Position numbers and translations under genes: made by a program. From Actibacterium sp. MT2.3-13A (lineage in GTDB: Bacteria; Pseudomonadota; Alphaproteobacteria; Rhodobacterales; Rhodobacteraceae), in the NCBI RefSeq assembly GCF_018139985.1, contig NZ_JAGSOU010000001.1, positions 248,001 to 312,000 of the forward strand: a stretch of 64,000 bases of DNA, read 5' to 3'. Shown piece after piece: positions 1 through 64,000 of the stretch. The notes under the pieces are model-generated. The model did not search any database. It worked only from the letters and a program-made list of their open reading frames with translations, and was not told where the DNA came from. How positions within the stretch are numbered: position 1 is the first letter of the stretch; each line of letters starts with the position of its first letter.

Positions 1-225
1 GCGGGCCAGTTTCGCCAGCCGGCGGCTGATCTCGGTCTTGCCGACGCCGGTCGGGCCGATCATCAGGATGTTCTTGGGATAGACCTCTTCGCGCAGGTCC
101 GCGCCCAGCTGCTTGCGCCGCCAGCGGTTGCGCAGGGCCACGGCCACGGCGCGCTTGGCGTCCTTCTGGCCGATGATGAAACGGTCGAGCTCGGAGACGA
201 TTTCGCGGGGGTTGAGATCGGTCAC
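1..225 (-). CDS. hslU: HslU, ATPase subunit of the HslVU protease (5' part only)
   Basis: Only the first 75 codons are inside the window; the gene runs off the left edge. HslU is the AAA+ unfoldase that feeds substrates into the HslV peptidase chamber in the cytoplasm. The N-terminal sequence [20 protein letters not shown] is typical of the family, and the Walker A motif GPTGVGKT lies at residues 57-64. The start is GTG at 225, which reads straight into the conserved N terminus. Its partner hslV lies about 920 bp upstream on the same strand, with an opposite-strand gene in between, so the usual tight hslV-hslU coupling is absent here. Confidence 0.95.
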
Positions 226-358
226 GGGGCAAACCTTCTGCTTGGTTGGCCCTCTAGGTAAGACCTGTCGCGGCAAACGCAAGCATATTGGCCTTGAAAC
301 CCGCGCGCGGGGGGACGAAATACCATGCCGACACCACTCCCGGAAAGGCGACAAGACG

Positions 359-1033
359 ATGATCACCCTGACCCGTTTCGGCGACGCGACCGCGCTTTTC
401 GTCATGGCGGCGGAGGCTGAATACGGGCCGCATCTTCAGGCGCGCTTCACGCCCCTGATCACCGGCGTCGGGCCGGTTGAGGGGGCGATCGCCACCACCC
501 ACCACCTGGCCGAAATGCGGGCCGCGGGCGCCCTGCCCGACGTGGTGATCTCGATCGGTTCGGCGGGCTCGGCCAGGCTGCGCAAGACAGACATCTACCA
601 GGTCAGCACGGTCAGCTACCGCGACATGGACGCCTCGGCGCTGGGATTTCCGAGCGGGATTACGCCCTTCCTCGACATGCCCGCCACGCTGCCGCTACCG
701 CTGCGCGTCGCCGGCCTGCCCGAGGCGAGCCTGTCGACCGGCGCGAATATCGTCTCGGGCGCGGCCTACGAGGGGATCGACGCCGACATGGTGGACATGG
801 AGACCTTCGCCGTGCTGCGCTGCTGTCACCGCTTCGACCTGCCGCTGATCGCGCTGCGCGGGGTGTCCGATGGCGACGCGGAACTGTCGGAGGTGACCGA
901 CTGGACCGAATACCTGCATATCATCGACGAGAAGCTGGCCGGGGTGGTCGACCGGATCGGTGAGGCGCTGGCCGAAAAACCCCTGGAATTCGCGGGTTAC
1001 GGCGCGCAGGCCGCGCCGATCACGCTGGGCTGA
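359..1033 (+). CDS. mtnN: 5'-methylthioadenosine/S-adenosylhomocysteine nucleosidase-like protein
   Basis: A 224-residue PNP/UDP-phosphorylase-fold nucleosidase that would hydrolyse MTA or SAH to adenine plus the thioribose product. Visible family features are the nucleoside-binding stretch with SIGSAGSA, the MVDMETFAV segment carrying the substrate-binding Glu, and the RGVSDGD motif carrying the catalytic Asp. The start is ATG at 359, just after a GGAAAGG ribosome-binding site; the open frame continues upstream but antisense to the hslU start and is not credible coding. It lies between hslV and hslU on the opposite strand. With ahcY also in the window, it gives the cell two routes for SAH disposal. 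The exact substrate preference is inferred. Confidence 0.85.
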
Positions 1034-1043
1034 TACGCCGCTC

Positions 1044-1110
1044 GTCCCGCCCGGCGTTTCCGCCGGGCAGCGCCCGCCCGCCACGGGCGGCCGCTGCCCT
1101 CGTGGCCCGG
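1044..1110. repeat. GC-rich palindromic intergenic element, copy 1
   Basis: Between the convergent stops of mtnN and hslV lies a 7-bp perfect stem CCCGGCG/CGCCGGG (1050-1056 with 1061-1067, loop TTTC), followed by a second stem CGCCCG/CGGGCG and ending near GCCCTCGTG. The same core (CCCGGCGTTT, one variable base, CGCCGGGCAGCG, then GCCCTCGTG) occurs again near 18545-18605. It may act as a bidirectional terminator, but there is no T tract. Confidence 0.6.
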
Positions 1111-1143
1111 CGTTCGGCCAAATCCCGTGCTATCGGGAGACCC

Positions 1144-1704
1144 TCAGCGGCTGATCTTTTCGATGGTCAGGTTGCCGTTGGTGTAGACGCAGATATCGGC
1201 TGCGATGGCCATTGCCCTGCGCGCGATCTCCTCGGCGGACAGGTCGGTGGCCTGCATCAGCCCTCGGGCTGCGGCCAGCGCGAAATTCCCGCCCGATCCG
1301 ATCGCCGTCACGTCATGTTCGGGGGCCAGAACGTCGCCCGCGCCGGTGATCACATACATCTCGTCGCCGTCGCTGACGATCAGCATCGCCTCCAGCTTTT
1401 GCAGGTATTTGTCGGTGCGCCAGTCCTTGGCCAGCTCCACCGCCGCGCGCTGCAACTGGCCGGGCGTCGCCTCCAGCTTGGCCTCCAGCCGCTCCAGCAG
1501 GGTGAAGGCATCGGCGGTCGATCCGGCGAAGCCGCAGACCACCTCATGCCCGCCCGGGGACAGGCGCCGGACCTTGCGCGCGGAGCCCTTGATCACGGTC
1601 TGGCCGAGGCTGACCTGGCCATCGCCTGCGATCACCACCTCGCCGGCGCGTTTCACGCCGATGATCGTGGTGCCGTGCCATCCGGGAAACTGGTCGTCTG
1701 CCAT
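1144..1704 (-). CDS. hslV: HslV, peptidase subunit of the HslVU protease
   Basis: A 186-residue threonine peptidase of the proteasome beta fold that forms the proteolytic core of HslVU. The start is ATG at 1704, preceded six bases upstream by a perfect AAGGAGG Shine-Dalgarno; the longer open frame lacks such a site. The short propeptide ends in WHG, so the mature N-terminal nucleophile should be Thr12 (GTTIIGV). The conserved GDGQVSLGQ segment and the Lys-containing [12 protein letters not shown] follow. The gene has its own transcription unit, since the trxA terminator separates it from the upstream gene. The C-terminal end lies within 111 bp of the convergent nucleosidase gene. Confidence 0.96.
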
Positions 1705-1768
1705 TTCGGGCCTCCTTTGTGCTGCCTTCCAATATGGCGGCGTGGCGGACGGGCACAAGCGGCCCATG

Positions 1769-1791
1769 AAAAAGGGGCGCCGAGGCGCCCC
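1769..1791 (-). terminator. Rho-independent terminator of the addBA-trxA operon
   Basis: Read on the minus strand, a perfect 7-bp stem GGGGCGC/GCGCCCC with a CTCG loop is followed by five T residues, 24 bp after the trxA stop. It closes the long minus-strand operon before hslV. Confidence 0.85.
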
Positions 1792-1814
1792 GAATTCCGG
1801 TGATGTCGCCGCGG

Positions 1815-2135
1815 TCAGATCGACTCGTTGATCCAGGCCTGCAGCGCGGCCTTGGGCGCGGCGCCGATCTTGTTCGACACCACCTGGCCGTCCTTGAACA
1901 GGAACAGCGCCGGGATGCCGCGCACGCCCATCTGGGCGGGCGAGTTCGGATTCTCGTCAACGTTCACCTTGACGATCTTCACCTTGCCTTCCATCTCGGC
2001 CGACAGCTCTTCCAGGGCGGGGCCGATCTGCTTGCAGGGGCCGCACCACTCGGCCCAGAAATCCACGACGACGGGGATGTCGGATTGTTTCACTTCGGCG
2101 TCGAACGTGTCATCGGTGACGGCGACGGTTGCCAT
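1815..2135 (-). CDS. trxA: Thioredoxin
   Basis: A 106-residue classical thioredoxin, the cytoplasmic dithiol reductant for ribonucleotide reductase, methionine sulfoxide reductases and other targets. The active site WCGPC is at residues 30-34, inside the usual context [11 protein letters not shown], and the cis-Pro loop GIPAL is present. The start is ATG at 2135 with an upstream GAGGAG; the longer open frame upstream overlaps the end of addA and is not conserved in character. The gene begins 37 bp after addA and is the last gene of the tsaE-amgK-murU-addB-addA-trxA run, ending at a strong terminator. Confidence 0.97.
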
Positions 2136-2172
2136 GCTGGTTCTCCTCGGCAAGATGCGTTGGGTTTGGAAC

Positions 2173-5100
2173 CTATGGAGCGGCCCCCGCCCCGTCAAGA
2201 TGCGCCAGCGCCGCCGTGACCAGCGCGGATGGCAGCGGCATCAGCCGCGCCGCGCGCGTCCACAGGATCGCGGTCTCGATCCGGCGGCCCGGATAGACCG
2301 CCGCCAGCGCCGCCGCATAGGCCCCCATCTGACGCATGAGCCCGTCGGGCACCTCCTCGGGGCGCGCAGGCACGACGGCGTTGGATTTGAAATCCACCGC
2401 CAGCACCCGATCCTTTTCCACGATCAGCCGGTCGATGGCGCCGCGGATGCGCTGCCCGCCAAGCGCGGGCAGGCTGGCGCTGACATCGACCTCGGCGAGC
2501 GTTCCGGGGGCGAAGACATGGGCCAGGTCGGGGGCGCTGAGCACCGCGCGCGCCTCGGCCAGAAGCGTCTCTGTTTCGGCCGGATCGGGCGGGTTTTCGG
2601 CCTGGCGCAGCAGTTTCGGCGCCAGCGCGTCCCATTGCGCCGGGTCGGTGCCCGGCAGATGCTCCAGCAGCAGGTGCAGCAACGTGCCGCGCCGCATGGC
2701 CGCGGCCTCGTCCAGACCGTCCCCCTCGCCCGGCAGCGCCTTTGCCCCGCCGAGGTCCGAGGGCGCCAGCGCGGCGGCAGGCCGTTCCGGCACCGCGGCG
2801 CGCGCCCGGGCCCAATCCGGCAGGGCGACAGCCGCAGGTGCGGCCGGGGCTTTCGCCGCGACCGCCGCGCCGCCCCAATCGCCGGTTTCGTATCGCAGCC
2901 CCTGGCCGAAGCCGAAATCATGTTTCACCGCGCCGGCATGTTCCATGCCCGCCGCGATCCGCTCATACCAGGTCTTGCCCTTGTCCAGGTCGCCCGCGGC
3001 GCAGGTGATCAGCCATTGCTCGGCCCGGGTCATGGCGACGTAAAGCAGCCTCTGTCGCTCCTCCTCCTGACGCGTTCTCTGCTGGTTCAGGGCCTCGTTC
3101 ACTGCGTCCGGGCTGTCGCTGGCGGCCGGTTTCCAGATCGGCCGCCCCTGTGCGTCGGTGACGATTTCTCCCGGTTTCGGCGGCTGCCGCTTGCCGGTGT
3201 CGGGCAGGATCACGATCGGCGCCTCCAGCCCCTTGGAGCCATGCACCGTCATCACCCGGATGCGGTCGCCGGCAGCATCGAGCTGGCGCTTGATCTCCAC
3301 CTCCTCGGTTTCCAGCCAGGTGACGAAGCCGGTGAGGCTGGGCACCTCCATCCGCTCATAGGCCAGCGCCTGGCTGAGCAGCGCGTCGATCCCGTCCTCG
3401 GCCTCCTCGCCCAGCCGCGCGATCAGTTTCCGCCGCCCGTCATGGCGGGTGAGGATGCGCTCCAGCAGGTCGAAGGGGCGCAGGTAATCGGCGTCCTTCA
3501 GCAGCGCGTCGAGGATGCCAAAAGGCTCTGTTCCGGCCGGAAACCGCTTTCGCAGGGCTTCCCACAGGTATTTCTCGCCCCGCCCGGCGGCGAGGTCGTA
3601 AAGCCGCGCCTCGTCCCAGCCGAACAGCGGAGAGCGCAGGGCGGTCGCCAGCGACAGGCTGTCCTCGGGCAACGCCAGGAAGGACAGGAGCGCCTTGAGA
3701 TCGCGCACCGCCAGCTCGCCCCCGATCTTCAGCCGGTCGGCCCCGGCGATGGCCAGCCCCGCCGCCTTGCAGGCGCGGATGATCTCGTGGAACAGGTCGG
3801 AGCGGCGCTGAACCAGGATCAGGACATCGCCGGGCGTGACCGGGCGGCGCGCGCCGTTTTCCCAAAGGGTTTCGCCGCGGTCGATCATCGCCTTGATCTC
3901 GCCGGCCACGCGCTCGGCCAGCTTGACGCTGTGATGCTCGGGCGAGAGCGTGTTCACCGGGTCGGTCCAATGCGGGCGTTCGGGCTTCTCGGTCTTCTCG
4001 ACCAGGGGCCACAGGTCCACCCGCCCCGGCATCTCGCTGCGGAAGGCCAGGTGGCTGACCTCATCGCCCAAGCCAGCCCGGTCATGTTCCGGGAAGGTGG
4101 CGTCGACCACCCGCAGGATCGCGGGCGAGGAACGGAAGGAATACTCCAGCAGCAGGTTTTCCAGTGAAACAGAGACGTTTTCCAACCGCTCGGCGAAATG
4201 CCGGCGCATGCGGTCGAAGCCGTCGGGATCGGCCCCCTGGAAGGAATAGATCGATTGTTTCTGGTCCCCCACGACAAAGATCGTGCGCGCCACGTCGCGC
4301 GCGCCCTGGCCGGAGGTGAATTCCTGCGCCAGCAGGTCGATCACCTCCCATTGCAGGGGGCTGGTGTCCTGTGCCTCGTCCACCAGGATATGGTCGATCC
4401 CGCCGTCGAGACGGTAGAGCACCCATTCCGCCACGCTGCGGTCGGTCAGCAGGTTGCGCGCCTTGAGGATCAGGTCGTCGAAATCCAGCCAGCCGTGGCG
4501 CAGCTTGCGCGCCTCGTATTCCGGCAGGAAGGCGGCGGCGAAACGGTGCAGCGCAAGCGTCTTGCGCGCCGCGATGAGGGAAAGGCGCCTTTGCCGTGCG
4601 GCCTCGATCCGCAACATCAGCGGCTCGACCCGGCTGCTCAGGTCGGGGTTGGCCTCGCGCGTTTTCTTGGTGGGAAAAGAGCCAATCTTGGCCGAAAACG
4701 GCTCTTTCGCCCCGGACCCGAACAGGAACACGCTTTCGAGAGACTCGTAATCCGCCTTGCCGGGCACGGCGGTGTCGACATGCCTCAGCTTTTCGCCGGC
4801 TTTTACGTCGGTCGACGTGCCCGCGTCCAAAGCCGTCCGCAGATCGGCCAGAAGCTCTGCCTCGCCGCCGAGGAACACCTCACCCTTCAGCGCATCCTCG
4901 TCATAGCCCGCCGGCAGGTCCAGCATGTCCCAGATCGCGCCCGCATCGGGCTCGGCCGGAAAGGCATCGCGGTGCTTGGCGATGTCACCCACCAGCCTGT
5001 CGAGATCGTCGCCGGTGAACCAGGCGGCGATGCCGTCGAAAACCTCGGGGGCGGGGCCGTCGGCGAGGTCTTCGAGGATATCGGCGCGCAACCGCCGCGC

Positions 5101-5553
5101 GGCGCGGTCGTCCATCTCCACGAATTGCGGCGAGACGCCGGCCTCCAGCGGGAACCGCCGCAAGAGCGACGCGCAGAAGGAGTGGATGGTCTGGATCTTC
5201 AGCCCGCCCGGCGTCTCGATCGCGCGGGCAAACAGCCGCCGCGCCTCGCGCAGGGTTTCGTCGCGGATCTCGCCCTCCAGCCCTAGTTCGCGCAGCTTGC
5301 CGGTCAGCGTCTCCGCGTCCAGCATCGCCCATTCGCCCAGCCGCCGGAACAGCCGGTTCTGCATCTCGGAGGCCGCGGCCTTGGTGTAGGTCAGGCACAG
5401 GATGTGCTGCGGCTGGACATTGCCCAGCAGCAGCCGCGCCACCCGGTCGGTCAGCACCCGTGTCTTGCCCGAGCCCGCATTGGCCGACAGCCAGGTGGAA
5501 TTGCCTGGATAGGCGGCCTGGACCTGCCGTTCGGTGGCGGCATCGCGTTTCAT
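2173..5553 (-). CDS. addA: Double-strand break repair helicase-nuclease AddA
   Basis: An 1126-residue UvrD-type superfamily 1 helicase with a C-terminal RecB-like nuclease, the catalytic partner of AddB in processing double-strand breaks for RecA loading. Walker A is SANAGSGKT at residues 23-31. Later helicase motifs include [26 protein letters not shown] and [13 protein letters not shown]. The nuclease motif is the LAVDFKSN stretch with Asp near residue 1054. The ATG at 5553 overlaps the addB stop as ATGA, so the two subunits are translationally coupled; the open frame 14 codons longer is inside addB. Three copies of the recurrent low-GC motif described in the findings lie within this gene. 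Confidence 0.95.
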
Positions 5554-8492
5554 TCGCCCACCTTCATCAGTTGCGCCGGCTGGCTTTCGTCCCATTCGCC
5601 GAAGCGCGACAGCTGGTCGTAATCGGTCACCTCCTCGCGCTTTTCCAGCATCCGGCGGGGCATGTAGCCCTGCGTCGCGCTGGAATAGGCGTCGATCAGT
5701 TCGTGCAGCTCGGTCCAGACCGTGCCCAGCAGTTCGGCATCGACCTCGTGCGGGAACTCGCCGGGTTTCGCGCCCAGCCCGATATAGGCCACCCCGTCCA
5801 CGGTTTCGGGGGGCAGCGCGTCAAAGCCGCCGCGCTCGGCGATCAGGGCCTCAAGGTAGAGCTGCTTGTCGAATTCCCTCATCTGCGGCTCGCTGGGCGG
5901 CGTGCCGGTCTTGTAGTCGTAGATCATCAGCCCGCCCGCGTTCAGCCGGTCGATCCGGTCGGCCTCGGCGGTGAGGGTAAAGCCGTTTTGCAGTGAAACA
6001 GAGCCTTTCCGCTCCAGCGCGACCCAGTTGCCGCGGGCGTTCCGCGCGGCCTCGTCGGCGACGAAACTGTCGGCCACGCGCGCCAGCCGCGCGCGCCACA
6101 TGCGCCGCGCGGCGGGCCAGGGGGCGTGTTCGGTCAGCACCCGGTCGGCGGTGGCCAGGAAACGGGCCTTCGCCTCGGCCGGGTCGCCCGGAACGCCGTC
6201 GCGCAGGAAATCCTCCAGCACCTTGTGCAGGATCGTGCCGCGCAGCAGCGCGTCGGGCTCGGCGCGCAGCGGGTCGAGCGGGCGCAGGTTCAGCACATAG
6301 GCCGCATAGATCGCGTAGGGGTCGCGGATCAGCGTCTTGATCCGGGTCACCGACAGGCGGGCGGGCCGCGCGGCGACGGGCGGGCAGGGGGCCGGGCGTG
6401 GCGCGGGCGGCACGGGGACGTCGGGCCGCTCGAACGCCTCGGCCATGTCCAGCAACGCCCGGCCGCGCGCGCACATCGCGCTCAGCGCCTCGGGCCCGCC
6501 CTGATCAGGCAGCCCGCGCAGCAGGTTGGTCAGCCGGTTGAGCCAGCGCGAGGCGACGGTCTCGGCCTCGGCATCGCGCACGGCGCGCGACAGGATCACC
6601 TCCCGCGCGGCCACCGCCTGCTGAAAGTCATGCGCCGAAAGCCCGATCCGCCGCTCGGGCAGCAGCAGGCCCAGCCGTTTGCGCATGTCGCGGTTCAGCC
6701 AGGGGTCGGGCGGGGCCATCTGCGGCCAGATCCCCTCGTTCAGCCCGCCGAGGATGACCAGGTCGGCGCCCTGCACGCGCGCCTCCAGCGTGCCCCAGAT
6801 CATGATGCCGGGATGCGGAAGCTTGGGGTCGCGGACCTCGTGGCGGTTTAGGACGGAATGGAAGAGATTGGCGTAGTCGGCCGGCGACATCTCGCCGCCA
6901 TATCCGGCCTCGGCGCGCAGTTCGTCCAGCGCGGTGCGGGCCTTTTCGCCGGCCGCCGCGTCCCACAGGGCGCCCGCGCCGTCGCCCTGCGGGCCCTGGG
7001 CCAGACGTTCGGCCAGCGCCACATGGGTCTCCACATGATCGCTGAGCGGTCGGGCGCCGATCGCGTCGATGCCGTCCAGGCATCCGGCCAGCCATTCGGC
7101 CCAGTCCGCACGCCCGTCGTCCCGGTCGCGCGCACGGGCCCAGTGCCGCAGATCCGCGGCGGTGGGGAAGGGCGGGCCGTTGCGGCGCAGCGACAGCTCC
7201 AGCTCGCGGGTCCAGAGCAGATGCGGGCCGCGGTCGGAGCCGGTGGCGGTCAGCGGATGCTTCAGCAGCGTCAGCAGCGCCTCGGCCGTCACTTTCTGAC
7301 CGAAGAGAGACGCAACATGGCGGAAAAACCGCCCCGGCGCGGATAGCGGCAGCGGCGTGCCCGCGCTGTCGTCGGGCTCGATCCCCCAGCGGTCGAGCGT
7401 GGCGGCGACGCGGCGCGTCAGCATCCGGTCGGGCGTGATCAGCGCCGCCGTCGTGCCGTGCTCGGCGGCCTGGCGCAGACGCAGGGCAATGGCCAGCGCC
7501 TCGTCCCGGGGCGAGGGCGCCTCGATCAGGGTCATGGCGGCGGCGGCCTTGGCGATGTCGGTCAGCCTGTGGCCGTCCTCCAGCCACTGATCGGTCACCG
7601 GCGCGGGGCGCAGCGCCAGCGAAATCAGGCGGTTTCGGGCCGGGTTAGGCTCCGAATCCGCCGCCCAGGGCGAGACATCGGCGCGAGTCAGCTCCAGCGC
7701 GTCCATCAGCCGGCGGAAGCGGAATTGCGGGTGATCCTCGGCGGTCAGCGCGTCGTCCAGCCGGTCCCAGACATGGGCGGGCTGATCGAAATCGAAGCCG
7801 GGCAACACCACCGCCCCCTGTGGCAGGCGCGCAACCGCCTCCATGAACAGCGCCGTCGCCCCGCGCGAGCCGGTGGAGCCGGCGACGATCACCGGATGCA
7901 TCGGCGGGTTTTCGGCCCATTGCGCGGCAAGGCGCTGGGCCACGAGGCGGCGGCGCGCCTCGGCGTCGGGGGCCTCCTGCACGGCCTCGCCGAAGAAATG
8001 CTCGACGATGGAAATGAAGGCGCGGGTGCGCGCCCAATGCGCCGAGAGGTGCGAAACGTCGAGGTCATGCAGCGCCGACGGATCGACACCCTCGCCATGC
8101 ATCTCGTCCATCAGCCCGGCCAGGCTGTCGGCGAGGTCGAACACCGCGGCGCGCGGGGCGAGATCGGGCGCGCGCTGGACCAGCCGGGCAACGAGCTGTG
8201 CCAGTTCCAGCCGGCGGCGCAGCGGCGGCACGGCGGGGGGCAGGTCGGCCGAGGCGGGGCCATCGCCCAGCTCGGTCAGAAGGCGGATGCAGGGCAGGAG
8301 CCGCGCCGGGCCCGCGTCGAACAGCGCCGACAGGCGCCGCCGCATCCGGTGGGTGTTGACGAAGATCTCCACCCGCGCCCAGGCCTCGGGCGGCTGGCCC
8401 GACAGTCTCTGTTCCAGCCCGTTCAGCAGGGCGGCGGGGAAATCGGCACCGGGCGGCAGGCCGAAGAGGCGGGGGCCGCGGCCGTCAAACAT
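5550..8492 (-). CDS. addB: Double-strand break repair protein AddB
   Basis: A 980-residue protein of the alphaproteobacterial AddB type: an N-terminal helicase-like region without a convincing ATP-binding motif and a C-terminal PD-(D/E)XK nuclease domain (EADRIDRL followed by IYDYKTG). It forms the AddAB recombination complex with the next gene. The start chosen is ATG at 8492 (MFDGRGPRLFGLPPG), which overlaps the murU stop by 8 bp; an earlier ATG at 8549 lies well inside murU. The 3' end overlaps addA. The Fe-S cysteines of some Firmicute AddB proteins were not evident. Function is assigned from gene order and domain layout. Confidence 0.92.
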   Translation of the reverse strand: MFDGRGPRLFGLPPGADFPAALLNGLEQRLSGQPPEAWARVEIFVNTHRMRRRLSALFDAGPARLLPCIRLLTELGDGPASADLPPAVPPLRRRLELAQLVARLVQRAPDLAPRAAVFDLADSLAGLMDEMHGEGVDPSALHDLDVSHLSAHWARTRAFISIVEHFFGEAVQEAPDAEARRRLVAQRLAAQWAENPPMHPVIVAGSTGSRGATALFMEAVARLPQGAVVLPGFDFDQPAHVWDRLDDALTAEDHPQFRFRRLMDALELTRADVSPWAADSEPNPARNRLISLALRPAPVTDQWLEDGHRLTDIAKAAAAMTLIEAPSPRDEALAIALRLRQAAEHGTTAALITPDRMLTRRVAATLDRWGIEPDDSAGTPLPLSAPGRFFRHVASLFGQKVTAEALLTLLKHPLTATGSDRGPHLLWTRELELSLRRNGPPFPTAADLRHWARARDRDDGRADWAEWLAGCLDGIDAIGARPLSDHVETHVALAERLAQGPQGDGAGALWDAAAGEKARTALDELRAEAGYGGEMSPADYANLFHSVLNRHEVRDPKLPHPGIMIWGTLEARVQGADLVILGGLNEGIWPQMAPPDPWLNRDMRKRLGLLLPERRIGLSAHDFQQAVAAREVILSRAVRDAEAETVASRWLNRLTNLLRGLPDQGGPEALSAMCARGRALLDMAEAFERPDVPVPPAPRPAPCPPVAARPARLSVTRIKTLIRDPYAIYAAYVLNLRPLDPLRAEPDALLRGTILHKVLEDFLRDGVPGDPAEAKARFLATADRVLTEHAPWPAARRMWRARLARVADSFVADEAARNARGNWVALERKGSVSLQNGFTLTAEADRIDRLNAGGLMIYDYKTGTPPSEPQMREFDKQLYLEALIAERGGFDALPPETVDGVAYIGLGAKPGEFPHEVDAELLGTVWTELHELIDAYSSATQGYMPRRMLEKREEVTDYDQLSRFGEWDESQPAQLMKVGE

Positions 8493-9183
8493 CGCGCGCC
8501 TCGGCCAGCATCGCCTCGGCCGCGGCGATGCCTTCGGGGCTTCCGACATCGCACCAGTTGCCGGGATGGACGACGCCGAAGACTCGCTGGTCGGTCAGCA
8601 TCGAATCCCACAGCAGGTTCAGCGAAAACACCCGGTCGGGAATGGTGGCCAGCCCGTCGGGGCGCAGGATCTGCGCGCCGGAATAGACGAAGCCGCCGCC
8701 GCGCGAGATGCGGCCATCGGCGTGCAGCGCGAAATCGCCCTGGCCGGCGTGGCCGCGCGCCCGGTCGCGCGGCACCAGCAGCAGCAGCGCGTCCATGACC
8801 GCCGGATCCCAGGCCGCGGCGAGGGTGTGCAGCGGGTTCGGCCCGGTCCAGGCGGCGTCGGTGTTCAGGGTGAAGACCGGCCCCGGTCCCAGCAGCGGCA
8901 GCGCCTGGCGCAGCCCGCCGCCGGTGTCGAGGATCTCGGGCGTCTCGTGCGAAATCCGCACGCCGGGGCGATCGCCGATATGCGCGGCGATCTGGTCGGC
9001 CCGGTAATGCGCGTTCACCACCACGGGCGCCACCCCGGCGGACTCGGCCAGAGAGAGCGCATGGTCGATCAGCGGCCGCCCGGCCACCTCGATCAGCGGT
9101 TTCGGGCGGGCGGCGGTCAGCGCGCCCATGCGCGTGCCGAATCCCGCGGCGTAGAGCATCAGGGCTTTGGGGTGGTCGGGCAT
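8485..9183 (-). CDS. murU: N-acetylmuramate alpha-1-phosphate uridylyltransferase (MurU-like)
   Basis: A 232-residue NTP-transferase-fold nucleotidyltransferase. The N-terminal signature LMLYAAGFGTRMGALTAARPKPL matches the family's GxGTRM nucleotide-binding loop and is followed by PLIDHAL and the metal-binding NTDAAW. Placed directly after an aminoglycoside-phosphotransferase-like sugar kinase, it fits the AmgK-MurU peptidoglycan-recycling pair, which makes UDP-MurNAc from recovered MurNAc and so bypasses de novo MurA/MurB synthesis. The ATG at 9183 overlaps amgK by 25 bp. Assignment to MurU rather than another sugar nucleotidyltransferase rests on the pairing. Confidence 0.85.
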   Translation of the reverse strand: MPDHPKALMLYAAGFGTRMGALTAARPKPLIEVAGRPLIDHALSLAESAGVAPVVVNAHYRADQIAAHIGDRPGVRISHETPEILDTGGGLRQALPLLGPGPVFTLNTDAAWTGPNPLHTLAAAWDPAVMDALLLLVPRDRARGHAGQGDFALHADGRISRGGGFVYSGAQILRPDGLATIPDRVFSLNLLWDSMLTDQRVFGVVHPGNWCDVGSPEGIAAAEAMLAEARDV

Positions 9184-10190
9184 CGGGCCTTGATCCTTTC
9201 GCGGATTTCGGCGTCGGGGGCCGGGATCAGCCGCGCGACGCGCTCGCGCAGCCCGGCCAGAGCCGGATGGGCGAGATCGTGCTGCAGATGGTCCCAGACG
9301 CGGGGCATCAGATCCACATAATGCGGCTTTCCGTCCCGGATGCAAAGCCGGGCGAAGACCCCGAGGATACGCAGGTTGCGCTGGGCGCCGAGGCAGGCAT
9401 AGGCGGCGGCGAAGGCCGCGCGCCCGACCCCGGTGGCGGCGATGTAGCGCGCGATCATCGCCTGTTGCAGCGCGGCGGGCACGTCGCGTCGGGCATCCTC
9501 CAGCAGGGAGACGAGGTCATAGGCCGGGTGGCCGGCCATGCCGTCCTGGAAATCCAGCAGGCCGACGCGGGCGATGCCGGCGCGCCCGGGCAGCCAGATC
9601 AGGTTCTCGGCGTGATAATCACGCTGGGCGAGAACCGACGTGTCGTCGCAATAGCGGGCCAGAATGGTTTCTAACTCGGCCTGAAATGCCTGCTTTTCGC
9701 CCGGCGCCGCCGCGGCGACGGCGGGCAGATACCAGTCGAAGGGCAGCGCGCCGAGTGGCGCCATGGTGGCCGGATCATAGGCCGCCAGATCCGCCGGGGC
9801 GGGGTGGCGGTGCAACTCGGCCAAGAGGTCGATGGCGCATTCGTAAAGCGGCGTCTCGAGGCCCGGATCGGCGGCGATCGCGCGGGCATAGAGCGCGTCT
9901 CCCAGGTCCTCGAGCAGGAGGAGGCCGCGGTCGGCGTCCTCGGCCAGGATCTCGGGCGCGCTGAGGCCGAGGCCGCGCAGGTGCCGCGCGATGCGGACGA
10001 AGGGGCGCACGTCCTCTCCGGTTTCGGGGGGCGCGTCCATCAGGACGGCACTTGCGCCGGCGGCCGGGTCGGTCAACCGGTCGTAGCGCCGGTTCGAGGC
10101 ATCGCCCGCCAGCACCACGCGCGCCGCCCCGGCCCAGCCGGCGCGGGCGAGAAAGGCGTCGATCAGGACGCCGCGCTCAGGGGTTGGCAT
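9159..10190 (-). CDS. amgK: Anomeric MurNAc/GlcNAc kinase (AmgK-like phosphotransferase)
   Basis: A 343-residue protein with the aminoglycoside phosphotransferase/choline kinase fold. The Brenner-type catalytic loop is seen in QRDYHAENLIW, and the metal-binding DFQDG follows. In the known pathway AmgK phosphorylates MurNAc at the anomeric carbon and MurU then uridylylates it. The ATG at 10190 sits inside the end of tsaE (14-bp overlap); the open frame extends upstream but only within tsaE. The tsaE-amgK-murU order is common in alphaproteobacteria. Older databases call this family simply phosphotransferase. Confidence 0.85.
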   Translation of the reverse strand: MPTPERGVLIDAFLARAGWAGAARVVLAGDASNRRYDRLTDPAAGASAVLMDAPPETGEDVRPFVRIARHLRGLGLSAPEILAEDADRGLLLLEDLGDALYARAIAADPGLETPLYECAIDLLAELHRHPAPADLAAYDPATMAPLGALPFDWYLPAVAAAAPGEKQAFQAELETILARYCDDTSVLAQRDYHAENLIWLPGRAGIARVGLLDFQDGMAGHPAYDLVSLLEDARRDVPAALQQAMIARYIAATGVGRAAFAAAYACLGAQRNLRILGVFARLCIRDGKPHYVDLMPRVWDHLQHDLAHPALAGLRERVARLIPAPDAEIRERIKARCPTTPKP

Positions 10191-10680
10191 GCGGGAAATC
10201 CTTGACTGTTGCGGCCAAACGCGCGGCCCAGCCCGCGTCGCCCGACAGCGCCACCCGATGCGTGCCGTCGGGCAGGGCGGCAAAGTCGAGCCGCAGCGCC
10301 GCAGGCGGCGCCAACTCGCCCAGCCGGTCGGGCCATTCGACCAGGCACAGCGCGGTCTCGAAGGCGTCGATCAGGCCCAGCTCGATCACCTCGTCGGGGT
10401 GGCTCAGGCGGTAGAGATCGGCATGCCAGATCTCCAGCGGCCCGGCCTCGTAGCTTTGCACCAGGGTGAAGGTGGGCGAGGGGATGTCCTCAACCAGACC
10501 ATGCGCGGCGAGGCGGGCGCGGATCAGGGCGCGGGCGAAATGGGTCTTGCCCGCGCCGATGGGCCCGGACAGCAACAGCACGTCGCCCGGCCCCGCCAGC
10601 GCGCCGACGCGTTCGGCCAGCATGGCGGTGTCCTGTTCCGAGGGCAGGGGGATCGTGGCGGAAAGGGTGGCGCTGCTCAT
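10177..10680 (-). CDS. tsaE: tRNA threonylcarbamoyladenosine biosynthesis ATPase TsaE
   Basis: A 167-residue P-loop ATPase that works with TsaB and TsaD in forming the t6A modification at position 37 of ANN-decoding tRNAs. Walker A GPIGAGKT is at residues 39-46; the family motifs SPTFTLV and HADLYRL follow. The length is normal. It starts the tightly overlapped tsaE-amgK-murU-addB-addA series and begins 42 bp after the PAS-protein gene stop. Its functional partner tsaD is about 10 kb away in this same window. Confidence 0.95.
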   Translation of the reverse strand: MSSATLSATIPLPSEQDTAMLAERVGALAGPGDVLLLSGPIGAGKTHFARALIRARLAAHGLVEDIPSPTFTLVQSYEAGPLEIWHADLYRLSHPDEVIELGLIDAFETALCLVEWPDRLGELAPPAALRLDFAALPDGTHRVALSGDAGWAARLAATVKDFPHANP

Positions 10681-10722
10681 GGCGGCAGTTTTACCGTCCC
10701 CTCCGGCCCCTGCAAGGTGCGA

Positions 10723-12279
10723 TCAGGGGGGCGTGACGGAAAGCGCCGGCACGGCCACCGGCGCGGCGAAGCCGATCAGCGTGGCGCCCCCGGCCAGCGG
10801 CTGCATGCGGCAGATCAGCCCACCGCCGTCGTGCAGGGTGACGGGGTGGCGGCTGGCGGTGCGCGGGCCGAAGCGGCGGACGAAATCGCGCGCCTGCGCC
10901 CAGACCGGCGAGGGCCGGCAGGCGGCCTGCCAATGCTCGCTGGCCTCGGCGATGCCGATCTCGCAGAGCGTGACCGAGGGGTCGATCCCCCAGAGCCGCG
11001 CATAGGCCTCGTTGGAGAGGGTCAGCACGCCGGCGGGCGAAAACACGGCGATCGCCTCGTCCAGCCCGTCGATCACCGCCTGGCCCAGCTCCAGCTCGGA
11101 GCGGAAGCGGCGGGTGAGCGATATTTCGGCGCTGATATCCTCGAACAGGAAGGCCAGCGCGCCGTCGGGATGCGGCCGGCCCGACACGCGGTAGGTCTGG
11201 CCGGTGGGCAGGGTCCAGGTCTCGTGGTAGGTGCCGGTGGCGACCTCCTCTTCCAGCGCGGTCATGCGTTGGCGCCAGTCCTTGTAATCCTTGGGCTCTG
11301 GCATCATCCGCCTGTCGCGCAGCCGGTCGAGAAAGGCCGTCAGCGTCGGGCGCGCGGTCAGGAACTGCGGCTCCAGCGCGCACAGATCGGTGAGCGCCGG
11401 GTTGAACAGCACCAATTCGCGGGCGCGGTTGAAGATGGCCAGGCCGATGGGCAGATCGGCGAAGGTCTTGGTCAGGGTCTGGCGGAAATTGCGCAGCGAG
11501 GTTTCGGCCTGCACGGCGGCATTGGCGGGCTGCGCGAAATAGAGCGGCCCGCCGGGGCGGGGCACGGCGGTGCAGTCATACCATTGCGCGGGCTTGCCCG
11601 GCGTTTCGATCACCACCCGGTGCGGCGCCATTTCGTTGACCCCGACGGTCAGCGGGTCGGACTGGAAAAGCTGCGGCAGCGGCCAGGTCAGCTCCGCCCC
11701 CTCGGGCAGGCGCTGCTCGACCTGGGAGAGATAGGCGCGGTTCGCCCAGGTGACGGTCCCGGCGGCATCCTGCGTCCAGGCCAGCGACGGCATATGGGCG
11801 ACGACCCGGCGCAGGATCTCCAGCTCCTCCTGGAGGGCCGACAGGCTGGGCCCGTCGATCGGGCCGCGGCGCGGCGCGTCCGGCCGCAGCAGCGTGATCC
11901 GCGTCACCCCGCGGCTGAAACGCGCGCACAGGCCGGGGCGTCCGTCGCGGTCGTCAAGCTCGGCGAGGCCGGTCTCGGGCAGCCGCGCCATGGCCTGGCT
12001 GAACCCGGGAAAACGCTGCGACAGCAGCGCGGCGAGGCGTGGCCAGTCGAGCATCCCCTCGGGGCCGTTGTCGAGGAAACGGCGCGCCTCGGGCGTGGCA
12101 TCGAGCAGGATCTCGCCGTCGAAGAGGAACACCATGTCGGCGCCCTGCACTGCCCCGCCATCGGCCAGCAGGCCGCGCGAGCGGGGCGCGGGCAGGCGCG
12201 GCACGGCGAAGAGCGTCAGCGCCACGGTCAGCACCGAGGTCAGCCCGAGAACCGCTGCCATCCCCCAGTCGAACGCCAT
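10723..12279 (-). CDS. Membrane-anchored PAS-domain protein, DivL-like
   Basis: A 518-residue protein with one N-terminal membrane segment (about residues 5-27), an acidic linker and at least two PAS-like regions (LPIGLAIFNRARELVLFNPAL; IDGLDEAIAVFSPAGVLTLSNEAYARLWGI). No histidine-kinase ATPase domain follows; the protein ends after the last PAS region. This matches the shortened DivL-type PAS proteins of Rhodobacterales that act in the CckA-ChpT-CtrA pathway rather than as kinases. Support comes from a consensus CtrA box in its leader (12336-12351). The gene lies 81 bp downstream of regB on the same strand. Alternative: a generic PAS sensor in redox signalling. Function is inferred. Confidence 0.65.
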   Translation of the reverse strand: MAFDWGMAAVLGLTSVLTVALTLFAVPRLPAPRSRGLLADGGAVQGADMVFLFDGEILLDATPEARRFLDNGPEGMLDWPRLAALLSQRFPGFSQAMARLPETGLAELDDRDGRPGLCARFSRGVTRITLLRPDAPRRGPIDGPSLSALQEELEILRRVVAHMPSLAWTQDAAGTVTWANRAYLSQVEQRLPEGAELTWPLPQLFQSDPLTVGVNEMAPHRVVIETPGKPAQWYDCTAVPRPGGPLYFAQPANAAVQAETSLRNFRQTLTKTFADLPIGLAIFNRARELVLFNPALTDLCALEPQFLTARPTLTAFLDRLRDRRMMPEPKDYKDWRQRMTALEEEVATGTYHETWTLPTGQTYRVSGRPHPDGALAFLFEDISAEISLTRRFRSELELGQAVIDGLDEAIAVFSPAGVLTLSNEAYARLWGIDPSVTLCEIGIAEASEHWQAACRPSPVWAQARDFVRRFGPRTASRHPVTLHDGGGLICRMQPLAGGATLIGFAAPVAVPALSVTPP

Positions 12280-12335
12280 GAGATCCGCCTTTCTGCCGGA
12301 GCTTTTCGCCGCCGGGCATTAAGGTCTCATAAAGG

Positions 12336-12351
12336 TTAAATCCGGGTTAAC
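12336..12351 (-). promoter_or_regulatory. CtrA-binding box upstream of the PAS/DivL-like gene
   Basis: The sequence TTAAATCCGGGTTAAC is an exact match to the full CtrA consensus TTAA-N7-TTAAC. It lies 57-72 bp upstream of the ATG at 12279, in the 81-bp gap after regB. No other full match was found in the window by eye. Confidence 0.7.
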
Positions 12352-12360
12352 GCGGCCCTC

Positions 12361-13758
12361 TCAGCCAAGGATGGGCTGGTTCTCTCCCAGCGGGCCGGCG
12401 CTGCGGTCGGCGCCGATCAGCGTGCGGGGCCAGATCACCTCGACCACGGCGCCGCAGCGCTCGGGCCGGTTCTCGGGCGCCAGGTAGGGGTCGGAGCCGT
12501 TGGCGAAACTCAACTGCGCGCCGGTGCGTTCCAGCAGGGTCTTGGCGATGAACAGGCCCAGCCCCATCCCGGCATAGCCGGGGCGCTTGCGGATCTCGTC
12601 CTCGGTGCGGCGGTGGCGCATGAAGGGGTCGCCGATCCGGTCCAGCACCTGCTGGGTATAGCCCGCGCCGTCGTCGGAGATGCGGACGCCGATCTGGTCG
12701 TCGCTCCAGAACCCTTCGACCCAGACATTGCCTTCGGCGAAATCCACCGCGTTCTGCACGAGGTTGCGCAGGCCGTGGATGATCTCCGGGCGGCGGCGGA
12801 TCGCGGGCTGTCGGTCCTCGGCGCCGGGCAGGGGGGCGATCTCGAAATGCAGGGCCTTGCCACGGTCCTGGTGCGGCTCGGCGGCCTCCTCCAGCAGCCG
12901 TTGCAGGGGGGCGGTGCGCAGGTGCAGGTCGTCCTTTCCGGCCCGGCCCATGGAATGCAGGATGTCGCGGCAGCGGTCGGCCTGCTCGGCGATCAGCGCC
13001 GCGTCGTCGCGCAACTCGGGGCGGTCGGACAGCTCGTCCCGGAGTTCGGAGCTGACCAGCTTGATTGTGGCCAGCGGCGTGCCCAGTTCATGCGCGGCGG
13101 CGGCGACGACGCCGCCCAGGTCGGTCAGCTTCTGTTCACGCGCGAGGGCCATCTGGGTGGCGAGAAAGGCATCGGACATGGTGTTGATCTCCGAGCTGAT
13201 CCGCAGCGCGTAGGCCGCCAGGAACGCCACGCCGATCACGATCGCCACCCAGAAGCCGAACAGATAGATGTCGGGCATCCGCATGATGTCGCCGAAGGCG
13301 TCGCGCAGCGGCAAGTGGACATAGGCCGACAACGTGATCAGCCCGATTGCCACCACCCCCAGCAGCAATGTCGGGCCAAGCCGCAGCGCGGTCGCCGAGA
13401 TCGTCACCGGCGTCAGCAGCAGCAGCGCGAAGGGGTTGTTCAGTCCGCCGGTCAGCATCAGCAGCAGCGCCAGCTGGGTGACGTCGAACAGCAGCATGAG
13501 CATCGTCTCGATCTCGGTCAGCCGCTTGTTCTTGGGATAGATCGCGATCGCAAGCAGGTTGGCGATGATGGCCGCACCGACCACCAGATAGCACAGCCCG
13601 GTGTTGATCTGCAGGCCGAACACACGCTGCGCGACCTCCAGCGCGACCAGTTGGCCTGCGATCGCCACCCAGCGCAGCCAGGTCAGCGTGCGCAGCGGCA
13701 CCCACTGGCTGCGGTCGAACGGGGCCGGAAGGCCACTCTCCCTTGGCGGCGTGTTCAT
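12361..13758 (-). CDS. regB: Redox sensor histidine kinase RegB/PrrB
   Basis: A 465-residue membrane sensor kinase that phosphorylates RegA when oxygen is low. Six likely membrane segments occupy about residues 25-185. The ubiquinone-binding motif GGLNNPF is at 104-110, the H-box AAAAHELGTPLATIK carries the phosphorylated His near residue 223, and the redox-active Cys of the DRCRDIL motif is near residue 263 (equivalent to Cys265 in Rhodobacter capsulatus). N, G1 and G2 boxes follow (LRNLVQNAVDFAEG, DDGAGY, GMGLGLFIAK). It diverges from senC-regA across a 92-bp gap, the standard arrangement of this locus. Confidence 0.97.
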   Translation of the reverse strand: MNTPPRESGLPAPFDRSQWVPLRTLTWLRWVAIAGQLVALEVAQRVFGLQINTGLCYLVVGAAIIANLLAIAIYPKNKRLTEIETMLMLLFDVTQLALLLMLTGGLNNPFALLLLTPVTISATALRLGPTLLLGVVAIGLITLSAYVHLPLRDAFGDIMRMPDIYLFGFWVAIVIGVAFLAAYALRISSEINTMSDAFLATQMALAREQKLTDLGGVVAAAAHELGTPLATIKLVSSELRDELSDRPELRDDAALIAEQADRCRDILHSMGRAGKDDLHLRTAPLQRLLEEAAEPHQDRGKALHFEIAPLPGAEDRQPAIRRRPEIIHGLRNLVQNAVDFAEGNVWVEGFWSDDQIGVRISDDGAGYTQQVLDRIGDPFMRHRRTEDEIRKRPGYAGMGLGLFIAKTLLERTGAQLSFANGSDPYLAPENRPERCGAVVEVIWPRTLIGADRSAGPLGENQPILG

Positions 13759-13850
13759 CCGGTCCTATCTCCCTGTGGCAACAGTTCCCTTGTATATCCC
13801 GGCCCGACGTCGGATCAATGCGCGCAAACCTTGCCCCGGAGGAACCTTTG

Positions 13851-14471
13851 ATGACCCGTCGTTCTGCCGTATTCGCCGCCCTGGCCATGCTGACCCTTCT
13901 GGGTGCAACGGCCGCGGCCGCCTTCTTCTGGAAGAAAGAGGACAAATACGCCGCGTGCCGCAGCGGCCAGATTGCCGGCGGCGCGGCGCAGATCGGCGGG
14001 CCGTTCACCCTGGTCAACCACCTCGGCGAAACGGTGACCGACAAGGATGTGATCACCAAGCCCACGCTGCTCTATTTCGGCTATTCCTTCTGCCCCGACG
14101 TCTGCCCGCTGGACAACGACCGCAACGCGCAGGCGGTGACGATCCTCGAGGAGCGCGGCCATGACGTGACGCCGGTCTTCATCTCCATCGATCCCAAGCG
14201 CGACACGCCCGAGGTGATGAAGGAATTCGTGGAATACATGCATCCCAAGATGATCGGCCTGACCGGCACGCCCGAGCAGGTCAAGGCCGCCTCGCAGGCC
14301 TACCGCACCTATTTCAACGTGCGCGACCCGGAGGAGGAGTTCTACCTGATCGACCACTCCACCTTCACCTACCTGGTTTTCCCCGGGGAGGGCTTCGTCG
14401 ATTTCTTCAAGCGCGAGGAGACGCCGGAGCAGATGGCCGACCGGGTGGCCTGCTTCATCGATTCCCAATGA
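13851..14471 (+). CDS. senC: SenC/PrrC, Sco1-family copper protein
   Basis: A 206-residue Sco1/SenC-family protein anchored by one N-terminal membrane segment (residues 6-23) with a periplasmic thioredoxin-fold domain. The copper-binding CxxxC is in FCPDVCP, and the third ligand His is expected in DHSTFTYLVFP. Sco proteins deliver copper to the CuA centre of cytochrome oxidase, and in this family they also influence RegB signalling. The ATG at 13851 has a GGAGG site nine bases upstream; the longer frame reads back over the regB start. It precedes regA by 79 bp, with a separate regA promoter between. Confidence 0.95.
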   Translation: MTRRSAVFAALAMLTLLGATAAAAFFWKKEDKYAACRSGQIAGGAAQIGGPFTLVNHLGETVTDKDVITKPTLLYFGYSFCPDVCPLDNDRNAQAVTILEERGHDVTPVFISIDPKRDTPEVMKEFVEYMHPKMIGLTGTPEQVKAASQAYRTYFNVRDPEEEFYLIDHSTFTYLVFPGEGFVDFFKREETPEQMADRVACFIDSQ

Positions 14472-14477
14472 GTTAAA

Positions 14478-14506
14478 TTGACCCATGCGCCATTAGGCCC
14501 TAGATA
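14478..14506 (+). promoter_or_regulatory. Sigma-70-type promoter for regA
   Basis: TTGACC (14478-14483) and TAGATA (14501-14506) are separated by exactly 17 bp, 45 bp before the regA ATG. This suggests regA has its own promoter besides readthrough from senC. Confidence 0.6.
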
Positions 14507-14509
14507 GGC

Positions 14510-14524
14510 TTGGAACAATTCCAA
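14510..14524. promoter_or_regulatory. Perfect palindrome at the predicted regA transcription start
   Basis: TTGGAA-CAA-TTCCAA is a perfect 6-bp inverted repeat starting four bases after the predicted -10. Its position at +1 fits an operator, or a stem at the extreme 5' end of the regA transcript. Confidence 0.45.
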
Positions 14525-14550
14525 CGAAGAAACGCGTCTGGAGGCGGAAG

Positions 14551-15105
14551 ATGGCAGAGGAACAGCTGCAAGACCTCGGGGAGGACAAATCCCTGCTGAT
14601 CGTCGATGATGACGAGCCTTTCCTGCGCCGCCTCGCGCGCGCGATGGAAAAGCGCGGCTTCGAGGTCGAGACGGCGGGCTCCGTCGCGGGGGGCAAGGCC
14701 ATCGCCACCGCCCGCCCGCCGGCCTATGCGGTGATCGATCTGCGGCTGGAGGACGGCAACGGCCTCGACGTGGTGGAGCTGCTGCGCGAGAAGCGCCCGG
14801 ATGCCCGGATCGTGGTGCTGACCGGCTATGGCGCGATCGCCACCGCGGTCGCCGCGGTCAAGATTGGCGCCACCGACTACCTGTCCAAGCCCGCCGACGC
14901 CAATGACATCACCAACGCGCTGCTGGCCAAGGAAACCGAGCTGCCGCCGCCGCCCGAGAACCCCATGTCGGCCGACCGCGTGCGCTGGGAGCATATCCAG
15001 CGCGTCTACGAGCTGTGCGACCGCAACGTCAGCGAGACCGCGCGGCGGCTGAACATGCACCGCCGGACGCTGCAGCGTATCCTGGCCAAGCGCAGCCCGC
15101 GCTGA
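14551..15105 (+). CDS. regA: Redox response regulator RegA/PrrA
   Basis: A 184-residue two-domain response regulator. The receiver has the acidic pocket DDDE at 19-22, phosphoacceptor Asp63 (AVIDLRL), and the conserved Lys in YLSKPAD. A proline hinge (PPPPEN) leads to a Fis-type helix-turn-helix near the C terminus (VSETARRLNMHRRTLQRIL). It regulates respiration, carbon and nitrogen fixation and related energy genes in response to RegB. The usual alphaproteobacterial length is 184. The ATG at 14551 follows a GGAGG site. The next gene is not hvrA, as in Rhodobacter, but a glycosyltransferase 15 bp downstream. Confidence 0.98.
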   Translation: MAEEQLQDLGEDKSLLIVDDDEPFLRRLARAMEKRGFEVETAGSVAGGKAIATARPPAYAVIDLRLEDGNGLDVVELLREKRPDARIVVLTGYGAIATAVAAVKIGATDYLSKPADANDITNALLAKETELPPPPENPMSADRVRWEHIQRVYELCDRNVSETARRLNMHRRTLQRILAKRSPR

Positions 15106-15120
15106 GGCGAGGCGGCGCGG

Positions 15121-16257
15121 ATGCCCGGCCCGGCTGATCTGCGCCCCGATCCCGCCGGCGGATGGTCCTCCGAGATCGTGACGCTGAAGGGTGCGCAGGT
15201 CGTCCCGCCCAACGTGTCGCAGATGGTGCAGCCCGCCGGCGTCCTGGACGCCGATGCACGCTATGTCGGCCACGGCGCGCTGTGGCGCGGCCACCGGCCG
15301 ATCACCACCGAGCCCGCGCCCGCCGACCCCCTCGAAGATCTGCCCGGCCGCTGGATCTGGGGCGGCGTGCTGTGGGCGCATTTCGGGCATTTCCTGGCCG
15401 AAAGCACCGCGCGTCTCTGGGCGCTGGACCATGCCCAGGGGCCGGTCGACGGCATCCTCTATATCCCCAAGCGCCCGCGGCTGGAGGACGAGGTAAAGGG
15501 GTTCCACAACGCCTTTCTCGGCCTTTTGGGCTGCGATCTGCCGATCCGGGTGGCCCACCGGCCGACCCGCGTCGAAGAGCTGATCGTGCCCGGACAGGGC
15601 TTCGGCCTGGGCGCGATTTCGGCCGGAACAGAGCCTTTCCGCGCCACGTTCCGCCGCCGCTTCGGCGCCGGTGTCGCGCCGGACGGGCCGGAGCGGCTCT
15701 ATATCTCGCGCTCGGCGCTGGGGCTGCGAAAGGGCGGCATCCTGGGCGAGGAGAACCTGGAGGCCAGGCTGGCCGAGCAGGGCTACGAGATCTTCCACCC
15801 GCAGCAGCATGACATGCGCACCCAGATCGCGCGCTACAAGGCGGCGAAACAGGTGGTCGCGGCGGATGGCTCGGCGCTGCATCTCTTCGCCATGGTGGGC
15901 CGGCCCGAGCAGCAGGTGGGTGTGGTGCTGCGCCGCTCGTCGAACGTGGCCGACAACCTGATCACCCATCTGACCCATTTCTGCGGCCGCGCGCCGGTGG
16001 TGATCGACGCGCTGCGCCGCGAATGGGTGCCGGAGGGCAAGCAGCGCTCCTCGCGGCTGTCCTTCGGCGAGCTGGCGCTGCCCAAGGTGGGCCGGATCCT
16101 CGCGCGGCACAGCTTCATCGAAAACCGCGGCCGCTGGCAGCCGCTGACCGATGAGGAGCGCCAGCGCGTGTTCACCGAAAAGGGCCTGACCGGCAAGCGC
16201 GCCTATATCGTCGGCCGCAACCTGCGCGGGGGCGGGGCCAAGGCGTCAGGCGCCTAG
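15121..16257 (+). CDS. Glycosyltransferase family 61-like protein (DUF563)
   Basis: A 378-residue soluble protein. WGGVLWAHFGHFLAESTARLWAL resembles the GT61/DUF563 segment in which a glycan-transfer domain begins with a His-rich NxxHFL-like motif; later RLYISRSALGLRKGG and VVAADGSALHLFAM match the family's donor-binding half. The acceptor is unknown; family members modify polysaccharides or glycoproteins. It starts 15 bp after regA and may be cotranscribed with it. Its last 12 bp overlap the convergent HD-domain gene. The low-GC motif GGCCGGAACAGAGCCTTT occurs at 15621-15638. The start at 15121 is the first ATG; there is no strong ribosome-binding site. Confidence 0.75.
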   Translation: MPGPADLRPDPAGGWSSEIVTLKGAQVVPPNVSQMVQPAGVLDADARYVGHGALWRGHRPITTEPAPADPLEDLPGRWIWGGVLWAHFGHFLAESTARLWALDHAQGPVDGILYIPKRPRLEDEVKGFHNAFLGLLGCDLPIRVAHRPTRVEELIVPGQGFGLGAISAGTEPFRATFRRRFGAGVAPDGPERLYISRSALGLRKGGILGEENLEARLAEQGYEIFHPQQHDMRTQIARYKAAKQVVAADGSALHLFAMVGRPEQQVGVVLRRSSNVADNLITHLTHFCGRAPVVIDALRREWVPEGKQRSSRLSFGELALPKVGRILARHSFIENRGRWQPLTDEERQRVFTEKGLTGKRAYIVGRNLRGGGAKASGA

Positions 16258-16845
16258 GTGCGCGAGCAGGTCCCGGTGGCGCGCCAGATAGGCGCGGCGC
16301 ACCTCCAGCGGCGGGCGCAGGCGGATCTCCAGCCCCGCGATCAGCTCGGGCCTGGGGCGGCCGAAGAAGCGGTTCGCCTCGGCCTCGGTGAAGCCGGCGA
16401 TCTGCACCGCCTCCAGCCAGGCCGAGATGCGGTCGGCGCGCTTGATCTGCTGCTTGACCGATTTCGGCACCTGCGCGGGCAGGCCGAAGCGGATGTGGAT
16501 CGCCGCCGACAGCTTGGCGTCCAGCGCGCCATAGCCCGGCCCGACCGCGGCCTTCACCGGCGAGATCATGTCGCCGATCACATATTCCGGGGCGTCGTGC
16601 AGCAGTGCGGCGAGGCGCCATTTCACCGGCGGATCCTTCACCAACCTGCCGTAGATCTCCTCGACCAGCAGCGAATGCTCGGCCACGGAATAGGCGTAGT
16701 CGCCCCGCGTCTGCCCGTTCCAGCGCGCCACGAAGGCCAGGCCGTGCGCGATGTCCTCGACCTCGATATCCACCGGGGTCGGGTCCAGCAGGTCCAGCCG
16801 CCGGCCCGAAAGCATGCGTTGCCAGGCGCGGGGTTCCTTGGGCAT
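16246..16845 (-). CDS. HD-domain phosphohydrolase (YfbR-like)
   Basis: A 199-residue HD-superfamily protein. The metal ligands are visible as SVAEHSLLV, the HD pair in AALLHDAPEYVIGD, and the downstream Asp in RADRISAWLEA. The layout resembles the 5'-deoxynucleotidase YfbR and related dNMP phosphohydrolases, but the substrate cannot be fixed from sequence. It is transcribed divergently from ahcY across 171 bp and converges on the glycosyltransferase gene with a 12-bp overlap. The ATG at 16845 gives a normal-length protein. Confidence 0.8.
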   Translation of the reverse strand: MPKEPRAWQRMLSGRRLDLLDPTPVDIEVEDIAHGLAFVARWNGQTRGDYAYSVAEHSLLVEEIYGRLVKDPPVKWRLAALLHDAPEYVIGDMISPVKAAVGPGYGALDAKLSAAIHIRFGLPAQVPKSVKQQIKRADRISAWLEAVQIAGFTEAEANRFFGRPRPELIAGLEIRLRPPLEVRRAYLARHRDLLAHLGA

Positions 16846-16985
16846 CTGGGTCTCCGGGTCAGGGTCGGGATGACGGTTGCCTAGCGCGAACGCCGCGCGC
16901 TGTAAATCCGCGGCCGCCGGGGAACGGCGGGCGCGAAACTTGGCCGCGTCAGTTGCCGCATGGCCGACCCGGTGCTATGTGCCGC

Positions 16986-17004
16986 TGAAACAGGTTATCA
17001 GAAC
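16986..17004 (+). promoter_or_regulatory. Leader motif before ahcY, shared with the DUF2853 gene
   Basis: TGAAACAGGTTATCAGAAC ends 12 bases before the ahcY ATG. A 15/19 match, TGAAACAAGTGATTGGAAC, ends 15 bases before the ATG of the gene at 18748. Function unknown; its position between likely transcription and translation starts suggests a leader or operator element. Confidence 0.35.
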
Positions 17005-17016
17005 GGAGCCGCGCCG

Positions 17017-18411
17017 ATGGCCACGGATTATATCGTCAAGGACATTTCGCTGGCCGAGTTCGGCCGCAAGGAACTCGACATCGCCGAAACCGAGATGCCC
17101 GGCCTGATGGCCCTGCGCGAGGAATACGGCGCGGCCAAGCCGCTGACCGGCGCGCGCATCGCGGGCAGCCTGCACATGACGGTGCAGACCGCGGTGCTGA
17201 TCGAGACGCTGGTGGCGCTGGGCGCCGAGGTGCGCTGGGCCTCGTGCAACATCTTCTCCACCCAGGACCACGCCGCGGCGGCGATCGCCAAGGCGGGCAT
17301 CCCGGTCTTCGCGATCAAGGGTGAAACGCTGGAGGAATACTGGGATTACGCCGACCGCATCTTCCAGTTCGAGGAAGGCGGCGCGAACATGATCCTCGAC
17401 GACGGCGGGGATGCCACGCTCTACATCCTGCTGGGCGCGCGCGTCGAGGAGGGCGAGACCGACCTGATCGAGACCCCCACCTCGGATGAGGAGGTCGCGC
17501 TTTTCGCCCAGATCAAGAAGCGGATGAAGCAAAGCCCCGGCTGGTTCGTGAAGCAGCGCCACATGATCAAGGGCGTGTCGGAGGAGACCACCACCGGCGT
17601 GCATCGTCTGTATAAAATGATGGAAAAGGGCCACCTGCCCTTCCCGGCGATCAACGTCAACGACTCCGTCACCAAGTCGAAATTCGACAACAAGTATGGC
17701 TGCAAGGAATCCCTGGTTGACGGTATCCGCCGCGCCACCGACACGATGATGGCGGGCAAGGTCGCCGTGGTCTGCGGCTATGGCGACGTGGGCAAGGGCT
17801 CGGCCGCGAGCTTGCGCGGCGCGGGCGCGCGGGTGAAGGTGACCGAGGTCGATCCGATCTGCGCGCTGCAGGCCGCGATGGACGGCTTCGAGGTTGTGAC
17901 GCTGGAGGACGTCGTGGCGGACGCCGACATCTTCGTGACCACCACCGGCAACCGCGACGTGATCCGCATCGAGCATATGCGCGAGATGAAGGACATGGCG
18001 ATCGTCGGCAACATCGGCCATTTCGACAACGAGATCCAGGTCGCCGCGCTCAAGAACCACAAATGGACCAACATCAAGGACCAGGTGGACATGATCGAGA
18101 TGCCGAGCGGCGCGCGGATCATCCTGCTGTCCGAAGGCCGTCTGCTGAACCTCGGCAACGCCACCGGCCACCCCAGCTTCGTCATGTCGGCGAGCTTCAC
18201 CAACCAGGTTCTGGCGCAGATCGAGCTGTGGACCCGCGGCGAGGAATACGCCAACGAGGTCTACATCCTGCCCAAGCATCTGGATGAAAAGGTCGCGCGC
18301 CTGCATCTCAAGAAGATCGGCGTGAAGCTGACCCAGCTGACGCCCGAACAGGCCGACTATATCGGCGTCACGCCCGAGGGGCCGTTCAAGCCCGACCACT
18401 ACCGCTACTGA
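17017..18411 (+). CDS. ahcY: Adenosylhomocysteinase
   Basis: A 464-residue NAD-dependent SAH hydrolase that splits S-adenosylhomocysteine into adenosine and homocysteine, keeping methyltransferases free of product inhibition. The Rossmann motif GYGDVGKG is at about residues 254-261. Substrate-site segments include [28 protein letters not shown] and [16 protein letters not shown], and the C terminus ends in the family KPDHYRY. The start is ATG at 17017; upstream in-frame ATGs lack a ribosome-binding site. Close linkage to regA is typical of the order. A Rho-independent terminator follows 22 bp after the stop. Confidence 0.98.
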
Positions 18412-18433
18412 TTGGGTCCAGGGTGACACGCAA

Positions 18434-18465
18434 GCGCCGCGCCGGGAGACCGGGGCGGCGTTTTT
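18434..18465 (+). terminator. Rho-independent terminator of ahcY
   Basis: An 11-bp GC-rich stem (18434-18444 with 18450-18460, one mismatch) closed by a short GAGA-type loop is followed directly by five T residues. Confidence 0.85.
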
Positions 18466-18540
18466 CATGGGACCGTCGCCGGATCGCGCGGCACCCAAAA
18501 GGGGATACCCGCAGCCCGTCCGGCCAACGCGCCAATCATG

Positions 18541-18606
18541 TGTTCGGCCCGGCGTTTGCGCCGGGCAGCGCTGCCTCGGGGGGCGGGCGCCGCCCTCGTG
18601 CCGAAA
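18541..18606. repeat. GC-rich palindromic intergenic element, copy 2
   Basis: Shares CCCGGCGTTT, a variable base, CGCCGGGCAGCG and a downstream GCCCTCGTG with the element near 1050-1100. The central part differs but still forms GC-rich stems. Sequence at one edge (GTTCGG next to CCCGGCG) also appears at the right edge of copy 1. Confidence 0.55.
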
Positions 18607-18747
18607 CCCCGGCCAAGGCGGATGCGCCTGCGAAACCTACCCGAGAATTCCCTTTGTCCAGTGGGCAAAGGCCGCTACGCTTTTGCAGACGCCGCGCTGC
18701 CACGCGGCCTCATTGAAACAAGTGATTGGAACCAGGGGAGAGAACCG

Positions 18748-19089
18748 ATGGGCAAAAGAGACGACCTGATCGCGCAATATGCCGACGACCTGCGCAACAA
18801 ATGCGGGATGGAGCCGGACATGGACCTGCTGACCAAGGTCACCATCGGCTGCGGCCCGGCGATCTACGACGCCGACGCCTCGACCGTCGCGGGCACCCAG
18901 GCGGGCGAGCTGGAAACCGTCAAGAACAATTTCCTGATCAAGAAGCTGGGCCTGCGCGACGGGCCCGAGCTGATGGATGCGATCAATGCGGTGATCGACA
19001 CCTACGGCCGGTCCGAGCGCAACAAGTATCGCGCCGTCGTCTACTACATGCTGACCAGGCATTTCGGGAAAGAGGCAATCTACCGCTGA
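18748..19089 (+). CDS. DUF2853-family protein
   Basis: A 113-residue small soluble protein with no signal peptide or membrane segment. The sequence (MGKRDDLIAQYADDLRNKCG, TIGCGPAIYDADASTVAG, ETVKNNFLIKKLGL, NKYRAVVYYMLTRHFGKE) fits the widespread but uncharacterised DUF2853 family, predicted alpha-helical. ATG at 18748 follows a GGGGAGAG site; an upstream in-frame extension lies in GC-rich intergenic sequence. It is monocistronic and converges on the EVE gene 40 bp away. Its leader resembles that of ahcY. No function is known to me. Confidence 0.85.
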   Translation: MGKRDDLIAQYADDLRNKCGMEPDMDLLTKVTIGCGPAIYDADASTVAGTQAGELETVKNNFLIKKLGLRDGPELMDAINAVIDTYGRSERNKYRAVVYYMLTRHFGKEAIYR

Positions 19090-19120
19090 GCCGAAGGTCC
19101 GGTTCCGGCCGAAGGTTTCC

Positions 19121-19142
19121 GGGCGGGCGTCAGAGCCCGCCC
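19121..19142. terminator. Hairpin between DUF2853 and EVE genes, overlapping the EVE stop codon
   Basis: A perfect 8-bp stem GGGCGGGC/GCCCGCCC with a 6-base loop covers the EVE stop (19130-19132). No T tract on either strand; it may serve as a bidirectional terminator or protect the mRNA end. Confidence 0.45.
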
Positions 19143-19543
19143 ATCGCGCAGACGATGGCCCATTCCTCGGCCGTCACGGGTTGCACGGACAGGCGCGAGT
19201 TGTTGACCAGCACCATGTCCTTCAGCCGCTCATCCGCCTTGCACATCTCCAGCGTCACCGGGCGGGGCAGGGGCTGCACCGCCTTGATGTCCACGCAGTC
19301 CCAGCGCGGGTCGTCGGTGGTGCTGTCGGGATGCGCCTCGGCGATCACCTCGACGATGCCGACGATCGCCTTCTGCTTCAGCGAGTGATAGAAAAAGCCC
19401 CGGTCGCCCAGTTTCATCTCGCGCATGTTGTTGCGCGCCTGATAGTTGCGCACGCCGTCCCATTCCTCGCCCGCCGCGCCCCGGGCAAGCTGGTCCTCCC
19501 AGCCCCAGGTGTTGGGTTCGGATTTGAACAGCCAGTAGCGCAT
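19130..19543 (-). CDS. EVE-domain protein
   Basis: A 137-residue single-domain EVE protein. MRYWLFKSEPNTWGWEDQ, WDGVRNYQARNNMREMKLGDRGFFYHSLKQKAIVGIVEV and the Trp-rich ending are characteristic of the family, a PUA-like fold that binds modified bases in DNA or RNA. Bacterial EVE proteins are common in alphaproteobacteria as stand-alone genes; the ligand here is unknown. The ATG at 19543 overlaps the stop of the YciI-like gene (ATGA), so it is translated from the gpsA-tsaD transcript. Confidence 0.9.
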   Translation of the reverse strand: MRYWLFKSEPNTWGWEDQLARGAAGEEWDGVRNYQARNNMREMKLGDRGFFYHSLKQKAIVGIVEVIAEAHPDSTTDDPRWDCVDIKAVQPLPRPVTLEMCKADERLKDMVLVNNSRLSVQPVTAEEWAIVCAMGGL

Positions 19544-19815
19544 CAGCCGATCACCTTTTTCCAGGCCTGAACGGTGACGTTTTCGAACAGGCCGGCCTTG
19601 GCATAGGGATCGTTCTGCGTCCAGGCCTGCGCCGCGTCCGCCGTTTCCACGTCCAGGATGACCAGCGAGCCGCACATCTCGCCCGCATCGTCCAGGAACG
19701 GCCCGGCCTGCGCGACCACGCCGGTCTCGGCGATATAGGCCAGATGCGCGTCGCGGTTGGCCTTGCGGGTGTCCAGATGGCCGGGCTTGTCGCGGCAGAT
19801 CAGGGCGTAGAGCAT
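19543..19815 (-). CDS. YciI-like protein
   Basis: A 90-residue YciI-type dimeric alpha/beta-barrel protein. LYALICRDKPG, the conserved HLAYI with its His, GPFLDDAGEMCGSLVILDVE and DPYAKAGLFENVTVQAWKKV are family landmarks. The start at 19815 (MLYAL) is preferred to the ATG six bases upstream because the AGGAGG site is correctly spaced only for the former. It begins two bases after the gpsA stop and overlaps the EVE gene. YciI proteins have been linked to small dehydratase or ligand-binding roles; no reaction can be assigned. Confidence 0.88.
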   Translation of the reverse strand: MLYALICRDKPGHLDTRKANRDAHLAYIAETGVVAQAGPFLDDAGEMCGSLVILDVETADAAQAWTQNDPYAKAGLFENVTVQAWKKVIG

Positions 19816-19817
19816 TC

Positions 19818-20780
19818 TCATTCCTCCTTCAGGGGACGGGCCAGCAGGGCCTGCGCGGCCTGTTCGATGCTGCATTGCCCGTCGATCAGGGCCGCCACCA
19901 TCGTGGTGATCGGCATTTCGAAATCCAGTGTCTCGGTGCGTTTGGCGACGGCGCGCGCGGTTGCCGCGCCCTCGACCGTGATGGCGGGGTCGAACCCCTC
20001 GCCCCGCCCCAGCGCCCGGCCAAAGCGGAAATTGCGCGACAGCTCCGAGGTGCAGGTCAGCACCAGGTCGCCGAGGCCCGACAGGCCGGAAAGCGTCTCT
20101 GTTTCGGCGCCGTTGGCTTGGGCGAAGCGGACCATCTCGGCAAAGCCGCGGGTCATCAGCGCGGCGCGCGCGCTGTCGCCCAGCCCGGCGCCGATGACCA
20201 CGCCGCTGGCGATGGCGATCACGTTCTTCAGCGCCCCGCCCATCTCGGCCCCGCGCACATCCTCGCTGCGATAGAGCCTGAGCGCCGGCGTGGAGAGCAG
20301 CGGTTGCAGCCGCGCCCCCACCGCCGTGTCGGCGCAGGCGAGCGTCAGAGCGGTGGGCAGGCCGCGGGCGATATCGGCGGCGAAGCTGGGTCCGGTCAGG
20401 ATCGCGGGAATGGCGTTCGGGCAGGTCTCGGCAATGATCGCCGTGGCGCCACGCCCGGTGCCCAGGTCGATCCCCTTGCAGCAGGCGACCAGCGGCAGCC
20501 CGTCCAGCGCGCCCCGATGATCGGCCAGGAATCCCGCCAGCGTCTGCATGGGCACCGACAGCAGAACCGCCGCGCAGCCCGACAAATCCTTGATTTCGGC
20601 CGTGACAGTCACTGTTTCGGGCAGCGCCACCCCCGGCAGGCGATCCGCGTTGCGCCGTGTCCGGGCCATCCTGTCCACATGGGCGGCATCGCGCGCCCAG
20701 AGCGTCACCTCGCGCTCCGCCTGTCCCAGCGCCACGGCCAGCGCCGTGCCGAAGGCGCCCGCGCCCACGATCCCGATCAT
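19818..20780 (-). CDS. gpsA: Glycerol-3-phosphate dehydrogenase [NAD(P)+]
   Basis: A 320-residue cytoplasmic enzyme that reduces dihydroxyacetone phosphate to sn-glycerol 3-phosphate, the backbone for phospholipids. The Rossmann motif GAGAFGTA is at residues 5-12; the catalytic Lys sits in [13 protein letters not shown] and the substrate-binding segments ELSRNFRFG and VEGAATA follow. The ATG at 20780 overlaps the tsaD stop as ATGA. The tsaD-gpsA-YciI-EVE order is a common alphaproteobacterial operon. One copy of the low-GC motif occurs at 20091-20110, coding AETETL. Confidence 0.97.
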
Positions 20781-21895
20781 GCCTTGGCCCCTTTCTTGCC
20801 CGCGCCCAGCAGCGCCGGGCTGCTCTGGTCCAGTGGCCAGCGCGGGCGCGCCATGAGCGTCATGTCATCGCGCGCGCCGGCGCGGAAGCGTTCGATCCCC
20901 GCCCAGGCGATCATGGCGGCATTATCGGTGCAGAGCTTCAGCGGCGGGGCCACGAAACGGCAGCCGAGTTCGGCCGAAACAGTCTCTAATGCGGCGCGCA
21001 GTGACTTGTTCGCCGCCACGCCGCCGGCCACGGCGAAGGCAGGTGCGGCCGGGGCCCCGCCCATATAGATCGCCAGCGCGCGGCGGGATTTCTCGACCAG
21101 AACGTCGCGCATCGCCGCCTGGAAGGAGGCGCAGAGATCGGCGCGGTCGGTGCGCGTCAGCCCGCCCTTTTCCGCCACCACACCGTCGCGGGCGCGCAGC
21201 AGCGCGGTCTTGAGCCCCGAAAAGGACATGTCGCAGCCCGGCCGGTCCAGCAGCGGCCGGGGCAGGGCAAAGCGTTTGGCATCGCCCGAGGCGGCCTCGC
21301 GCTCCACCGCCGGGCCGCCGGGCTGGGGCAGGCCCAAGAGGCGCGCGGTCTTGTCGAATGCCTCGCCCGGGGCATCGTCGATCGTGCCGCCGAGGCGGGT
21401 GAAATCGCCGGCCCCCTTTACCAGCAGGAACTGGCAATGCCCGCCGGAGACCAGCAGCATCAGGTAGGGAAAGGCGAGCCCGTCGGTCAGCCGCGGGGTC
21501 AGGGCGTGGCCCGCGAGGTGGTTCACGCCCACCAGCGGCAGGCTCGATCCCGCGGCTAGACCCTTGGCGACCATCACGCCCGACAGCACCCCGCCGATCA
21601 GTCCGGGCCCCGCCGTCACGGCGATGGCGTCGAGATCGGCCAGCCCCAGCCCGGCCTGTTCCAGTGCCTGCTCGACGCAGATGTCCAGCTTCTCGGCATG
21701 CGCGCGGGCCGCGATCTCGGGCACGACGCCGCCGAAGGCCGCGTGCAGCGCGGTCTGGTCGGCCACGACCGAGGACAGGATTTCGGGCGCCGCGCCGGGC
21801 GCATGGCGCACCACGGCCGCCGCGGTGTCGTCGCAGCTGCTTTCCAGGCCCAGCACGGTCAGGGTCTGATCGGGCTCTTTGATTGCGTGGCTCAT
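20777..21895 (-). CDS. tsaD: tRNA threonylcarbamoyltransferase TsaD
   Basis: A 372-residue ASKHA-fold metalloenzyme that transfers the threonylcarbamoyl group to A37 of tRNA, with TsaB and TsaE. The N-terminal [15 protein letters not shown], the metal-binding HLAGH (126-130), the SGGHCQ loop, and [11 protein letters not shown] are present. The start at 21895 (MSHAIKEPD) is chosen because the family N terminus begins a few residues later; an ATG 22 codons upstream would overlap the hemD promoter region. It diverges from hemD across 52 bp and overlaps gpsA. Confidence 0.96.
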
Positions 21896-21947
21896 TCCCG
21901 GCAGGTAACACCGGGGAAGGTTTCGCACAATCCCGGCAGGTGCCGCC

Positions 21948-22685
21948 ATGACGCCCCTCACCCTGTTGCTGACCCGCCCCCGCCCGCAGGCCGAGCGCTT
22001 CGCACGGGCCTTCGCCGCGCGCTTTGGGCCGGAGATCGGGATCGTGATCTCGCCGCTGCTGCGGATCGCGCCAGGGGGGGAGCTGCCGTCGCTGGCGGAT
22101 TATGCCGGCTTGGTGTTTTCCTCGCAGAACGGGGTGCGCGCCTTCGCGGGGATCAGCGGCGACCGGCGGCTCCCCGCCTATTGCGTCGGCGCGCGGACGG
22201 CCGAGGCGGCGCGCGAGATCGGGCTCAGGGCTGAGTTTTCTGGCGCCGATGCCGAGGCGCTGGTGGCGCGGCTGGCGCAGGCGCATCCGGGCGGGCGGCT
22301 GCTGCACCTGCGCGGCGCGCATGCCCGCGGAGAGATCGCCGCGCGCCTGTCGGCGGCAGGCCAGCCCTGCGACGAGGCAGAGATCTACGACCAGATTCCG
22401 CAGGAATTGTCACTGAAAGCGCGCGATCTGCTGCGCGCGGAGGGGCCGGTCCTGCTGCCGCTGTTCTCACCGCGCAGCGCGACACTGGCGGGGCAGGCCG
22501 TGGCGGGCGCGCGGGCGCCGCTGGCGCTTGCGGCGATGAGCGCGGCGGTCGCCGGTGCCTGGCGGGGGCCCGCGCCTGCCCTCCTCCGGCAGGCCGAAAA
22601 GCCGGATGCGGAGGGGATGCTCGATGCGCTCGCCGTGCTGATTGCCGCAGCGCGTCACCTTGAGGGTGGTGGCGGGGCGGGCTAA
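21948..22685 (+). CDS. hemD: Uroporphyrinogen-III synthase
   Basis: A 245-residue HemD-family protein that closes hydroxymethylbilane to uroporphyrinogen III in tetrapyrrole synthesis. The family is poorly conserved; the recognisable parts are [27 protein letters not shown] and [20 protein letters not shown], with [15 protein letters not shown] in the second lobe. The ATG at 21948 is preceded by a moderate GGCAGG site. It heads a hemD-Mic60-HemY run, but hemC, often divergent from tsaD in related genomes, is not next to it here. Confidence 0.88.
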
Positions 22686-22741
22686 GCTTGACCGGCGCAC
22701 TGGGCGCGGCATCGAATTTTGCGAATCGACAGGGGGTTGCA

Positions 22742-24004
22742 GTGGCAGATTCCAGACCCGAGACGGAAACCGAGGCCGAGGCCGAGGCGACGGAAACCAC
22801 CCCCGAAGCGACCGGCGCCGCGCCGGACGAGGCGCAGCGGCCGCAGGACGCGGAAGCCGCCGCCCCGGACACGCGGGAAACCCCGGAGGGTGAGCTTGCC
22901 GAGACCCCTCCCGACGAGGGCGGGCAGGCACAGGCAGAGGAGCCGGCCGCCGACGTGGAGGCCCCCGAAGCCATCGAGGAACCGGCGTCCGAGAGCGCGC
23001 CCCGGGCATCGCGCGGCGGGGTCTTTCCGCTGCTGCTGGGCGGGGCCCTGGCCGGCGGGATCGGTTTCGCCGCGGCGTTCTTCCTGCTGCCCGGCGGCGG
23101 CGCCGATGACGAGATCGTCGCCGCGCTGGCCGCGCAGGATCAGCGCCTGACCGCGCTGACCGGCAACCTGGAAAAGATCACCACCACCCTTGCCGCGCAG
23201 GACCCCGGCGCCGAGATCGCCGCCGCGCTGGCCAGGACCGAATCCGCGCTGGCCGGGCGCTTCGACGCGCTGGAGGGCGATCTCGGCGGGGTCGCCGGCC
23301 GGCTCGATGCGATCGACGCCCGCCTGACCGCGGTCGAGAAACGCCCCATCGCCGAGGCCGCCGACACCACCGGCGCGATCGCGGCCTATGAGCGCGAACT
23401 GGAGCGGATGCGCGAGGAACTGGCCGCACAGCGCCAGCAGAACGAGGAAATGTCCGCCTCGGTCTCGGCGGTGGCGGATCAGGCCAAGGCGGAGATCGCC
23501 GCCGCCTCGACCCGGGCGCAGGAGTTGGAGACGCGCGCGGCGATGATGCGCGTGATGGCCGCGCTGGAAAGCGGCGGCAGCTTCGCCTCGGCCCTGCCGC
23601 AGATCGGCGCCGATGTGCCCGCGGCCCTGTCGGCGGTGGCCGACAGCGGCGTCGCCACGCTGACCGAGTTGCAGCGCAGCTTCCCCGAGGCGGCCCGCGC
23701 TGGGCTGTCGGCGGCGCTGCGCGAGACCACGGGCAAGGCGCCGACCGCGCGGCTGGAGAACTTCCTGCGCAGCCAGCTCGGTGTGCGCTCGCTGAGCCCG
23801 CGCGAGGGCGACGATCCCGACGCGGTGCTGTCGCGGGCCGAGGCCGCGCTGGGCGAGGGCCGCCTGGCCGACGCGCTGGCCGAGCTTCAGGCGCTGCCCG
23901 AAAGCGGCCGCGCCGCGATGGCCGGCTGGACGGATACGGCGCAGGCGCGGCTCGATGCCGTGGCTGCGGCTAAGGCGCTTGCCGCCAGCCTGAACGTGAA
24001 CTGA
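22742..24004 (+). CDS. Alphaproteobacterial mitofilin homologue (Mic60-like)
   Basis: A 420-residue inner-membrane protein. An acidic, low-complexity N-terminal region (residues 1-90) is followed by one membrane segment (about 94-117), a coiled coil (about 120-290) and a C-terminal mitofilin-like domain (about 290-410). In other alphaproteobacteria this protein shapes intracytoplasmic membranes and interacts with outer-membrane proteins. It sits in the hemD-hemY operon, as is usual for bacterial Mic60. A GTG start at 22742 is preferred because AGGGGG lies just upstream; a TTG at 22688 would add 18 residues without a ribosome-binding site. Confidence 0.85.
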   Translation: MADSRPETETEAEAEATETTPEATGAAPDEAQRPQDAEAAAPDTRETPEGELAETPPDEGGQAQAEEPAADVEAPEAIEEPASESAPRASRGGVFPLLLGGALAGGIGFAAAFFLLPGGGADDEIVAALAAQDQRLTALTGNLEKITTTLAAQDPGAEIAAALARTESALAGRFDALEGDLGGVAGRLDAIDARLTAVEKRPIAEAADTTGAIAAYERELERMREELAAQRQQNEEMSASVSAVADQAKAEIAAASTRAQELETRAAMMRVMAALESGGSFASALPQIGADVPAALSAVADSGVATLTELQRSFPEAARAGLSAALRETTGKAPTARLENFLRSQLGVRSLSPREGDDPDAVLSRAEAALGEGRLADALAELQALPESGRAAMAGWTDTAQARLDAVAAAKALAASLNVN

Positions 24005-24015
24005 GGGGACATCGG

Positions 24016-25548
24016 ATGCTCTGGTCATTGCTCAAGATCCTGATTTTCGTCGTCCTCGTCGCCGCGCTGGCCTTCGGTGCGGGGCTGCTGATCGATTCGG
24101 ACACCGGCATCCGGGTGGCCTTCGCCAATGTGGAGTTCACCATGGGCCCGCTGCAGGCGGTGATCGCGGCGGCGGCGCTGCTGGTGCTGCTGTGGCTGGC
24201 GATGAAGCTGGCCGGCTTCCTGGTGGCGCTGGTCCGCTTCATCAGCGGCGACGAGACCGCGATCAGCCGCTATTTCAACCGCAACCGCGAACGGCGCGGG
24301 TTCAAGGCGATGAGCGAGAGCATGCTGGCGCTGGCCTCGGGCGAGGCGCGGCTGGCGATGACCAAGGCCGCCAAGGCCGAACGTCTTCTGAACCGCCCCG
24401 AGCTGACCAACCTGCTGGCCGCGCAGGCGGCGGAACTGGCCGGCGACGCCCAGAATGCGCGCACGATCTACAAGCAGCTGCTTGCCGACGAGCGCACCCG
24501 TTTCGTCGGCGTGCGCGGAATCCTCAAGCAGAAGCTGGCCGAGGGCGATATCGACACCGCGCTGAAACTGGCCGAAAAGGCATTCGACCTGAAGCCGGGC
24601 CACGAGGAGACGCAGGACATCCTGCTGAAGCTCCAGGCCGAGCACGCCGACTGGACCGGCGCGCGCCGCACGCTGAACGCCAAGCTGAAACACGGCAGCC
24701 TGCCGCGCGACGTGCACAAGCGGCGCGACGCGGTGCTGGCGCTGTCGGAGGCGCGTGACGTGCTGGCCGAGGGCAGGACGATCGAGGCCCGCGAGGCCGC
24801 GATCGAGGCCAACCGCCTGTCGCCCGACCTGATCCCCGCCGCCGTGCAGGCCGCCCGCACCTATCTCGAACAGGGCAAGAAACGTTACGCCACGCGGGTC
24901 CTAAAGAAGGCCTGGGAGGTGCAGCCGCATCCCGACCTCGCCGCCGCCTTCGCCGAGATCGAGCCGGAGGAGAGCCCCGAGGCGCGGCTCAAGCGTTTCC
25001 AGACCTTGACCCATGTCGCGCCGGACGATCCCGAGACCCGGATGTTGCTGGCCGAGCTGCACATCGCGGCGGAGGATTTCCCCGCCGCCCGCAAGGCGCT
25101 GGGCGACCTCCCCGAGACCACCCCCACGGCGCGCGCGCTGACACTGATGGCCGCGATCGAGCGCGGTGCGGGCTCCGATGACAGCGTGGTGCGCGCCTAC
25201 CTGACGCGGGCGCTGGGCGCCTCGCGCGGGCCGCAGTGGATCTGCGACAAGTGCGGCACCGCCCATGCCGAATGGCGCCCGGTCTGCGCCCATTGCGGCA
25301 GTTTCGACACGCTGTCGTGGAAGACCGCGCCGGCGGGCGAGGTCTCCATGCCGCGCTCGACCGAGATGCTGCCGCTGATCGTCGGTGCGATCGGGGACAA
25401 GACGGCACCGGAAGGGGAGATGGCCGAGCCGGAGGAGGCCGAGGAGAGCCCCGCCGCGGACCAGCAGACCGAGGCCGCGGAGGCCGGCGCAGAGGCCATT
25501 CCCGAGGCCGAGGTTCTGGAACCCGGAGAAGAAGCGCCGAAACCGTGA
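24016..25548 (+). CDS. HemY-like TPR membrane protein with C-terminal zinc ribbon
   Basis: A 510-residue protein. Two N-terminal membrane segments (residues 5-25 and 44-72) form a HemY_N domain, followed by TPR-like helices (about 95-390), then a Cys4 ribbon WICDKCGTAHAEW...CAHCGSFDTLSW (about 406-432) and an acidic tail. It starts 11 bp after the Mic60 gene. HemY proteins are encoded in heme operons but their reaction is not established; they are distinct from the protoporphyrinogen oxidase of the same name. The TPR-plus-rubredoxin-like layout recalls LapB/YciM. Confidence 0.82.
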   Translation: MLWSLLKILIFVVLVAALAFGAGLLIDSDTGIRVAFANVEFTMGPLQAVIAAAALLVLLWLAMKLAGFLVALVRFISGDETAISRYFNRNRERRGFKAMSESMLALASGEARLAMTKAAKAERLLNRPELTNLLAAQAAELAGDAQNARTIYKQLLADERTRFVGVRGILKQKLAEGDIDTALKLAEKAFDLKPGHEETQDILLKLQAEHADWTGARRTLNAKLKHGSLPRDVHKRRDAVLALSEARDVLAEGRTIEAREAAIEANRLSPDLIPAAVQAARTYLEQGKKRYATRVLKKAWEVQPHPDLAAAFAEIEPEESPEARLKRFQTLTHVAPDDPETRMLLAELHIAAEDFPAARKALGDLPETTPTARALTLMAAIERGAGSDDSVVRAYLTRALGASRGPQWICDKCGTAHAEWRPVCAHCGSFDTLSWKTAPAGEVSMPRSTEMLPLIVGAIGDKTAPEGEMAEPEEAEESPAADQQTEAAEAGAEAIPEAEVLEPGEEAPKP

Positions 25549-25598
25549 AAATAGGGCTACACACCCGCGCGACTGGGTGCTAAAGAACGCGCCACCTA

Positions 25599-25674
25599 GC
25601 CGGTGTAGCTCAGCTGGTAGAGCACGTCATTCGTAATGATGGGGTCGGGGGTTCGAGTCCCTTCACCGGCACCA
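25599..25674 (+). tRNA. tRNA-Thr (anticodon CGT)
   Basis: A complete 76-nt cloverleaf: acceptor GCCGGTG/CACCGGC, D arm GCTC...GAGC, anticodon stem CGTCA/TGATG with loop TTCGTAA, T loop GTTCGAGTC, and an encoded CCA end. Anticodon CGT reads ACG, a favoured Thr codon in this GC-rich genome. Confidence 0.97.
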
Positions 25675-25743
25675 CCCATCCACCCAAGACATTGTTTTGC
25701 CTCAGCTTTTGTCGATGACAGAGCGGAGCGCGAAAGATGTCCG

Positions 25744-25760
25744 GGGGCGGTTTCCGCCCC
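25744..25760. other. Strong hairpin downstream of tRNA-Thr
   Basis: A perfect 7-bp stem GGGGCGG/CCGCCCC with a TTT loop, 70 bp past the tRNA end and 155 bp before the ugd stop. There is no T tract. The rest of the 241-bp gap (25675-25915) shows nothing recognisable. Confidence 0.4.
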
Positions 25761-25915
25761 GCGCAAGCGCGGAAGGAACGGCGCCAGGGGCCTGTTTCGG
25801 TGGATTCCCGTCACCCTTCGGAAGCGTCGTCTTGCCCCGAAACCGGCCCGCATATGGCGGTCTGCGCCGCGTTTCGCGGCAGCGTCAGGCACGATGCGGG
25901 GCCGGCGCGCGGCGC

Positions 25916-27247
25916 TCAGGCGTCGGGCGCGGCGCTGAACCCGGTGCGGCCGATGCTGTCATAGGCCTCGAATCCCGCGCGCCTCGCATCCTCGGCGGTG
26001 TAGATGTTGCGCAGGTCGGCCATCCGGGGATGCGCCATTTTCCTGGCCAGACGTTTCAGATCCAGCGCGCGGAACTCGTTCCATTCGGTCAGGATGACCA
26101 GCAGGTCGGCCTTCTGCGCGGCCTTGTAGGCATCGTCGACCCATTGCACGCCCGGCAGCAGCGCCTCGCCCTCGTTGCGGCCCTTCGGATCGCTCACCCG
26201 CACCTTGGCGCCGCCGCCCACCAGCGCCGGCACGATGGTCAGCGCGGGCGCCTCGCGCATGTCGTCGGTGTTGGGCTTGAAGGTCACGCCGAGCACCGCG
26301 ACGGTCTTGCCGTTGAACGATCCGTTGCACAGATCGCGCAGTTTCTCGACCATGCGGTGGCGGACCTCATCGTTCACCCGGATGACGGTTTCGGTGATCT
26401 GCATGGGCACCGCGTAATCCTGCCCGGTCCGCGCCAGCGCGGCGGTGTCCTTGGGAAAGCAGCTGCCGCCATAGCCGGGGCCGGCGTCGAGGAACCTGTT
26501 GCCGATGCGGGCGTCGAGGCCCATGCCCCGGGACACCTCCTTCACGTCGGCGCCGGTGCGTTCGCACAGCGCCGCGATCTCGTTGATGAAGGTGATCTTG
26601 GTCGCGAGGAATGCGTTGGCAGCGTATTTGATCATCTCGGCGGATTCCAGATCCGTCGTCACGATCGGCAGTTCGCGCAGGTAGAGCGGGCGGTAGATGT
26701 CGGCCATGACCTTGGCCGCGCGTTCGTTCTGCACGCCCACGACCACCCGGTCGGGTTGCATGAAATCGTCGATCGCCTCGCCCTCGCGCAGGAATTCGGG
26801 GTTGGAGGCGACGTCGAAGTCGAGATCCGGGTTGGCCTCGTGAACCACCTGCCAGACCTTGCGGTTGGTGCCCACGGGCACGGTCGATTTGGTCACGATG
26901 ACGATGTAGTGGTTGGCGGCGCGGGCGATCTCCTGCGCTGCCTCCATCACATAGCTCAGGTCGGCATGGCCGTCGCCGCGCCGGGTCGGCGTGCCGACCG
27001 CGATGAACACCGCATCCGCGTCCGCGATCGCGCTGGGCAGGTCGAGGGTGAAGGACAGCCGCCCGGCCTCGACGTTCTTCGACATCAGCGCCTCGAGGCC
27101 GGGCTCGAAGATCGGCGCCTCGCCGCGCTCCAGCATCTCGATCTTGCGCGGGTCCTTGTCGACGCAGACCACCTCATGCCCGAAATCGGAAAAGCAAACG
27201 CCCGAGACAAGCCCGACGTAGCCCGTGCCGATCATCGCGATTTTCAT
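25916..27247 (-). CDS. UDP-glucose 6-dehydrogenase
   Basis: A 443-residue NAD-dependent dehydrogenase that oxidises UDP-glucose to UDP-glucuronate for surface polysaccharide. The Rossmann motif GTGYVG is at residues 7-12; TKSTVPVGT, the catalytic Lys/Asn region IKYAANAFLATKITFINE, and the catalytic Cys in GYGGSCFPKD are all present, as is the C-terminal GVTFKPNTDDMREAPAL. The ATG at 27247 starts directly at the conserved N terminus. Next upstream on the same strand is a nucleotide-sugar epimerase, so the pair could convert UDP-glucose to UDP-galacturonate. Confidence 0.96.
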   Translation of the reverse strand: MKIAMIGTGYVGLVSGVCFSDFGHEVVCVDKDPRKIEMLERGEAPIFEPGLEALMSKNVEAGRLSFTLDLPSAIADADAVFIAVGTPTRRGDGHADLSYVMEAAQEIARAANHYIVIVTKSTVPVGTNRKVWQVVHEANPDLDFDVASNPEFLREGEAIDDFMQPDRVVVGVQNERAAKVMADIYRPLYLRELPIVTTDLESAEMIKYAANAFLATKITFINEIAALCERTGADVKEVSRGMGLDARIGNRFLDAGPGYGGSCFPKDTAALARTGQDYAVPMQITETVIRVNDEVRHRMVEKLRDLCNGSFNGKTVAVLGVTFKPNTDDMREAPALTIVPALVGGGAKVRVSDPKGRNEGEALLPGVQWVDDAYKAAQKADLLVILTEWNEFRALDLKRLARKMAHPRMADLRNIYTAEDARRAGFEAYDSIGRTGFSAAPDA

Positions 27248-27318
27248 GACGATTGCCCTTCCTGAAACTCGATCCGGTTTGGCCCCAGTGCCGGCGGCCT
27301 GTCAACTCTGCCGCGGGG

Positions 27319-28329
27319 TTAGACTCCGTAGAAGTCGCGGTACCATGCGACGAAACGCGCGACGCCCTCGGCGACCGGGGTCTGCGGGGCCTGGCCCGTC
27401 AGCCGGCGCAAGAGCGCGGTGTCGGCCCAGGTGGCGGGCACGTCGCCGGGCTGCATCGGCAGCAGGTTGCGCCGGGCGGAGCGGCCGGTGGCGGCCTCGA
27501 TCGCGGCGATGAAATCGGTCAGCTGCACCGGCTGGCCGTTGCCGATGTTCACCACCCGCCAGGGCGCGACCGGCGACAGGCTGTCGCCTTCGGGAACGAT
27601 CCCGCCCCCGGGGCGCTGCGGCACCGCCTCGATCAGGCGCTCGATGCCCGCGACCAGATCGTCGATATAGGTGAAGTCGCGCTTCATCTCGCCGCGGTTG
27701 TAGACGTCGATGGGCTGCCCTTCGAGGATCGCGCGGGTGAATTTGAACAGCGCCATGTCCGGCCGCCCCCAGGGCCCGTAGACGGTGAAGAAGCGGAACA
27801 TGGTGATCGGCAGCCCGTGCAGATGGGAATAGGCGTGGGCCATGGCCTCGGTCGCCTTCTTGGTGGCGGCGTAGAAGGACATCTGGTGATCGGCGCGATC
27901 GGTCTCGACATAGGGCATCCGCGTGTTGGCGCCATAGACCGAGGAGGTCGAGGCCAGCAGCATATGCGCCGGCGGGAAGGTGCGCGCGGCCTCCAGCAGC
28001 TCGAAGGTGCCGGCGACGTTGCCGTCGAGATAGGCGCGCGGGTTCTCCAGCGAATAGCGCACGCCGGCCTGGGCTGCGAGGTGGATCACGATGTCGAAGC
28101 GCTCCTCCTCGAACAGCGCCATCAGGCGGCCGGGATCCTCGACATAGCCCTGTTCAAAGCGGAAATCGGGGTGATGCGCGATCCGGTCGAGCCGGGCCTG
28201 TTTCAGCGCGACGTCGTAATAGTCGGTCATCGCGTCCAGTCCGACCACGCGATGGCCCGCGGCCAGCAGGCTTTCGCAGCAGTGATAGCCGATGAACCCC
28301 GCCGCGCCGGTCACGAGTGCCGTCTTCAC
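27319..28329 (-). CDS. UDP-glucuronate 4-epimerase-like NAD-dependent epimerase
   Basis: A 336-residue extended short-chain dehydrogenase. The NAD motif GAAGFIGYH is near residue 8; the catalytic SYK-type triad appears as STSSVYG and SFYAATKKATE (YxxxK). The segment FFTVYGPWGRPDMALFKFTRAILEG is typical of UDP-glucuronate 4-epimerases. A GTG start at 28329 is chosen because AAGGGG lies just upstream and the NAD motif begins at once; the ATG at 28374 has no such site. Its position upstream of the UDP-glucose dehydrogenase supports the substrate. Confidence 0.9.
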   Translation of the reverse strand: MKTALVTGAAGFIGYHCCESLLAAGHRVVGLDAMTDYYDVALKQARLDRIAHHPDFRFEQGYVEDPGRLMALFEEERFDIVIHLAAQAGVRYSLENPRAYLDGNVAGTFELLEAARTFPPAHMLLASTSSVYGANTRMPYVETDRADHQMSFYAATKKATEAMAHAYSHLHGLPITMFRFFTVYGPWGRPDMALFKFTRAILEGQPIDVYNRGEMKRDFTYIDDLVAGIERLIEAVPQRPGGGIVPEGDSLSPVAPWRVVNIGNGQPVQLTDFIAAIEAATGRSARRNLLPMQPGDVPATWADTALLRRLTGQAPQTPVAEGVARFVAWYRDFYGV

Positions 28330-28417
28330 AAGAGCCCCTTTCCTCGAACGCCCCAAGGGCCTTGACCCGTGCATAGCACCGCCGTGGGTCCGTTGAACAG
28401 GCCGGGCGGCGCGACGG

Positions 28418-29539
28418 TCAGAACGCCCGGTCGACCTGGCGCGCGATGCCGAATAGGCTGCCGACGGTCTGGGTGATGGTCTGCACGGTCGTCAGCGGGC
28501 TTTCCGAGGCATAGACCACGTCATCGGGGTTGATCTGGAACCGCTTGGCGCTGAACAGCCCGTCGGCGGTGGTCAGGTCGATGACGAAGATCGCGCGCGT
28601 CTCGCGCGGGCCCTGCACGCCGGCGCGGGTCGCGCTTTCGGGGTATTCGCGCAGGATGAGGATACCCTGGGGATCGGCCCGCGTGTCCGAGATGCCGCCG
28701 ATCAGCGCGATCGCGTCCAGCGCCGAAAGGGTGTCCTTGGGGAACTGGACCAGCTGCTCCCGGCCCGCCGCGCCGATGGCGATGAAGGAACGCGGATCCT
28801 CCTCGACGATGACCTTGTCGCCGCCGGCCAGCGTGGTGTCGAGCGAGGGATCGGCATAGAGCCGCGCCACCGTGGTCACATAGAGCTGCCCGTTGCGCAC
28901 CAGCCGCACCACCGGGTTTTCCAGCGTGGTCAGCACGCCGCCGCCCAGCGAGATCAGGCTCAGCACCGTCAGGTCGCGGTCGACCATCGGGTAGGTGCCG
29001 GGGCTGCCCACGCCGCCGACCAGATCGACCGAGTTCTTCCGCCCCGACTGCATCGACAGCTGGATCTGGGCCGAGGGGATGATCGCCGCCATCTCGCTCT
29101 GGATCTTGGCGCGCGCGGCCTGCGGGGTCATGCCCCCGACGTGGATCGAATCGAGATAGGGCATGAAGATCGTGCCGTTCGGCGCCACGCGCATCTGCGG
29201 CAGCGTCACCACCTTTGAGCCGGGCGAGGTCAGCAGCGAGTTCTCCTCGCTGTCCCAGATCACCACGTCCACGATGTCGCCGGGGGCGATGATCTGGCTG
29301 CTCGATCCGCGCTGATGGGCGATCCAGCTGCCGCGCGGGCCCGAGCCGGTGACCGGCCAGGTCTCGACCTGCGGCAGGAAGGCGCGGGTCACCGGGTAGA
29401 TGGCGTAGCCCGCTAGGGTGTCGGCCTCGGCGCTGGACAGGATTTCGCTCTCCCGGGCGGCGCCGCGGGGCAGGCTGCAGGCCGAGACGAGACCGCTCGC
29501 GCCAAGGGCCAGGAACTGGCGTCGTCCGAAAGCTGGCAT
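28418..29539 (-). CDS. Wza-like polysaccharide export lipoprotein
   Basis: A 373-residue Wza/KpsD-type outer-membrane export protein. A lipobox LVSAC puts the lipidated Cys at residue 21 after a twin-Arg-like GRRQFLALG leader. A Poly_export domain (IIAPGDIVDVVIWDSEENSL) is followed by SLBB-like beta-grasp repeats (VDLVGGVGSPGTYPM; IAIGAAGREQLVQFP) and a C-terminal segment that would cross the outer membrane. It begins the minus-strand half of the polysaccharide region and diverges from the SDR gene. No Wzc-type chain-length partner is next to it, which is unusual for Wza. Confidence 0.9.
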   Translation of the reverse strand: MPAFGRRQFLALGASGLVSACSLPRGAARESEILSSAEADTLAGYAIYPVTRAFLPQVETWPVTGSGPRGSWIAHQRGSSSQIIAPGDIVDVVIWDSEENSLLTSPGSKVVTLPQMRVAPNGTIFMPYLDSIHVGGMTPQAARAKIQSEMAAIIPSAQIQLSMQSGRKNSVDLVGGVGSPGTYPMVDRDLTVLSLISLGGGVLTTLENPVVRLVRNGQLYVTTVARLYADPSLDTTLAGGDKVIVEEDPRSFIAIGAAGREQLVQFPKDTLSALDAIALIGGISDTRADPQGILILREYPESATRAGVQGPRETRAIFVIDLTTADGLFSAKRFQINPDDVVYASESPLTTVQTITQTVGSLFGIARQVDRAF

Positions 29540-29667
29540 CCGTTTCCCCCAGGGTAGTCCGCCGACCCGCGTGGATCGGGGCGTGGATTTCGCACCTCAG
29601 GCAAGATACTGAGGGGGGAAACCGGGTCAACCTGAATGCGCGGCCCAGATGCGGAGATTTCGGAAGC

Positions 29668-30531
29668 GTGGGAAATTTGCGGTCATTTCTGGTGATGGGG
29701 GCGACCGGCGCCGTCGGTGGCGCCCTGCACGCCGCCTGGGCGGACGCCGCGCCCGCGGGGCTGCGCCCGCTGTGGCAGAGCCGGCGGGACGCGGCGCCGG
29801 GCTGGCTGCGCTGGGCGCCGCTGGACGGACCGCGGCCCGATCTGCCACCGCTGGAGGCCGTGGTGGTCCTCTCCGGTGTGACGCCGGGCGCCGATGCGCC
29901 GCTCTCCGACAATGCCGCGCTGGCGCTGGCCGGGCTGGAGGCCGCCGCTGCGGCTGGCGCGCGGCATGTCTTTCTCGCCTCGTCGCAGGCGGTCTATGCC
30001 CCTGCCGGGCGTCCGCTGACCGAAAGCGACCCGATCGCCCCGCCCACGCCCTATGGCATGGCCAAGGCGGAGATGGAGGACGCCGCCGCGCGATGGCGCG
30101 ACGCCGCCGGTCCCGCCGCGCCGGGCGTCACCTGCCTGCGGATCGGCAACGTGGCGGGCGCGGACATGCTGGGCCGGCGCATGGCGGCGGGGCTGCCGGT
30201 CACGCTGGACCGTTTCGCCGACGGCTGCGGGCCGGAACGCTCCTATATCGGGGCGGGCGGCTTCGCGCGGGTACTGGAAAGCCTGCTGGAGGCGGCTCTG
30301 GCCGGGCGGGAGCTGCCCTTCGCCCTGAACCTGGCCGCGCCGCGCCCGGTGGCGATGGAGGGGCTTCTGCGGGCCTGGGGCTGCGACTGGACATGGCGCC
30401 GGGCGCCGGCCGGCGCGCGCCAGTCGGTGACCCTCGATGTGGGGCCGCTTTGCCGCTTGCATCGCTTCGGGCCGCGTGACAGTGCGGCGGGGCAGATGGT
30501 GGCGGAGTGGCGGAGGCTGGGCCGGCAATGA
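29668..30531 (+). CDS. NAD(P)-dependent epimerase/dehydratase-family protein
   Basis: A 287-residue short-chain dehydrogenase-type protein. The nucleotide motif GATGAVGG is at residues 11-18, SSQAVYAP supplies the Ser region and PYGMAKAEME the YxxxK pair. A sugar-nucleotide substrate is likely from the context. Start GTG at 29668 is tentative; the ribosome-binding site is weak and an ATG at 29696 would cut into the Rossmann strand. Its stop overlaps the sugar transferase start (ATGA), so the two are translationally coupled. Confidence 0.78.
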   Translation: MGNLRSFLVMGATGAVGGALHAAWADAAPAGLRPLWQSRRDAAPGWLRWAPLDGPRPDLPPLEAVVVLSGVTPGADAPLSDNAALALAGLEAAAAAGARHVFLASSQAVYAPAGRPLTESDPIAPPTPYGMAKAEMEDAAARWRDAAGPAAPGVTCLRIGNVAGADMLGRRMAAGLPVTLDRFADGCGPERSYIGAGGFARVLESLLEAALAGRELPFALNLAAPRPVAMEGLLRAWGCDWTWRRAPAGARQSVTLDVGPLCRLHRFGPRDSAAGQMVAEWRRLGRQ

Positions 30532-31139
30532 GTTTTTCGAAACGGCTGTTCGACATCGCGCTGGCGCTGCTGCTGTCGGTTGTGCTGCTGCCATTGCTGC
30601 TGGTGGTGCTGGCGGTGATGTGGGTCCGGGACGGGCGGCCGCTGTTCTATCTTTCGGAGCGGATGAAGACCGCCGACGAACCCTTCCAGCTGTGGAAGCT
30701 GCGGACCATGCGCCCCGATGACGGCGACCGCGGCGTCTCGGGCGGGGACAAGGCGCACCGGGTGACGCGCACGGGCCGGATGCTGCGCCGCTACCGGCTG
30801 GACGAGATCCCGCAGCTGTGGAACGTGCTGCGCGGCGACATGAGCTTCGTCGGGCCGCGCCCGCCGCTGCGCGAGTATGTCGAGCGCTTCCCCGACACCT
30901 ACCGCGCGGTGCTGAGGTCGCGGCCGGGCATCACCGGGCTGGCGACGGAGGTGTTCCACGCGCATGAGGAGTGGCTGCTTGAGAAATGCGACACCGCCGA
31001 GCAGACCGACGCCGTCTATGCCCGGGCCTGCGTGCCGCGCAAGGCGCGGCTCGACCTTATCTACCAGCGCCACCAGTCGCTATGTTTCGACCTGGTGCTG
31101 CTGTCGCGGACCGCGGCCAAGGTGTTCGGCCGCCGCTGA
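30528..31139 (+). CDS. Polyprenyl-phosphate sugar-1-phosphate transferase (initiating sugar transferase)
   Basis: A 203-residue member of the bacterial sugar transferase family (PglC/WcaJ catalytic domain). One N-terminal membrane hairpin (residues 9-33) is followed by the cytoplasmic catalytic domain: FQLWKLRTMR, LRRYRLDEIPQLWNVLRGDMSFVGPRPPL and RPGITGLA. It would start a glycan by loading a sugar phosphate onto undecaprenyl phosphate. The short length means it lacks the extra N-terminal membrane domain of WbaP. The ATG at 30528 overlaps the upstream SDR stop. Confidence 0.92.
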   Translation: MSFSKRLFDIALALLLSVVLLPLLLVVLAVMWVRDGRPLFYLSERMKTADEPFQLWKLRTMRPDDGDRGVSGGDKAHRVTRTGRMLRRYRLDEIPQLWNVLRGDMSFVGPRPPLREYVERFPDTYRAVLRSRPGITGLATEVFHAHEEWLLEKCDTAEQTDAVYARACVPRKARLDLIYQRHQSLCFDLVLLSRTAAKVFGRR

Positions 31140-31264
31140 CGCCCGGCCGATCGTGGCCGAAGGATCAGCAATTTTCAGCTGGATCGCAGGTGCAGCATGC
31201 TTTGCCTTGCCGGTTTTCGCGGTTCCGGCATAGAGTGCAGCTTTAGGGAAACGGGTTTTTTGTC

Positions 31265-33148
31265 TTGCTGAACTTTGTCAAAGGACTGTCGCGCCGGCAA
31301 AAGTCGGCCATCATGCTCGGTGTGGACCTGACGGTTGTCGTGGTCGCGCAGTTCCTCGCCCTGGTGGCCTTCGGCAGTTCCGGCCCCGGCTTTGGCCCGC
31401 TGGAGAACCTTTGGCTGGTGTTCTTCTTCCAGACCGTCAGCGCGGTGCCGATCGCCCTGTTCCTCGGCATCACCAGGATCCAGCTCAAGGCCTACGAGAC
31501 GCGGGCGCTGGGCAAGACGGTGGTGTTCGGCGCGTTCCTCGCGGTGATGAACATCATGCTGCACCGGCTGGCGCAGCATGCGGTTCCGGTGGGCGTGTCG
31601 ATCGTGTTCGGCCTGATCTTCATCATGTTGGCGGCCGGTATGCGGATGGTGATGCTGCAGATGCTGCTGAGGCTCTATCGCCGGGCGGAGCCCACCTGCA
31701 GGGTGCTGATCTACGGCGCCGGGACAACCGGGCTGCAGCTGGCCTCGGCGCTGAAGACGCATCACCGGATCGAGCCCGTCGCCTTCGTCGACGACAACCC
31801 GGCGATGGAGGCCATCACCGTCGCCGGCCTCTCCGTCCACCGGCCCACGGCGATCAAGGATCTGGTCAAGGAGAAGGGCATCAACCGGGTGCTTCTGGCC
31901 ATGCCCTCGCTGTCGCCGCCGAAACAGGCACAGTTGGCGCGCAAGCTGCAGCGCATGGGCCTGGAGGTGCAGACCCTGCCGTCCTTCGCGCAGCTGATCG
32001 GCGAGGAGGAGCTGATCAACAAGCTCAGCCCGGTGCAGCCCAGCAGCCTGCTGGGCCGGCAGAACCTGGAAGGCCAGCTGAACGTGGGCTGCGGCACCTA
32101 TGCCGGGCGCACGGTCCTGGTGACCGGCGCCGGCGGCTCGATCGGGTCGGAGCTTTGCCGGCAGCTGCTGCAGTGCAATCCCAAGCGGCTGGTCCTGTTC
32201 GAGATGAGCGAGATCGCGCTCTATACCGTGGACATGGAGCTCAAGACCCTCTCCGAGGAGAGCGATATCGAGATCGTGCCGGTGCTGGGCTCGACCACCG
32301 ATCCGCGCATGCCGCGCTTCGTGCTGGCCGAGCACAAGCCGGACATCGTGTTCCACGCCGCCGCCTACAAGCATGTGCCGATGGTCGAGGCCAACCCGCT
32401 GGCGGGGCTGGCCAACAACGTGCTGGGCACCCGCACCATCGCCGAGGCGGCGCGCGAGGCGGGCGTGGCGCGGTTCATCCTGATCTCCTCGGACAAGGCG
32501 GTGCGGCCGACCAACGTGATGGGCGCGTCGAAGCGCCTGGCCGAGCTGGTGGTGCAGGACCTGGCCACGCGCGCCTCGAACACGGCCTTTTCGATGGTGC
32601 GCTTCGGCAACGTGATCGGCTCGTCGGGCTCGGTGGTGCCGCTGTTCCACGAGCAGATCGCCAAGGGCGGCCCGGTGACCCTGACCGACAACGAGGTCAC
32701 GCGCTATTTCATGACCATCCCCGAGGCGGTCAGCCTGGTGCTGCTGGCCGGCTCCTTCGCGCCGGCGGCGGGCGAGGGCGGCGACGTCTTCGTGCTGGAC
32801 ATGGGCAAGCCGGTGCGCATCCGCCGCCTGGCCGAGCAGATGATCGAGGCCGCGGGCTACACCGTGCGCGACGAGAACAACCCGAGCGGCGATATCGAGA
32901 TCGTCACCACCGGCCTGCGCCCCGGTGAGAAGCTGCACGAGGAGCTGCTGATCGGAGAGGGGCTGCTGACCACGCCGCATCCCAAGATCCTGCGCGCCCA
33001 GGAGGCGCGGCTGTCGGAGATCGAGGTCGCCAGCGCGCTGCGCGCGCTGCGCCAGGCGGTGGCCGCGGGCGACATCGTGGCTGCCCGTTCGGTCATCGCG
33101 CGCTGGGTCGAGGGCTACCCCTCGCCGGAGGCGGCCAGCAACGCCTGA
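31265..33148 (+). CDS. Membrane nucleotide-sugar 4,6-dehydratase/epimerase (CapD/PglF/FlaA1-like)
   Basis: A 627-residue protein. Four or so N-terminal membrane segments (about residues 15-125) are followed by a CoA-binding-like Rossmann region (VLIYGAGTTGLQLA) and the SDR catalytic domain with GAGGSIGSELCRQ near residue 288, HAAAYKHVPMVE, and SSDKAVRPTNVMGASKR. Such proteins convert UDP-GlcNAc to a 4-keto-6-deoxy sugar in glycan synthesis. The likely start is TTG at 31265; no ATG or GTG fits before the conserved SRRQK segment, and the next ATG (31313) would remove it. It lies 125 bp after the sugar transferase. Confidence 0.9.
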   Translation: MLNFVKGLSRRQKSAIMLGVDLTVVVVAQFLALVAFGSSGPGFGPLENLWLVFFFQTVSAVPIALFLGITRIQLKAYETRALGKTVVFGAFLAVMNIMLHRLAQHAVPVGVSIVFGLIFIMLAAGMRMVMLQMLLRLYRRAEPTCRVLIYGAGTTGLQLASALKTHHRIEPVAFVDDNPAMEAITVAGLSVHRPTAIKDLVKEKGINRVLLAMPSLSPPKQAQLARKLQRMGLEVQTLPSFAQLIGEEELINKLSPVQPSSLLGRQNLEGQLNVGCGTYAGRTVLVTGAGGSIGSELCRQLLQCNPKRLVLFEMSEIALYTVDMELKTLSEESDIEIVPVLGSTTDPRMPRFVLAEHKPDIVFHAAAYKHVPMVEANPLAGLANNVLGTRTIAEAAREAGVARFILISSDKAVRPTNVMGASKRLAELVVQDLATRASNTAFSMVRFGNVIGSSGSVVPLFHEQIAKGGPVTLTDNEVTRYFMTIPEAVSLVLLAGSFAPAAGEGGDVFVLDMGKPVRIRRLAEQMIEAAGYTVRDENNPSGDIEIVTTGLRPGEKLHEELLIGEGLLTTPHPKILRAQEARLSEIEVASALRALRQAVAAGDIVAARSVIARWVEGYPSPEAASNA

Positions 33149-33278
33149 GGCCGCACGCCACGGCCCCGTGCACTATTTGCCACAGGGCCCGGCCGGCATC
33201 GGGCCCGGCAAAGGCAGTGGTTGATCGGATGGCCGGGATCGGCGAATGTCCGTCGGGATGCAAGCCCGGGGAGCCGAG

Positions 33279-35423
33279 ATGAAGGGACGTTTGATGACAG
33301 CTTCGGCGCGCCGCCTGTTCGGGGGCGCGATGGCGCTGGCCACGGCATTGGCCGGCCTGCCGGCCGCGGCCGAGGGTGCCGACCCCTGGCACCCGACCCT
33401 GAATTTCTACGGCGTCACCGGGCTGGTCGACATGCCGACCGGGCAGAGCCAGCCCGACGGCCAGTTCTCGACCACCTTTTCGACCTTTGCGGGGATGACG
33501 CGCGCGACCCTGTCGTTCCAGATCGCCCCGCGCCTGTCCGGCAGCTTCCGCTTTTCGCGCACCAAGGACCTGAACCTCGCCGGATTCGTCGATTATTCCG
33601 ACCGCAGCTTCGACGTGCAGTACCGCGTGCTGCGCGAGGGGCGCATCCTGCCCGACCTGGTGGTCGGCCTCCAGGATTTCGCCGGCACCGGCCTGGCGGC
33701 GGCGGAATATGTGGTCGCCAGCAAGCACCTGGCGCCGAACCTGGTGCTGACCGGCGGCATCGGCTGGGGCCGTCTGGGCAGCTACAACCCGCTGGGCGCC
33801 CCCTTTGGTTCGCGCCCGCCGCTGAACATCGGGCGCGGCGGCAGCCCGAACGTCGACCAGTATTTCCGCGGCCCGGCCGCGCTGTTCGGCGGGGTCGAGT
33901 GGCAGCCCACCGACAAGCTGGGCCTGAAGCTGGAATATTCCTCGGACGATTACGCCTTCGAAGAGGGGCGCGGCGTCATCAAGCACCGCAGCCCGTTCAG
34001 TTTCGGTGTCGAATACCAGGCGCGCAAGCACCTGCGGCTGGGCGCCTATTACCTTTATGGCTCGGAGCTGGGCGTGACCGCGCAGATCTCGCTCAACCCC
34101 AAGGACAGGCCGGCGGGCGGCGATCTGGGCAAGGCGACCTACCCGGTCGAGCCGCGCCCGGCGCGCAGCGCCGATCCCGACGCCTGGTCGGAGGACTGGG
34201 TGGCGCAGCCGCAGGCGGCGGACATCCTGCGCCGCAACACCGCCAAGATGCTGGCCGAGACCGGGCTGGTGCTGGAGGCGATGGCGATCAGCGGCGACCG
34301 CGTGGAGCTGTGGCTGCGCAACCCCTCCTACGACGCCGAGGCCCAGGCCATCGGCCGCGCCGCGCGGGTGCTGACGCGCACCATGCCCGCCTCGGTCGAG
34401 ACCTTCGAGATCGTGCCGGTCGTCAAGGGCATGCCGACCGCCAAGGTGGTGCTGCGCCGGACCGATATCGAGGCGCTGGAGAACGCGCCGAACGGCGCCG
34501 CGCGGCTGTTCAGCGTGGCCGGGATCGCCGACGCCTCGCGCCGGCCCGAGAACCTGACCTATGACGAGGAGCTCTATCCGCGGCTCACTTGGTCGCTGGC
34601 GCCCTACCTGAAGCAGGAGCTGTTCGACCCCGACCATCCCTATCGCGTCGATCTGGGGATGCGCCTTGCCACGCGCTACGAACTGCGGCCGGGTCTGTTC
34701 TTTTCGGGATCGGTCACCAAGAGCGTGACCAACGCCTTCTCGAAGGGCCAGCTCAGGCCGAACAACTCGGTGCTGCCGCATGTGCGCACCGACGAGCAGC
34801 TCTATACGCGGCAGGGCGATCCGGGCCTCGAGACCCTGACCATGGCGTGGTATGCGCGCCCCGGGCAGGATCTTTACGGCCGGGTCACTGCCGGCTACCT
34901 GGAGCGGATGTATGGCGGCGTTTCGGCGGAGCTTCTGTGGAAGCCGCAGCACAGCCGTCTGGCGCTGGGGGTCGAGGTCAACTACGCCCGCAAGCGCGAT
35001 TACGACGGCGGGCTGGGGTTCCGCGACTACGACATCGTGACCGGCCATGCCTCGGCCTATTACGACCTGTCGCAGGGCTACCGGGTGCAGCTGGACGCGG
35101 GCCGCTACCTGGCCGGCGACTGGGGCGCCACGCTGGCCTTCGACCGTGTCTTCGCCAATGGCTGGACGGTCGGCGCCTTTGCCACGCTGACCGATGTCAG
35201 CGCCAAGGAATTCGGCGAAGGGTCGTTCGACAAGGGGATCCGGGTGACGATCCCGATCTCCTGGATGATGGGCAGCAGCTCGCGCAGCACGGCCAGCACC
35301 ACCATCCGGCCGATCCAGCGCGACGGCGGCGCGCGGCTGTCGGTCGACGGGCGGCTCTACGAGACCATCGACGATTATCACCGCTGGGGCATCGAGCGGC
35401 AGTGGGGGAAAGTGTGGCGATGA
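33279..35423 (+). CDS. YjbH-domain exopolysaccharide protein
   Basis: A 714-residue protein of the YjbH/DUF940 family, predicted to form outer-membrane beta-barrel structure. A signal peptide (cleavage after AAA near residue 31) precedes the mature start DPWHPTLNFYGVTGLVDMPTG, a hallmark of the family. Repeated amphipathic strands end in Phe/Tyr/Trp, and the C terminus is WGKVW(R). In other bacteria yjbEFGH contributes to exopolysaccharide production. ATG at 33279 has GGGGAG upstream; ATGs at 33246 and 33294 are alternatives. It overlaps the YjbF-like lipoprotein gene (ATGA). Confidence 0.88.
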   Translation: MKGRLMTASARRLFGGAMALATALAGLPAAAEGADPWHPTLNFYGVTGLVDMPTGQSQPDGQFSTTFSTFAGMTRATLSFQIAPRLSGSFRFSRTKDLNLAGFVDYSDRSFDVQYRVLREGRILPDLVVGLQDFAGTGLAAAEYVVASKHLAPNLVLTGGIGWGRLGSYNPLGAPFGSRPPLNIGRGGSPNVDQYFRGPAALFGGVEWQPTDKLGLKLEYSSDDYAFEEGRGVIKHRSPFSFGVEYQARKHLRLGAYYLYGSELGVTAQISLNPKDRPAGGDLGKATYPVEPRPARSADPDAWSEDWVAQPQAADILRRNTAKMLAETGLVLEAMAISGDRVELWLRNPSYDAEAQAIGRAARVLTRTMPASVETFEIVPVVKGMPTAKVVLRRTDIEALENAPNGAARLFSVAGIADASRRPENLTYDEELYPRLTWSLAPYLKQELFDPDHPYRVDLGMRLATRYELRPGLFFSGSVTKSVTNAFSKGQLRPNNSVLPHVRTDEQLYTRQGDPGLETLTMAWYARPGQDLYGRVTAGYLERMYGGVSAELLWKPQHSRLALGVEVNYARKRDYDGGLGFRDYDIVTGHASAYYDLSQGYRVQLDAGRYLAGDWGATLAFDRVFANGWTVGAFATLTDVSAKEFGEGSFDKGIRVTIPISWMMGSSSRSTASTTIRPIQRDGGARLSVDGRLYETIDDYHRWGIERQWGKVWR

Positions 35424-36088
35424 GACAGCTGAGGACCGCGGGCCTGGTGCTTGCCGCCCTTCTCGGGCTTTCCGGCTGCGGGTCCGACCCGGCGGTCGGG
35501 GACAACCCCCTGCTGCTGGGCGTGAGCGCGCTGCGCGACGGCGTCAGGACGCGCGCGGCCGGCGATGCGCCGGCCCCTGCCCTGACCCGAGCCATGGTGG
35601 ACCAGGTGCAGGTGCCGCTGATTCTGGCCAGCCTGGAAAGCCGGGGCGTCACCGGCGCGCTGGTCCCGATCGGGCAGAACGGCGCCGACACCACCTGGGG
35701 CACGGCCGACCAGATCGCGGTGATCATGCGCGGCGATGTCGTGCGCGGCACACGCGGCCTGGGCGAGGATCTGATGTCCGCCTCAATCCCCGGCGAATCA
35801 GTCCTGCGGAGCGCCAACAGCGTGACACAAAGGGAATATTTCCACCTGGACGGCGACGATCAGACGGTGCGAAGGAAATTTTCCTGCGAAATTCATGAGC
35901 AGGATGCCGCTGCCCTGGTCATCGTCGAAAGGCGTTATCAGGCGCGCCATTTCGAGGAGCGTTGCAGCGGTCAGAACGGCGGATTTACCAATGAATATTG
36001 GTTCCTCGCCGATGGCAGAATGATCCAGTCGCGCCAGTGGATTAGCCCGAGTGTGGGATTTATGAAACTACAGCGCCTCAAGCCGTGA
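35420..36088 (+). CDS. YjbF/GfcB-like lipoprotein
   Basis: A 222-residue lipoprotein of the group 4 capsule GfcB/YjbF type. The lipobox LGLSGC places the lipidated Cys at residue 20. TWGTADQIAVIMRGDVVRGTRGLGEDLMSA matches the family's core beta segment, followed by the FHLDGDDQTVRRKFSC region. The second half has noticeably more A+T (codons such as ATT, AAA, GGA) than its neighbours. The ATG overlaps the stop of the YjbH-like gene. It probably works with that protein in glycan export or assembly at the outer membrane. Confidence 0.85.
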   Translation: MRQLRTAGLVLAALLGLSGCGSDPAVGDNPLLLGVSALRDGVRTRAAGDAPAPALTRAMVDQVQVPLILASLESRGVTGALVPIGQNGADTTWGTADQIAVIMRGDVVRGTRGLGEDLMSASIPGESVLRSANSVTQREYFHLDGDDQTVRRKFSCEIHEQDAAALVIVERRYQARHFEERCSGQNGGFTNEYWFLADGRMIQSRQWISPSVGFMKLQRLKP

Positions 36089-36167
36089 AGTCAGTTCAAA
36101 CAACTTTCGCTGCTGGCGCAAACATGCTAACAAATCAGCGATGCTCGTCATACCTATGGAGTTCGAA

Positions 36168-36401
36168 ATGAAAAAGATTTCCGCATTTGTCGCAGGTACC
36201 GCACTCGCCCTGACCGCTTCGACCGCTTTTGCTGGCGGCCCGGTCATCGTCGAGGAAGAGCCGGAGCCCGTCGTTGTCGCGCCCGTGGGCAGCTTCGGTG
36301 GCCTGGGCGGCGGTGTTCTGGCTGCTGGCGCCGCTGTCCTGGCGATCGCCGCACTGGCTGGTTCGTCGAACGGCACCACCACCACCCAAAGCGGCAACTG
36401 A
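36168..36401 (+). CDS. Small secreted protein, YjbE-like
   Basis: A 77-residue protein with a clear signal peptide (MKKISAFVAGTALALTASTAFA, cleavage near residue 22), an acidic Pro/Val stretch (VEEEPEPVVVAP), a Gly/Ala hydrophobic segment and a tail AGSSNGTTTTQSGN. E. coli YjbE has the same architecture, with a Gly then Thr/Ser-rich C terminus, and the same neighbours (YjbF, YjbH). The start is the ATG at 36168 rather than 36141, since the signal peptide begins there. It ends at a strong terminator. The YjbE link is inferred from layout, not from clear sequence identity. Confidence 0.7.
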   Translation: MKKISAFVAGTALALTASTAFAGGPVIVEEEPEPVVVAPVGSFGGLGGGVLAAGAAVLAIAALAGSSNGTTTTQSGN

Positions 36402-36440
36402 TCCCGCACATCCGACCTTTGTCGGGGGAATGCATTCGAA

Positions 36441-36467
36441 AGGGGGCCTGACCGAGGCCCCCTTTTT
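36441..36467 (+). terminator. Rho-independent terminator of the exopolysaccharide operon
   Basis: A perfect 9-bp stem AGGGGGCCT/AGGCCCCCT with a GACCG loop, running into TTTTT, 40 bp after the YjbE-like stop. It is among the strongest in the window. Confidence 0.92.
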
Positions 36468-36575
36468 GTTTGCCGCGACCTTTGTCGCGCAGCGCTGCCA
36501 GGGCCTGTGGCGGGCAGAGCCCCGCACCCGTTCCCTTCCGGCCTGAAAAGCCTTGTCCCGGCGCGGCGGCGGGCC

Positions 36576-38105
36576 TCAGAGAAGCCCGCCCAGGGCCGCG
36601 GCGGCGGCGGCGAGACCCGCACCCAGGGCCATCCAGCCCAGCGGCCGCAGGGGCGAGGGGCGCGGCGGCGGTGCGGCGGGTTCGGTCTGGCGGATCAGCG
36701 CGGCCTCGGCGAGCTGCGGCAGCTTGGGCCCGAAGCGCGCCAGCACCTTGGCCGTCACCGCAAGGTCGCGCAGCAGCGCCCTGGGGCCGACATTATCCTT
36801 GATGTAGCTCTCGACGACCGGCTGGGCGACCTTCCAGATGTTGATGTGCGGGTCGAGTGAACGCGCCACGCCCTCGACCACCACCATGGTGCGCTGCAGC
36901 AGGATCAGCTCGGTCCGGGTCTGCATGCCGAACTGTTCGGTCACCTCGAAGAGGTAGCTCAGTAGCCGCGCCATCGAAATATGCGAGGCATCCATGCCGA
37001 AGATCGGCTCGCCCACGGCGCGCAGGGCGCGGGCGAATTCGTCGATGTCGCGGTCGGCGGGGACGTAGCCTGCCTCGAAATGCACCTCGGCCACGCGGCG
37101 GTAGTCGCGGCGGATGAAGCCGAAGAGGATCTCGGCATAGACGCGGCGGGTGTATTCGTCGATCCGCCCCATGATGCCGAAATCGTAGCACAGGATATCG
37201 CCGCCCGCGCCGACCTTCAGGTTGCCCTGGTGCATGTCGGCGTGGAAATAGCCGTCGCGCAGCGCGTGGTTAAGGAACAGCTGCAGCACCCGCTCGGCCA
37301 GGATGCGGCGGTCATGGCCGGCGGCGTCGATCGCGGCGTTGTCGCCCAGCGGCACGCCCTCGACCCAATCCATGGTCATCACCCGCCGGCTGGACAGGAA
37401 CCAGCGCGTCTGCGGCACGGCGAAACCACCATCGCCGGCGGTGTTGGCGGCGAATTCCGCCGCGGCGGAGCTTTCCAGCCGCAGATCCAGCTCGCCCATC
37501 ACCACGCCCTCGAAATGGGCGATCACGTCGGTCGGGCGCAGCCGGCGCGAGGCGGGCGAGAGCGCCTCGATGATCGAGGCGGCGAGGTAGAAGGCGTCGA
37601 TATCGGTGCGGAAGGCCCTCTCGATCTTCGGGCGCAGCACCTTGACCGCCACCAGATCGCCGCTGTCGCGCAACCGCGCCTTGTGCACTTGCGCGATGGA
37701 GGCCGCGGCCACCGCGTCGCTGAACTCGCTGAACAGCTCATCCACGGGCAGGTCCAGTTCCTTCTCGATGGAGGCCTTGGCCACCTCGGTCGGGAAGGGG
37801 GGCAGCTTGTCCTGCAGCACCCGCAGCTGCACGGCCAGCTCGTCGCCCACCACGTCGGGGCGGGTCGACAGGATCTGGCCGAACTTGATGTAGGCCGGGC
37901 CGAGTGCGGTCAGCGCGCGGGTCGCCGGGGGCAGGTCGGGGTCGCCCTTGTAGCCCAGCCACTTGAACGGCCAGCCCATGACGCGAGCCACCAGCCGCAG
38001 CGGGGCGGGCGCATTGAAGGCCTCCAGCACCACGCGCATCGCGCCGGTGCGTTCGAAGGTGGCGCCGGTCCGCACCAGCCGCCAGATGTTGTGAGGGCCC
38101 CGCAT
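36576..38105 (-). CDS. ubiB: UbiB, ubiquinone biosynthesis atypical kinase
   Basis: A 509-residue ABC1/ADCK-family protein needed for ubiquinone synthesis. The KxGQ motif is in YIKFGQILSTR, the Ala-rich loop in AAAASIAQVHKA (VAAASIAQVH), and the catalytic loop in HADMHQGNLKV with metal ligand DFG (CYDFGIMG). A C-terminal membrane segment ends the protein (LGWMALGAGLAAAAAALGGLL region). The ATG at 38105 abuts the ubiE stop with no spacing, so it is coupled to ubiE. Confidence 0.96.
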   Translation of the reverse strand: MRGPHNIWRLVRTGATFERTGAMRVVLEAFNAPAPLRLVARVMGWPFKWLGYKGDPDLPPATRALTALGPAYIKFGQILSTRPDVVGDELAVQLRVLQDKLPPFPTEVAKASIEKELDLPVDELFSEFSDAVAAASIAQVHKARLRDSGDLVAVKVLRPKIERAFRTDIDAFYLAASIIEALSPASRRLRPTDVIAHFEGVVMGELDLRLESSAAAEFAANTAGDGGFAVPQTRWFLSSRRVMTMDWVEGVPLGDNAAIDAAGHDRRILAERVLQLFLNHALRDGYFHADMHQGNLKVGAGGDILCYDFGIMGRIDEYTRRVYAEILFGFIRRDYRRVAEVHFEAGYVPADRDIDEFARALRAVGEPIFGMDASHISMARLLSYLFEVTEQFGMQTRTELILLQRTMVVVEGVARSLDPHINIWKVAQPVVESYIKDNVGPRALLRDLAVTAKVLARFGPKLPQLAEAALIRQTEPAAPPPRPSPLRPLGWMALGAGLAAAAAALGGLL

Positions 38106-38858
38106 CTACAGCTTCCATCCCGAATGCAGCGCTGCGATTCCCATCGACAGGTTGCGGTATTTCACGTTCTCGAACCCCGCCTCGCGGATCATCCGGGCGA
38201 AGGTTTCCTGATCGGGGAACTTGCGGATCGATTCCACCAGATACTGGTAGCTGTCGCGGTCATTGGCGACCAGCTGGCCCATGCGCGGGATCACGTTGAA
38301 GGAATAGCGGTCATAGGCCCATTGCATCGCGCGGTTCGGCAGCTGGCTGAATTCCAGCACCATCAGCCGCCCGCCGGGGCGCAGCACGCGGAACGCCTCG
38401 GACAGGGCATCCTCGATCCGGGTCACGTTCCGGATGCCGAAGGAGATCGTGTAGACGTCGAAGCTGTTGTCCTTGAAGGGCAGCGCCATCGCATCGCCCA
38501 CCACCCAGTCGAGGCTGTCCGCCATCTGCGCGGCCTCGGCGCGCTGGCGGCCCTCGACCAGCATCGACTCGGTCATGTCCAGCACCACCGCGGTGGCCCC
38601 CGGCGCGCGCTTGAGAAAGCGGAACGAGATGTCGCCGGTCCCGCCCGCCACGTCCAGCAGCCGCTGACCGGGCCGCGGCGCCAGCCAGTCCATCATCGCG
38701 TCCTTCCACAGCCGGTGGATGCCCATCGACATCAGGTCGTTCATCACGTCGTATTTCGACGCGACATTGGTGAACACGTCGTGGACGAGGCCGGCCTTCT
38801 GGTCCTCCGCCACGGTCTGGAAGCCGAAATGGGTGGTCTTCTCGTCAGTCTCGCTCAT
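38106..38858 (-). CDS. ubiE: UbiE, bifunctional ubiquinone/menaquinone C-methyltransferase
   Basis: A 250-residue SAM-dependent methyltransferase. Family signatures are [21 protein letters not shown] motif [16 protein letters not shown], and the later [30 protein letters not shown]. It C-methylates the benzoquinol ring in ubiquinone synthesis. The order mutM (divergent), ubiE, ubiB is standard in alphaproteobacteria. The 87-bp gap to mutM should hold both promoters. The quinone pool it supports is also the signal read by RegB. Confidence 0.97.
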
Positions 38859-38945
38859 GGGGGGCCTTGCCGTTCTGAGATCACACCCTTCTTATAGGGT
38901 GCTGGCCAGCCGATACAATGCGGCGGTCTGGAAGGGAAAGAGCCG

Positions 38946-39797
38946 ATGCCCGAATTGCCAGAGGTCGAAACCGTCCGCCGGGGTCTGGCCCCGGTGATGG
39001 AGGGCGCGCGGATCGCGCGCGCCGAGGTCAACCGCCCCGATCTGCGCTGGCCGTTTCCCGAACGCATGGCCGAGCGGCTGACCGGCGCGCGGGTGGAGCA
39101 TCTGGGGCGGCGGTCGAAATACATCCTCGCGGGGCTGGATACCGGCGAGACGCTGCTGATCCATCTGGGCATGTCGGGGCGGATGCTGGTCTCGGGCGAT
39201 CCGCTGGGGCGGTTCCACCACGACCACCCGGCGCCGCAGAAGCACGACCACGTCGTGCTGCACATGGAGAACGGCGCGCGCGTCACCTTCAACGATGCCC
39301 GCCGCTTCGGGGCGATGGACCTGTGCCCGTCCGAGGCGGCGGCCGGTCACGCCTGGCTGGCGCGTCTCGGCCCCGAGCCGCTGGGCAACGCGTTTCACGA
39401 GGATTACCTGATCGGGCGCTTCCGCGGCCGGATGAGCCCGGTCAAATCGGCGCTGCTGGATCAGCACGTCGTGGCGGGGCTGGGCAATATCTATGTCTGC
39501 GAGGCGCTGCACCGCGCCGGGATCTCGCCCACACGCAAGGCCGGGCGGATCGCGGAGGGCCGGGTGGCCGCGCTGGTGCCGGTGATCCGCGAGGTGCTGA
39601 CCGAGGCCATCGCGGCGGGCGGGTCGTCGCTGAAGGACTTCCGCCATTCCGATGGTGAACTGGGGTATTTTCAACACAGTTTCCGCGCCTACGGACGCGA
39701 GGGCAAATCCTGCCAAACCCCTGGATGTCATGGGAAAATTCGGCGAATCGTGCAATCGGGCCGGTCGAGTTTCTATTGCGCGGAATGCCAAAGATAG
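38946..39797 (+). CDS. mutM: Formamidopyrimidine-DNA glycosylase MutM (Fpg)
   Basis: A 283-residue base-excision repair enzyme that removes 8-oxoguanine and ring-opened purines. The catalytic N terminus PELPEVE follows the initiator Met (Pro2 nucleophile, Glu3), Lys in HLGMSGRML region, and a C-terminal zinc finger with Cys in SCQTPGCHG and YCAECQR. It is complete and of usual length. Together with mutY at 57.8 kb, two of the three GO-system proteins are in this window. It is divergent from ubiE. Confidence 0.97.
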
Positions 39798-39861
39798 CTT
39801 GAAAGCCCATCTCAGGCTGCTAAGCCTTCGCTCTTGAACACCAACGAAAGGCTTTGCCGTC

Positions 39862-40638
39862 ATGGCTTACAAGACGCTCATTGTCGAGATCGAAGACCAC
39901 GTTGCGCTGATCAAGCTCAACCGCCCGGAGGCGCTGAACGCGCTGAACTCGGAGCTTTTGGGGGAGCTGGCCGATGCGCTGGCCCAGGCCGACGCCAATG
40001 ACAAGGTGCGCTGCATCGTCCTGACCGGATCGGAGAAGGCCTTCGCCGCCGGCGCCGACATCAAGGAGATGAGCGAGAAGAGCTTCGTCGATGTCTTCAC
40101 CGAGGACCTGTTCACCGGCGACACCGAAACCGTGCTGCGCGTGCGCAAGCCGATCATCGCGGCCGTGTCCGGCTACGCGCTGGGCGGCGGCTGCGAGCTG
40201 GCCATGATGTGCGATTTCATCATCGCCGCCGACACCGCCAAGTTCGGCCAGCCCGAGATCAACCTCGGCGTGGTCGCCGGCATCGGCGGCACCCAGCGCC
40301 TGACCCGTTTCGTGGGCAAGTCCAAGAGCATGGACATGCATCTGACCGGCCGCTTCATGGATGCCGAGGAGGCCGAGCGCGCCGGGCTGGTCAGCCGCGT
40401 GGTGCCCGCCAAGAAGCTGATCGAAGAGGCCATGGCCGCCGCCAACAAGATCGCCGAGAAATCGGCGCTGACCGTGATGGCGGTGAAAGAGGCGGTGAAC
40501 CGCAGCTACGAGACCACGCTGCGCGAGGGGCTGCTGTTCGAACGCCGCCTGTTCCACGCGCTTTTCGCCACCGAGGACCAGAAGGAGGGCATGTCGGCCT
40601 TCCTGGAAAAGCGCGAGGCGCAATTCCGCGACAAATGA
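39862..40638 (+). CDS. Enoyl-CoA hydratase
   Basis: A 258-residue crotonase-fold enzyme that hydrates trans-2-enoyl-CoA in fatty-acid or amino-acid degradation. The oxyanion-hole motifs ([30 protein letters not shown]) and both catalytic acids, in [21 protein letters not shown], are present, matching true enoyl-CoA hydratases (short-chain type). The ATG at 39862 follows an AAAGG site. It is monocistronic, 64 bp after mutM. Chain-length preference is not deducible. Confidence 0.93.
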
Positions 40639-40813
40639 GGCCCGCGGCGGGGCCGCGCGTGCATGGGGGGTTCCCTTCGCGCGCGATCTGCCGTATACGC
40701 CGCCGTCATACATGCGCGTGAGGCCCGCTCTGGCCAGAATCAGCCGGTTCTGAAAACCCGGTCGGGGCTCATTGCGTTCGCATATTCAACAGACCCGAAG
40801 TGGGAACAGAACA

Positions 40814-41080
40814 ATGGCAAATTCGCCCCAGGCTAAGAAGCGCGCCCGCCAGAACGAGCGCCGCTACGCAATCAACAAAGCACGCCGTTCGCGCATCCGC
40901 ACCTTCCTGCGCAAAGTCGAGGAGGCCATCGCCTCCGGCGACCAGGCCGCGGCGACCGCAGCCCTGCGCCAGGCCCAGCCCGAGCTGATGCGCGGCGTGA
41001 CCAAAGGCATCCTGCACAAGAACACCGTGGCGCGGAAGATCTCGCGCCTGTCGGCCCGCGTGAAGGCCATGACCGCCTGA
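40814..41080 (+). CDS. rpsT: 30S ribosomal protein S20
   Basis: An 88-residue, highly basic ribosomal protein of the small subunit ([58 protein letters not shown]). ATG at 40814 is the only start that gives the conserved N terminus. Position upstream of dnaA is usual in Rhodobacterales. It ends at a strong terminator (41107-41134). Confidence 0.98.
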
Positions 41081-41106
41081 TCCAGGCCGCTTTGCCGCCG
41101 CATTCG

Positions 41107-41134
41107 GGGCGCGTCCGCAAGGGCGCGCCCTTTT
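41107..41134 (+). terminator. Rho-independent terminator of rpsT
   Basis: A 10-bp stem GGGCGCGTCC/GGGCGCGCCC (one T-G pair) closed by a stable GCAA tetraloop and followed by TTTT, 26 bp after the rpsT stop. Confidence 0.9.
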
Positions 41135-41426
41135 GCATTTTGCGCGAATTCCCGGAATTATTTTGGTGATTTCTGGCGGCCTCCGGATTCGCTCCGACAA
41201 AGCCTGAGTCAAGTTCGAAGTTCTGTTGCGCCGGTCCGCTGGGCCACGCTACCGTGGTACCTGCGATTCACATCGTCTTGGGGGGACATGGTGCGAGCAA
41301 CGCCCCGACCGCAATTCACGGGATCGGTTCCCGGAGTTGGGTCTCGGAAGAGTAGAGGGCGGGCTCAAAGGTAGCGGAGCGGTTTGCGGGGTGGGGCCCT
41401 GCGCCGCGTCTGGGACCTTGGCATGT

Positions 41427-41455
41427 GGTCTGGTCTGCCGGTCGGCAGCCAGATC
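41427..41455 (+). other. Long hairpin in the dnaA upstream region
   Basis: GGTCTGG pairs with CCAGATC and CTGCC with GGCAG around a GGTC loop, with one bulged T: a 12-bp near-perfect stem about 270 bp upstream of the dnaA ATG. No T tract follows. Confidence 0.45.
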
Positions 41456-41726
41456 GCGCAGGCTTCATGTCCATTTAGTCCGCGTCGCGGCGGCGTAACG
41501 GTAACGGGTTCGGAGGAAGTCAACCTTTCCGCCGGGCCGTGGGCTGTTGCGTCCTGCCCGATCCAGCTTGGCGCGTGCCTCCGGCACGCGGGGGGAAAGC
41601 TGTGCCTGCCTCTGTGCGGGCGGACGGACGGGACACAAGGCGATGCGGCGCGTGCATTGAGTGACCGGGTTCATCCCGGATTGGTGGCGAGTTTTGGGGC
41701 AACACCACACAGCGGGCGAAAGAAGA

Positions 41727-43097
41727 ATGACAGAAGAAAGTTGGGGTCGTGTTTGTGAAAACCTGGAAAAAGCCATTGGCCAGAATAACTTTTCGACCTG
41801 GATCAAGCCGCTAAGATTTCGGTCGCTGAATGACGGGGTCGCCCGGTTCACCGTGCCGACGAGCTTTGTCGGGAACTGGGTTTCCCGGAATTTCGGCGAC
41901 GAGATCCTGGCGCATCTGACCCGCGACGGCCACGCCGTGGAGCGTCTGGAATTCAAGGTCGAATCCGCCGCCCCGGTCCGGGCGTCCGCCGCCAGGCCCG
42001 CCGCCGCCACGCAGTCCGCCCCCGCGCCGGCCAGCGTGAGCACCGGCAGCGCCGACCTGCCAGGCGCGCCGATCGACGCGCGCTTCACCTTCGACAGTTT
42101 CGTCGTCGGCCAACCCAACGAGCTGGCCCATGCGGCCGCCCGCCGCGTGGCCGAGGGCGGGACCGTCACCTTCAACCCGCTGTTCCTCTATGGCGGCGTC
42201 GGCCTGGGCAAGACCCACCTGATGCACGCCATCGCCTGGGAGCTGCGCCACCGCGCGCCCGAGCTGCGGGTCGTCTACCTGTCGGCCGAACAATTTATGT
42301 ACCGCTTCGTGCAGGCGCTGCGCGAACGCGACATGATCGGCTTCAAGGAGCTGTTCCGCTCGGTCGACGTGCTGATGGTCGACGACGTGCAGTTCATCGC
42401 CGGCAAGGACAGCACCCAGGATGAGTTCTTCCACACCTTCAACGCGCTGGTGGACCAGAACAAGCAGATCATTATCTCGGCCGACCGTGCCCCGGGTGAG
42501 ATCAAGGATCTAGAGGAGCGGATCAAGAGCCGCCTGCAATGCGGCCTCGTGGTCGACCTGCACCCCACCGACTACGAGCTGCGCCTCGGCATCCTTCAGC
42601 TGAAGGTGGAGCAGTACCGCCAGCAATATCCCGACCTGGTGATCGCGAACGGCGTGCTGGAGTTCCTCGCCCACCGCATCTCGACCAACGTGCGGGTGCT
42701 GGAGGGCGCGCTGACCCGGCTCTTCGCCTTCGCCTCGCTGGTGGGGCGCGAGATCACGCTGGACCTGGCCCAGGACTGCCTCGCGGACATCCTGCGCGCC
42801 TCCGACCGCAAGGTCACCATCGAGGAGATCCAGCGCAAGGTCAGCGAACATTACAACATGCGCCTGTCCGACATGGTGGGGCCGAAGCGGCACCGCACCA
42901 TCGCACGGCCGCGGCAGATGGCGATGTACCTGTCCAAACAGCTGACCTCGCGCTCGCTGCCCGAGATCGGCCGGCGTTTCGGCGGGCGCGACCACACCAC
43001 CGTGATGCATGCCGTCAAGCGCATCGAGGAGCTGCGCTCGGTGGACAACCAGATCGCCGAAGATCTGGAGATGCTGCGCCGCGCGCTGGAGGCGTGA
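41727..43097 (+). CDS. dnaA: Chromosomal replication initiator DnaA
   Basis: A 456-residue initiator ATPase. Domain I (WGRVCENLEKAIGQNNFSTWIKPLRF) interacts with helicase; a short Ala/Pro-rich linker follows; the AAA+ domain has Walker A GGVGLGKTH (about 155-163) and Walker B VLMVDDVQF; domain IV ends with the DnaA-box-binding signature GGRDHTTVMHAVKRI. The ATG at 41727 is preferred over 41661 because the family N terminus begins here. It heads the dnaA-dnaN-recF-gyrB block. A 9-bp hairpin follows the stop (43104-43128). Confidence 0.98.
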   Translation: MTEESWGRVCENLEKAIGQNNFSTWIKPLRFRSLNDGVARFTVPTSFVGNWVSRNFGDEILAHLTRDGHAVERLEFKVESAAPVRASAARPAAATQSAPAPASVSTGSADLPGAPIDARFTFDSFVVGQPNELAHAAARRVAEGGTVTFNPLFLYGGVGLGKTHLMHAIAWELRHRAPELRVVYLSAEQFMYRFVQALRERDMIGFKELFRSVDVLMVDDVQFIAGKDSTQDEFFHTFNALVDQNKQIIISADRAPGEIKDLEERIKSRLQCGLVVDLHPTDYELRLGILQLKVEQYRQQYPDLVIANGVLEFLAHRISTNVRVLEGALTRLFAFASLVGREITLDLAQDCLADILRASDRKVTIEEIQRKVSEHYNMRLSDMVGPKRHRTIARPRQMAMYLSKQLTSRSLPEIGRRFGGRDHTTVMHAVKRIEELRSVDNQIAEDLEMLRRALEA

Positions 43098-43103
43098 GGC
43101 TCC

Positions 43104-43128
43104 GGGGGCGTCTCCCCTTGACGCCCCC
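43104..43128 (+). terminator. Hairpin after dnaA
   Basis: GGGGGCGTC/GACGCCCCC forms a perfect 9-bp stem with loop TCCCCTT, 7 bp after the dnaA stop. With no T tract it is probably an attenuating or 3'-end-stabilising hairpin rather than a full terminator. Confidence 0.5.
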
Positions 43129-43214
43129 CGCAAACCGTCCGACAGTCCAGAAAATGCTTGAGCCGCGGGGCGAAACGGGTAGTTTCGTCCTCCCGGTATC
43201 ATGGGGGACGAGGA

Positions 43215-44333
43215 ATGAAGATCAGCATCGAACGCGGCACGCTTCTCAAGGCCGTCGCACAGGCGCAATCGGTGGTCGAGCGGCGCAACACCATCCCGAT
43301 CCTGGCCAATGTGCTGATCGAGGCCGACGCCAATTCCGTCAGTTTCCGCGCCACCGACCTGGACATCGAGGTGGTGGACAAGACCGTGGCCCAGGTCGAG
43401 CGCCCCGGCGCCACGACCGTATCGGCCGTCACCCTGCACGAGATCGTCCGCAAGCTGCCCGACGGCGCGCTTGTGGTGCTGACCGATGACGGCGCCGCCG
43501 GCCGGCTGACGGTCGAGGCGGGGCGGTCGAACTTCAGCCTCGCGACCCTGCCGCGCGAGGATTTCCCGGTCATGGCCTCGTCGGAATACGCCTCGAATTT
43601 CTCGGCGCCCGCGCCGGTTCTGCGGCGGCTTTTCGACAAGTCGAAATTCGCGATTTCGACCGAGGAGACGCGCTATTACCTGAACGGCGTCTACCTGCAT
43701 GTGGCCGACAGCGCGGGCGGCCAGGTGCTGCGCTGCGTGGCCACCGACGGCCACCGCCTGGCCCGCATCGACGCCCCCCTGCCCGACGGCGCCGAGACCA
43801 TGCCCGGCGTGATCGTACCGCGCAAGACCGTGGGCGAGCTGCGCAAGCTGCTTGAGGATGACGACGCGGTGATCGCGGTGTCGGTGTCTGAGACCAAGGT
43901 GCGCTTTGCCACGCCCGAGATCACGCTGACCTCGAAGGTGATCGACGGCACCTTCCCCGACTACACCCGCGTCATCCCCACCGGGAACACGCGCAAGCTG
44001 GAGGTCGACGCCGCCGAATTCGCCAAGGCGGTGGACCGGGTGGCGACGGTTTCCTCGGAACGTTCGCGCGCGGTGAAACTGTCTCTGAGCGAGGATCGGC
44101 TGGTGCTTTCGGTCAACGCGCCCGATGCCGGCGCCGCCGAGGAAGAGCTGGCCGTGGCCTATGGCGACGAGCGGCTGGAGATCGGGTTCAACGCGAAATA
44201 CCTGCAGGAGATCGCCAGCCAGGTGGACCGCGAGAACGCGGTGTTCCTGTTCAATTCGGCCGGCGATCCGACATTGATGCGCGAAGGCAACGACGAGAGC
44301 GCCGTCTATGTCGTGATGCCGATGCGCGTCTGA
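43215..44333 (+). CDS. dnaN: DNA polymerase III beta subunit (sliding clamp)
   Basis: A 372-residue ring-forming clamp that tethers polymerase III and other enzymes to DNA. MKISIERGTLLKAVAQAQSVVERRNTIPILANVL is the usual opening; each of the three clamp folds is recognisable (TSKVIDGTFPDYTRVIP in the second) and the protein ends in the standard YVVMPMRV. ATG at 43215 has AGGA just upstream; an earlier in-frame start has none. It follows dnaA by 117 bp. Confidence 0.98.
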   Translation: MKISIERGTLLKAVAQAQSVVERRNTIPILANVLIEADANSVSFRATDLDIEVVDKTVAQVERPGATTVSAVTLHEIVRKLPDGALVVLTDDGAAGRLTVEAGRSNFSLATLPREDFPVMASSEYASNFSAPAPVLRRLFDKSKFAISTEETRYYLNGVYLHVADSAGGQVLRCVATDGHRLARIDAPLPDGAETMPGVIVPRKTVGELRKLLEDDDAVIAVSVSETKVRFATPEITLTSKVIDGTFPDYTRVIPTGNTRKLEVDAAEFAKAVDRVATVSSERSRAVKLSLSEDRLVLSVNAPDAGAAEEELAVAYGDERLEIGFNAKYLQEIASQVDRENAVFLFNSAGDPTLMREGNDESAVYVVMPMRV

Positions 44334-44353
44334 GCGCGCCTGCGGCGCGAGAT

Positions 44354-44390
44354 TTCTTGCCTCCGGCGGGAGTATTTTCACCAAGAAGAA
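44354..44390 (+). repeat. CCTCCGGCGGG intergenic element
   Basis: TTTCTTGCCTCCGGCGGGAG followed by TATTTTCACCAAGAAGAAG lies between dnaN and recF. The core CCTCCGGCGGG is a small GC palindrome followed by an A/T stretch. From memory, such sequences recur in intergenic regions of roseobacter-group genomes; only one copy is in this window. Confidence 0.4.
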
Positions 44391-44400
44391 GGGGGCGGGG

Positions 44401-45513
44401 ATGGGCATCCTGGCCCTGAAGGCGCTGACGCTGTCGCATTTCCGCTCGCATCTGCGGGCGGAGTTGCGTCTGGCGGGCGGGGCGGTCGCGCTTTATGGGC
44501 CGAACGGCGCGGGCAAGACCAATATCCTGGAGGCCGTCTCGTTGCTGTCGCCGGGGCGCGGGCTGCGCCGGGCGGGGCCCGACGAGATCGCGCGCCGGCC
44601 GCAGGCGCTGGGCTGGAAGGTCAGCGCGGTTCTGCAGAGCCTGCACCAGTTGCATGAGGTCGAGACCTGGGCCGAGCCCGGCGCGTCGCGCTCGGTCGTC
44701 ATCGACGGCAAGGTGGCGCCGCAGGTGGCGCTGGGCCGGATTGCGCGCATCCTGTGGCTGGTGCCCGCGATGGACCGGCTGTGGATCGAGGCGGCCGAGG
44801 GGCGGCGGCGGTTTCTCGACCGGATGGTGCTGAGCTTCGAGCCGGGCCATGCCGAGGCCGTGCTGGCCTATGAAAAGGCGATGCGCGAGCGTAACCGGCT
44901 GCTGAAGGAGCAGGTGCGGGACGCGGGATGGTTCGCGGCCCTGGAAGGGCAGATGGCGCAGGCCGGCGCGGCGATCCAGCGCAACCGGCTGGCCGCGCTG
45001 GCGCGGGTCGCGGCGGCGCAGGCCGGGGCGGAGACGGCCTTTCCGGTGGCGGATCTGGAGATCTCGGGGCCCGACGGGCCGATCCCGGCGGAGGCGGCGG
45101 CGCTGGCCGAGGGCTTTGCCGCCGGGCGCGGGCGGGACATGGCGGCGGGGCGCACGCTGAGCGGGCCGCACCGGGCCGACCTGGAGGCGGTCTTTGCGGC
45201 CAAGGGCGTGCCGGCCCGGCAATGTTCGACCGGCGAGCAGAAGGCGCTGCTGATCTCGCTGGTGCTGGCCAATGCCCGCGCTTTGGCGCAGGATTTCGGC
45301 GCGCCGCCGATCCTGCTGCTCGACGAGGTGGCCGCGCATCTGGACGCGGACCGGCGCGCCGCGCTTTATGAGGAGATCTGCGCGCTTGGGGCGCAGGCCT
45401 TCATGACCGGCACCGGGGCGGAGCTCTTCGAGGGCTTGCAGGGGCGCGCGCAATTCTTTGAGCTGCGCGAGGCGGACAATGCCAGCCAGGTGATCGAAAG
45501 GACGCAAGGATGA
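44401..45513 (+). CDS. recF: DNA replication and repair protein RecF
   Basis: A 370-residue SMC-like ATPase that acts with RecO and RecR in gap repair. Walker A GPNGAGKTNILEA starts at residue 33; the ABC signature region is STGEQKALLISLVLANA and Walker B is PPILLLDEVAAHLD. The size matches the family. The start is ATG at 44401. The stop overlaps the following VOC gene as ATGA, so the accessory genes downstream are translated with recF. Confidence 0.96.
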   Translation: MGILALKALTLSHFRSHLRAELRLAGGAVALYGPNGAGKTNILEAVSLLSPGRGLRRAGPDEIARRPQALGWKVSAVLQSLHQLHEVETWAEPGASRSVVIDGKVAPQVALGRIARILWLVPAMDRLWIEAAEGRRRFLDRMVLSFEPGHAEAVLAYEKAMRERNRLLKEQVRDAGWFAALEGQMAQAGAAIQRNRLAALARVAAAQAGAETAFPVADLEISGPDGPIPAEAAALAEGFAAGRGRDMAAGRTLSGPHRADLEAVFAAKGVPARQCSTGEQKALLISLVLANARALAQDFGAPPILLLDEVAAHLDADRRAALYEEICALGAQAFMTGTGAELFEGLQGRAQFFELREADNASQVIERTQG

Positions 45514-45926
45514 AGGCCAACCGGATTACCCTGATCACGCTCGGCGTGGCCGACCTGGAGCGGGCGCGGGCCTATTACGAGGCGCTGGGCTGGGTGCCCG
45601 AAAGCGCCGAAGGCGCGGTGGCCTTCTACGATCTCGGCGGGCAGAAGCTGGGCCTTTACGACCGCGCCAAGCTGGCGGAGGACCTTGGCCGCGCGCCGGA
45701 GGATCTGGGCGCCGGGGCGATGACCCTGGCGCAGAATTTCGCCGCCGAGGCCGAGGTGGATGCCGCCTATGAGGCGGCTCTGGCGGCCGGGGCGGCACCC
45801 TGCAAGCGGCCGGAGAAGACGTTCTGGGGCGGCTATTCCGGCACGCTGGCCGATCCCGACGGGCATATCTGGGAATACGCGGTCAACCCGTTCTGGCCGC
45901 TGGATGACGAGGGACGGCTGGCATGA
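45510..45926 (+). CDS. VOC-family (glyoxalase/bleomycin resistance-like) protein
   Basis: A 138-residue vicinal-oxygen-chelate protein with the paired beta-alpha-beta-beta-beta fold: RITLITLGVADLERARAYYEALGW opens the first half and FWGGYSGTLADPDGHIWEYAVNPFW closes the second with the metal-type Asp-Gly-His/Glu segment. Family members include dioxygenases, epimerases and resistance proteins; the substrate cannot be told. It overlaps recF at its 5' end and the LysE gene at its 3' end, each by ATGA, an unusual insertion in the replication gene block. Confidence 0.85.
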   Translation: MKANRITLITLGVADLERARAYYEALGWVPESAEGAVAFYDLGGQKLGLYDRAKLAEDLGRAPEDLGAGAMTLAQNFAAEAEVDAAYEAALAAGAAPCKRPEKTFWGGYSGTLADPDGHIWEYAVNPFWPLDDEGRLA

Positions 45927-46543
45927 CCCTGACATTCGGCGAACTGGCGCTCTATGCGGGCGCGCTGCTGGTCCTGTTCCTGACGCCCGGCCCGGTCTGG
46001 GTCGCGCTGACCGCGCGGGCGCTGTCGGGCGGGTTTCACGCCGCCTGGCCGCTGGCGCTGGGCGTTGTGATCGGGGATGTGCTGTGGAGCGTTCTGGCGA
46101 TCCTCGGCATCTCCTGGGTGCTGTCGGTCTATGGCGGATTCCTGGAGGCGCTGCGCTGGGTGGCGAGCGGGATCTTCCTGTTCATGGGGGCGATGATCAT
46201 CCGCAAGGCGGATCGCAGCATCGGCTCGGACAGCCGGCTGACGCGGCCGGGCATGTGGGCGGGCTTCGTCGCGGGGCTGGCGGTGATCATCGGCAACCCC
46301 AAGGCGATCCTGTTCTACATGGGAATGCTGCCGGGCTTCTTCGATCTTTCGGCGCTGGGCTGGCGCGACATCGCGGCGATCGCGGTTCTGTCGGCGGTGG
46401 TGCCGCTGACCGGCAACGTGATCATGGCGCTGTTCATCGACCGGGCGCGGCGTCTGCTGACCTCGCCGAAGGCGCTGAGGCGCACCAACCTGACCGCCGG
46501 TTTCCTGTTGATCTGCGTGGGGCTGATCATCCCCGTTCTGTGA
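45923..46543 (+). CDS. LysE-family translocator
   Basis: A 206-residue inner-membrane exporter with about six membrane segments, of the LysE/RhtB amino-acid exporter family. The N-terminal LFLTPGPVWVALTARALSGGFHAA carries the family motif with TPGP, and GFVAGLAVIIGNPKAILFYMGMLPGFF carries the second conserved motif. It probably exports an amino acid or related metabolite. The start overlaps the VOC gene by ATGA; gyrB follows 78 bp later with its own promoter. Confidence 0.88.
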   Translation: MTLTFGELALYAGALLVLFLTPGPVWVALTARALSGGFHAAWPLALGVVIGDVLWSVLAILGISWVLSVYGGFLEALRWVASGIFLFMGAMIIRKADRSIGSDSRLTRPGMWAGFVAGLAVIIGNPKAILFYMGMLPGFFDLSALGWRDIAAIAVLSAVVPLTGNVIMALFIDRARRLLTSPKALRRTNLTAGFLLICVGLIIPVL

Positions 46544-49039
<2,496 letters not shown>

Positions 49040-49049
49040 GCGCTTTTCC

Positions 49050-49075
49050 GGCCGCGCGCGGTCCTGCGCGCGGCC
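49050..49075 (+). terminator. Hairpin after gyrB
   Basis: A perfect 10-bp stem GGCCGCGCGC/GCGCGCGGCC with loop GGTCCT, 10 bp after the gyrB stop and 31 bp before the convergent stop of the GT39 gene. No proper T tract; probably a bidirectional transcription stop. Confidence 0.55.
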
Positions 49076-49106
49076 CTTGTGATGTCGCGGGCGCGGGGGG
49101 CTGCGC

Positions 49107-50564
49107 TCAGCGCGCCCAGCAGTCGGCCGGCAGGCGGTGGAAATACCAGGTCTTGCCGCGATGCGCGCCGCGTTCCGGGCTGACCGCGGCCAGCGGCGCC
49201 CTTCCGGCGGCGCAGGCCGGGGCGGTGTCGGACTTGTCGACGAACAGCACATCGCCCGGCAGATCGGCTGGCAGCGGGTATTTCAGCGCGTAGTGATGCG
49301 GTGCGCGGCCCTGCGGCGGCAGCGCGAAGAAGCGCAGCCCGCTGTCGCGCCCGGTATAGAACAGGTCGGCCAGCAGATCCCGGTTCCCGGTCACGATCGC
49401 GTTCAGCCCCTCGGTCCGCGCGGCGTCGATGATCGCGCGGCTCATCTCGGCCTGGCCGACATGGCGCGCGGCGATCAGGCGATCCTTGGGCCCGTAGCTC
49501 AGGCTGTCGGCAAAGACGCCGAGCAGCGGCAGCGCCAGCGCCACCGCCCCGTTGAGCGCGAAGGAGGCCGCCCGCCAGCGGCCCGTCAGCCAGGGCAGCA
49601 CCGCAACGCTGCCCGCCAGATAGGCCGCCGCCGCCCAATTGGCATAGGCCTTGGACAGCAGCGCCTGCACGCAGACCACGGCAATGACCGGCAGCGCGAA
49701 GAGCAGCAGGAACTGGCGCGCTGACCCGGCCTGCCGCGCCCGCAGCGCCAGCCAGATCAGCCCGCCGAACAGCACCGGGCCGAACACCGCGAACTGCGCG
49801 CCCAGAAACTCGGCCAGTCGGCCGAAATGCAGCCCGGCCCGCGCGCCTGGATCCCGCACCCAGTCAGCATTGTCGAGCGTGTGCGCAAGCGTGGTGAAGC
49901 CGTGCTGCATGTTCCACAGGATGTTGGGCGAGATCACGAGCCCGAACAGCGCCAGAACGACCAGCGCGTCGGCGACCCGCGGGCGCGCGGCGGGCAGTGC
50001 CACGGCAGCCAGCGGCGCGCAGATCAGGTAGTAGATCGCGGCGTATTTCGACAGGAAGGCGAGCCCGAGCGCGACCCCCGTCAGCGCGGCCGTGACCGCG
50101 CCGCCGCGCTCCAGCAGATGCAGATAGCCCAGCAGCGCCGCCGCGAGGAAGGGGAACATGATGGTGTCGGTCGAAATCAGGATCGAGGCCAGTGCCACCA
50201 TCGGCAGCGTGGCATAGCCCGCCGCCACCACCACCGCCGCCCGCGCCCCGAACAGCCGCGCGGCGGCGGCCCCCAGGATCAGCGCGGTCGCGCCGTGGAA
50301 CAGCGGTGCCGGCAGCCGCACCCAAAAGGGCGCGTCGCTGCCCGCGAGATCGGTGACCGCGCGGATCACCCAGCCGATCATCGGCGGCTTGGAATAATAG
50401 CCCAGCGCCAGCTCCTGGCCCCAGAGCCAGTATTGCGCCTCGTCCACGAACAGGTCCATGCGGTTGAACCAAAGCAGCACCAGCCGCGCTGCGGTGATCG
50501 CGCCGACCAGCGCCAGCGCCGGCATCAGCCAGAGGTGGTGCTCAGGATTGGCGTTTTTCGGCAT
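49107..50564 (-). CDS. ArnT/PMT-like glycosyltransferase family 39 membrane protein
   Basis: A 485-residue polytopic enzyme with about twelve membrane segments. RMDLFVDEAQYWLWGQELALGYYSKPPMIGW near residues 35-65 is the GT39 catalytic loop with the acidic DEAxYW motif seen in ArnT-type transferases, which move a sugar from a polyprenyl phosphate to lipid A or another acceptor. The periplasmic C-terminal domain begins near residue 370. It is the last gene of a GT2, LpxB-N-like, GT39 operon, an ArnC/ArnT-like arrangement. The sugar and acceptor are unknown. Confidence 0.85.
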   Translation of the reverse strand: MPKNANPEHHLWLMPALALVGAITAARLVLLWFNRMDLFVDEAQYWLWGQELALGYYSKPPMIGWVIRAVTDLAGSDAPFWVRLPAPLFHGATALILGAAAARLFGARAAVVVAAGYATLPMVALASILISTDTIMFPFLAAALLGYLHLLERGGAVTAALTGVALGLAFLSKYAAIYYLICAPLAAVALPAARPRVADALVVLALFGLVISPNILWNMQHGFTTLAHTLDNADWVRDPGARAGLHFGRLAEFLGAQFAVFGPVLFGGLIWLALRARQAGSARQFLLLFALPVIAVVCVQALLSKAYANWAAAAYLAGSVAVLPWLTGRWRAASFALNGAVALALPLLGVFADSLSYGPKDRLIAARHVGQAEMSRAIIDAARTEGLNAIVTGNRDLLADLFYTGRDSGLRFFALPPQGRAPHHYALKYPLPADLPGDVLFVDKSDTAPACAAGRAPLAAVSPERGAHRGKTWYFHRLPADCWAR

Positions 50565-50847
50565 GGATCAGCCAAAGGTTCCGCAGATAGATGAACAGGC
50601 CCATCGACTGGCCGAGGATGAACACCGGATCCTTGCGGTAGACGGCGTAGGAAAACAGGACCAGCCCCCCGCCGACCGAGAAATACCAGAACGCCAGCGG
50701 CACGACGGAACGGCCCGCGCGCTCGGACGCGATCCACTGGACGAGGAAGCGCGCGGTAAACAGCAGCTGCCCGCCCAACCCGATGGCGACCCACCAGAAC
50801 TCGGTCCAGGAGTTGACATGCAGCCAGGCGAAGAAGGTCTCAACCAT
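50542..50847 (-). CDS. LpxB N-terminal-like (LAB_N) small membrane protein
   Basis: A 101-residue membrane protein with about three hydrophobic segments. GLGGQLLFTARFLVQWIASERAGRSVVPLAFWYFSVGGGLVLFSYAVYRKDPVFILGQ matches the LAB_N domain, found alone or fused to lipid-A-disaccharide synthase in some bacteria. It overlaps both neighbours (8 bp with the GT2 gene, 23 bp with the GT39 gene), so all three are made together. It may act as a flippase-like or scaffold subunit for polyprenyl-linked sugar transfer; this is inference. Confidence 0.87.
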   Translation of the reverse strand: MVETFFAWLHVNSWTEFWWVAIGLGGQLLFTARFLVQWIASERAGRSVVPLAFWYFSVGGGLVLFSYAVYRKDPVFILGQSMGLFIYLRNLWLIHAEKRQS

Positions 50848-51571
50848 CGCGGCGCTCCACCTCCACCGGCTGGGCGGTCTTGCGCCGCAGGATCAGCCAC
50901 GAGACCCCTATCAGGTCGTGGATACCCACCAGCGCGCGCTGAAGGTTGTTGTATTTCGACTGCCCCGCGTGGCGTTCCCGGTGGCTGACATCGACCAGCG
51001 CGACCTCCCAGCCGTCGCGCTTGAACAGCGCGGGCAGGTAGCGGTGCATGTGGTTGAAATAGGGCAGCCGAAGGAAGGCGTCGCGGCGGAACCCCTTCAG
51101 CCCGCAGCCGGTGTCGCGCGTGCCGTCCCGCAGGATGCGCGCGCGCAGCGCGTTGGCGAAGCGCGAGGCGAGTCTCTTGGACAGCGTGTCCTGCCGGCCC
51201 ACCCGCTGGCCCGCCACCAGCCCCAGCCGGCCGGTCGCGTCCCGCAGCAGCGGCGCGAACAGCTTGGGCAGTTCTGCGGGCGGGTTCTGGCCGTCGCCGT
51301 CCAGCGTGCAAACGATATCGCCCTTCGCCGCCAGCACGCCGCTGTGCACGCCCGCGCTTTGGCCCGCCGATTGCGGATGCTGTAGCAGGCGCAGGGTGGG
51401 GTGGTCGGCCATCGCGTCGCGCACGCGCGCGGCGGTGTCGTCGGTGGAGCCGTCGTCGACGACGATGATCTCGTAATCCTGCCCCGCGCAGGCCGCGGCG
51501 ATCTCGCCCAGCAGCATCGCCACGTTCTCGGATTCGTTCTTCATCGGAATAACGATCGAGATGTCTGTCAT
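50840..51571 (-). CDS. GT2 glycosyltransferase (ArnC/DPM1-like)
   Basis: A 243-residue GT-A-fold enzyme without the usual C-terminal membrane hairpins. SIVIPMKNESENVAMLLGEI, VDDGSTDDTA, TLDGDGQNPP (the DxD) and DTGCGLKGFRRDAFLRLPYFNHMHRYLPAL are typical of dolichol/undecaprenyl-phosphate sugar transferases. It would load a sugar onto a polyprenyl phosphate for the GT39 enzyme encoded two genes downstream. Start ATG at 51571 is preferred to 51583 because of the GAGG site upstream. Confidence 0.88.
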   Translation of the reverse strand: MTDISIVIPMKNESENVAMLLGEIAAACAGQDYEIIVVDDGSTDDTAARVRDAMADHPTLRLLQHPQSAGQSAGVHSGVLAAKGDIVCTLDGDGQNPPAELPKLFAPLLRDATGRLGLVAGQRVGRQDTLSKRLASRFANALRARILRDGTRDTGCGLKGFRRDAFLRLPYFNHMHRYLPALFKRDGWEVALVDVSHRERHAGQSKYNNLQRALVGIHDLIGVSWLILRRKTAQPVEVERRDG

Positions 51572-51653
51572 GGGGGGCCTCATGCGGTGCCGCCCGGGGG
51601 GCGATCTCGAGCCGGGTTAAACACGAAAGGCCCCTTGTTGTCCACTGGCCCGC

Positions 51654-52691
51654 TCAGCGCCGGCGCAGCGTGTCACCGTAGCTGAGCTTGGGGGTCAGCT
51701 CGATCCGCGCGCCAAGTTCAGGCAGGCCCTTCTCGCTGCATTCCAGGATTATCTCGGCGGCCTTCTGGCCGATCTCGCGGCGGCAGGCGTCCATCGTGGC
51801 CAGCTGGCGCGGCAGCCCGTCCAGCAGTTCGATCCCGTTGAAGCCGGCCAGCCCCATCTGGCCGGGAATGTCGATCCCCTGCTCCAGGCAGTAGAGCAAC
51901 CCGCCCGCCGCGATCATATCATTGGAATAATACAGAAAATCCAGGTCCGGCGTGCGTTCCAGCATGGCCTGGGTCAGCTCCCGCCCCTTCACCAGGCCCG
52001 AGCCGCCGGAGTAGAACTCCTGGTCCACCACCTCCAGCCCGGCCTTGGCCAGCGCCGCGGTGAAGCCCTCGAACCGCTTCCGCGCCCGGTGGTCGAGCGG
52101 CATCTTGGTGCCCATGAAGCCGATCCGGCGATAGCCCTCGGCGGCGATGGCGCGGGCCATCTCGCCACCCGCGCGCCGGTGCGAGATGCCGACCACCGAA
52201 TCGACCGGCTCGCCATCGACGTCCATGATCTCGACGATCGGGATGCCGGCATTGCGCAGCATCGCGCCGGCGGCCTCGCCATGTTCCAGCCCCGCGATGA
52301 TCACGCCCGAGGGCCGCCAGGACAGCATCTCATACAGGACCGCCTCTTCGCGCTCGGGCCTGTAGTGGGTGACGCCCACCACCGGCTGCAGCGGCGAATC
52401 CTCCAGCACCTCGGAAATGCCGGTCATCACCTCGGGAAAGACCATGTTCGACAGCGAGGGAATGATCACCGCCACCAGGTTCACCCGCTGCGAGGCGAGC
52501 GCGCCCGCGATCTTGTTCGGCACATAGCCCAGTGCCTTGGCCGCCGCGAGAACCCGCGCGCGGGTGGCCTCCGACACGTCGCCCCGGTTGCGCAGCACCC
52601 GGCTGACCGTCATCTCGCTGACGCCCGAGGCCTCGGACACGTCGCGGAGCGTGAGCGGGCGGCGGGCGCGGGAAGAGGGCTTTGAGGTCAA
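51654..52691 (-). CDS. LacI-family transcriptional regulator (GntR/gluconate type)
   Basis: A 345-residue regulator: N-terminal helix-turn-helix (LTLRDVSEASGVSEMTVSRVLRN, about residues 13-35), hinge helix (NKIAGALASQRVNLVAVIIPSL) and a periplasmic-binding-protein-like effector domain. The best match is the gluconate-regulator branch. The likely start is TTG at 52691, seven bases after GGAAGG; a longer open frame reaches back into the tRNA-Arg gene and is an artefact. No sugar-uptake or catabolic genes are next to it, so the target operon is elsewhere. The neighbours are glycosyltransferases with no obvious link. Confidence 0.86.
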   Translation of the reverse strand: MTSKPSSRARRPLTLRDVSEASGVSEMTVSRVLRNRGDVSEATRARVLAAAKALGYVPNKIAGALASQRVNLVAVIIPSLSNMVFPEVMTGISEVLEDSPLQPVVGVTHYRPEREEAVLYEMLSWRPSGVIIAGLEHGEAAGAMLRNAGIPIVEIMDVDGEPVDSVVGISHRRAGGEMARAIAAEGYRRIGFMGTKMPLDHRARKRFEGFTAALAKAGLEVVDQEFYSGGSGLVKGRELTQAMLERTPDLDFLYYSNDMIAAGGLLYCLEQGIDIPGQMGLAGFNGIELLDGLPRQLATMDACRREIGQKAAEIILECSEKGLPELGARIELTPKLSYGDTLRRR

Positions 52692-52817
52692 TGGGAAACC
52701 TTCCGAAAGCAGGATCTGCGGATTAGTTAGCGGCAAAGCGCGCGTGAATACAAGGCGGCGCACAAGATGCGTTCCGGCTTGAAACCCGGAAGATTTCCCG
52801 CGAGAAAGGACCGGCGT

Positions 52818-52894
52818 GGCCCCGTGGCTCAACTGGATAGAGCAGCCCCCTCCTAAGGGGCAGGTTACAGGTTCGAATCCTGTCGGGGTCACCA
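52818..52894 (+). tRNA. tRNA-Arg (anticodon CCT)
   Basis: A complete 77-nt cloverleaf: acceptor GGCCCCG/CGGGGTC (one G-T pair), D arm GCTC...GAGC, anticodon stem GCCCC/GGGGC with loop CTCCTAA, T loop GTTCGAATC, and an encoded CCA. Anticodon CCT reads AGG, a rare codon in this genome. Confidence 0.97.
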
Positions 52895-52953
52895 GCGCAA
52901 AATCACCGAGAGGATTTTCCCGAGAGTTTTCCGGAAAAACCCCTGGCCCGGCG

Positions 52954-53646
52954 CTAGGTCATCCGGATCACGCCCTTGTCGATGGCCAGCATGTAGCCCT
53001 TGCGGCTGATGTTCTTGATCAGCAGCTCGCTGACGATCTGGTTGCCCAGCGCGTCGCGCAGACGCTTGATCCGCGTCGCCCCGGCCGCCTCATCGCAGTC
53101 GGTGGCGGGCTTGCCCGAGATCATCGCCTCGATCTCCACGCCCGAGAGCACGTCGTCGTCCATCCGCGCCTCGGCCAGCACCGACAGGGTCTCGATCGCG
53201 GCCGGCGTCAGCTTGAACGCCATGTCGTTCAGGGCCACCGTGTTCTCCGCGCGGCTGATCGTCAGCGAGCGCACCTGGATGCCCGCGCGCTCGATCTCGC
53301 TCATCCGGCGGTTCAGTGCGATGATGGTGACGAGGAACACCAGCGCCGCCACCAGCAGCGCGGTCGAGAACACCAGCAGGACGAAGATCACCATCCGGTA
53401 GGAGGTCAGCACGTCGGAGAAGCTGGTGCCGGACTGGGCCAGGATCTCCAGCAGCTTGATCTCGGCATTCGAGGTCAGGCCGTCGTTCTCGACGAAGATC
53501 CGCTCGACCCGCGCGTTGAAGGCGTTGGCGTCGGGCAGGTTGAGGAACAGCAGCACCGCGGCCGCCAGCAGGATCCCGACGATGGCGACGATCCCGATGG
53601 CGACCACGCGGCGCCCATCAATAGCGGAGGTAGAACTGTCCGGCAC
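52954..53646 (-). CDS. Membrane protein with C-terminal winged-helix DNA-binding-like domain
   Basis: A 230-residue protein. Two membrane segments (14-37 and 84-111) flank a short loop of about 45 residues, and the C-terminal cytoplasmic part (about 143-225) resembles an OmpR-type winged helix: MAFKLTPAAIETLSVLAEA, then ATRIKRLRDALGNQIVSELLIKNISRKGYML. This is ToxR-like transmembrane signalling in reverse order, with the DNA-binding domain at the C terminus. Start is GTG at 53646; the first 29 bp overlap the upstream small secreted protein gene. No named family is recognised. Target sites may be the GTTATTG repeats nearby (inference). Confidence 0.7.
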   Translation of the reverse strand: MPDSSTSAIDGRRVVAIGIVAIVGILLAAAVLLFLNLPDANAFNARVERIFVENDGLTSNAEIKLLEILAQSGTSFSDVLTSYRMVIFVLLVFSTALLVAALVFLVTIIALNRRMSEIERAGIQVRSLTISRAENTVALNDMAFKLTPAAIETLSVLAEARMDDDVLSGVEIEAMISGKPATDCDEAAGATRIKRLRDALGNQIVSELLIKNISRKGYMLAIDKGVIRMT

Positions 53647-53914
53647 TCTGCTTCCTTTCGTCCAGCCCGTCCGCGCCGAAGATCGACATGACGTTCAGCA
53701 ATTGCCAGCCGTCGCGCCCGATGCGCTTGTCGATGACCTTGGCGGCGTCGTCGCGGCTGCCGCAGGCGCTGTCGGGCAGTTCGATCACGCCATAATGCAG
53801 GCGGAGGGGATTGTCCTGCTTGGCCTTGTAATCGGCATAGCAGGCGGCGGAGGCCGGCAGCGCCGCAAAGAGCGCCACTACGAAGCCGAGCGGTATGAGA
53901 ATGCGGTGTTTCAT
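53618..53914 (-). CDS. Small secreted protein of unknown function
   Basis: A 98-residue protein with a signal peptide (cleavage after ASA near residue 23) and two Cys in the mature part (ACYADY; SACGSRDD) that could form a disulfide. The rest (LRLHYGVIELPD, DGWQLLNVMSIFGADGLDERKQSAGQFYLRY) looks like a small alpha/beta domain reminiscent of DUF4177-type proteins, but I do not recognise a family with confidence. ATG at 53914; it is the first gene of a two-gene unit with the winged-helix membrane protein, overlapping it by 29 bp. Confidence 0.72.
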   Translation of the reverse strand: MKHRILIPLGFVVALFAALPASAACYADYKAKQDNPLRLHYGVIELPDSACGSRDDAAKVIDKRIGRDGWQLLNVMSIFGADGLDERKQSAGQFYLRY

Positions 53915-53947
53915 GGATCACAGGATGGGCCGCGGCGCGGCGATATT

Positions 53948-54000
53948 CAATAACAACGCGGCGTTGGCGGCCGTTATCCGATAGCAGGGCGGCGTTATTG
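53948..54000. promoter_or_regulatory. Inverted and repeated GTTAT motifs between divergent genes
   Basis: CAATAAC (53948-53954) and GTTATTG (53994-54000) are perfect inverted arms; a related CCGTTATCCG lies between (53971-53980). They lie in the 149-bp gap between the divergent genes starting at 53914 and 54064, so they may be operator sites. Confidence 0.4.
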
Positions 54001-54063
54001 CCTGTCAGGCGGGCCGGCCGCGATCCTCGGGTCATCCCCCTATCGCCCGAAAGGAGCCGACCG

Positions 54064-54522
54064 ATGATCGCCAGACCGAAATTCCTGACCGCAGGGCTTG
54101 TCGCCCTGACCCTTGCCGCCTCACCGATGGCGGCCACGCCCGCCCGCGCCGATTCCGAGGATCTGGCGCTGGCCCTGCTGGGCCTCGCCGCGCTGGCCGC
54201 CATCGCCAACGAGCTGGACGATATCTATGTGAAGCCGAAACGCGGCCGGGGCCACGGCAAACACGACGACCGCTACGACCGTTACGACCGCCATGACCGT
54301 TACGGCCGGGCGCCGGAGCTGCCCGCCCGCTGCGTGCTGCAGCTGGACACCCCGCGCGGCAACCGCGAGGTGGTGATGGCCGCCTGCCTGGAGCGCGACG
54401 GCCTGCGCCGCGCGCTGCCCGAATACTGCTCTGCCCCGCACGCCAGCCGCCTGTTGGGCCAGCGGGCCTATGGGCTCGATTGTCTGCGCGCCGAGGGTTA
54501 CCGGGTCGGGCGCTACCGCTGA
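54064..54522 (+). CDS. Secreted protein with Asp/Arg/Tyr-rich repeat
   Basis: A 152-residue protein with a signal peptide (cleavage after ARA near residue 30), a hydrophobic segment ([15 protein letters not shown]), a charged repeat of DRYDR type (about 67-80) and a C-terminal Cys-containing domain ([43 protein letters not shown]) likely to hold disulfides. No family is recognised. ATG at 54064 after GGAG. It is divergent from the secreted-protein/winged-helix pair and may be controlled with it. The next gene, rnhB, is unrelated. Confidence 0.75.
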
Positions 54523-54568
54523 GGCTTTGCCCCTTGCGCCCGCGGCCGGGGCGGGTCATCTCTGCGCC

Positions 54569-55207
54569 ATGACCCGGCCTGTCCCCGATTTCAGTTTCGA
54601 GACCGCCGCGCGCGCCCGCGGCGCCCGCGCGGTCGCCGGCGTCGACGAGGTCGGCCGTGGCCCCTGGGCCGGTCCGGTGACCGCGGCGGCGGTGGTGCTG
54701 GACCCTGCGGACATTCCCGAAGGTCTGAACGATTCCAAGGCGTTGACCGCGCGCAGGCGCGAGGCGCTGTATGATCATCTGATGGCGCGGGCGCAGGTTT
54801 CCATCGCCCACGCCAGTGTCGAGGAGATCGACGAGATGAACATCCTCGCCGCCTCGCATCTGGCCATGCGCCGGGCCATCGCCGGGTTGTCCGTGTCGCC
54901 CGATCACCTGCTGATCGACGGTAACCGGCTGCCCCATGATCTGCCCTGCGGCGCGGAGGCGATCGTCAAGGGCGACGCGCGCTCCGTCTCGATCGCCGCA
55001 GCCTCGATCGTGGCCAAGGTGTGCCGCGACCGGCTGATGGTGGATTTGGCGCAACAGCATCCCGGCTACGGCTGGGAGAGCAATGCCGGATACGGCACCA
55101 AGGCCCATGCGGAGGCCCTCCGAAATCTTGGTGTCACCCCACACCATAGACGTTCGTTCAAGCCGGTGCACAATATCTTGTATCAAGACAAAACTGCAAG
55201 CCGTTGA
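54569..55207 (+). CDS. rnhB: Ribonuclease HII
   Basis: A 212-residue type 2 RNase H that cuts RNA in RNA-DNA hybrids and starts ribonucleotide excision repair. The active site is seen in [23 protein letters not shown] (Asp-Glu), LLIDGN and the last Asp in KVCRDRLM. The start at 54569 has no perfect ribosome-binding site but gives the family N terminus. Its TGA stop overlaps the first GANTC site of the ccrM leader. rnhB next to ccrM is a typical alphaproteobacterial pairing. Confidence 0.95.
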
Positions 55208-55244
55208 TTCAAAAAAGAAATTGACGACGAATCACCTTTGACTC
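55206..55244. promoter_or_regulatory. Cluster of three GANTC sites in the ccrM leader
   Basis: GATTC (55206-55210), GAATC (55229-55233) and GACTC (55240-55244) lie 54-92 bp before the ccrM ATG, next to possible -35 elements TTGACG and TTGACT. GANTC is the site methylated by CcrM itself. Confidence 0.6.
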
Positions 55245-55252
55245 ATCTTTGA

Positions 55253-56410
<1,158 letters not shown>

Positions 56411-56470
56411 GTTTCCCGGAACAACACAGTTACCGCCTGTGCCTGTGGCCTGACACCACGGCACCGACTT

Positions 56471-56499
56471 GCCCCGCCATGCCTTGGCGGGGCTTTTTT
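56471..56499 (+). terminator. Rho-independent terminator of ccrM
   Basis: A perfect 8-bp stem GCCCCGCC/GGCGGGGC with a 7-base loop followed by six T residues, 60 bp after the ccrM stop. Confidence 0.92.
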
Positions 56500-56609
56500 G
56501 GTCGTGTTGGCAGGGCGCGTCGGTTCGCAAGGTGAACGGATCGGCCATCTGACCGCCGGACGGAACGGGGCGCTGCCCGTGCGAAATGTCCCGGCGTTGG
56601 AAAGAAGCA

Positions 56610-56627
56610 ACCGCCAGAATGGGCGGT
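56610..56627 (-). terminator. Weak hairpin after the AlkB-type gene
   Basis: On the minus strand ACCGCC/GGCGGT form a 6-bp stem followed by a T/C-rich stretch, 13 bp after the AlkB-like stop. A plausible but weak terminator. The rest of the 229-bp gap to ccrM shows nothing recognisable apart from the ccrM terminator. Confidence 0.35.
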
Positions 56628-56639
56628 CCGGTCCTGCCG

Positions 56640-57785
56640 CTATCCCACGGCCGCCCTGGGCATCGGGGTGGTGCCTTCCCGGTAGGGGGTCCAATCTGCG
56701 ATCTCGGGATAGTATTTCTTGCGCCAGGCGCGCACCCGCGGGTTCATCCGCCGCCGCCACAGCGGCGGGATCATCGCCAGCGTGGTCATCAGCGGGTAGC
56801 CGAAGGGCAGCTGCGGCGCCTGCTCCTCGGAATAGGTCTGCAGGAGGGGGAAGCGCCGGTCGGGCTTGTAATGGTGGTCGGAATGGCGCTGCAGGTTGAT
56901 CAGCAGCCAGTTCGTCGCCCTGTAGGCGGTGTTCCAGCTGTGGCGCGGCAGGACGTGCTCGTATCTGCCGTCTCCCAGGTGTTTCCGCGTCAGGCCGTAA
57001 TGTTCGACATAGTTGGTGAGCTCCAGCTGCCACACCGCGACAAGCGCCTGCCATGCGAACAGCGCCAGCCCCAGCCAGCCGCCGACGGCGATGGCCAGCC
57101 CCACCATCACCGCCGCCAGCGCCCAGTAGCGCCAGAACGGGTTGGCGCGGTGCCACCACGGCAGGTTGCGGCGCGCCAGCATCGCCTTTTCGGCGCGGAA
57201 GGCCGAGGCGTAGCATTCCCGCAGAACCCTCGGGAAGAAGCGATGGAACCCCTCGTTGTAGCGCGCGGTCACCGCATCGCGCGGGGTGCCGACCCAGGGG
57301 TGATGCACGCGCAGGTGTTCCGACCGGAAATGGCCATAGAGGACGGTGGCCAGCAGCAGGTCGCCCAGCCAGCGTTCCAGCCGGTTCTTCTGGTGCATCA
57401 GTTCATGGCTGTAGTTGATCCCGACGGTGCCCGAGATCACGCCAACGCCGAAGAACAGCACCGCGATTTCCAGTGCCGAGAGGTGGTCGGTCGCGGACAC
57501 CCACCAGATCGTGCCGTAGATCGCCGCGAACTGGATCGGGAACCAGATCATGGTGATCAGGCGATACCAGAACAGGTCTTCCTCGGGGGTGTTGAGGTCG
57601 GCGTTTTCCTCATTCAGCCCTGTCAGCGCGTCGAGGAGCGAAAACAGCCCCCAACCATAGAGCGGCAGGAAGGCCACCCAGAACCCGCCGAGGGCCGCGC
57701 CGAGGACGAGCAACGGGATCATGCCCAGCGACAGCCAGAACGGCAGGGCGTTCTGCAGCTGCCTCACTTGCGAAGAGGGGATCAT
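56640..57785 (-). CDS. Alkane 1-monooxygenase (AlkB-type membrane di-iron hydroxylase)
   Basis: A 381-residue integral membrane hydroxylase with about six membrane segments. The histidine boxes are HELMH (127-131), HLRVHH (157-162) and HSDHH, plus the NYVEHYG motif typical of true AlkB enzymes. It would hydroxylate the terminal carbon of alkanes or similar chains using rubredoxin-supplied electrons; no rubredoxin gene is adjacent. ATG at 57785 (MIPSSQV) is the better start; an upstream frame adds 15 residues. It lies 44 bp after mutY on the same strand. The substrate could also be another alkyl chain. Confidence 0.88.
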   Translation of the reverse strand: MIPSSQVRQLQNALPFWLSLGMIPLLVLGAALGGFWVAFLPLYGWGLFSLLDALTGLNEENADLNTPEEDLFWYRLITMIWFPIQFAAIYGTIWWVSATDHLSALEIAVLFFGVGVISGTVGINYSHELMHQKNRLERWLGDLLLATVLYGHFRSEHLRVHHPWVGTPRDAVTARYNEGFHRFFPRVLRECYASAFRAEKAMLARRNLPWWHRANPFWRYWALAAVMVGLAIAVGGWLGLALFAWQALVAVWQLELTNYVEHYGLTRKHLGDGRYEHVLPRHSWNTAYRATNWLLINLQRHSDHHYKPDRRFPLLQTYSEEQAPQLPFGYPLMTTLAMIPPLWRRRMNPRVRAWRKKYYPEIADWTPYREGTTPMPRAAVG

Positions 57786-57829
57786 GTTCTGCTCCGATAG
57801 GCTCTGTGTGCGCGCGCCCCGTGGCGGCA

Positions 57830-58891
57830 TTATAGCCCCTGGCCGCCGACCGGCAAAGCCTCGCGCGCCAGGTCAAAGGCCTTGCGCATCACCGTGGGCA
57901 GCGACGAGGGGCGAAAGCTGTCATGGGGGTGAAAGTGGCCCCTTTCAGCGGCCGTATCCACGGGCAGTTCCGCCACCCGAAGCGACAGGCGCAGGTGGAA
58001 ATGGGTGAAGGTATGGCGCACCTCGGCCCCCAGGTCGCGCCAGTCGCCGGGGGCGGGCGGCGCGGGCTCGGGCGGGGTTTCGGCCCAGTCGCTGCCCGGC
58101 CAGCCCAGCATGCCGCCGAGCAGCCCCTTGTCGGGGCGGCGTTCCAGCAGCCAGGCGCCGTCGGCGCGGCGGCCGACATAGGCGATGCCCAGTCGGGTAG
58201 GTTTCGGCGTCTTGGGCAGCTTGCGGGGCAGGTCGGCCTGTATCCCTTGCGCGCGCGCCGTGCAGGCCCCGGACCAGGGGCAGAGGCCGCAGGCGGGCGA
58301 TTTCGGGGTGCAGATCGTGGCGCCGAGGTCCATCACCGCCTGCGCGTAATCGCCGGGCCGGGCGGCGGGCGTCAGCCGCGCGGCCAGCGCGGTCAGCTCG
58401 GGCTTGGCCGTGGGCAGCGGCGTCTCAACGGCGAAGAGCCGCGCCATCACCCGCTCGACGTTGCCATCGACCACGACCTCCGCCCGGTCGAAGGCAATGG
58501 CCGAGATCGCGGCGGCCGTGTAGGGCCCGATGCCCGGCAGCGTCAGCAACGCGGCGTGATCGTCGGGGAATTCCCCGCCCGCGGCCGCCACCGCGCGCGC
58601 GCATTTCAGCAGGTTGCGGGCGCGCGCATAATAGCCGAGCCCGGCCCATTCAGCCATCACCTCCGCGTCCTCGGCGCCGGCCAGGGCGCGCACGTCGGGC
58701 CAACGCGCGGTGAAGCGGTGGAAATAGTCCTTCACCGCGGCCACCGTGGTCTGCTGGAGCATGACCTCGGACAGCCAGACGCGGTAGGGGTCGGGGCGCG
58801 CCTCCGCCCGCGGCGGCACCCGCCAGGGCAGCACCCGCGCGTGCCGGTCATACCACGCCAACAGCGCCCCGCTGAGATCCTCGTCACGCAA
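57830..58891 (-). CDS. mutY: Adenine DNA glycosylase MutY
   Basis: A 353-residue base-excision enzyme that removes adenine paired with 8-oxoguanine. Catalytic Glu42 is in LSEVMLQQT, the helix-hairpin-helix is LPGIGPYTAAAI, the catalytic Asp is in VVVDGNVERV, and the 4Fe-4S loop is CTPKSPACGLCPWSGAC (C-x6-C-x2-C-x5-C). The C-terminal NUDIX-like domain ends in the HTFTHFHL segment. The start is TTG at 58891; an in-frame stop lies two codons upstream and no better start exists. It is divergent from the DciA-like gene. Confidence 0.95.
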   Translation of the reverse strand: MRDEDLSGALLAWYDRHARVLPWRVPPRAEARPDPYRVWLSEVMLQQTTVAAVKDYFHRFTARWPDVRALAGAEDAEVMAEWAGLGYYARARNLLKCARAVAAAGGEFPDDHAALLTLPGIGPYTAAAISAIAFDRAEVVVDGNVERVMARLFAVETPLPTAKPELTALAARLTPAARPGDYAQAVMDLGATICTPKSPACGLCPWSGACTARAQGIQADLPRKLPKTPKPTRLGIAYVGRRADGAWLLERRPDKGLLGGMLGWPGSDWAETPPEPAPPAPGDWRDLGAEVRHTFTHFHLRLSLRVAELPVDTAAERGHFHPHDSFRPSSLPTVMRKAFDLAREALPVGGQGL

Positions 58892-58966
58892 TGTTTATGT
58901 CCTGCCCCCGGTGAAAGCTCTGGCTGGCTTGCGGCCCGGCCACTAGAATAGGGCGCAACAGTCACA

Positions 58967-59500
58967 ATGACAGGCAAGATGCGCAAGTCCCCAGATGTCG
59001 CCCCCCCGACCCGCCGCAAGCGCGGGTTCGAGCGCACCTCGGCCCTGCTGGCCGAGCGTATCCGCGTGGCGGGCGAGGCGCGCGGCTTTGCCGTCGCCCG
59101 GTTGCTGACCCACTGGGCCGAGATCGTGGGAGAGGACACCGCGCAGCACGCCCGCCCGGTGGAGGTCAAATACGGCCGCCAGGGCTTCGGCGCCACGCTG
59201 ACCCTGCTGACCACCGGCGCCATGGCGCCGATGCTGGAGATGCAGAAGGAAAAGATCCGCGAAAAGGTCAACGCCTGCTACGGCTATTCCGCCATTTCGC
59301 GCATCCGCCTGACCCAGACTGCGCCCACCGGCTTCGCCGAGGGGCAGGCGCAGTTCACCCCGGCGCCGAAGCCCCGGCCCGCGCCCAGCCCCGAAGTCCT
59401 GCAAGAGGCCCGCGTGCTGGCCGATGGCGTGGGCGACGAGGGGCTGCGCGCCGCCCTTGAAGCGCTGGGCAAGAATGTCCTATCCCGAAGGAAATGGTAA
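58967..59500 (+). CDS. DciA-like protein (DUF721)
   Basis: A 177-residue protein with a DUF721/DciA domain (about residues 25-105: LTHWAEIVGEDTAQHARPVEVKYGR, GATLTLLTTGAMAPMLEMQKEKIREKVNACYG). Proteins of this family load or help the replicative helicase in bacteria that lack DnaC. The C-terminal Pro-rich stretch (PAPKPRPAPSPE) is a linker to a short helix. ATG at 58967. It precedes the DsbA-like gene by 10 bp; the pairing DUF721-DsbA is common in Rhodobacterales. Helicase loading is an inference from the family. Confidence 0.82.
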   Translation: MTGKMRKSPDVAPPTRRKRGFERTSALLAERIRVAGEARGFAVARLLTHWAEIVGEDTAQHARPVEVKYGRQGFGATLTLLTTGAMAPMLEMQKEKIREKVNACYGYSAISRIRLTQTAPTGFAEGQAQFTPAPKPRPAPSPEVLQEARVLADGVGDEGLRAALEALGKNVLSRRKW

Positions 59501-59510
59501 GGAGACCCCG

Positions 59511-60170
59511 ATGTTCCGCAAATTCGCTCTGCCCCTCGGGGCCATTGCCCTGGCCGCCCTGGGCTATGCCTGGATCGCAACGCCGCAATCCGGCCTGCCT
59601 GCCCTCGGCGAGGGGTTCGTCGGCGCGGCCAACGCGGCCGAGGCGGAGATCCAGGTGATGAGCATCGGCAACCCCGACGCCAAGGTCGAGCTGGTCGAAT
59701 ACGCCTCCTACACCTGCTCGCACTGCAAGAATTTCCACGACAATGTCTACAGGCAGCTCAAGACCGACTACATCGACACCGGCAAGCTGCATTTCGTCTA
59801 CCGAGAGGTCTACTGGGACCGCTACGCGCTCTGGGCCGGCCTGGTGGCGCGCTGCGGCGGCGAATCGCGCTTCTTCGGCATCGTGGACATGATCTTCGAC
59901 AAGCAGCGCGAATGGGCGGGGGCCAAGCAGCCCGCGCAGGTGGTCGAGCAGCTGCGCACCATCGGCCGCGCCGCGGGGTTGAGCAACGATGAGCTGGACG
60001 CCTGCCTGCAGGATGGCGATATGGCCCAGTCCCTCGTCGCCTGGAGCGACACGGAATCCAAGGCCGCCAATGTCGAGGGCACGCCGACGCTCTATATCAA
60101 CGGCGAGAAATACCCGAACATGTCCTACAAGGATCTCAAGGCCATTCTCGACGAAAAACTGGCCGAGTGA
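59511..60170 (+). CDS. DsbA-family thiol-disulfide oxidoreductase
   Basis: A 219-residue periplasmic thioredoxin-fold protein. The signal/membrane segment is at about residues 7-24 (cleavage likely after ANAA near 43), the active site is YTCSHC with Cys69 and Cys72, and the cis-Pro is in EGTPTLYING. A separate Cys pair (RCGG; DACLQDG) lies in the helical insert. ATG at 59511 follows an AAGGAG. It sits between the DciA-like and CoA-transferase genes in a tight run. Role: introducing or isomerising disulfides in exported proteins. Confidence 0.9.
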   Translation: MFRKFALPLGAIALAALGYAWIATPQSGLPALGEGFVGAANAAEAEIQVMSIGNPDAKVELVEYASYTCSHCKNFHDNVYRQLKTDYIDTGKLHFVYREVYWDRYALWAGLVARCGGESRFFGIVDMIFDKQREWAGAKQPAQVVEQLRTIGRAAGLSNDELDACLQDGDMAQSLVAWSDTESKAANVEGTPTLYINGEKYPNMSYKDLKAILDEKLAE

Positions 60171-60173
60171 TCC

Positions 60174-61316
60174 ATGACGGCACCGCTTGAAGGCCTGAAG
60201 GTCGTCGAACTGGCACGCATTCTGGCCGGCCCTTGGGCCGGGCAGACGCTGGCCGACCTGGGTGCCGAGGTGATCAAGGTCGAAAGCCCCGAGGGCGACG
60301 ACACGCGCCGCTGGGGCCCGCCCTTCATCCAGCGCGGCGACGACCGCTCCGCCGCCTATTTTCATTCCTGCAACCGCGGCAAGAAATCGGTCACGGTCGA
60401 TTTCCGCACCCCCGAGGGTCAGGCGCTGGTGCGCGATCTGGTGGCGGATGCGGATATCGTGATCGAGAATTTCAAGCTCGGCGGGCTGGCGAAATACGGG
60501 CTGGACTACGCCAGCCTCAGCGCGGTCAATCCGCGGCTGATCTACTGCTCGATCACCGGCTTCGGGCAGACCGGGCCCTACGCGCACCGCGCGGGGTATG
60601 ATTTCATCATCCAGGGCATGTCGGGGCTGATGTCGATCACCGGCGAGCCCGGCGGCCAGCCGCAGAAGGCGGGCGTGGCGGTGACCGACATCTTCACCGG
60701 GGTCTATGCCACCACGGCGATCCTCGCCGCGCTGCACCAGCGCGGGCAGACCGGCCGGGGGCAGCATATCGACATGGCGCTTCTCGACGTGGCGACCGCG
60801 ATCACGGCCAACCAGGCGCTGAACTACTTCGCCACCGGGCAGGCGCCAGGGCGCATGGGCAATGCCCATGTGAACCTCGCGCCCTATCAGGTGTTCGACT
60901 GCGCCGACGGGTTCATCATCATCGCCACCGGCAACGACTCGCAATACCGCCGGCTCTGCGGTCTGCTGGGGGTCGAGGAGATGGCCGAGGCGCCCGCGTT
61001 CCTCACCAATGCCGACCGCATCGCCAACCGCGAGGAGATGACCGCGCGCCTGACCGAGGCCACCCGCCGTTTCGCCAAGGCCGACCTTCTGGCCGCCTGC
61101 GAGGCGCAGGGCGTGCCCGCGGGCCCGATCAACGACATGGCAGAGGTCTTTGCCGATCCGCAGATCGTCGCGCGCGGGATGCGGGTGGATCTCGACGGCG
61201 TGCCAGGGGTGCGCGCGCCCTTCACCTTCTCCGACGCCGAACTGGCGATGGAGCGGCCGTCGCCCAGGCTGGACGAGGACGGCGCGGCGATCCGCGCGCG
61301 GGCGCGAAAGGGCTAG
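60174..61316 (+). CDS. Family III CoA transferase (CaiB/BaiF)
   Basis: A 380-residue CaiB/BaiF-family enzyme. [47 protein letters not shown] and [12 protein letters not shown] (with the catalytic Asp) are family landmarks; the C-terminal half contains [24 protein letters not shown]. It moves CoA between organic acids; the substrates are unknown (formyl-CoA, carnitine or another). It starts three bases after the DsbA-like stop and its stop overlaps the convergent lpxK stop by four bases (CTAG). Confidence 0.9.
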
Positions 61317-62302
61317 AGCCCCAGCCGGCCGAGCGCGGCGTCGAGCGGCGCCCAGTCCTCCAGCTCCAGCCGCACGGGCAGGGTCAGCACCTTGCGGCGG
61401 AAGCCGTCAGGCAGGCGCACCGCGTCCTTCTCGGTGGTGACCAGCTGCGCGCCGAGGGCGGCGGCCTCAAGTTCCAGCCGCTTCATCAGCGCCTCGGTCA
61501 GCGGTTGGTGATCGCTCAGCGCCTCGGCCCGCAGCAGGCGGGCGCCCAGGAACTCCAGCGTGGCGAAGAATTTCTCGGGATGGCCGATGCCGGCGAAGGC
61601 CAGCACCGGCAGGCCGGCCCAGTCCATGCCGGTCGGCAGCGGGGCGAGCGTGCCCTTCAGATGCGGCAGCGGCAAGGCCGGCCAGCTGGACGTGAAATGC
61701 CGCTGCGCCCGGGCCGGCCCGATCGAGAGCAGCAGATCGGCGCGGGCGAGACCCACCCTGACCGGCTCGCGCAGCGGCCCGGCGGGGATCACCCGCCCGT
61801 TGCCGAAGCCCTTGGCCGCGTCGACCACCACCAGCGACAGGTCCTTGGCCACGGCGGGGTTCTGGAACCCGTCGTCCAGCACGATCACGTCCGCCCCGGC
61901 CGCGACCGCCGCGCGCGCCCCGGCGGCGCGATCCCTGGCGACCCAGGTGGGGGTGAAGGCGGCCAGCAGCAGCGGCTCGTCGCCGACCTCCTCGGCGGTG
62001 TGGCCGCGCTCGTCCACCCGCACCGGCCCGGTCAGAGAGCCGCCATAGCCGCGCGAGACGACATGGGGCCGATGGCCGCGCGCGATCAGCCGCTGCACCA
62101 GCGCGACCGCGGTGGGCGTCTTGCCGGTGCCGCCGGCGTTGAGGTTGCCGATGCAGATCACCGGCACCGGCGCGCGCCAGCCCGGCCCCTGCCGCAGCCG
62201 CCGCGCCGTGGCCGCGGCGTAGAGCGCGCCGAGCGGCGCCAGCGCGCGGGCGCGCAGGCCGGGGCGGTCGGGCGGGGAAAACCAGAACCGGGGCGCGCGC
62301 AT
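61313..62302 (-). CDS. lpxK: Tetraacyldisaccharide 4'-kinase LpxK
   Basis: A 329-residue membrane-associated kinase that adds the 4'-phosphate to lipid A precursor. Walker A is in [42 protein letters not shown] and [31 protein letters not shown] are highly characteristic. The ATG at 62302 overlaps the waaA-like stop as ATGA; the open frame runs further upstream inside that gene but is not real. The length is normal. It lies in a CysQ, DUF4170, WaaA-like, LpxK run typical of the order. Confidence 0.96.
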
Positions 62303-63522
62303 CAGCCCCCCTTCGCCCGGTCGAGCGTGTCGAATATCCAGTGCACGACGCGGTCGGTGGCCTCGGCCCCGCGCGAGCTGACATCCCAGGCGGCATGGGC
62401 CATCGCCGCCGCCTGCTCGGGCGAGAGCAGCTCGATCAGCGCGGCGCCGAGGCTGCGCGAATCCTCCACCTGGCGGGCCGCGCCGGCGCGGGCCAGCTGC
62501 CCGAAACGGTCGGCCTGCGCGCCGGTGGCCGGGCCGTGCAGGACGGCCGAGCCCAGCGCGGCGGGTGCGAACGGATCGGGCGGCGTGCCGGCGCCGTAGG
62601 TCTGGCCGAGAAAGCTGATCGGGGCGAGACGGAACCACAGCCCTCTCTCCCCCTCGAGATCGGCGATGTAGATCTGGGTGTCGTCGCTGGGCTCCTCGTT
62701 GTCCGAGCGCAGCGCCACGCGCCAGCCGTCTTCGCGCAGCCTTGCGGCGAGGGCGGGCCCGCGCGCCGGATCGTCGGGCACCAGGATCAGCAGCAGCCGG
62801 TGCGCCATCCGCAGGCCCTCGGCATGGGCGGCCAGCGCGATGGGGGTCTCGGCGGCGGTCAGCCCCATCGCGAGCCATGTCGGCCGGCCGGCCAGCCCGC
62901 GGGCCAGCGTCTCGCGCTCGGCCTCGTTGCAGGGCAGGGCGTGCGGCCCGTCCGATAGCGGTCCGGTCAGTTCCATCCGCTGCGCCGGCAGGCCGAGGCG
63001 CCGGAAATGCGCGGCGGTTTTCTCGGTGCCGAGGAACACCCGGTCGAAGCGCCGCATCAGCGCCTGCGACAGCCGCGTGCGCAGGGCGAATTCGGGCATT
63101 CCGTCCTCGGGCGCGCCGTCGGCGAACAGGCCCAGCGGCACGCCGCGCCGGCCGGCCTCAGCGATCAGCGCGGGGGGCAGGTCGGCGCTGCAGAACAGCC
63201 CGATATCCGGGCGCCAGTGCTCCAGCAGGGCGCGGGCACTGGCCGGGCCGTCGGGCGGCAGCGCCAGGTGTGTCACCCGGCCCGCGCTGCCGGGCGGCAG
63301 GGGCACGGGCGCGGCATTGCCCGGCCCGGTCAGCAGCACGCCCAGCTTCGGCCGGGCCCTGCGCGCGACGCGGACGATCTCCAGCATGACGGCGGCGCCG
63401 GGCCCGCCAGGGCAGTGCAGCCACAGCAGCGGACCCTCCGGGCGCGGCGGCGCGGGCGGCGCCTCGGCCTCGGTCAGGCGCGTGCGGAGCTGGTAAAGCC
63501 ACAGGGAAAGGGACGGTCCCAT
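62302..63522 (-). CDS. WaaA-like (Kdo transferase-related) glycosyltransferase, active-site residues apparently missing
   Basis: A 406-residue protein aligned over its length with WaaA/KdtA: an N-terminal segment ([12 protein letters not shown]), [65 protein letters not shown] and [15 protein letters not shown]. In canonical WaaA the first segment reads WLHAASVGE with the catalytic Glu; here the aligned position is Gly42. The donor-binding STHPGEE is AMGLTAAET at 219-227, and GGQNPxEP is changed to PPDPFAP. Position beside lpxK is that of waaA, so it is either a strongly divergent Kdo transferase or an inactive paralogue. Confidence 0.75.
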
Positions 63523-63526
63523 GCGG

Positions 63527-63772
63527 TCAGCCGTCGAGCTCCTCGGTGGGGCTGGTCTCGGCCTCTTCGTCGCGCAGCCGGTGCAGATGGGCAATGAAAT
63601 AGCGCATGTGAGCGTTGTCCACGGTGCGCTGCGCCTCGGCCTTCCAGGCGTCGTGGGCCTCGGCGTAATTGGGGAAGATTCCGACGATGTCGATATCGTC
63701 GACATTCTTGAAGGTGGTCTTGGACGGGTCCACCAGTTCGCCGCCGAAGACGAGGTGAAGGCGCTGGGTCAT
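63527..63772 (-). CDS. DUF4170-family protein
   Basis: An 81-residue small soluble protein (TQRLHLVFGGELVDPSKTTFKNVDDIDIVGIFPNYAEAHDAWKAEAQRTVDNAHMRYFIAHLHRL). It matches the short alphaproteobacterial DUF4170 family, usually next to waaA; function unknown. ATG at 63772 gives the conserved start; it ends four bases before the WaaA-like start, so it is probably cotranslated. Confidence 0.87.
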   Translation of the reverse strand: MTQRLHLVFGGELVDPSKTTFKNVDDIDIVGIFPNYAEAHDAWKAEAQRTVDNAHMRYFIAHLHRLRDEEAETSPTEELDG

Positions 63773-63848
63773 GCCGTTCTCCGATGCTGTGCGCGTGTCG
63801 CCGCGCAGGTTAGACCATGCTGCGGGGCGGCGAAAGGGGGGCGTCCCC

Positions 63849-64000
63849 TCAGGCGAGACGCCTGAGAATCTCGGCATGCAGCGCGGGCGGCGCGGCCAGG
63901 ATGCCGGGCGACTGCGGCCGCGGCGTGTTGAACCGCAGGGGCTTGCCCGCCCGGTCGGTCACCGTGGCGCCGGCCTCTTCGAGGATCAGCGCGCCGGCGG
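63849..64000 (-). CDS. CysQ/inositol monophosphatase-family phosphatase (3' part only)
   Basis: Only the last 50 codons are visible; the gene starts beyond the right edge. The C-terminal sequence AGALILEEAGATVTDRAGKPLRFNTPRPQSPGILAAPPALHAEILRRL is typical of the CysQ/inositol-monophosphatase family, which hydrolyses 3'(2'),5'-bisphosphate nucleotides or inositol phosphate. It is upstream of the DUF4170-waaA-lpxK run on the same strand. Because the catalytic core is outside the window, the exact family member is uncertain. Confidence 0.8.
   Translation of the reverse strand, partial: AGALILEEAGATVTDRAGKPLRFNTPRPQSPGILAAPPALHAEILRRLA

Follow-up and report, generated by a model that had tools for sequence, protein, structure and literature searches.

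A conserved CtrA box upstream of a short, kinase-less divL gene in Actibacterium sp. MT2.3-13A

Caulobacter DivL is a membrane protein rich in PAS domains that belongs to the CckA-ChpT-CtrA pathway. In Actibacterium sp. MT2.3-13A, a gene for a DivL-like PAS protein is separated from the redox sensor kinase gene regB by a gap of 81 bp, and this gap holds a consensus CtrA box. Does the CtrA pathway control one of its own components through this site, and does the neighbouring regB have any part in it? Here, I address the question in a window of 64 kb (the whole stretch of DNA analysed), in the rest of the genome and in the corresponding loci of relatives.

The box and the gene that it precedes

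The box, GTTAAATCCGGGTTAAC at 12335-12351, is the sole full CtrA box that a pattern scan detects in the window. On the plus strand, TTAAATCCGGGTTAAC spans 12336-12351 as an exact TTAA-N7-TTAAC; the box being palindromic, the minus strand likewise matches TTAA-N7-TTAAC at 12350-12335, and the consensus of a full CtrA binding box is found without mismatch on both strands. Read along with divL, on the minus strand, the sequence is TTAAC-CCGGAT-TTAAC. It is located 57-72 bp upstream of the divL ATG (12279, minus strand), and the regB stop codon lies at 12361. The pattern scan thereby confirms the original prediction as to motif, position and distance, and its second element, a DivL-like PAS protein lacking a kinase domain, is borne out below by a short DivL orthologous to that of R. 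capsulatus. As to rarity, 100 dinucleotide shuffles of the window yield no TTAA-N7-TTAA, against one in the real window; across the 3.6-Mb genome there are 8 distinct TTAA-N7-TTAAC sites (11 strand matches), versus 5 for a reversed control pattern. By itself, the string is just mildly enriched genome-wide and is not decisive; the divL box owes its significance to its position and to its conservation in 79 of 80 orthologue promoters.

The gene divL (10723-12279, minus strand) encodes a 518-aa PAS protein with a transmembrane helix at residues 5-28 and four predicted PAS domains (about 49-130, 166-251, 278-381 and 409-505), and is devoid of a DHp/CA domain. Pfam assigns PAS families only to the ORF. 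Likewise, the AlphaFold2 model has a single helix at the N-terminus and then four PAS-like domains with helical connections, and stops after the fourth PAS with nothing beyond; with a mean pLDDT of 83 and a pTM of 0.41, the relative placement of the domains is not trusted. With this model, Foldseek retrieves proteins that have PAS domains in tandem, among them PpsR and FixL, and a sequence search against solved structures gave no match. A membrane anchor followed by PAS domains, the kinase domain being absent in both the Pfam and the AlphaFold2 analyses, is the make-up of a short DivL.

Among 292 sampled genomes of the order, 289 contain a DivL match. Searches in other families of the class give long proteins of 812-875 aa as best matches; their H-box reads VSY(Q/E)LR(T/N)PL, that is, with Tyr at the phospho-acceptor position, which is the hallmark of Caulobacter DivL; the PAS region of the Actibacterium protein is related to these long Tyr-type DivL proteins. 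Long members within the same family carry His, Tyr or Thr at that position. Caulobacter DivL keeps its Tyr-pseudokinase module and binds DivK, whereas the present DivL is without a kinase module.

In R. capsulatus, the orthologue (locus L120) sits between regB and tsaE. The primers published for R. capsulatus divL rcc00042 (PMC9143464) fit L120 with 0-2 mismatches, and control primers of other genes with 5 or more; the published divL gel-shift probe corresponds to L120 3654-3853 and covers the box at 3791. Judged by regB-divL-tsaE synteny and by these primer matches, the Actibacterium gene is orthologous to rcc00042, and its product is assigned to the short DivL of Rhodobacterales.

Conservation of the box and loss of the kinase domain

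The expectation that orthologues would share the box has been examined and holds: of the 80 named genomes, 79 carry an exact TTAA-N7-TTAA 5' of divL, each other spacing is seen in 0-2, and the lone exception has a one-mismatch box. In a set of 29 relatives with upstream DNA, which includes the window's own genome and overlaps with the 80 in some genomes, 26 have the exact motif 5' of divL, and among spacers of 2 to 14 tested there, none but N7 is seen more than twice. The three misses are a one-mismatch box (L035), a boxless locus with an in-frame stop (L036) and a long DivL (L041). In L036 the in-frame codon is TGA, and this divL may be a pseudogene that has lost the site. Also of note is genus g68 (L147-L150, L157 and L158), the DivL of which is shorter, about 400-420 aa, and is without the N-terminal PAS region; the CtrA box is still present in 5 of its 6 genomes.

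When the 80 promoters are anchored on the box, the alignment displays TTAAC-N6-TTAACCATT and then a second conserved block around +27 to +32 resembling a -10 element; in Actibacterium this corresponds to CCTTAATG (12316-12323, minus strand), some 12 nt downstream of the box. In orthologue promoters, the end of the box precedes the start codon by a median of 51 bp. The 20 bases before and the 50 bases after are unconserved, and because the flanks have diverged on both sides, relatedness alone cannot explain the conservation of the box; on these alignments, the divL box is identified as a conserved element and not as a chance occurrence. Within the regB-divL gap, a scan for sigma-70 promoters and terminators gave no match and no terminator-like hairpin, and an RNA family search retrieved nothing.

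The distribution of the box follows the architecture of the protein. Long DivL genes with a recognisable H-box, from divergent family members and outgroups, are boxless in all 10 cases; the box is present in 4 of 5 longer DivL genes without a recognisable H-box and in 26 of 30 short DivL genes sampled. On a tree of 45 rows, with an uncertain root and several uncertain long branches, the box labels cluster strongly, no shuffle being as low. That the box tracks the loss of the DivL kinase domain is a modest addition to a known link. A tentative scenario, rated at slightly below even chances, is that the box was gained as the kinase domain was lost, at the base of the Rhodobacteraceae short-DivL clade, with a transcriptional input from CtrA to divL taking the place of a post-translational one from DivK to DivL. 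The regB-divL neighbourhood is older than the box; regB already precedes divL in some long, boxless members.

The predicted feedback loop and competing readings

The site is, with high probability, the CtrA-binding site of the divL promoter, at which CtrA~P would activate divL, DivL in turn raising CckA kinase activity in a positive feedback; both CtrA binding in this organism and the sign of its effect are inferred. CtrA~P would bind the palindromic TTAAC-N6-TTAAC box, overlapping the -35 region, and recruit RNA polymerase to the -10 element about 12 nt further on, with a predicted transcription start some 30-40 nt upstream of the ATG. The product, a membrane-anchored PAS stack without kinase module, would then promote the kinase activity of CckA and, via ChpT, lead to more CtrA~P; the box would thereby close a positive feedback loop, beside cckA and ctrA autoregulation.

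Activation is the favoured direction because published ctrA mutants of relatives have less divL transcript: D. shibae expresses less divL when ctrA, chpT or cckA is mutated (PMC4046655), and R. capsulatus does so when ctrA is knocked out (PMC6363796). That DivL promotes CtrA phosphorylation has been shown by others in relatives, and, as cited in PMC9143464, the kinase activity of CckA in R. capsulatus is enhanced by DivL. On the other hand, ctrA overexpression in R. capsulatus raised divL only mildly, and no binding of purified R. capsulatus CtrA to the ctrA promoter could be detected there, despite a near-consensus box in that promoter (PMC6363796); a consensus match is therefore no guarantee of binding.

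The best-placed competing reading, albeit an unlikely one, is that the box chiefly serves the whole divL-tsaE-amgK-murU-addB run and that CtrA also controls the downstream genes, e.g. addB for DNA repair. The minus-strand genes that follow divL at 5550-10680 overlap or are separated by short gaps; they are tsaE, a gene for an amgK-like kinase, one for a murU-like nucleotidyltransferase, and addB. Of these, tsaE (10177-10680, TIGR00150 over cut-off) begins 42 nt downstream of divL, is possibly co-transcribed with it and comes after divL in 71 of 80 loci. Yet the box is present in all 9 loci without a tsaE match, its conservation being independent of tsaE adjacency. As a separate observation, CtrA-driven read-through past divL could link the phosphorelay to t6A modification, cell-wall recycling and AddB repair.

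Much less credible is repression of divL by CtrA, making the loop a negative feedback: overlap of the box with the presumed -35 region is a position able to block polymerase, but the fall of the divL transcript in ctrA mutants of two relatives speaks against it, and the constant spacing of a -10-like element agrees with activation.

That the site primarily serves a redox regulator (FnrL, Dnr or RegA), tied to the adjacent regB, is very improbable. In R. capsulatus, FnrL sites, from ChIP or in silico, have been reported next to divL, and a TTAAC half-site is common to the motifs of Dnr and CtrA (PMC7232146); a consensus scan of the gap, however, gave no match for FNR or RegA, and the conserved motif is TTAAC-N6-TTAACC, not TTGAT-N4-ATCAA. 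Along the same line, the placement next to RegB, to which the original prediction had drawn attention, stands as adjacency but not as function. The gene regB (12361-13758, minus strand; NCBIfam NF045988 over cut-off) is indeed the upstream, same-strand neighbour of divL; beyond it, on the opposite strand, lie regA (NCBIfam over cut-off) and a SCO1/SenC-like gene, the latter named by reading its sequence, with no NCBIfam match at 1e-10. A special functional link of regB to the CtrA box is not supported, since the synteny predates the box, the gap contains no RegA or FNR consensus, and regA and regB transcripts are unchanged in R. capsulatus phosphorelay mutants (PMC7232146).

Finally, a chance match, or a part of regB transcription termination, might be argued from the 8 distinct genome sites (about twice the reversed control pattern), but its probability is negligible: near-universal conservation with strict N7 spacing already refutes it, a terminator-like hairpin is absent from the gap, and the probability that one of 8 randomly placed sites falls in an 81-bp gap is about 2e-4 (arithmetic from the genome census).

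Published relatives and the other CtrA boxes of the genome

The finding of a CtrA box at divL is correct but was already known in kind, the link having been predicted in 2010, and the present locus is an ordinary, well-supported instance of it. Brilli et al. (PMC2877005) predicted CtrA control of cckA and divL in DivK-less Rhodobacterales, described their DivL as lacking the kinase domain, and noted that CtrA control of its own kinase theoretically yields feedback. Regulator, target, kinase-less DivL and predicted feedback in their Rhodobacterales 'cluster B' are all as found here, including full boxes at both cckA and divL; nothing essential differs, and what is added is one genome, with a tight test of conservation and promoter architecture. 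The short DivL has also been described, with a likely truncation step, in PMC9430884. Feedback of CtrA on a component of its own pathway, as the original prediction proposed, is thus supported by the transcript data of D. shibae and R. capsulatus and is not new.

In D. shibae, divL (Dshi_3433; PMC4046655), likened by its published gene name, has a CtrA site in its promoter besides the lowered expression in the mutants. R. capsulatus divL (rcc00042; Westbye 2018 as cited, PMC6363796, PMC9143464) likewise follows regB, precedes tsaE and has a full box at locus L120; the two DivL proteins are about 49-50% identical and the box spacers differ in sequence. A literature search turned up no CtrA ChIP-seq study that reports divL in Rhodobacter. 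Near-universal conservation supports the conclusion that the Rhodobacteraceae CtrA phosphorelay transcriptionally controls its own CckA modulator. Such a loop bears on the timing with which motility, quorum sensing and gene transfer agents (GTA) are switched on, and the defined 17-bp site is a mutation target in R. capsulatus for the role of feedback in the on/off heterogeneity of GTA production.

The remainder of the circuit is encoded in the Actibacterium genome: CtrA (NF045991 over cut-off, 424 bits), ChpT and CckA, the last adjoining its own full CtrA box. A one-mismatch box, GTAACGTGTAATTAAC, is located 68 bp upstream of ctrA; the ctrA box of R. capsulatus is of the same form, GTAAC-N6-TTAAC (PMC6363796). 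Besides cckA, full boxes are found near olsB/chpT, a ParA-like gene, a sigma-32-like factor, curli/LuxR-type genes, an SLT transglycosylase gene and one unnamed gene.

Three of these sites are worth describing. The first lies between the divergent chpT and olsB (ornithine lipid acyltransferase) at L005 1501-1516 (G000:C22:16145-16160), 96 bp upstream of olsB and about 245 bp upstream of chpT; either gene may be served, and chpT has been reported not to be CtrA-controlled in D. shibae. The second, at L006 1501-1516 (G000:C22:32218-32233), has a curlin-repeat gene on one side and a gene for a LuxR-family regulator on the other, and suggests CtrA control of curli-like fibres. The third is about 30 bp upstream of the sigma-32-like sigma factor gene, at L002 1501-1516 (G000:C11:69562-69577).
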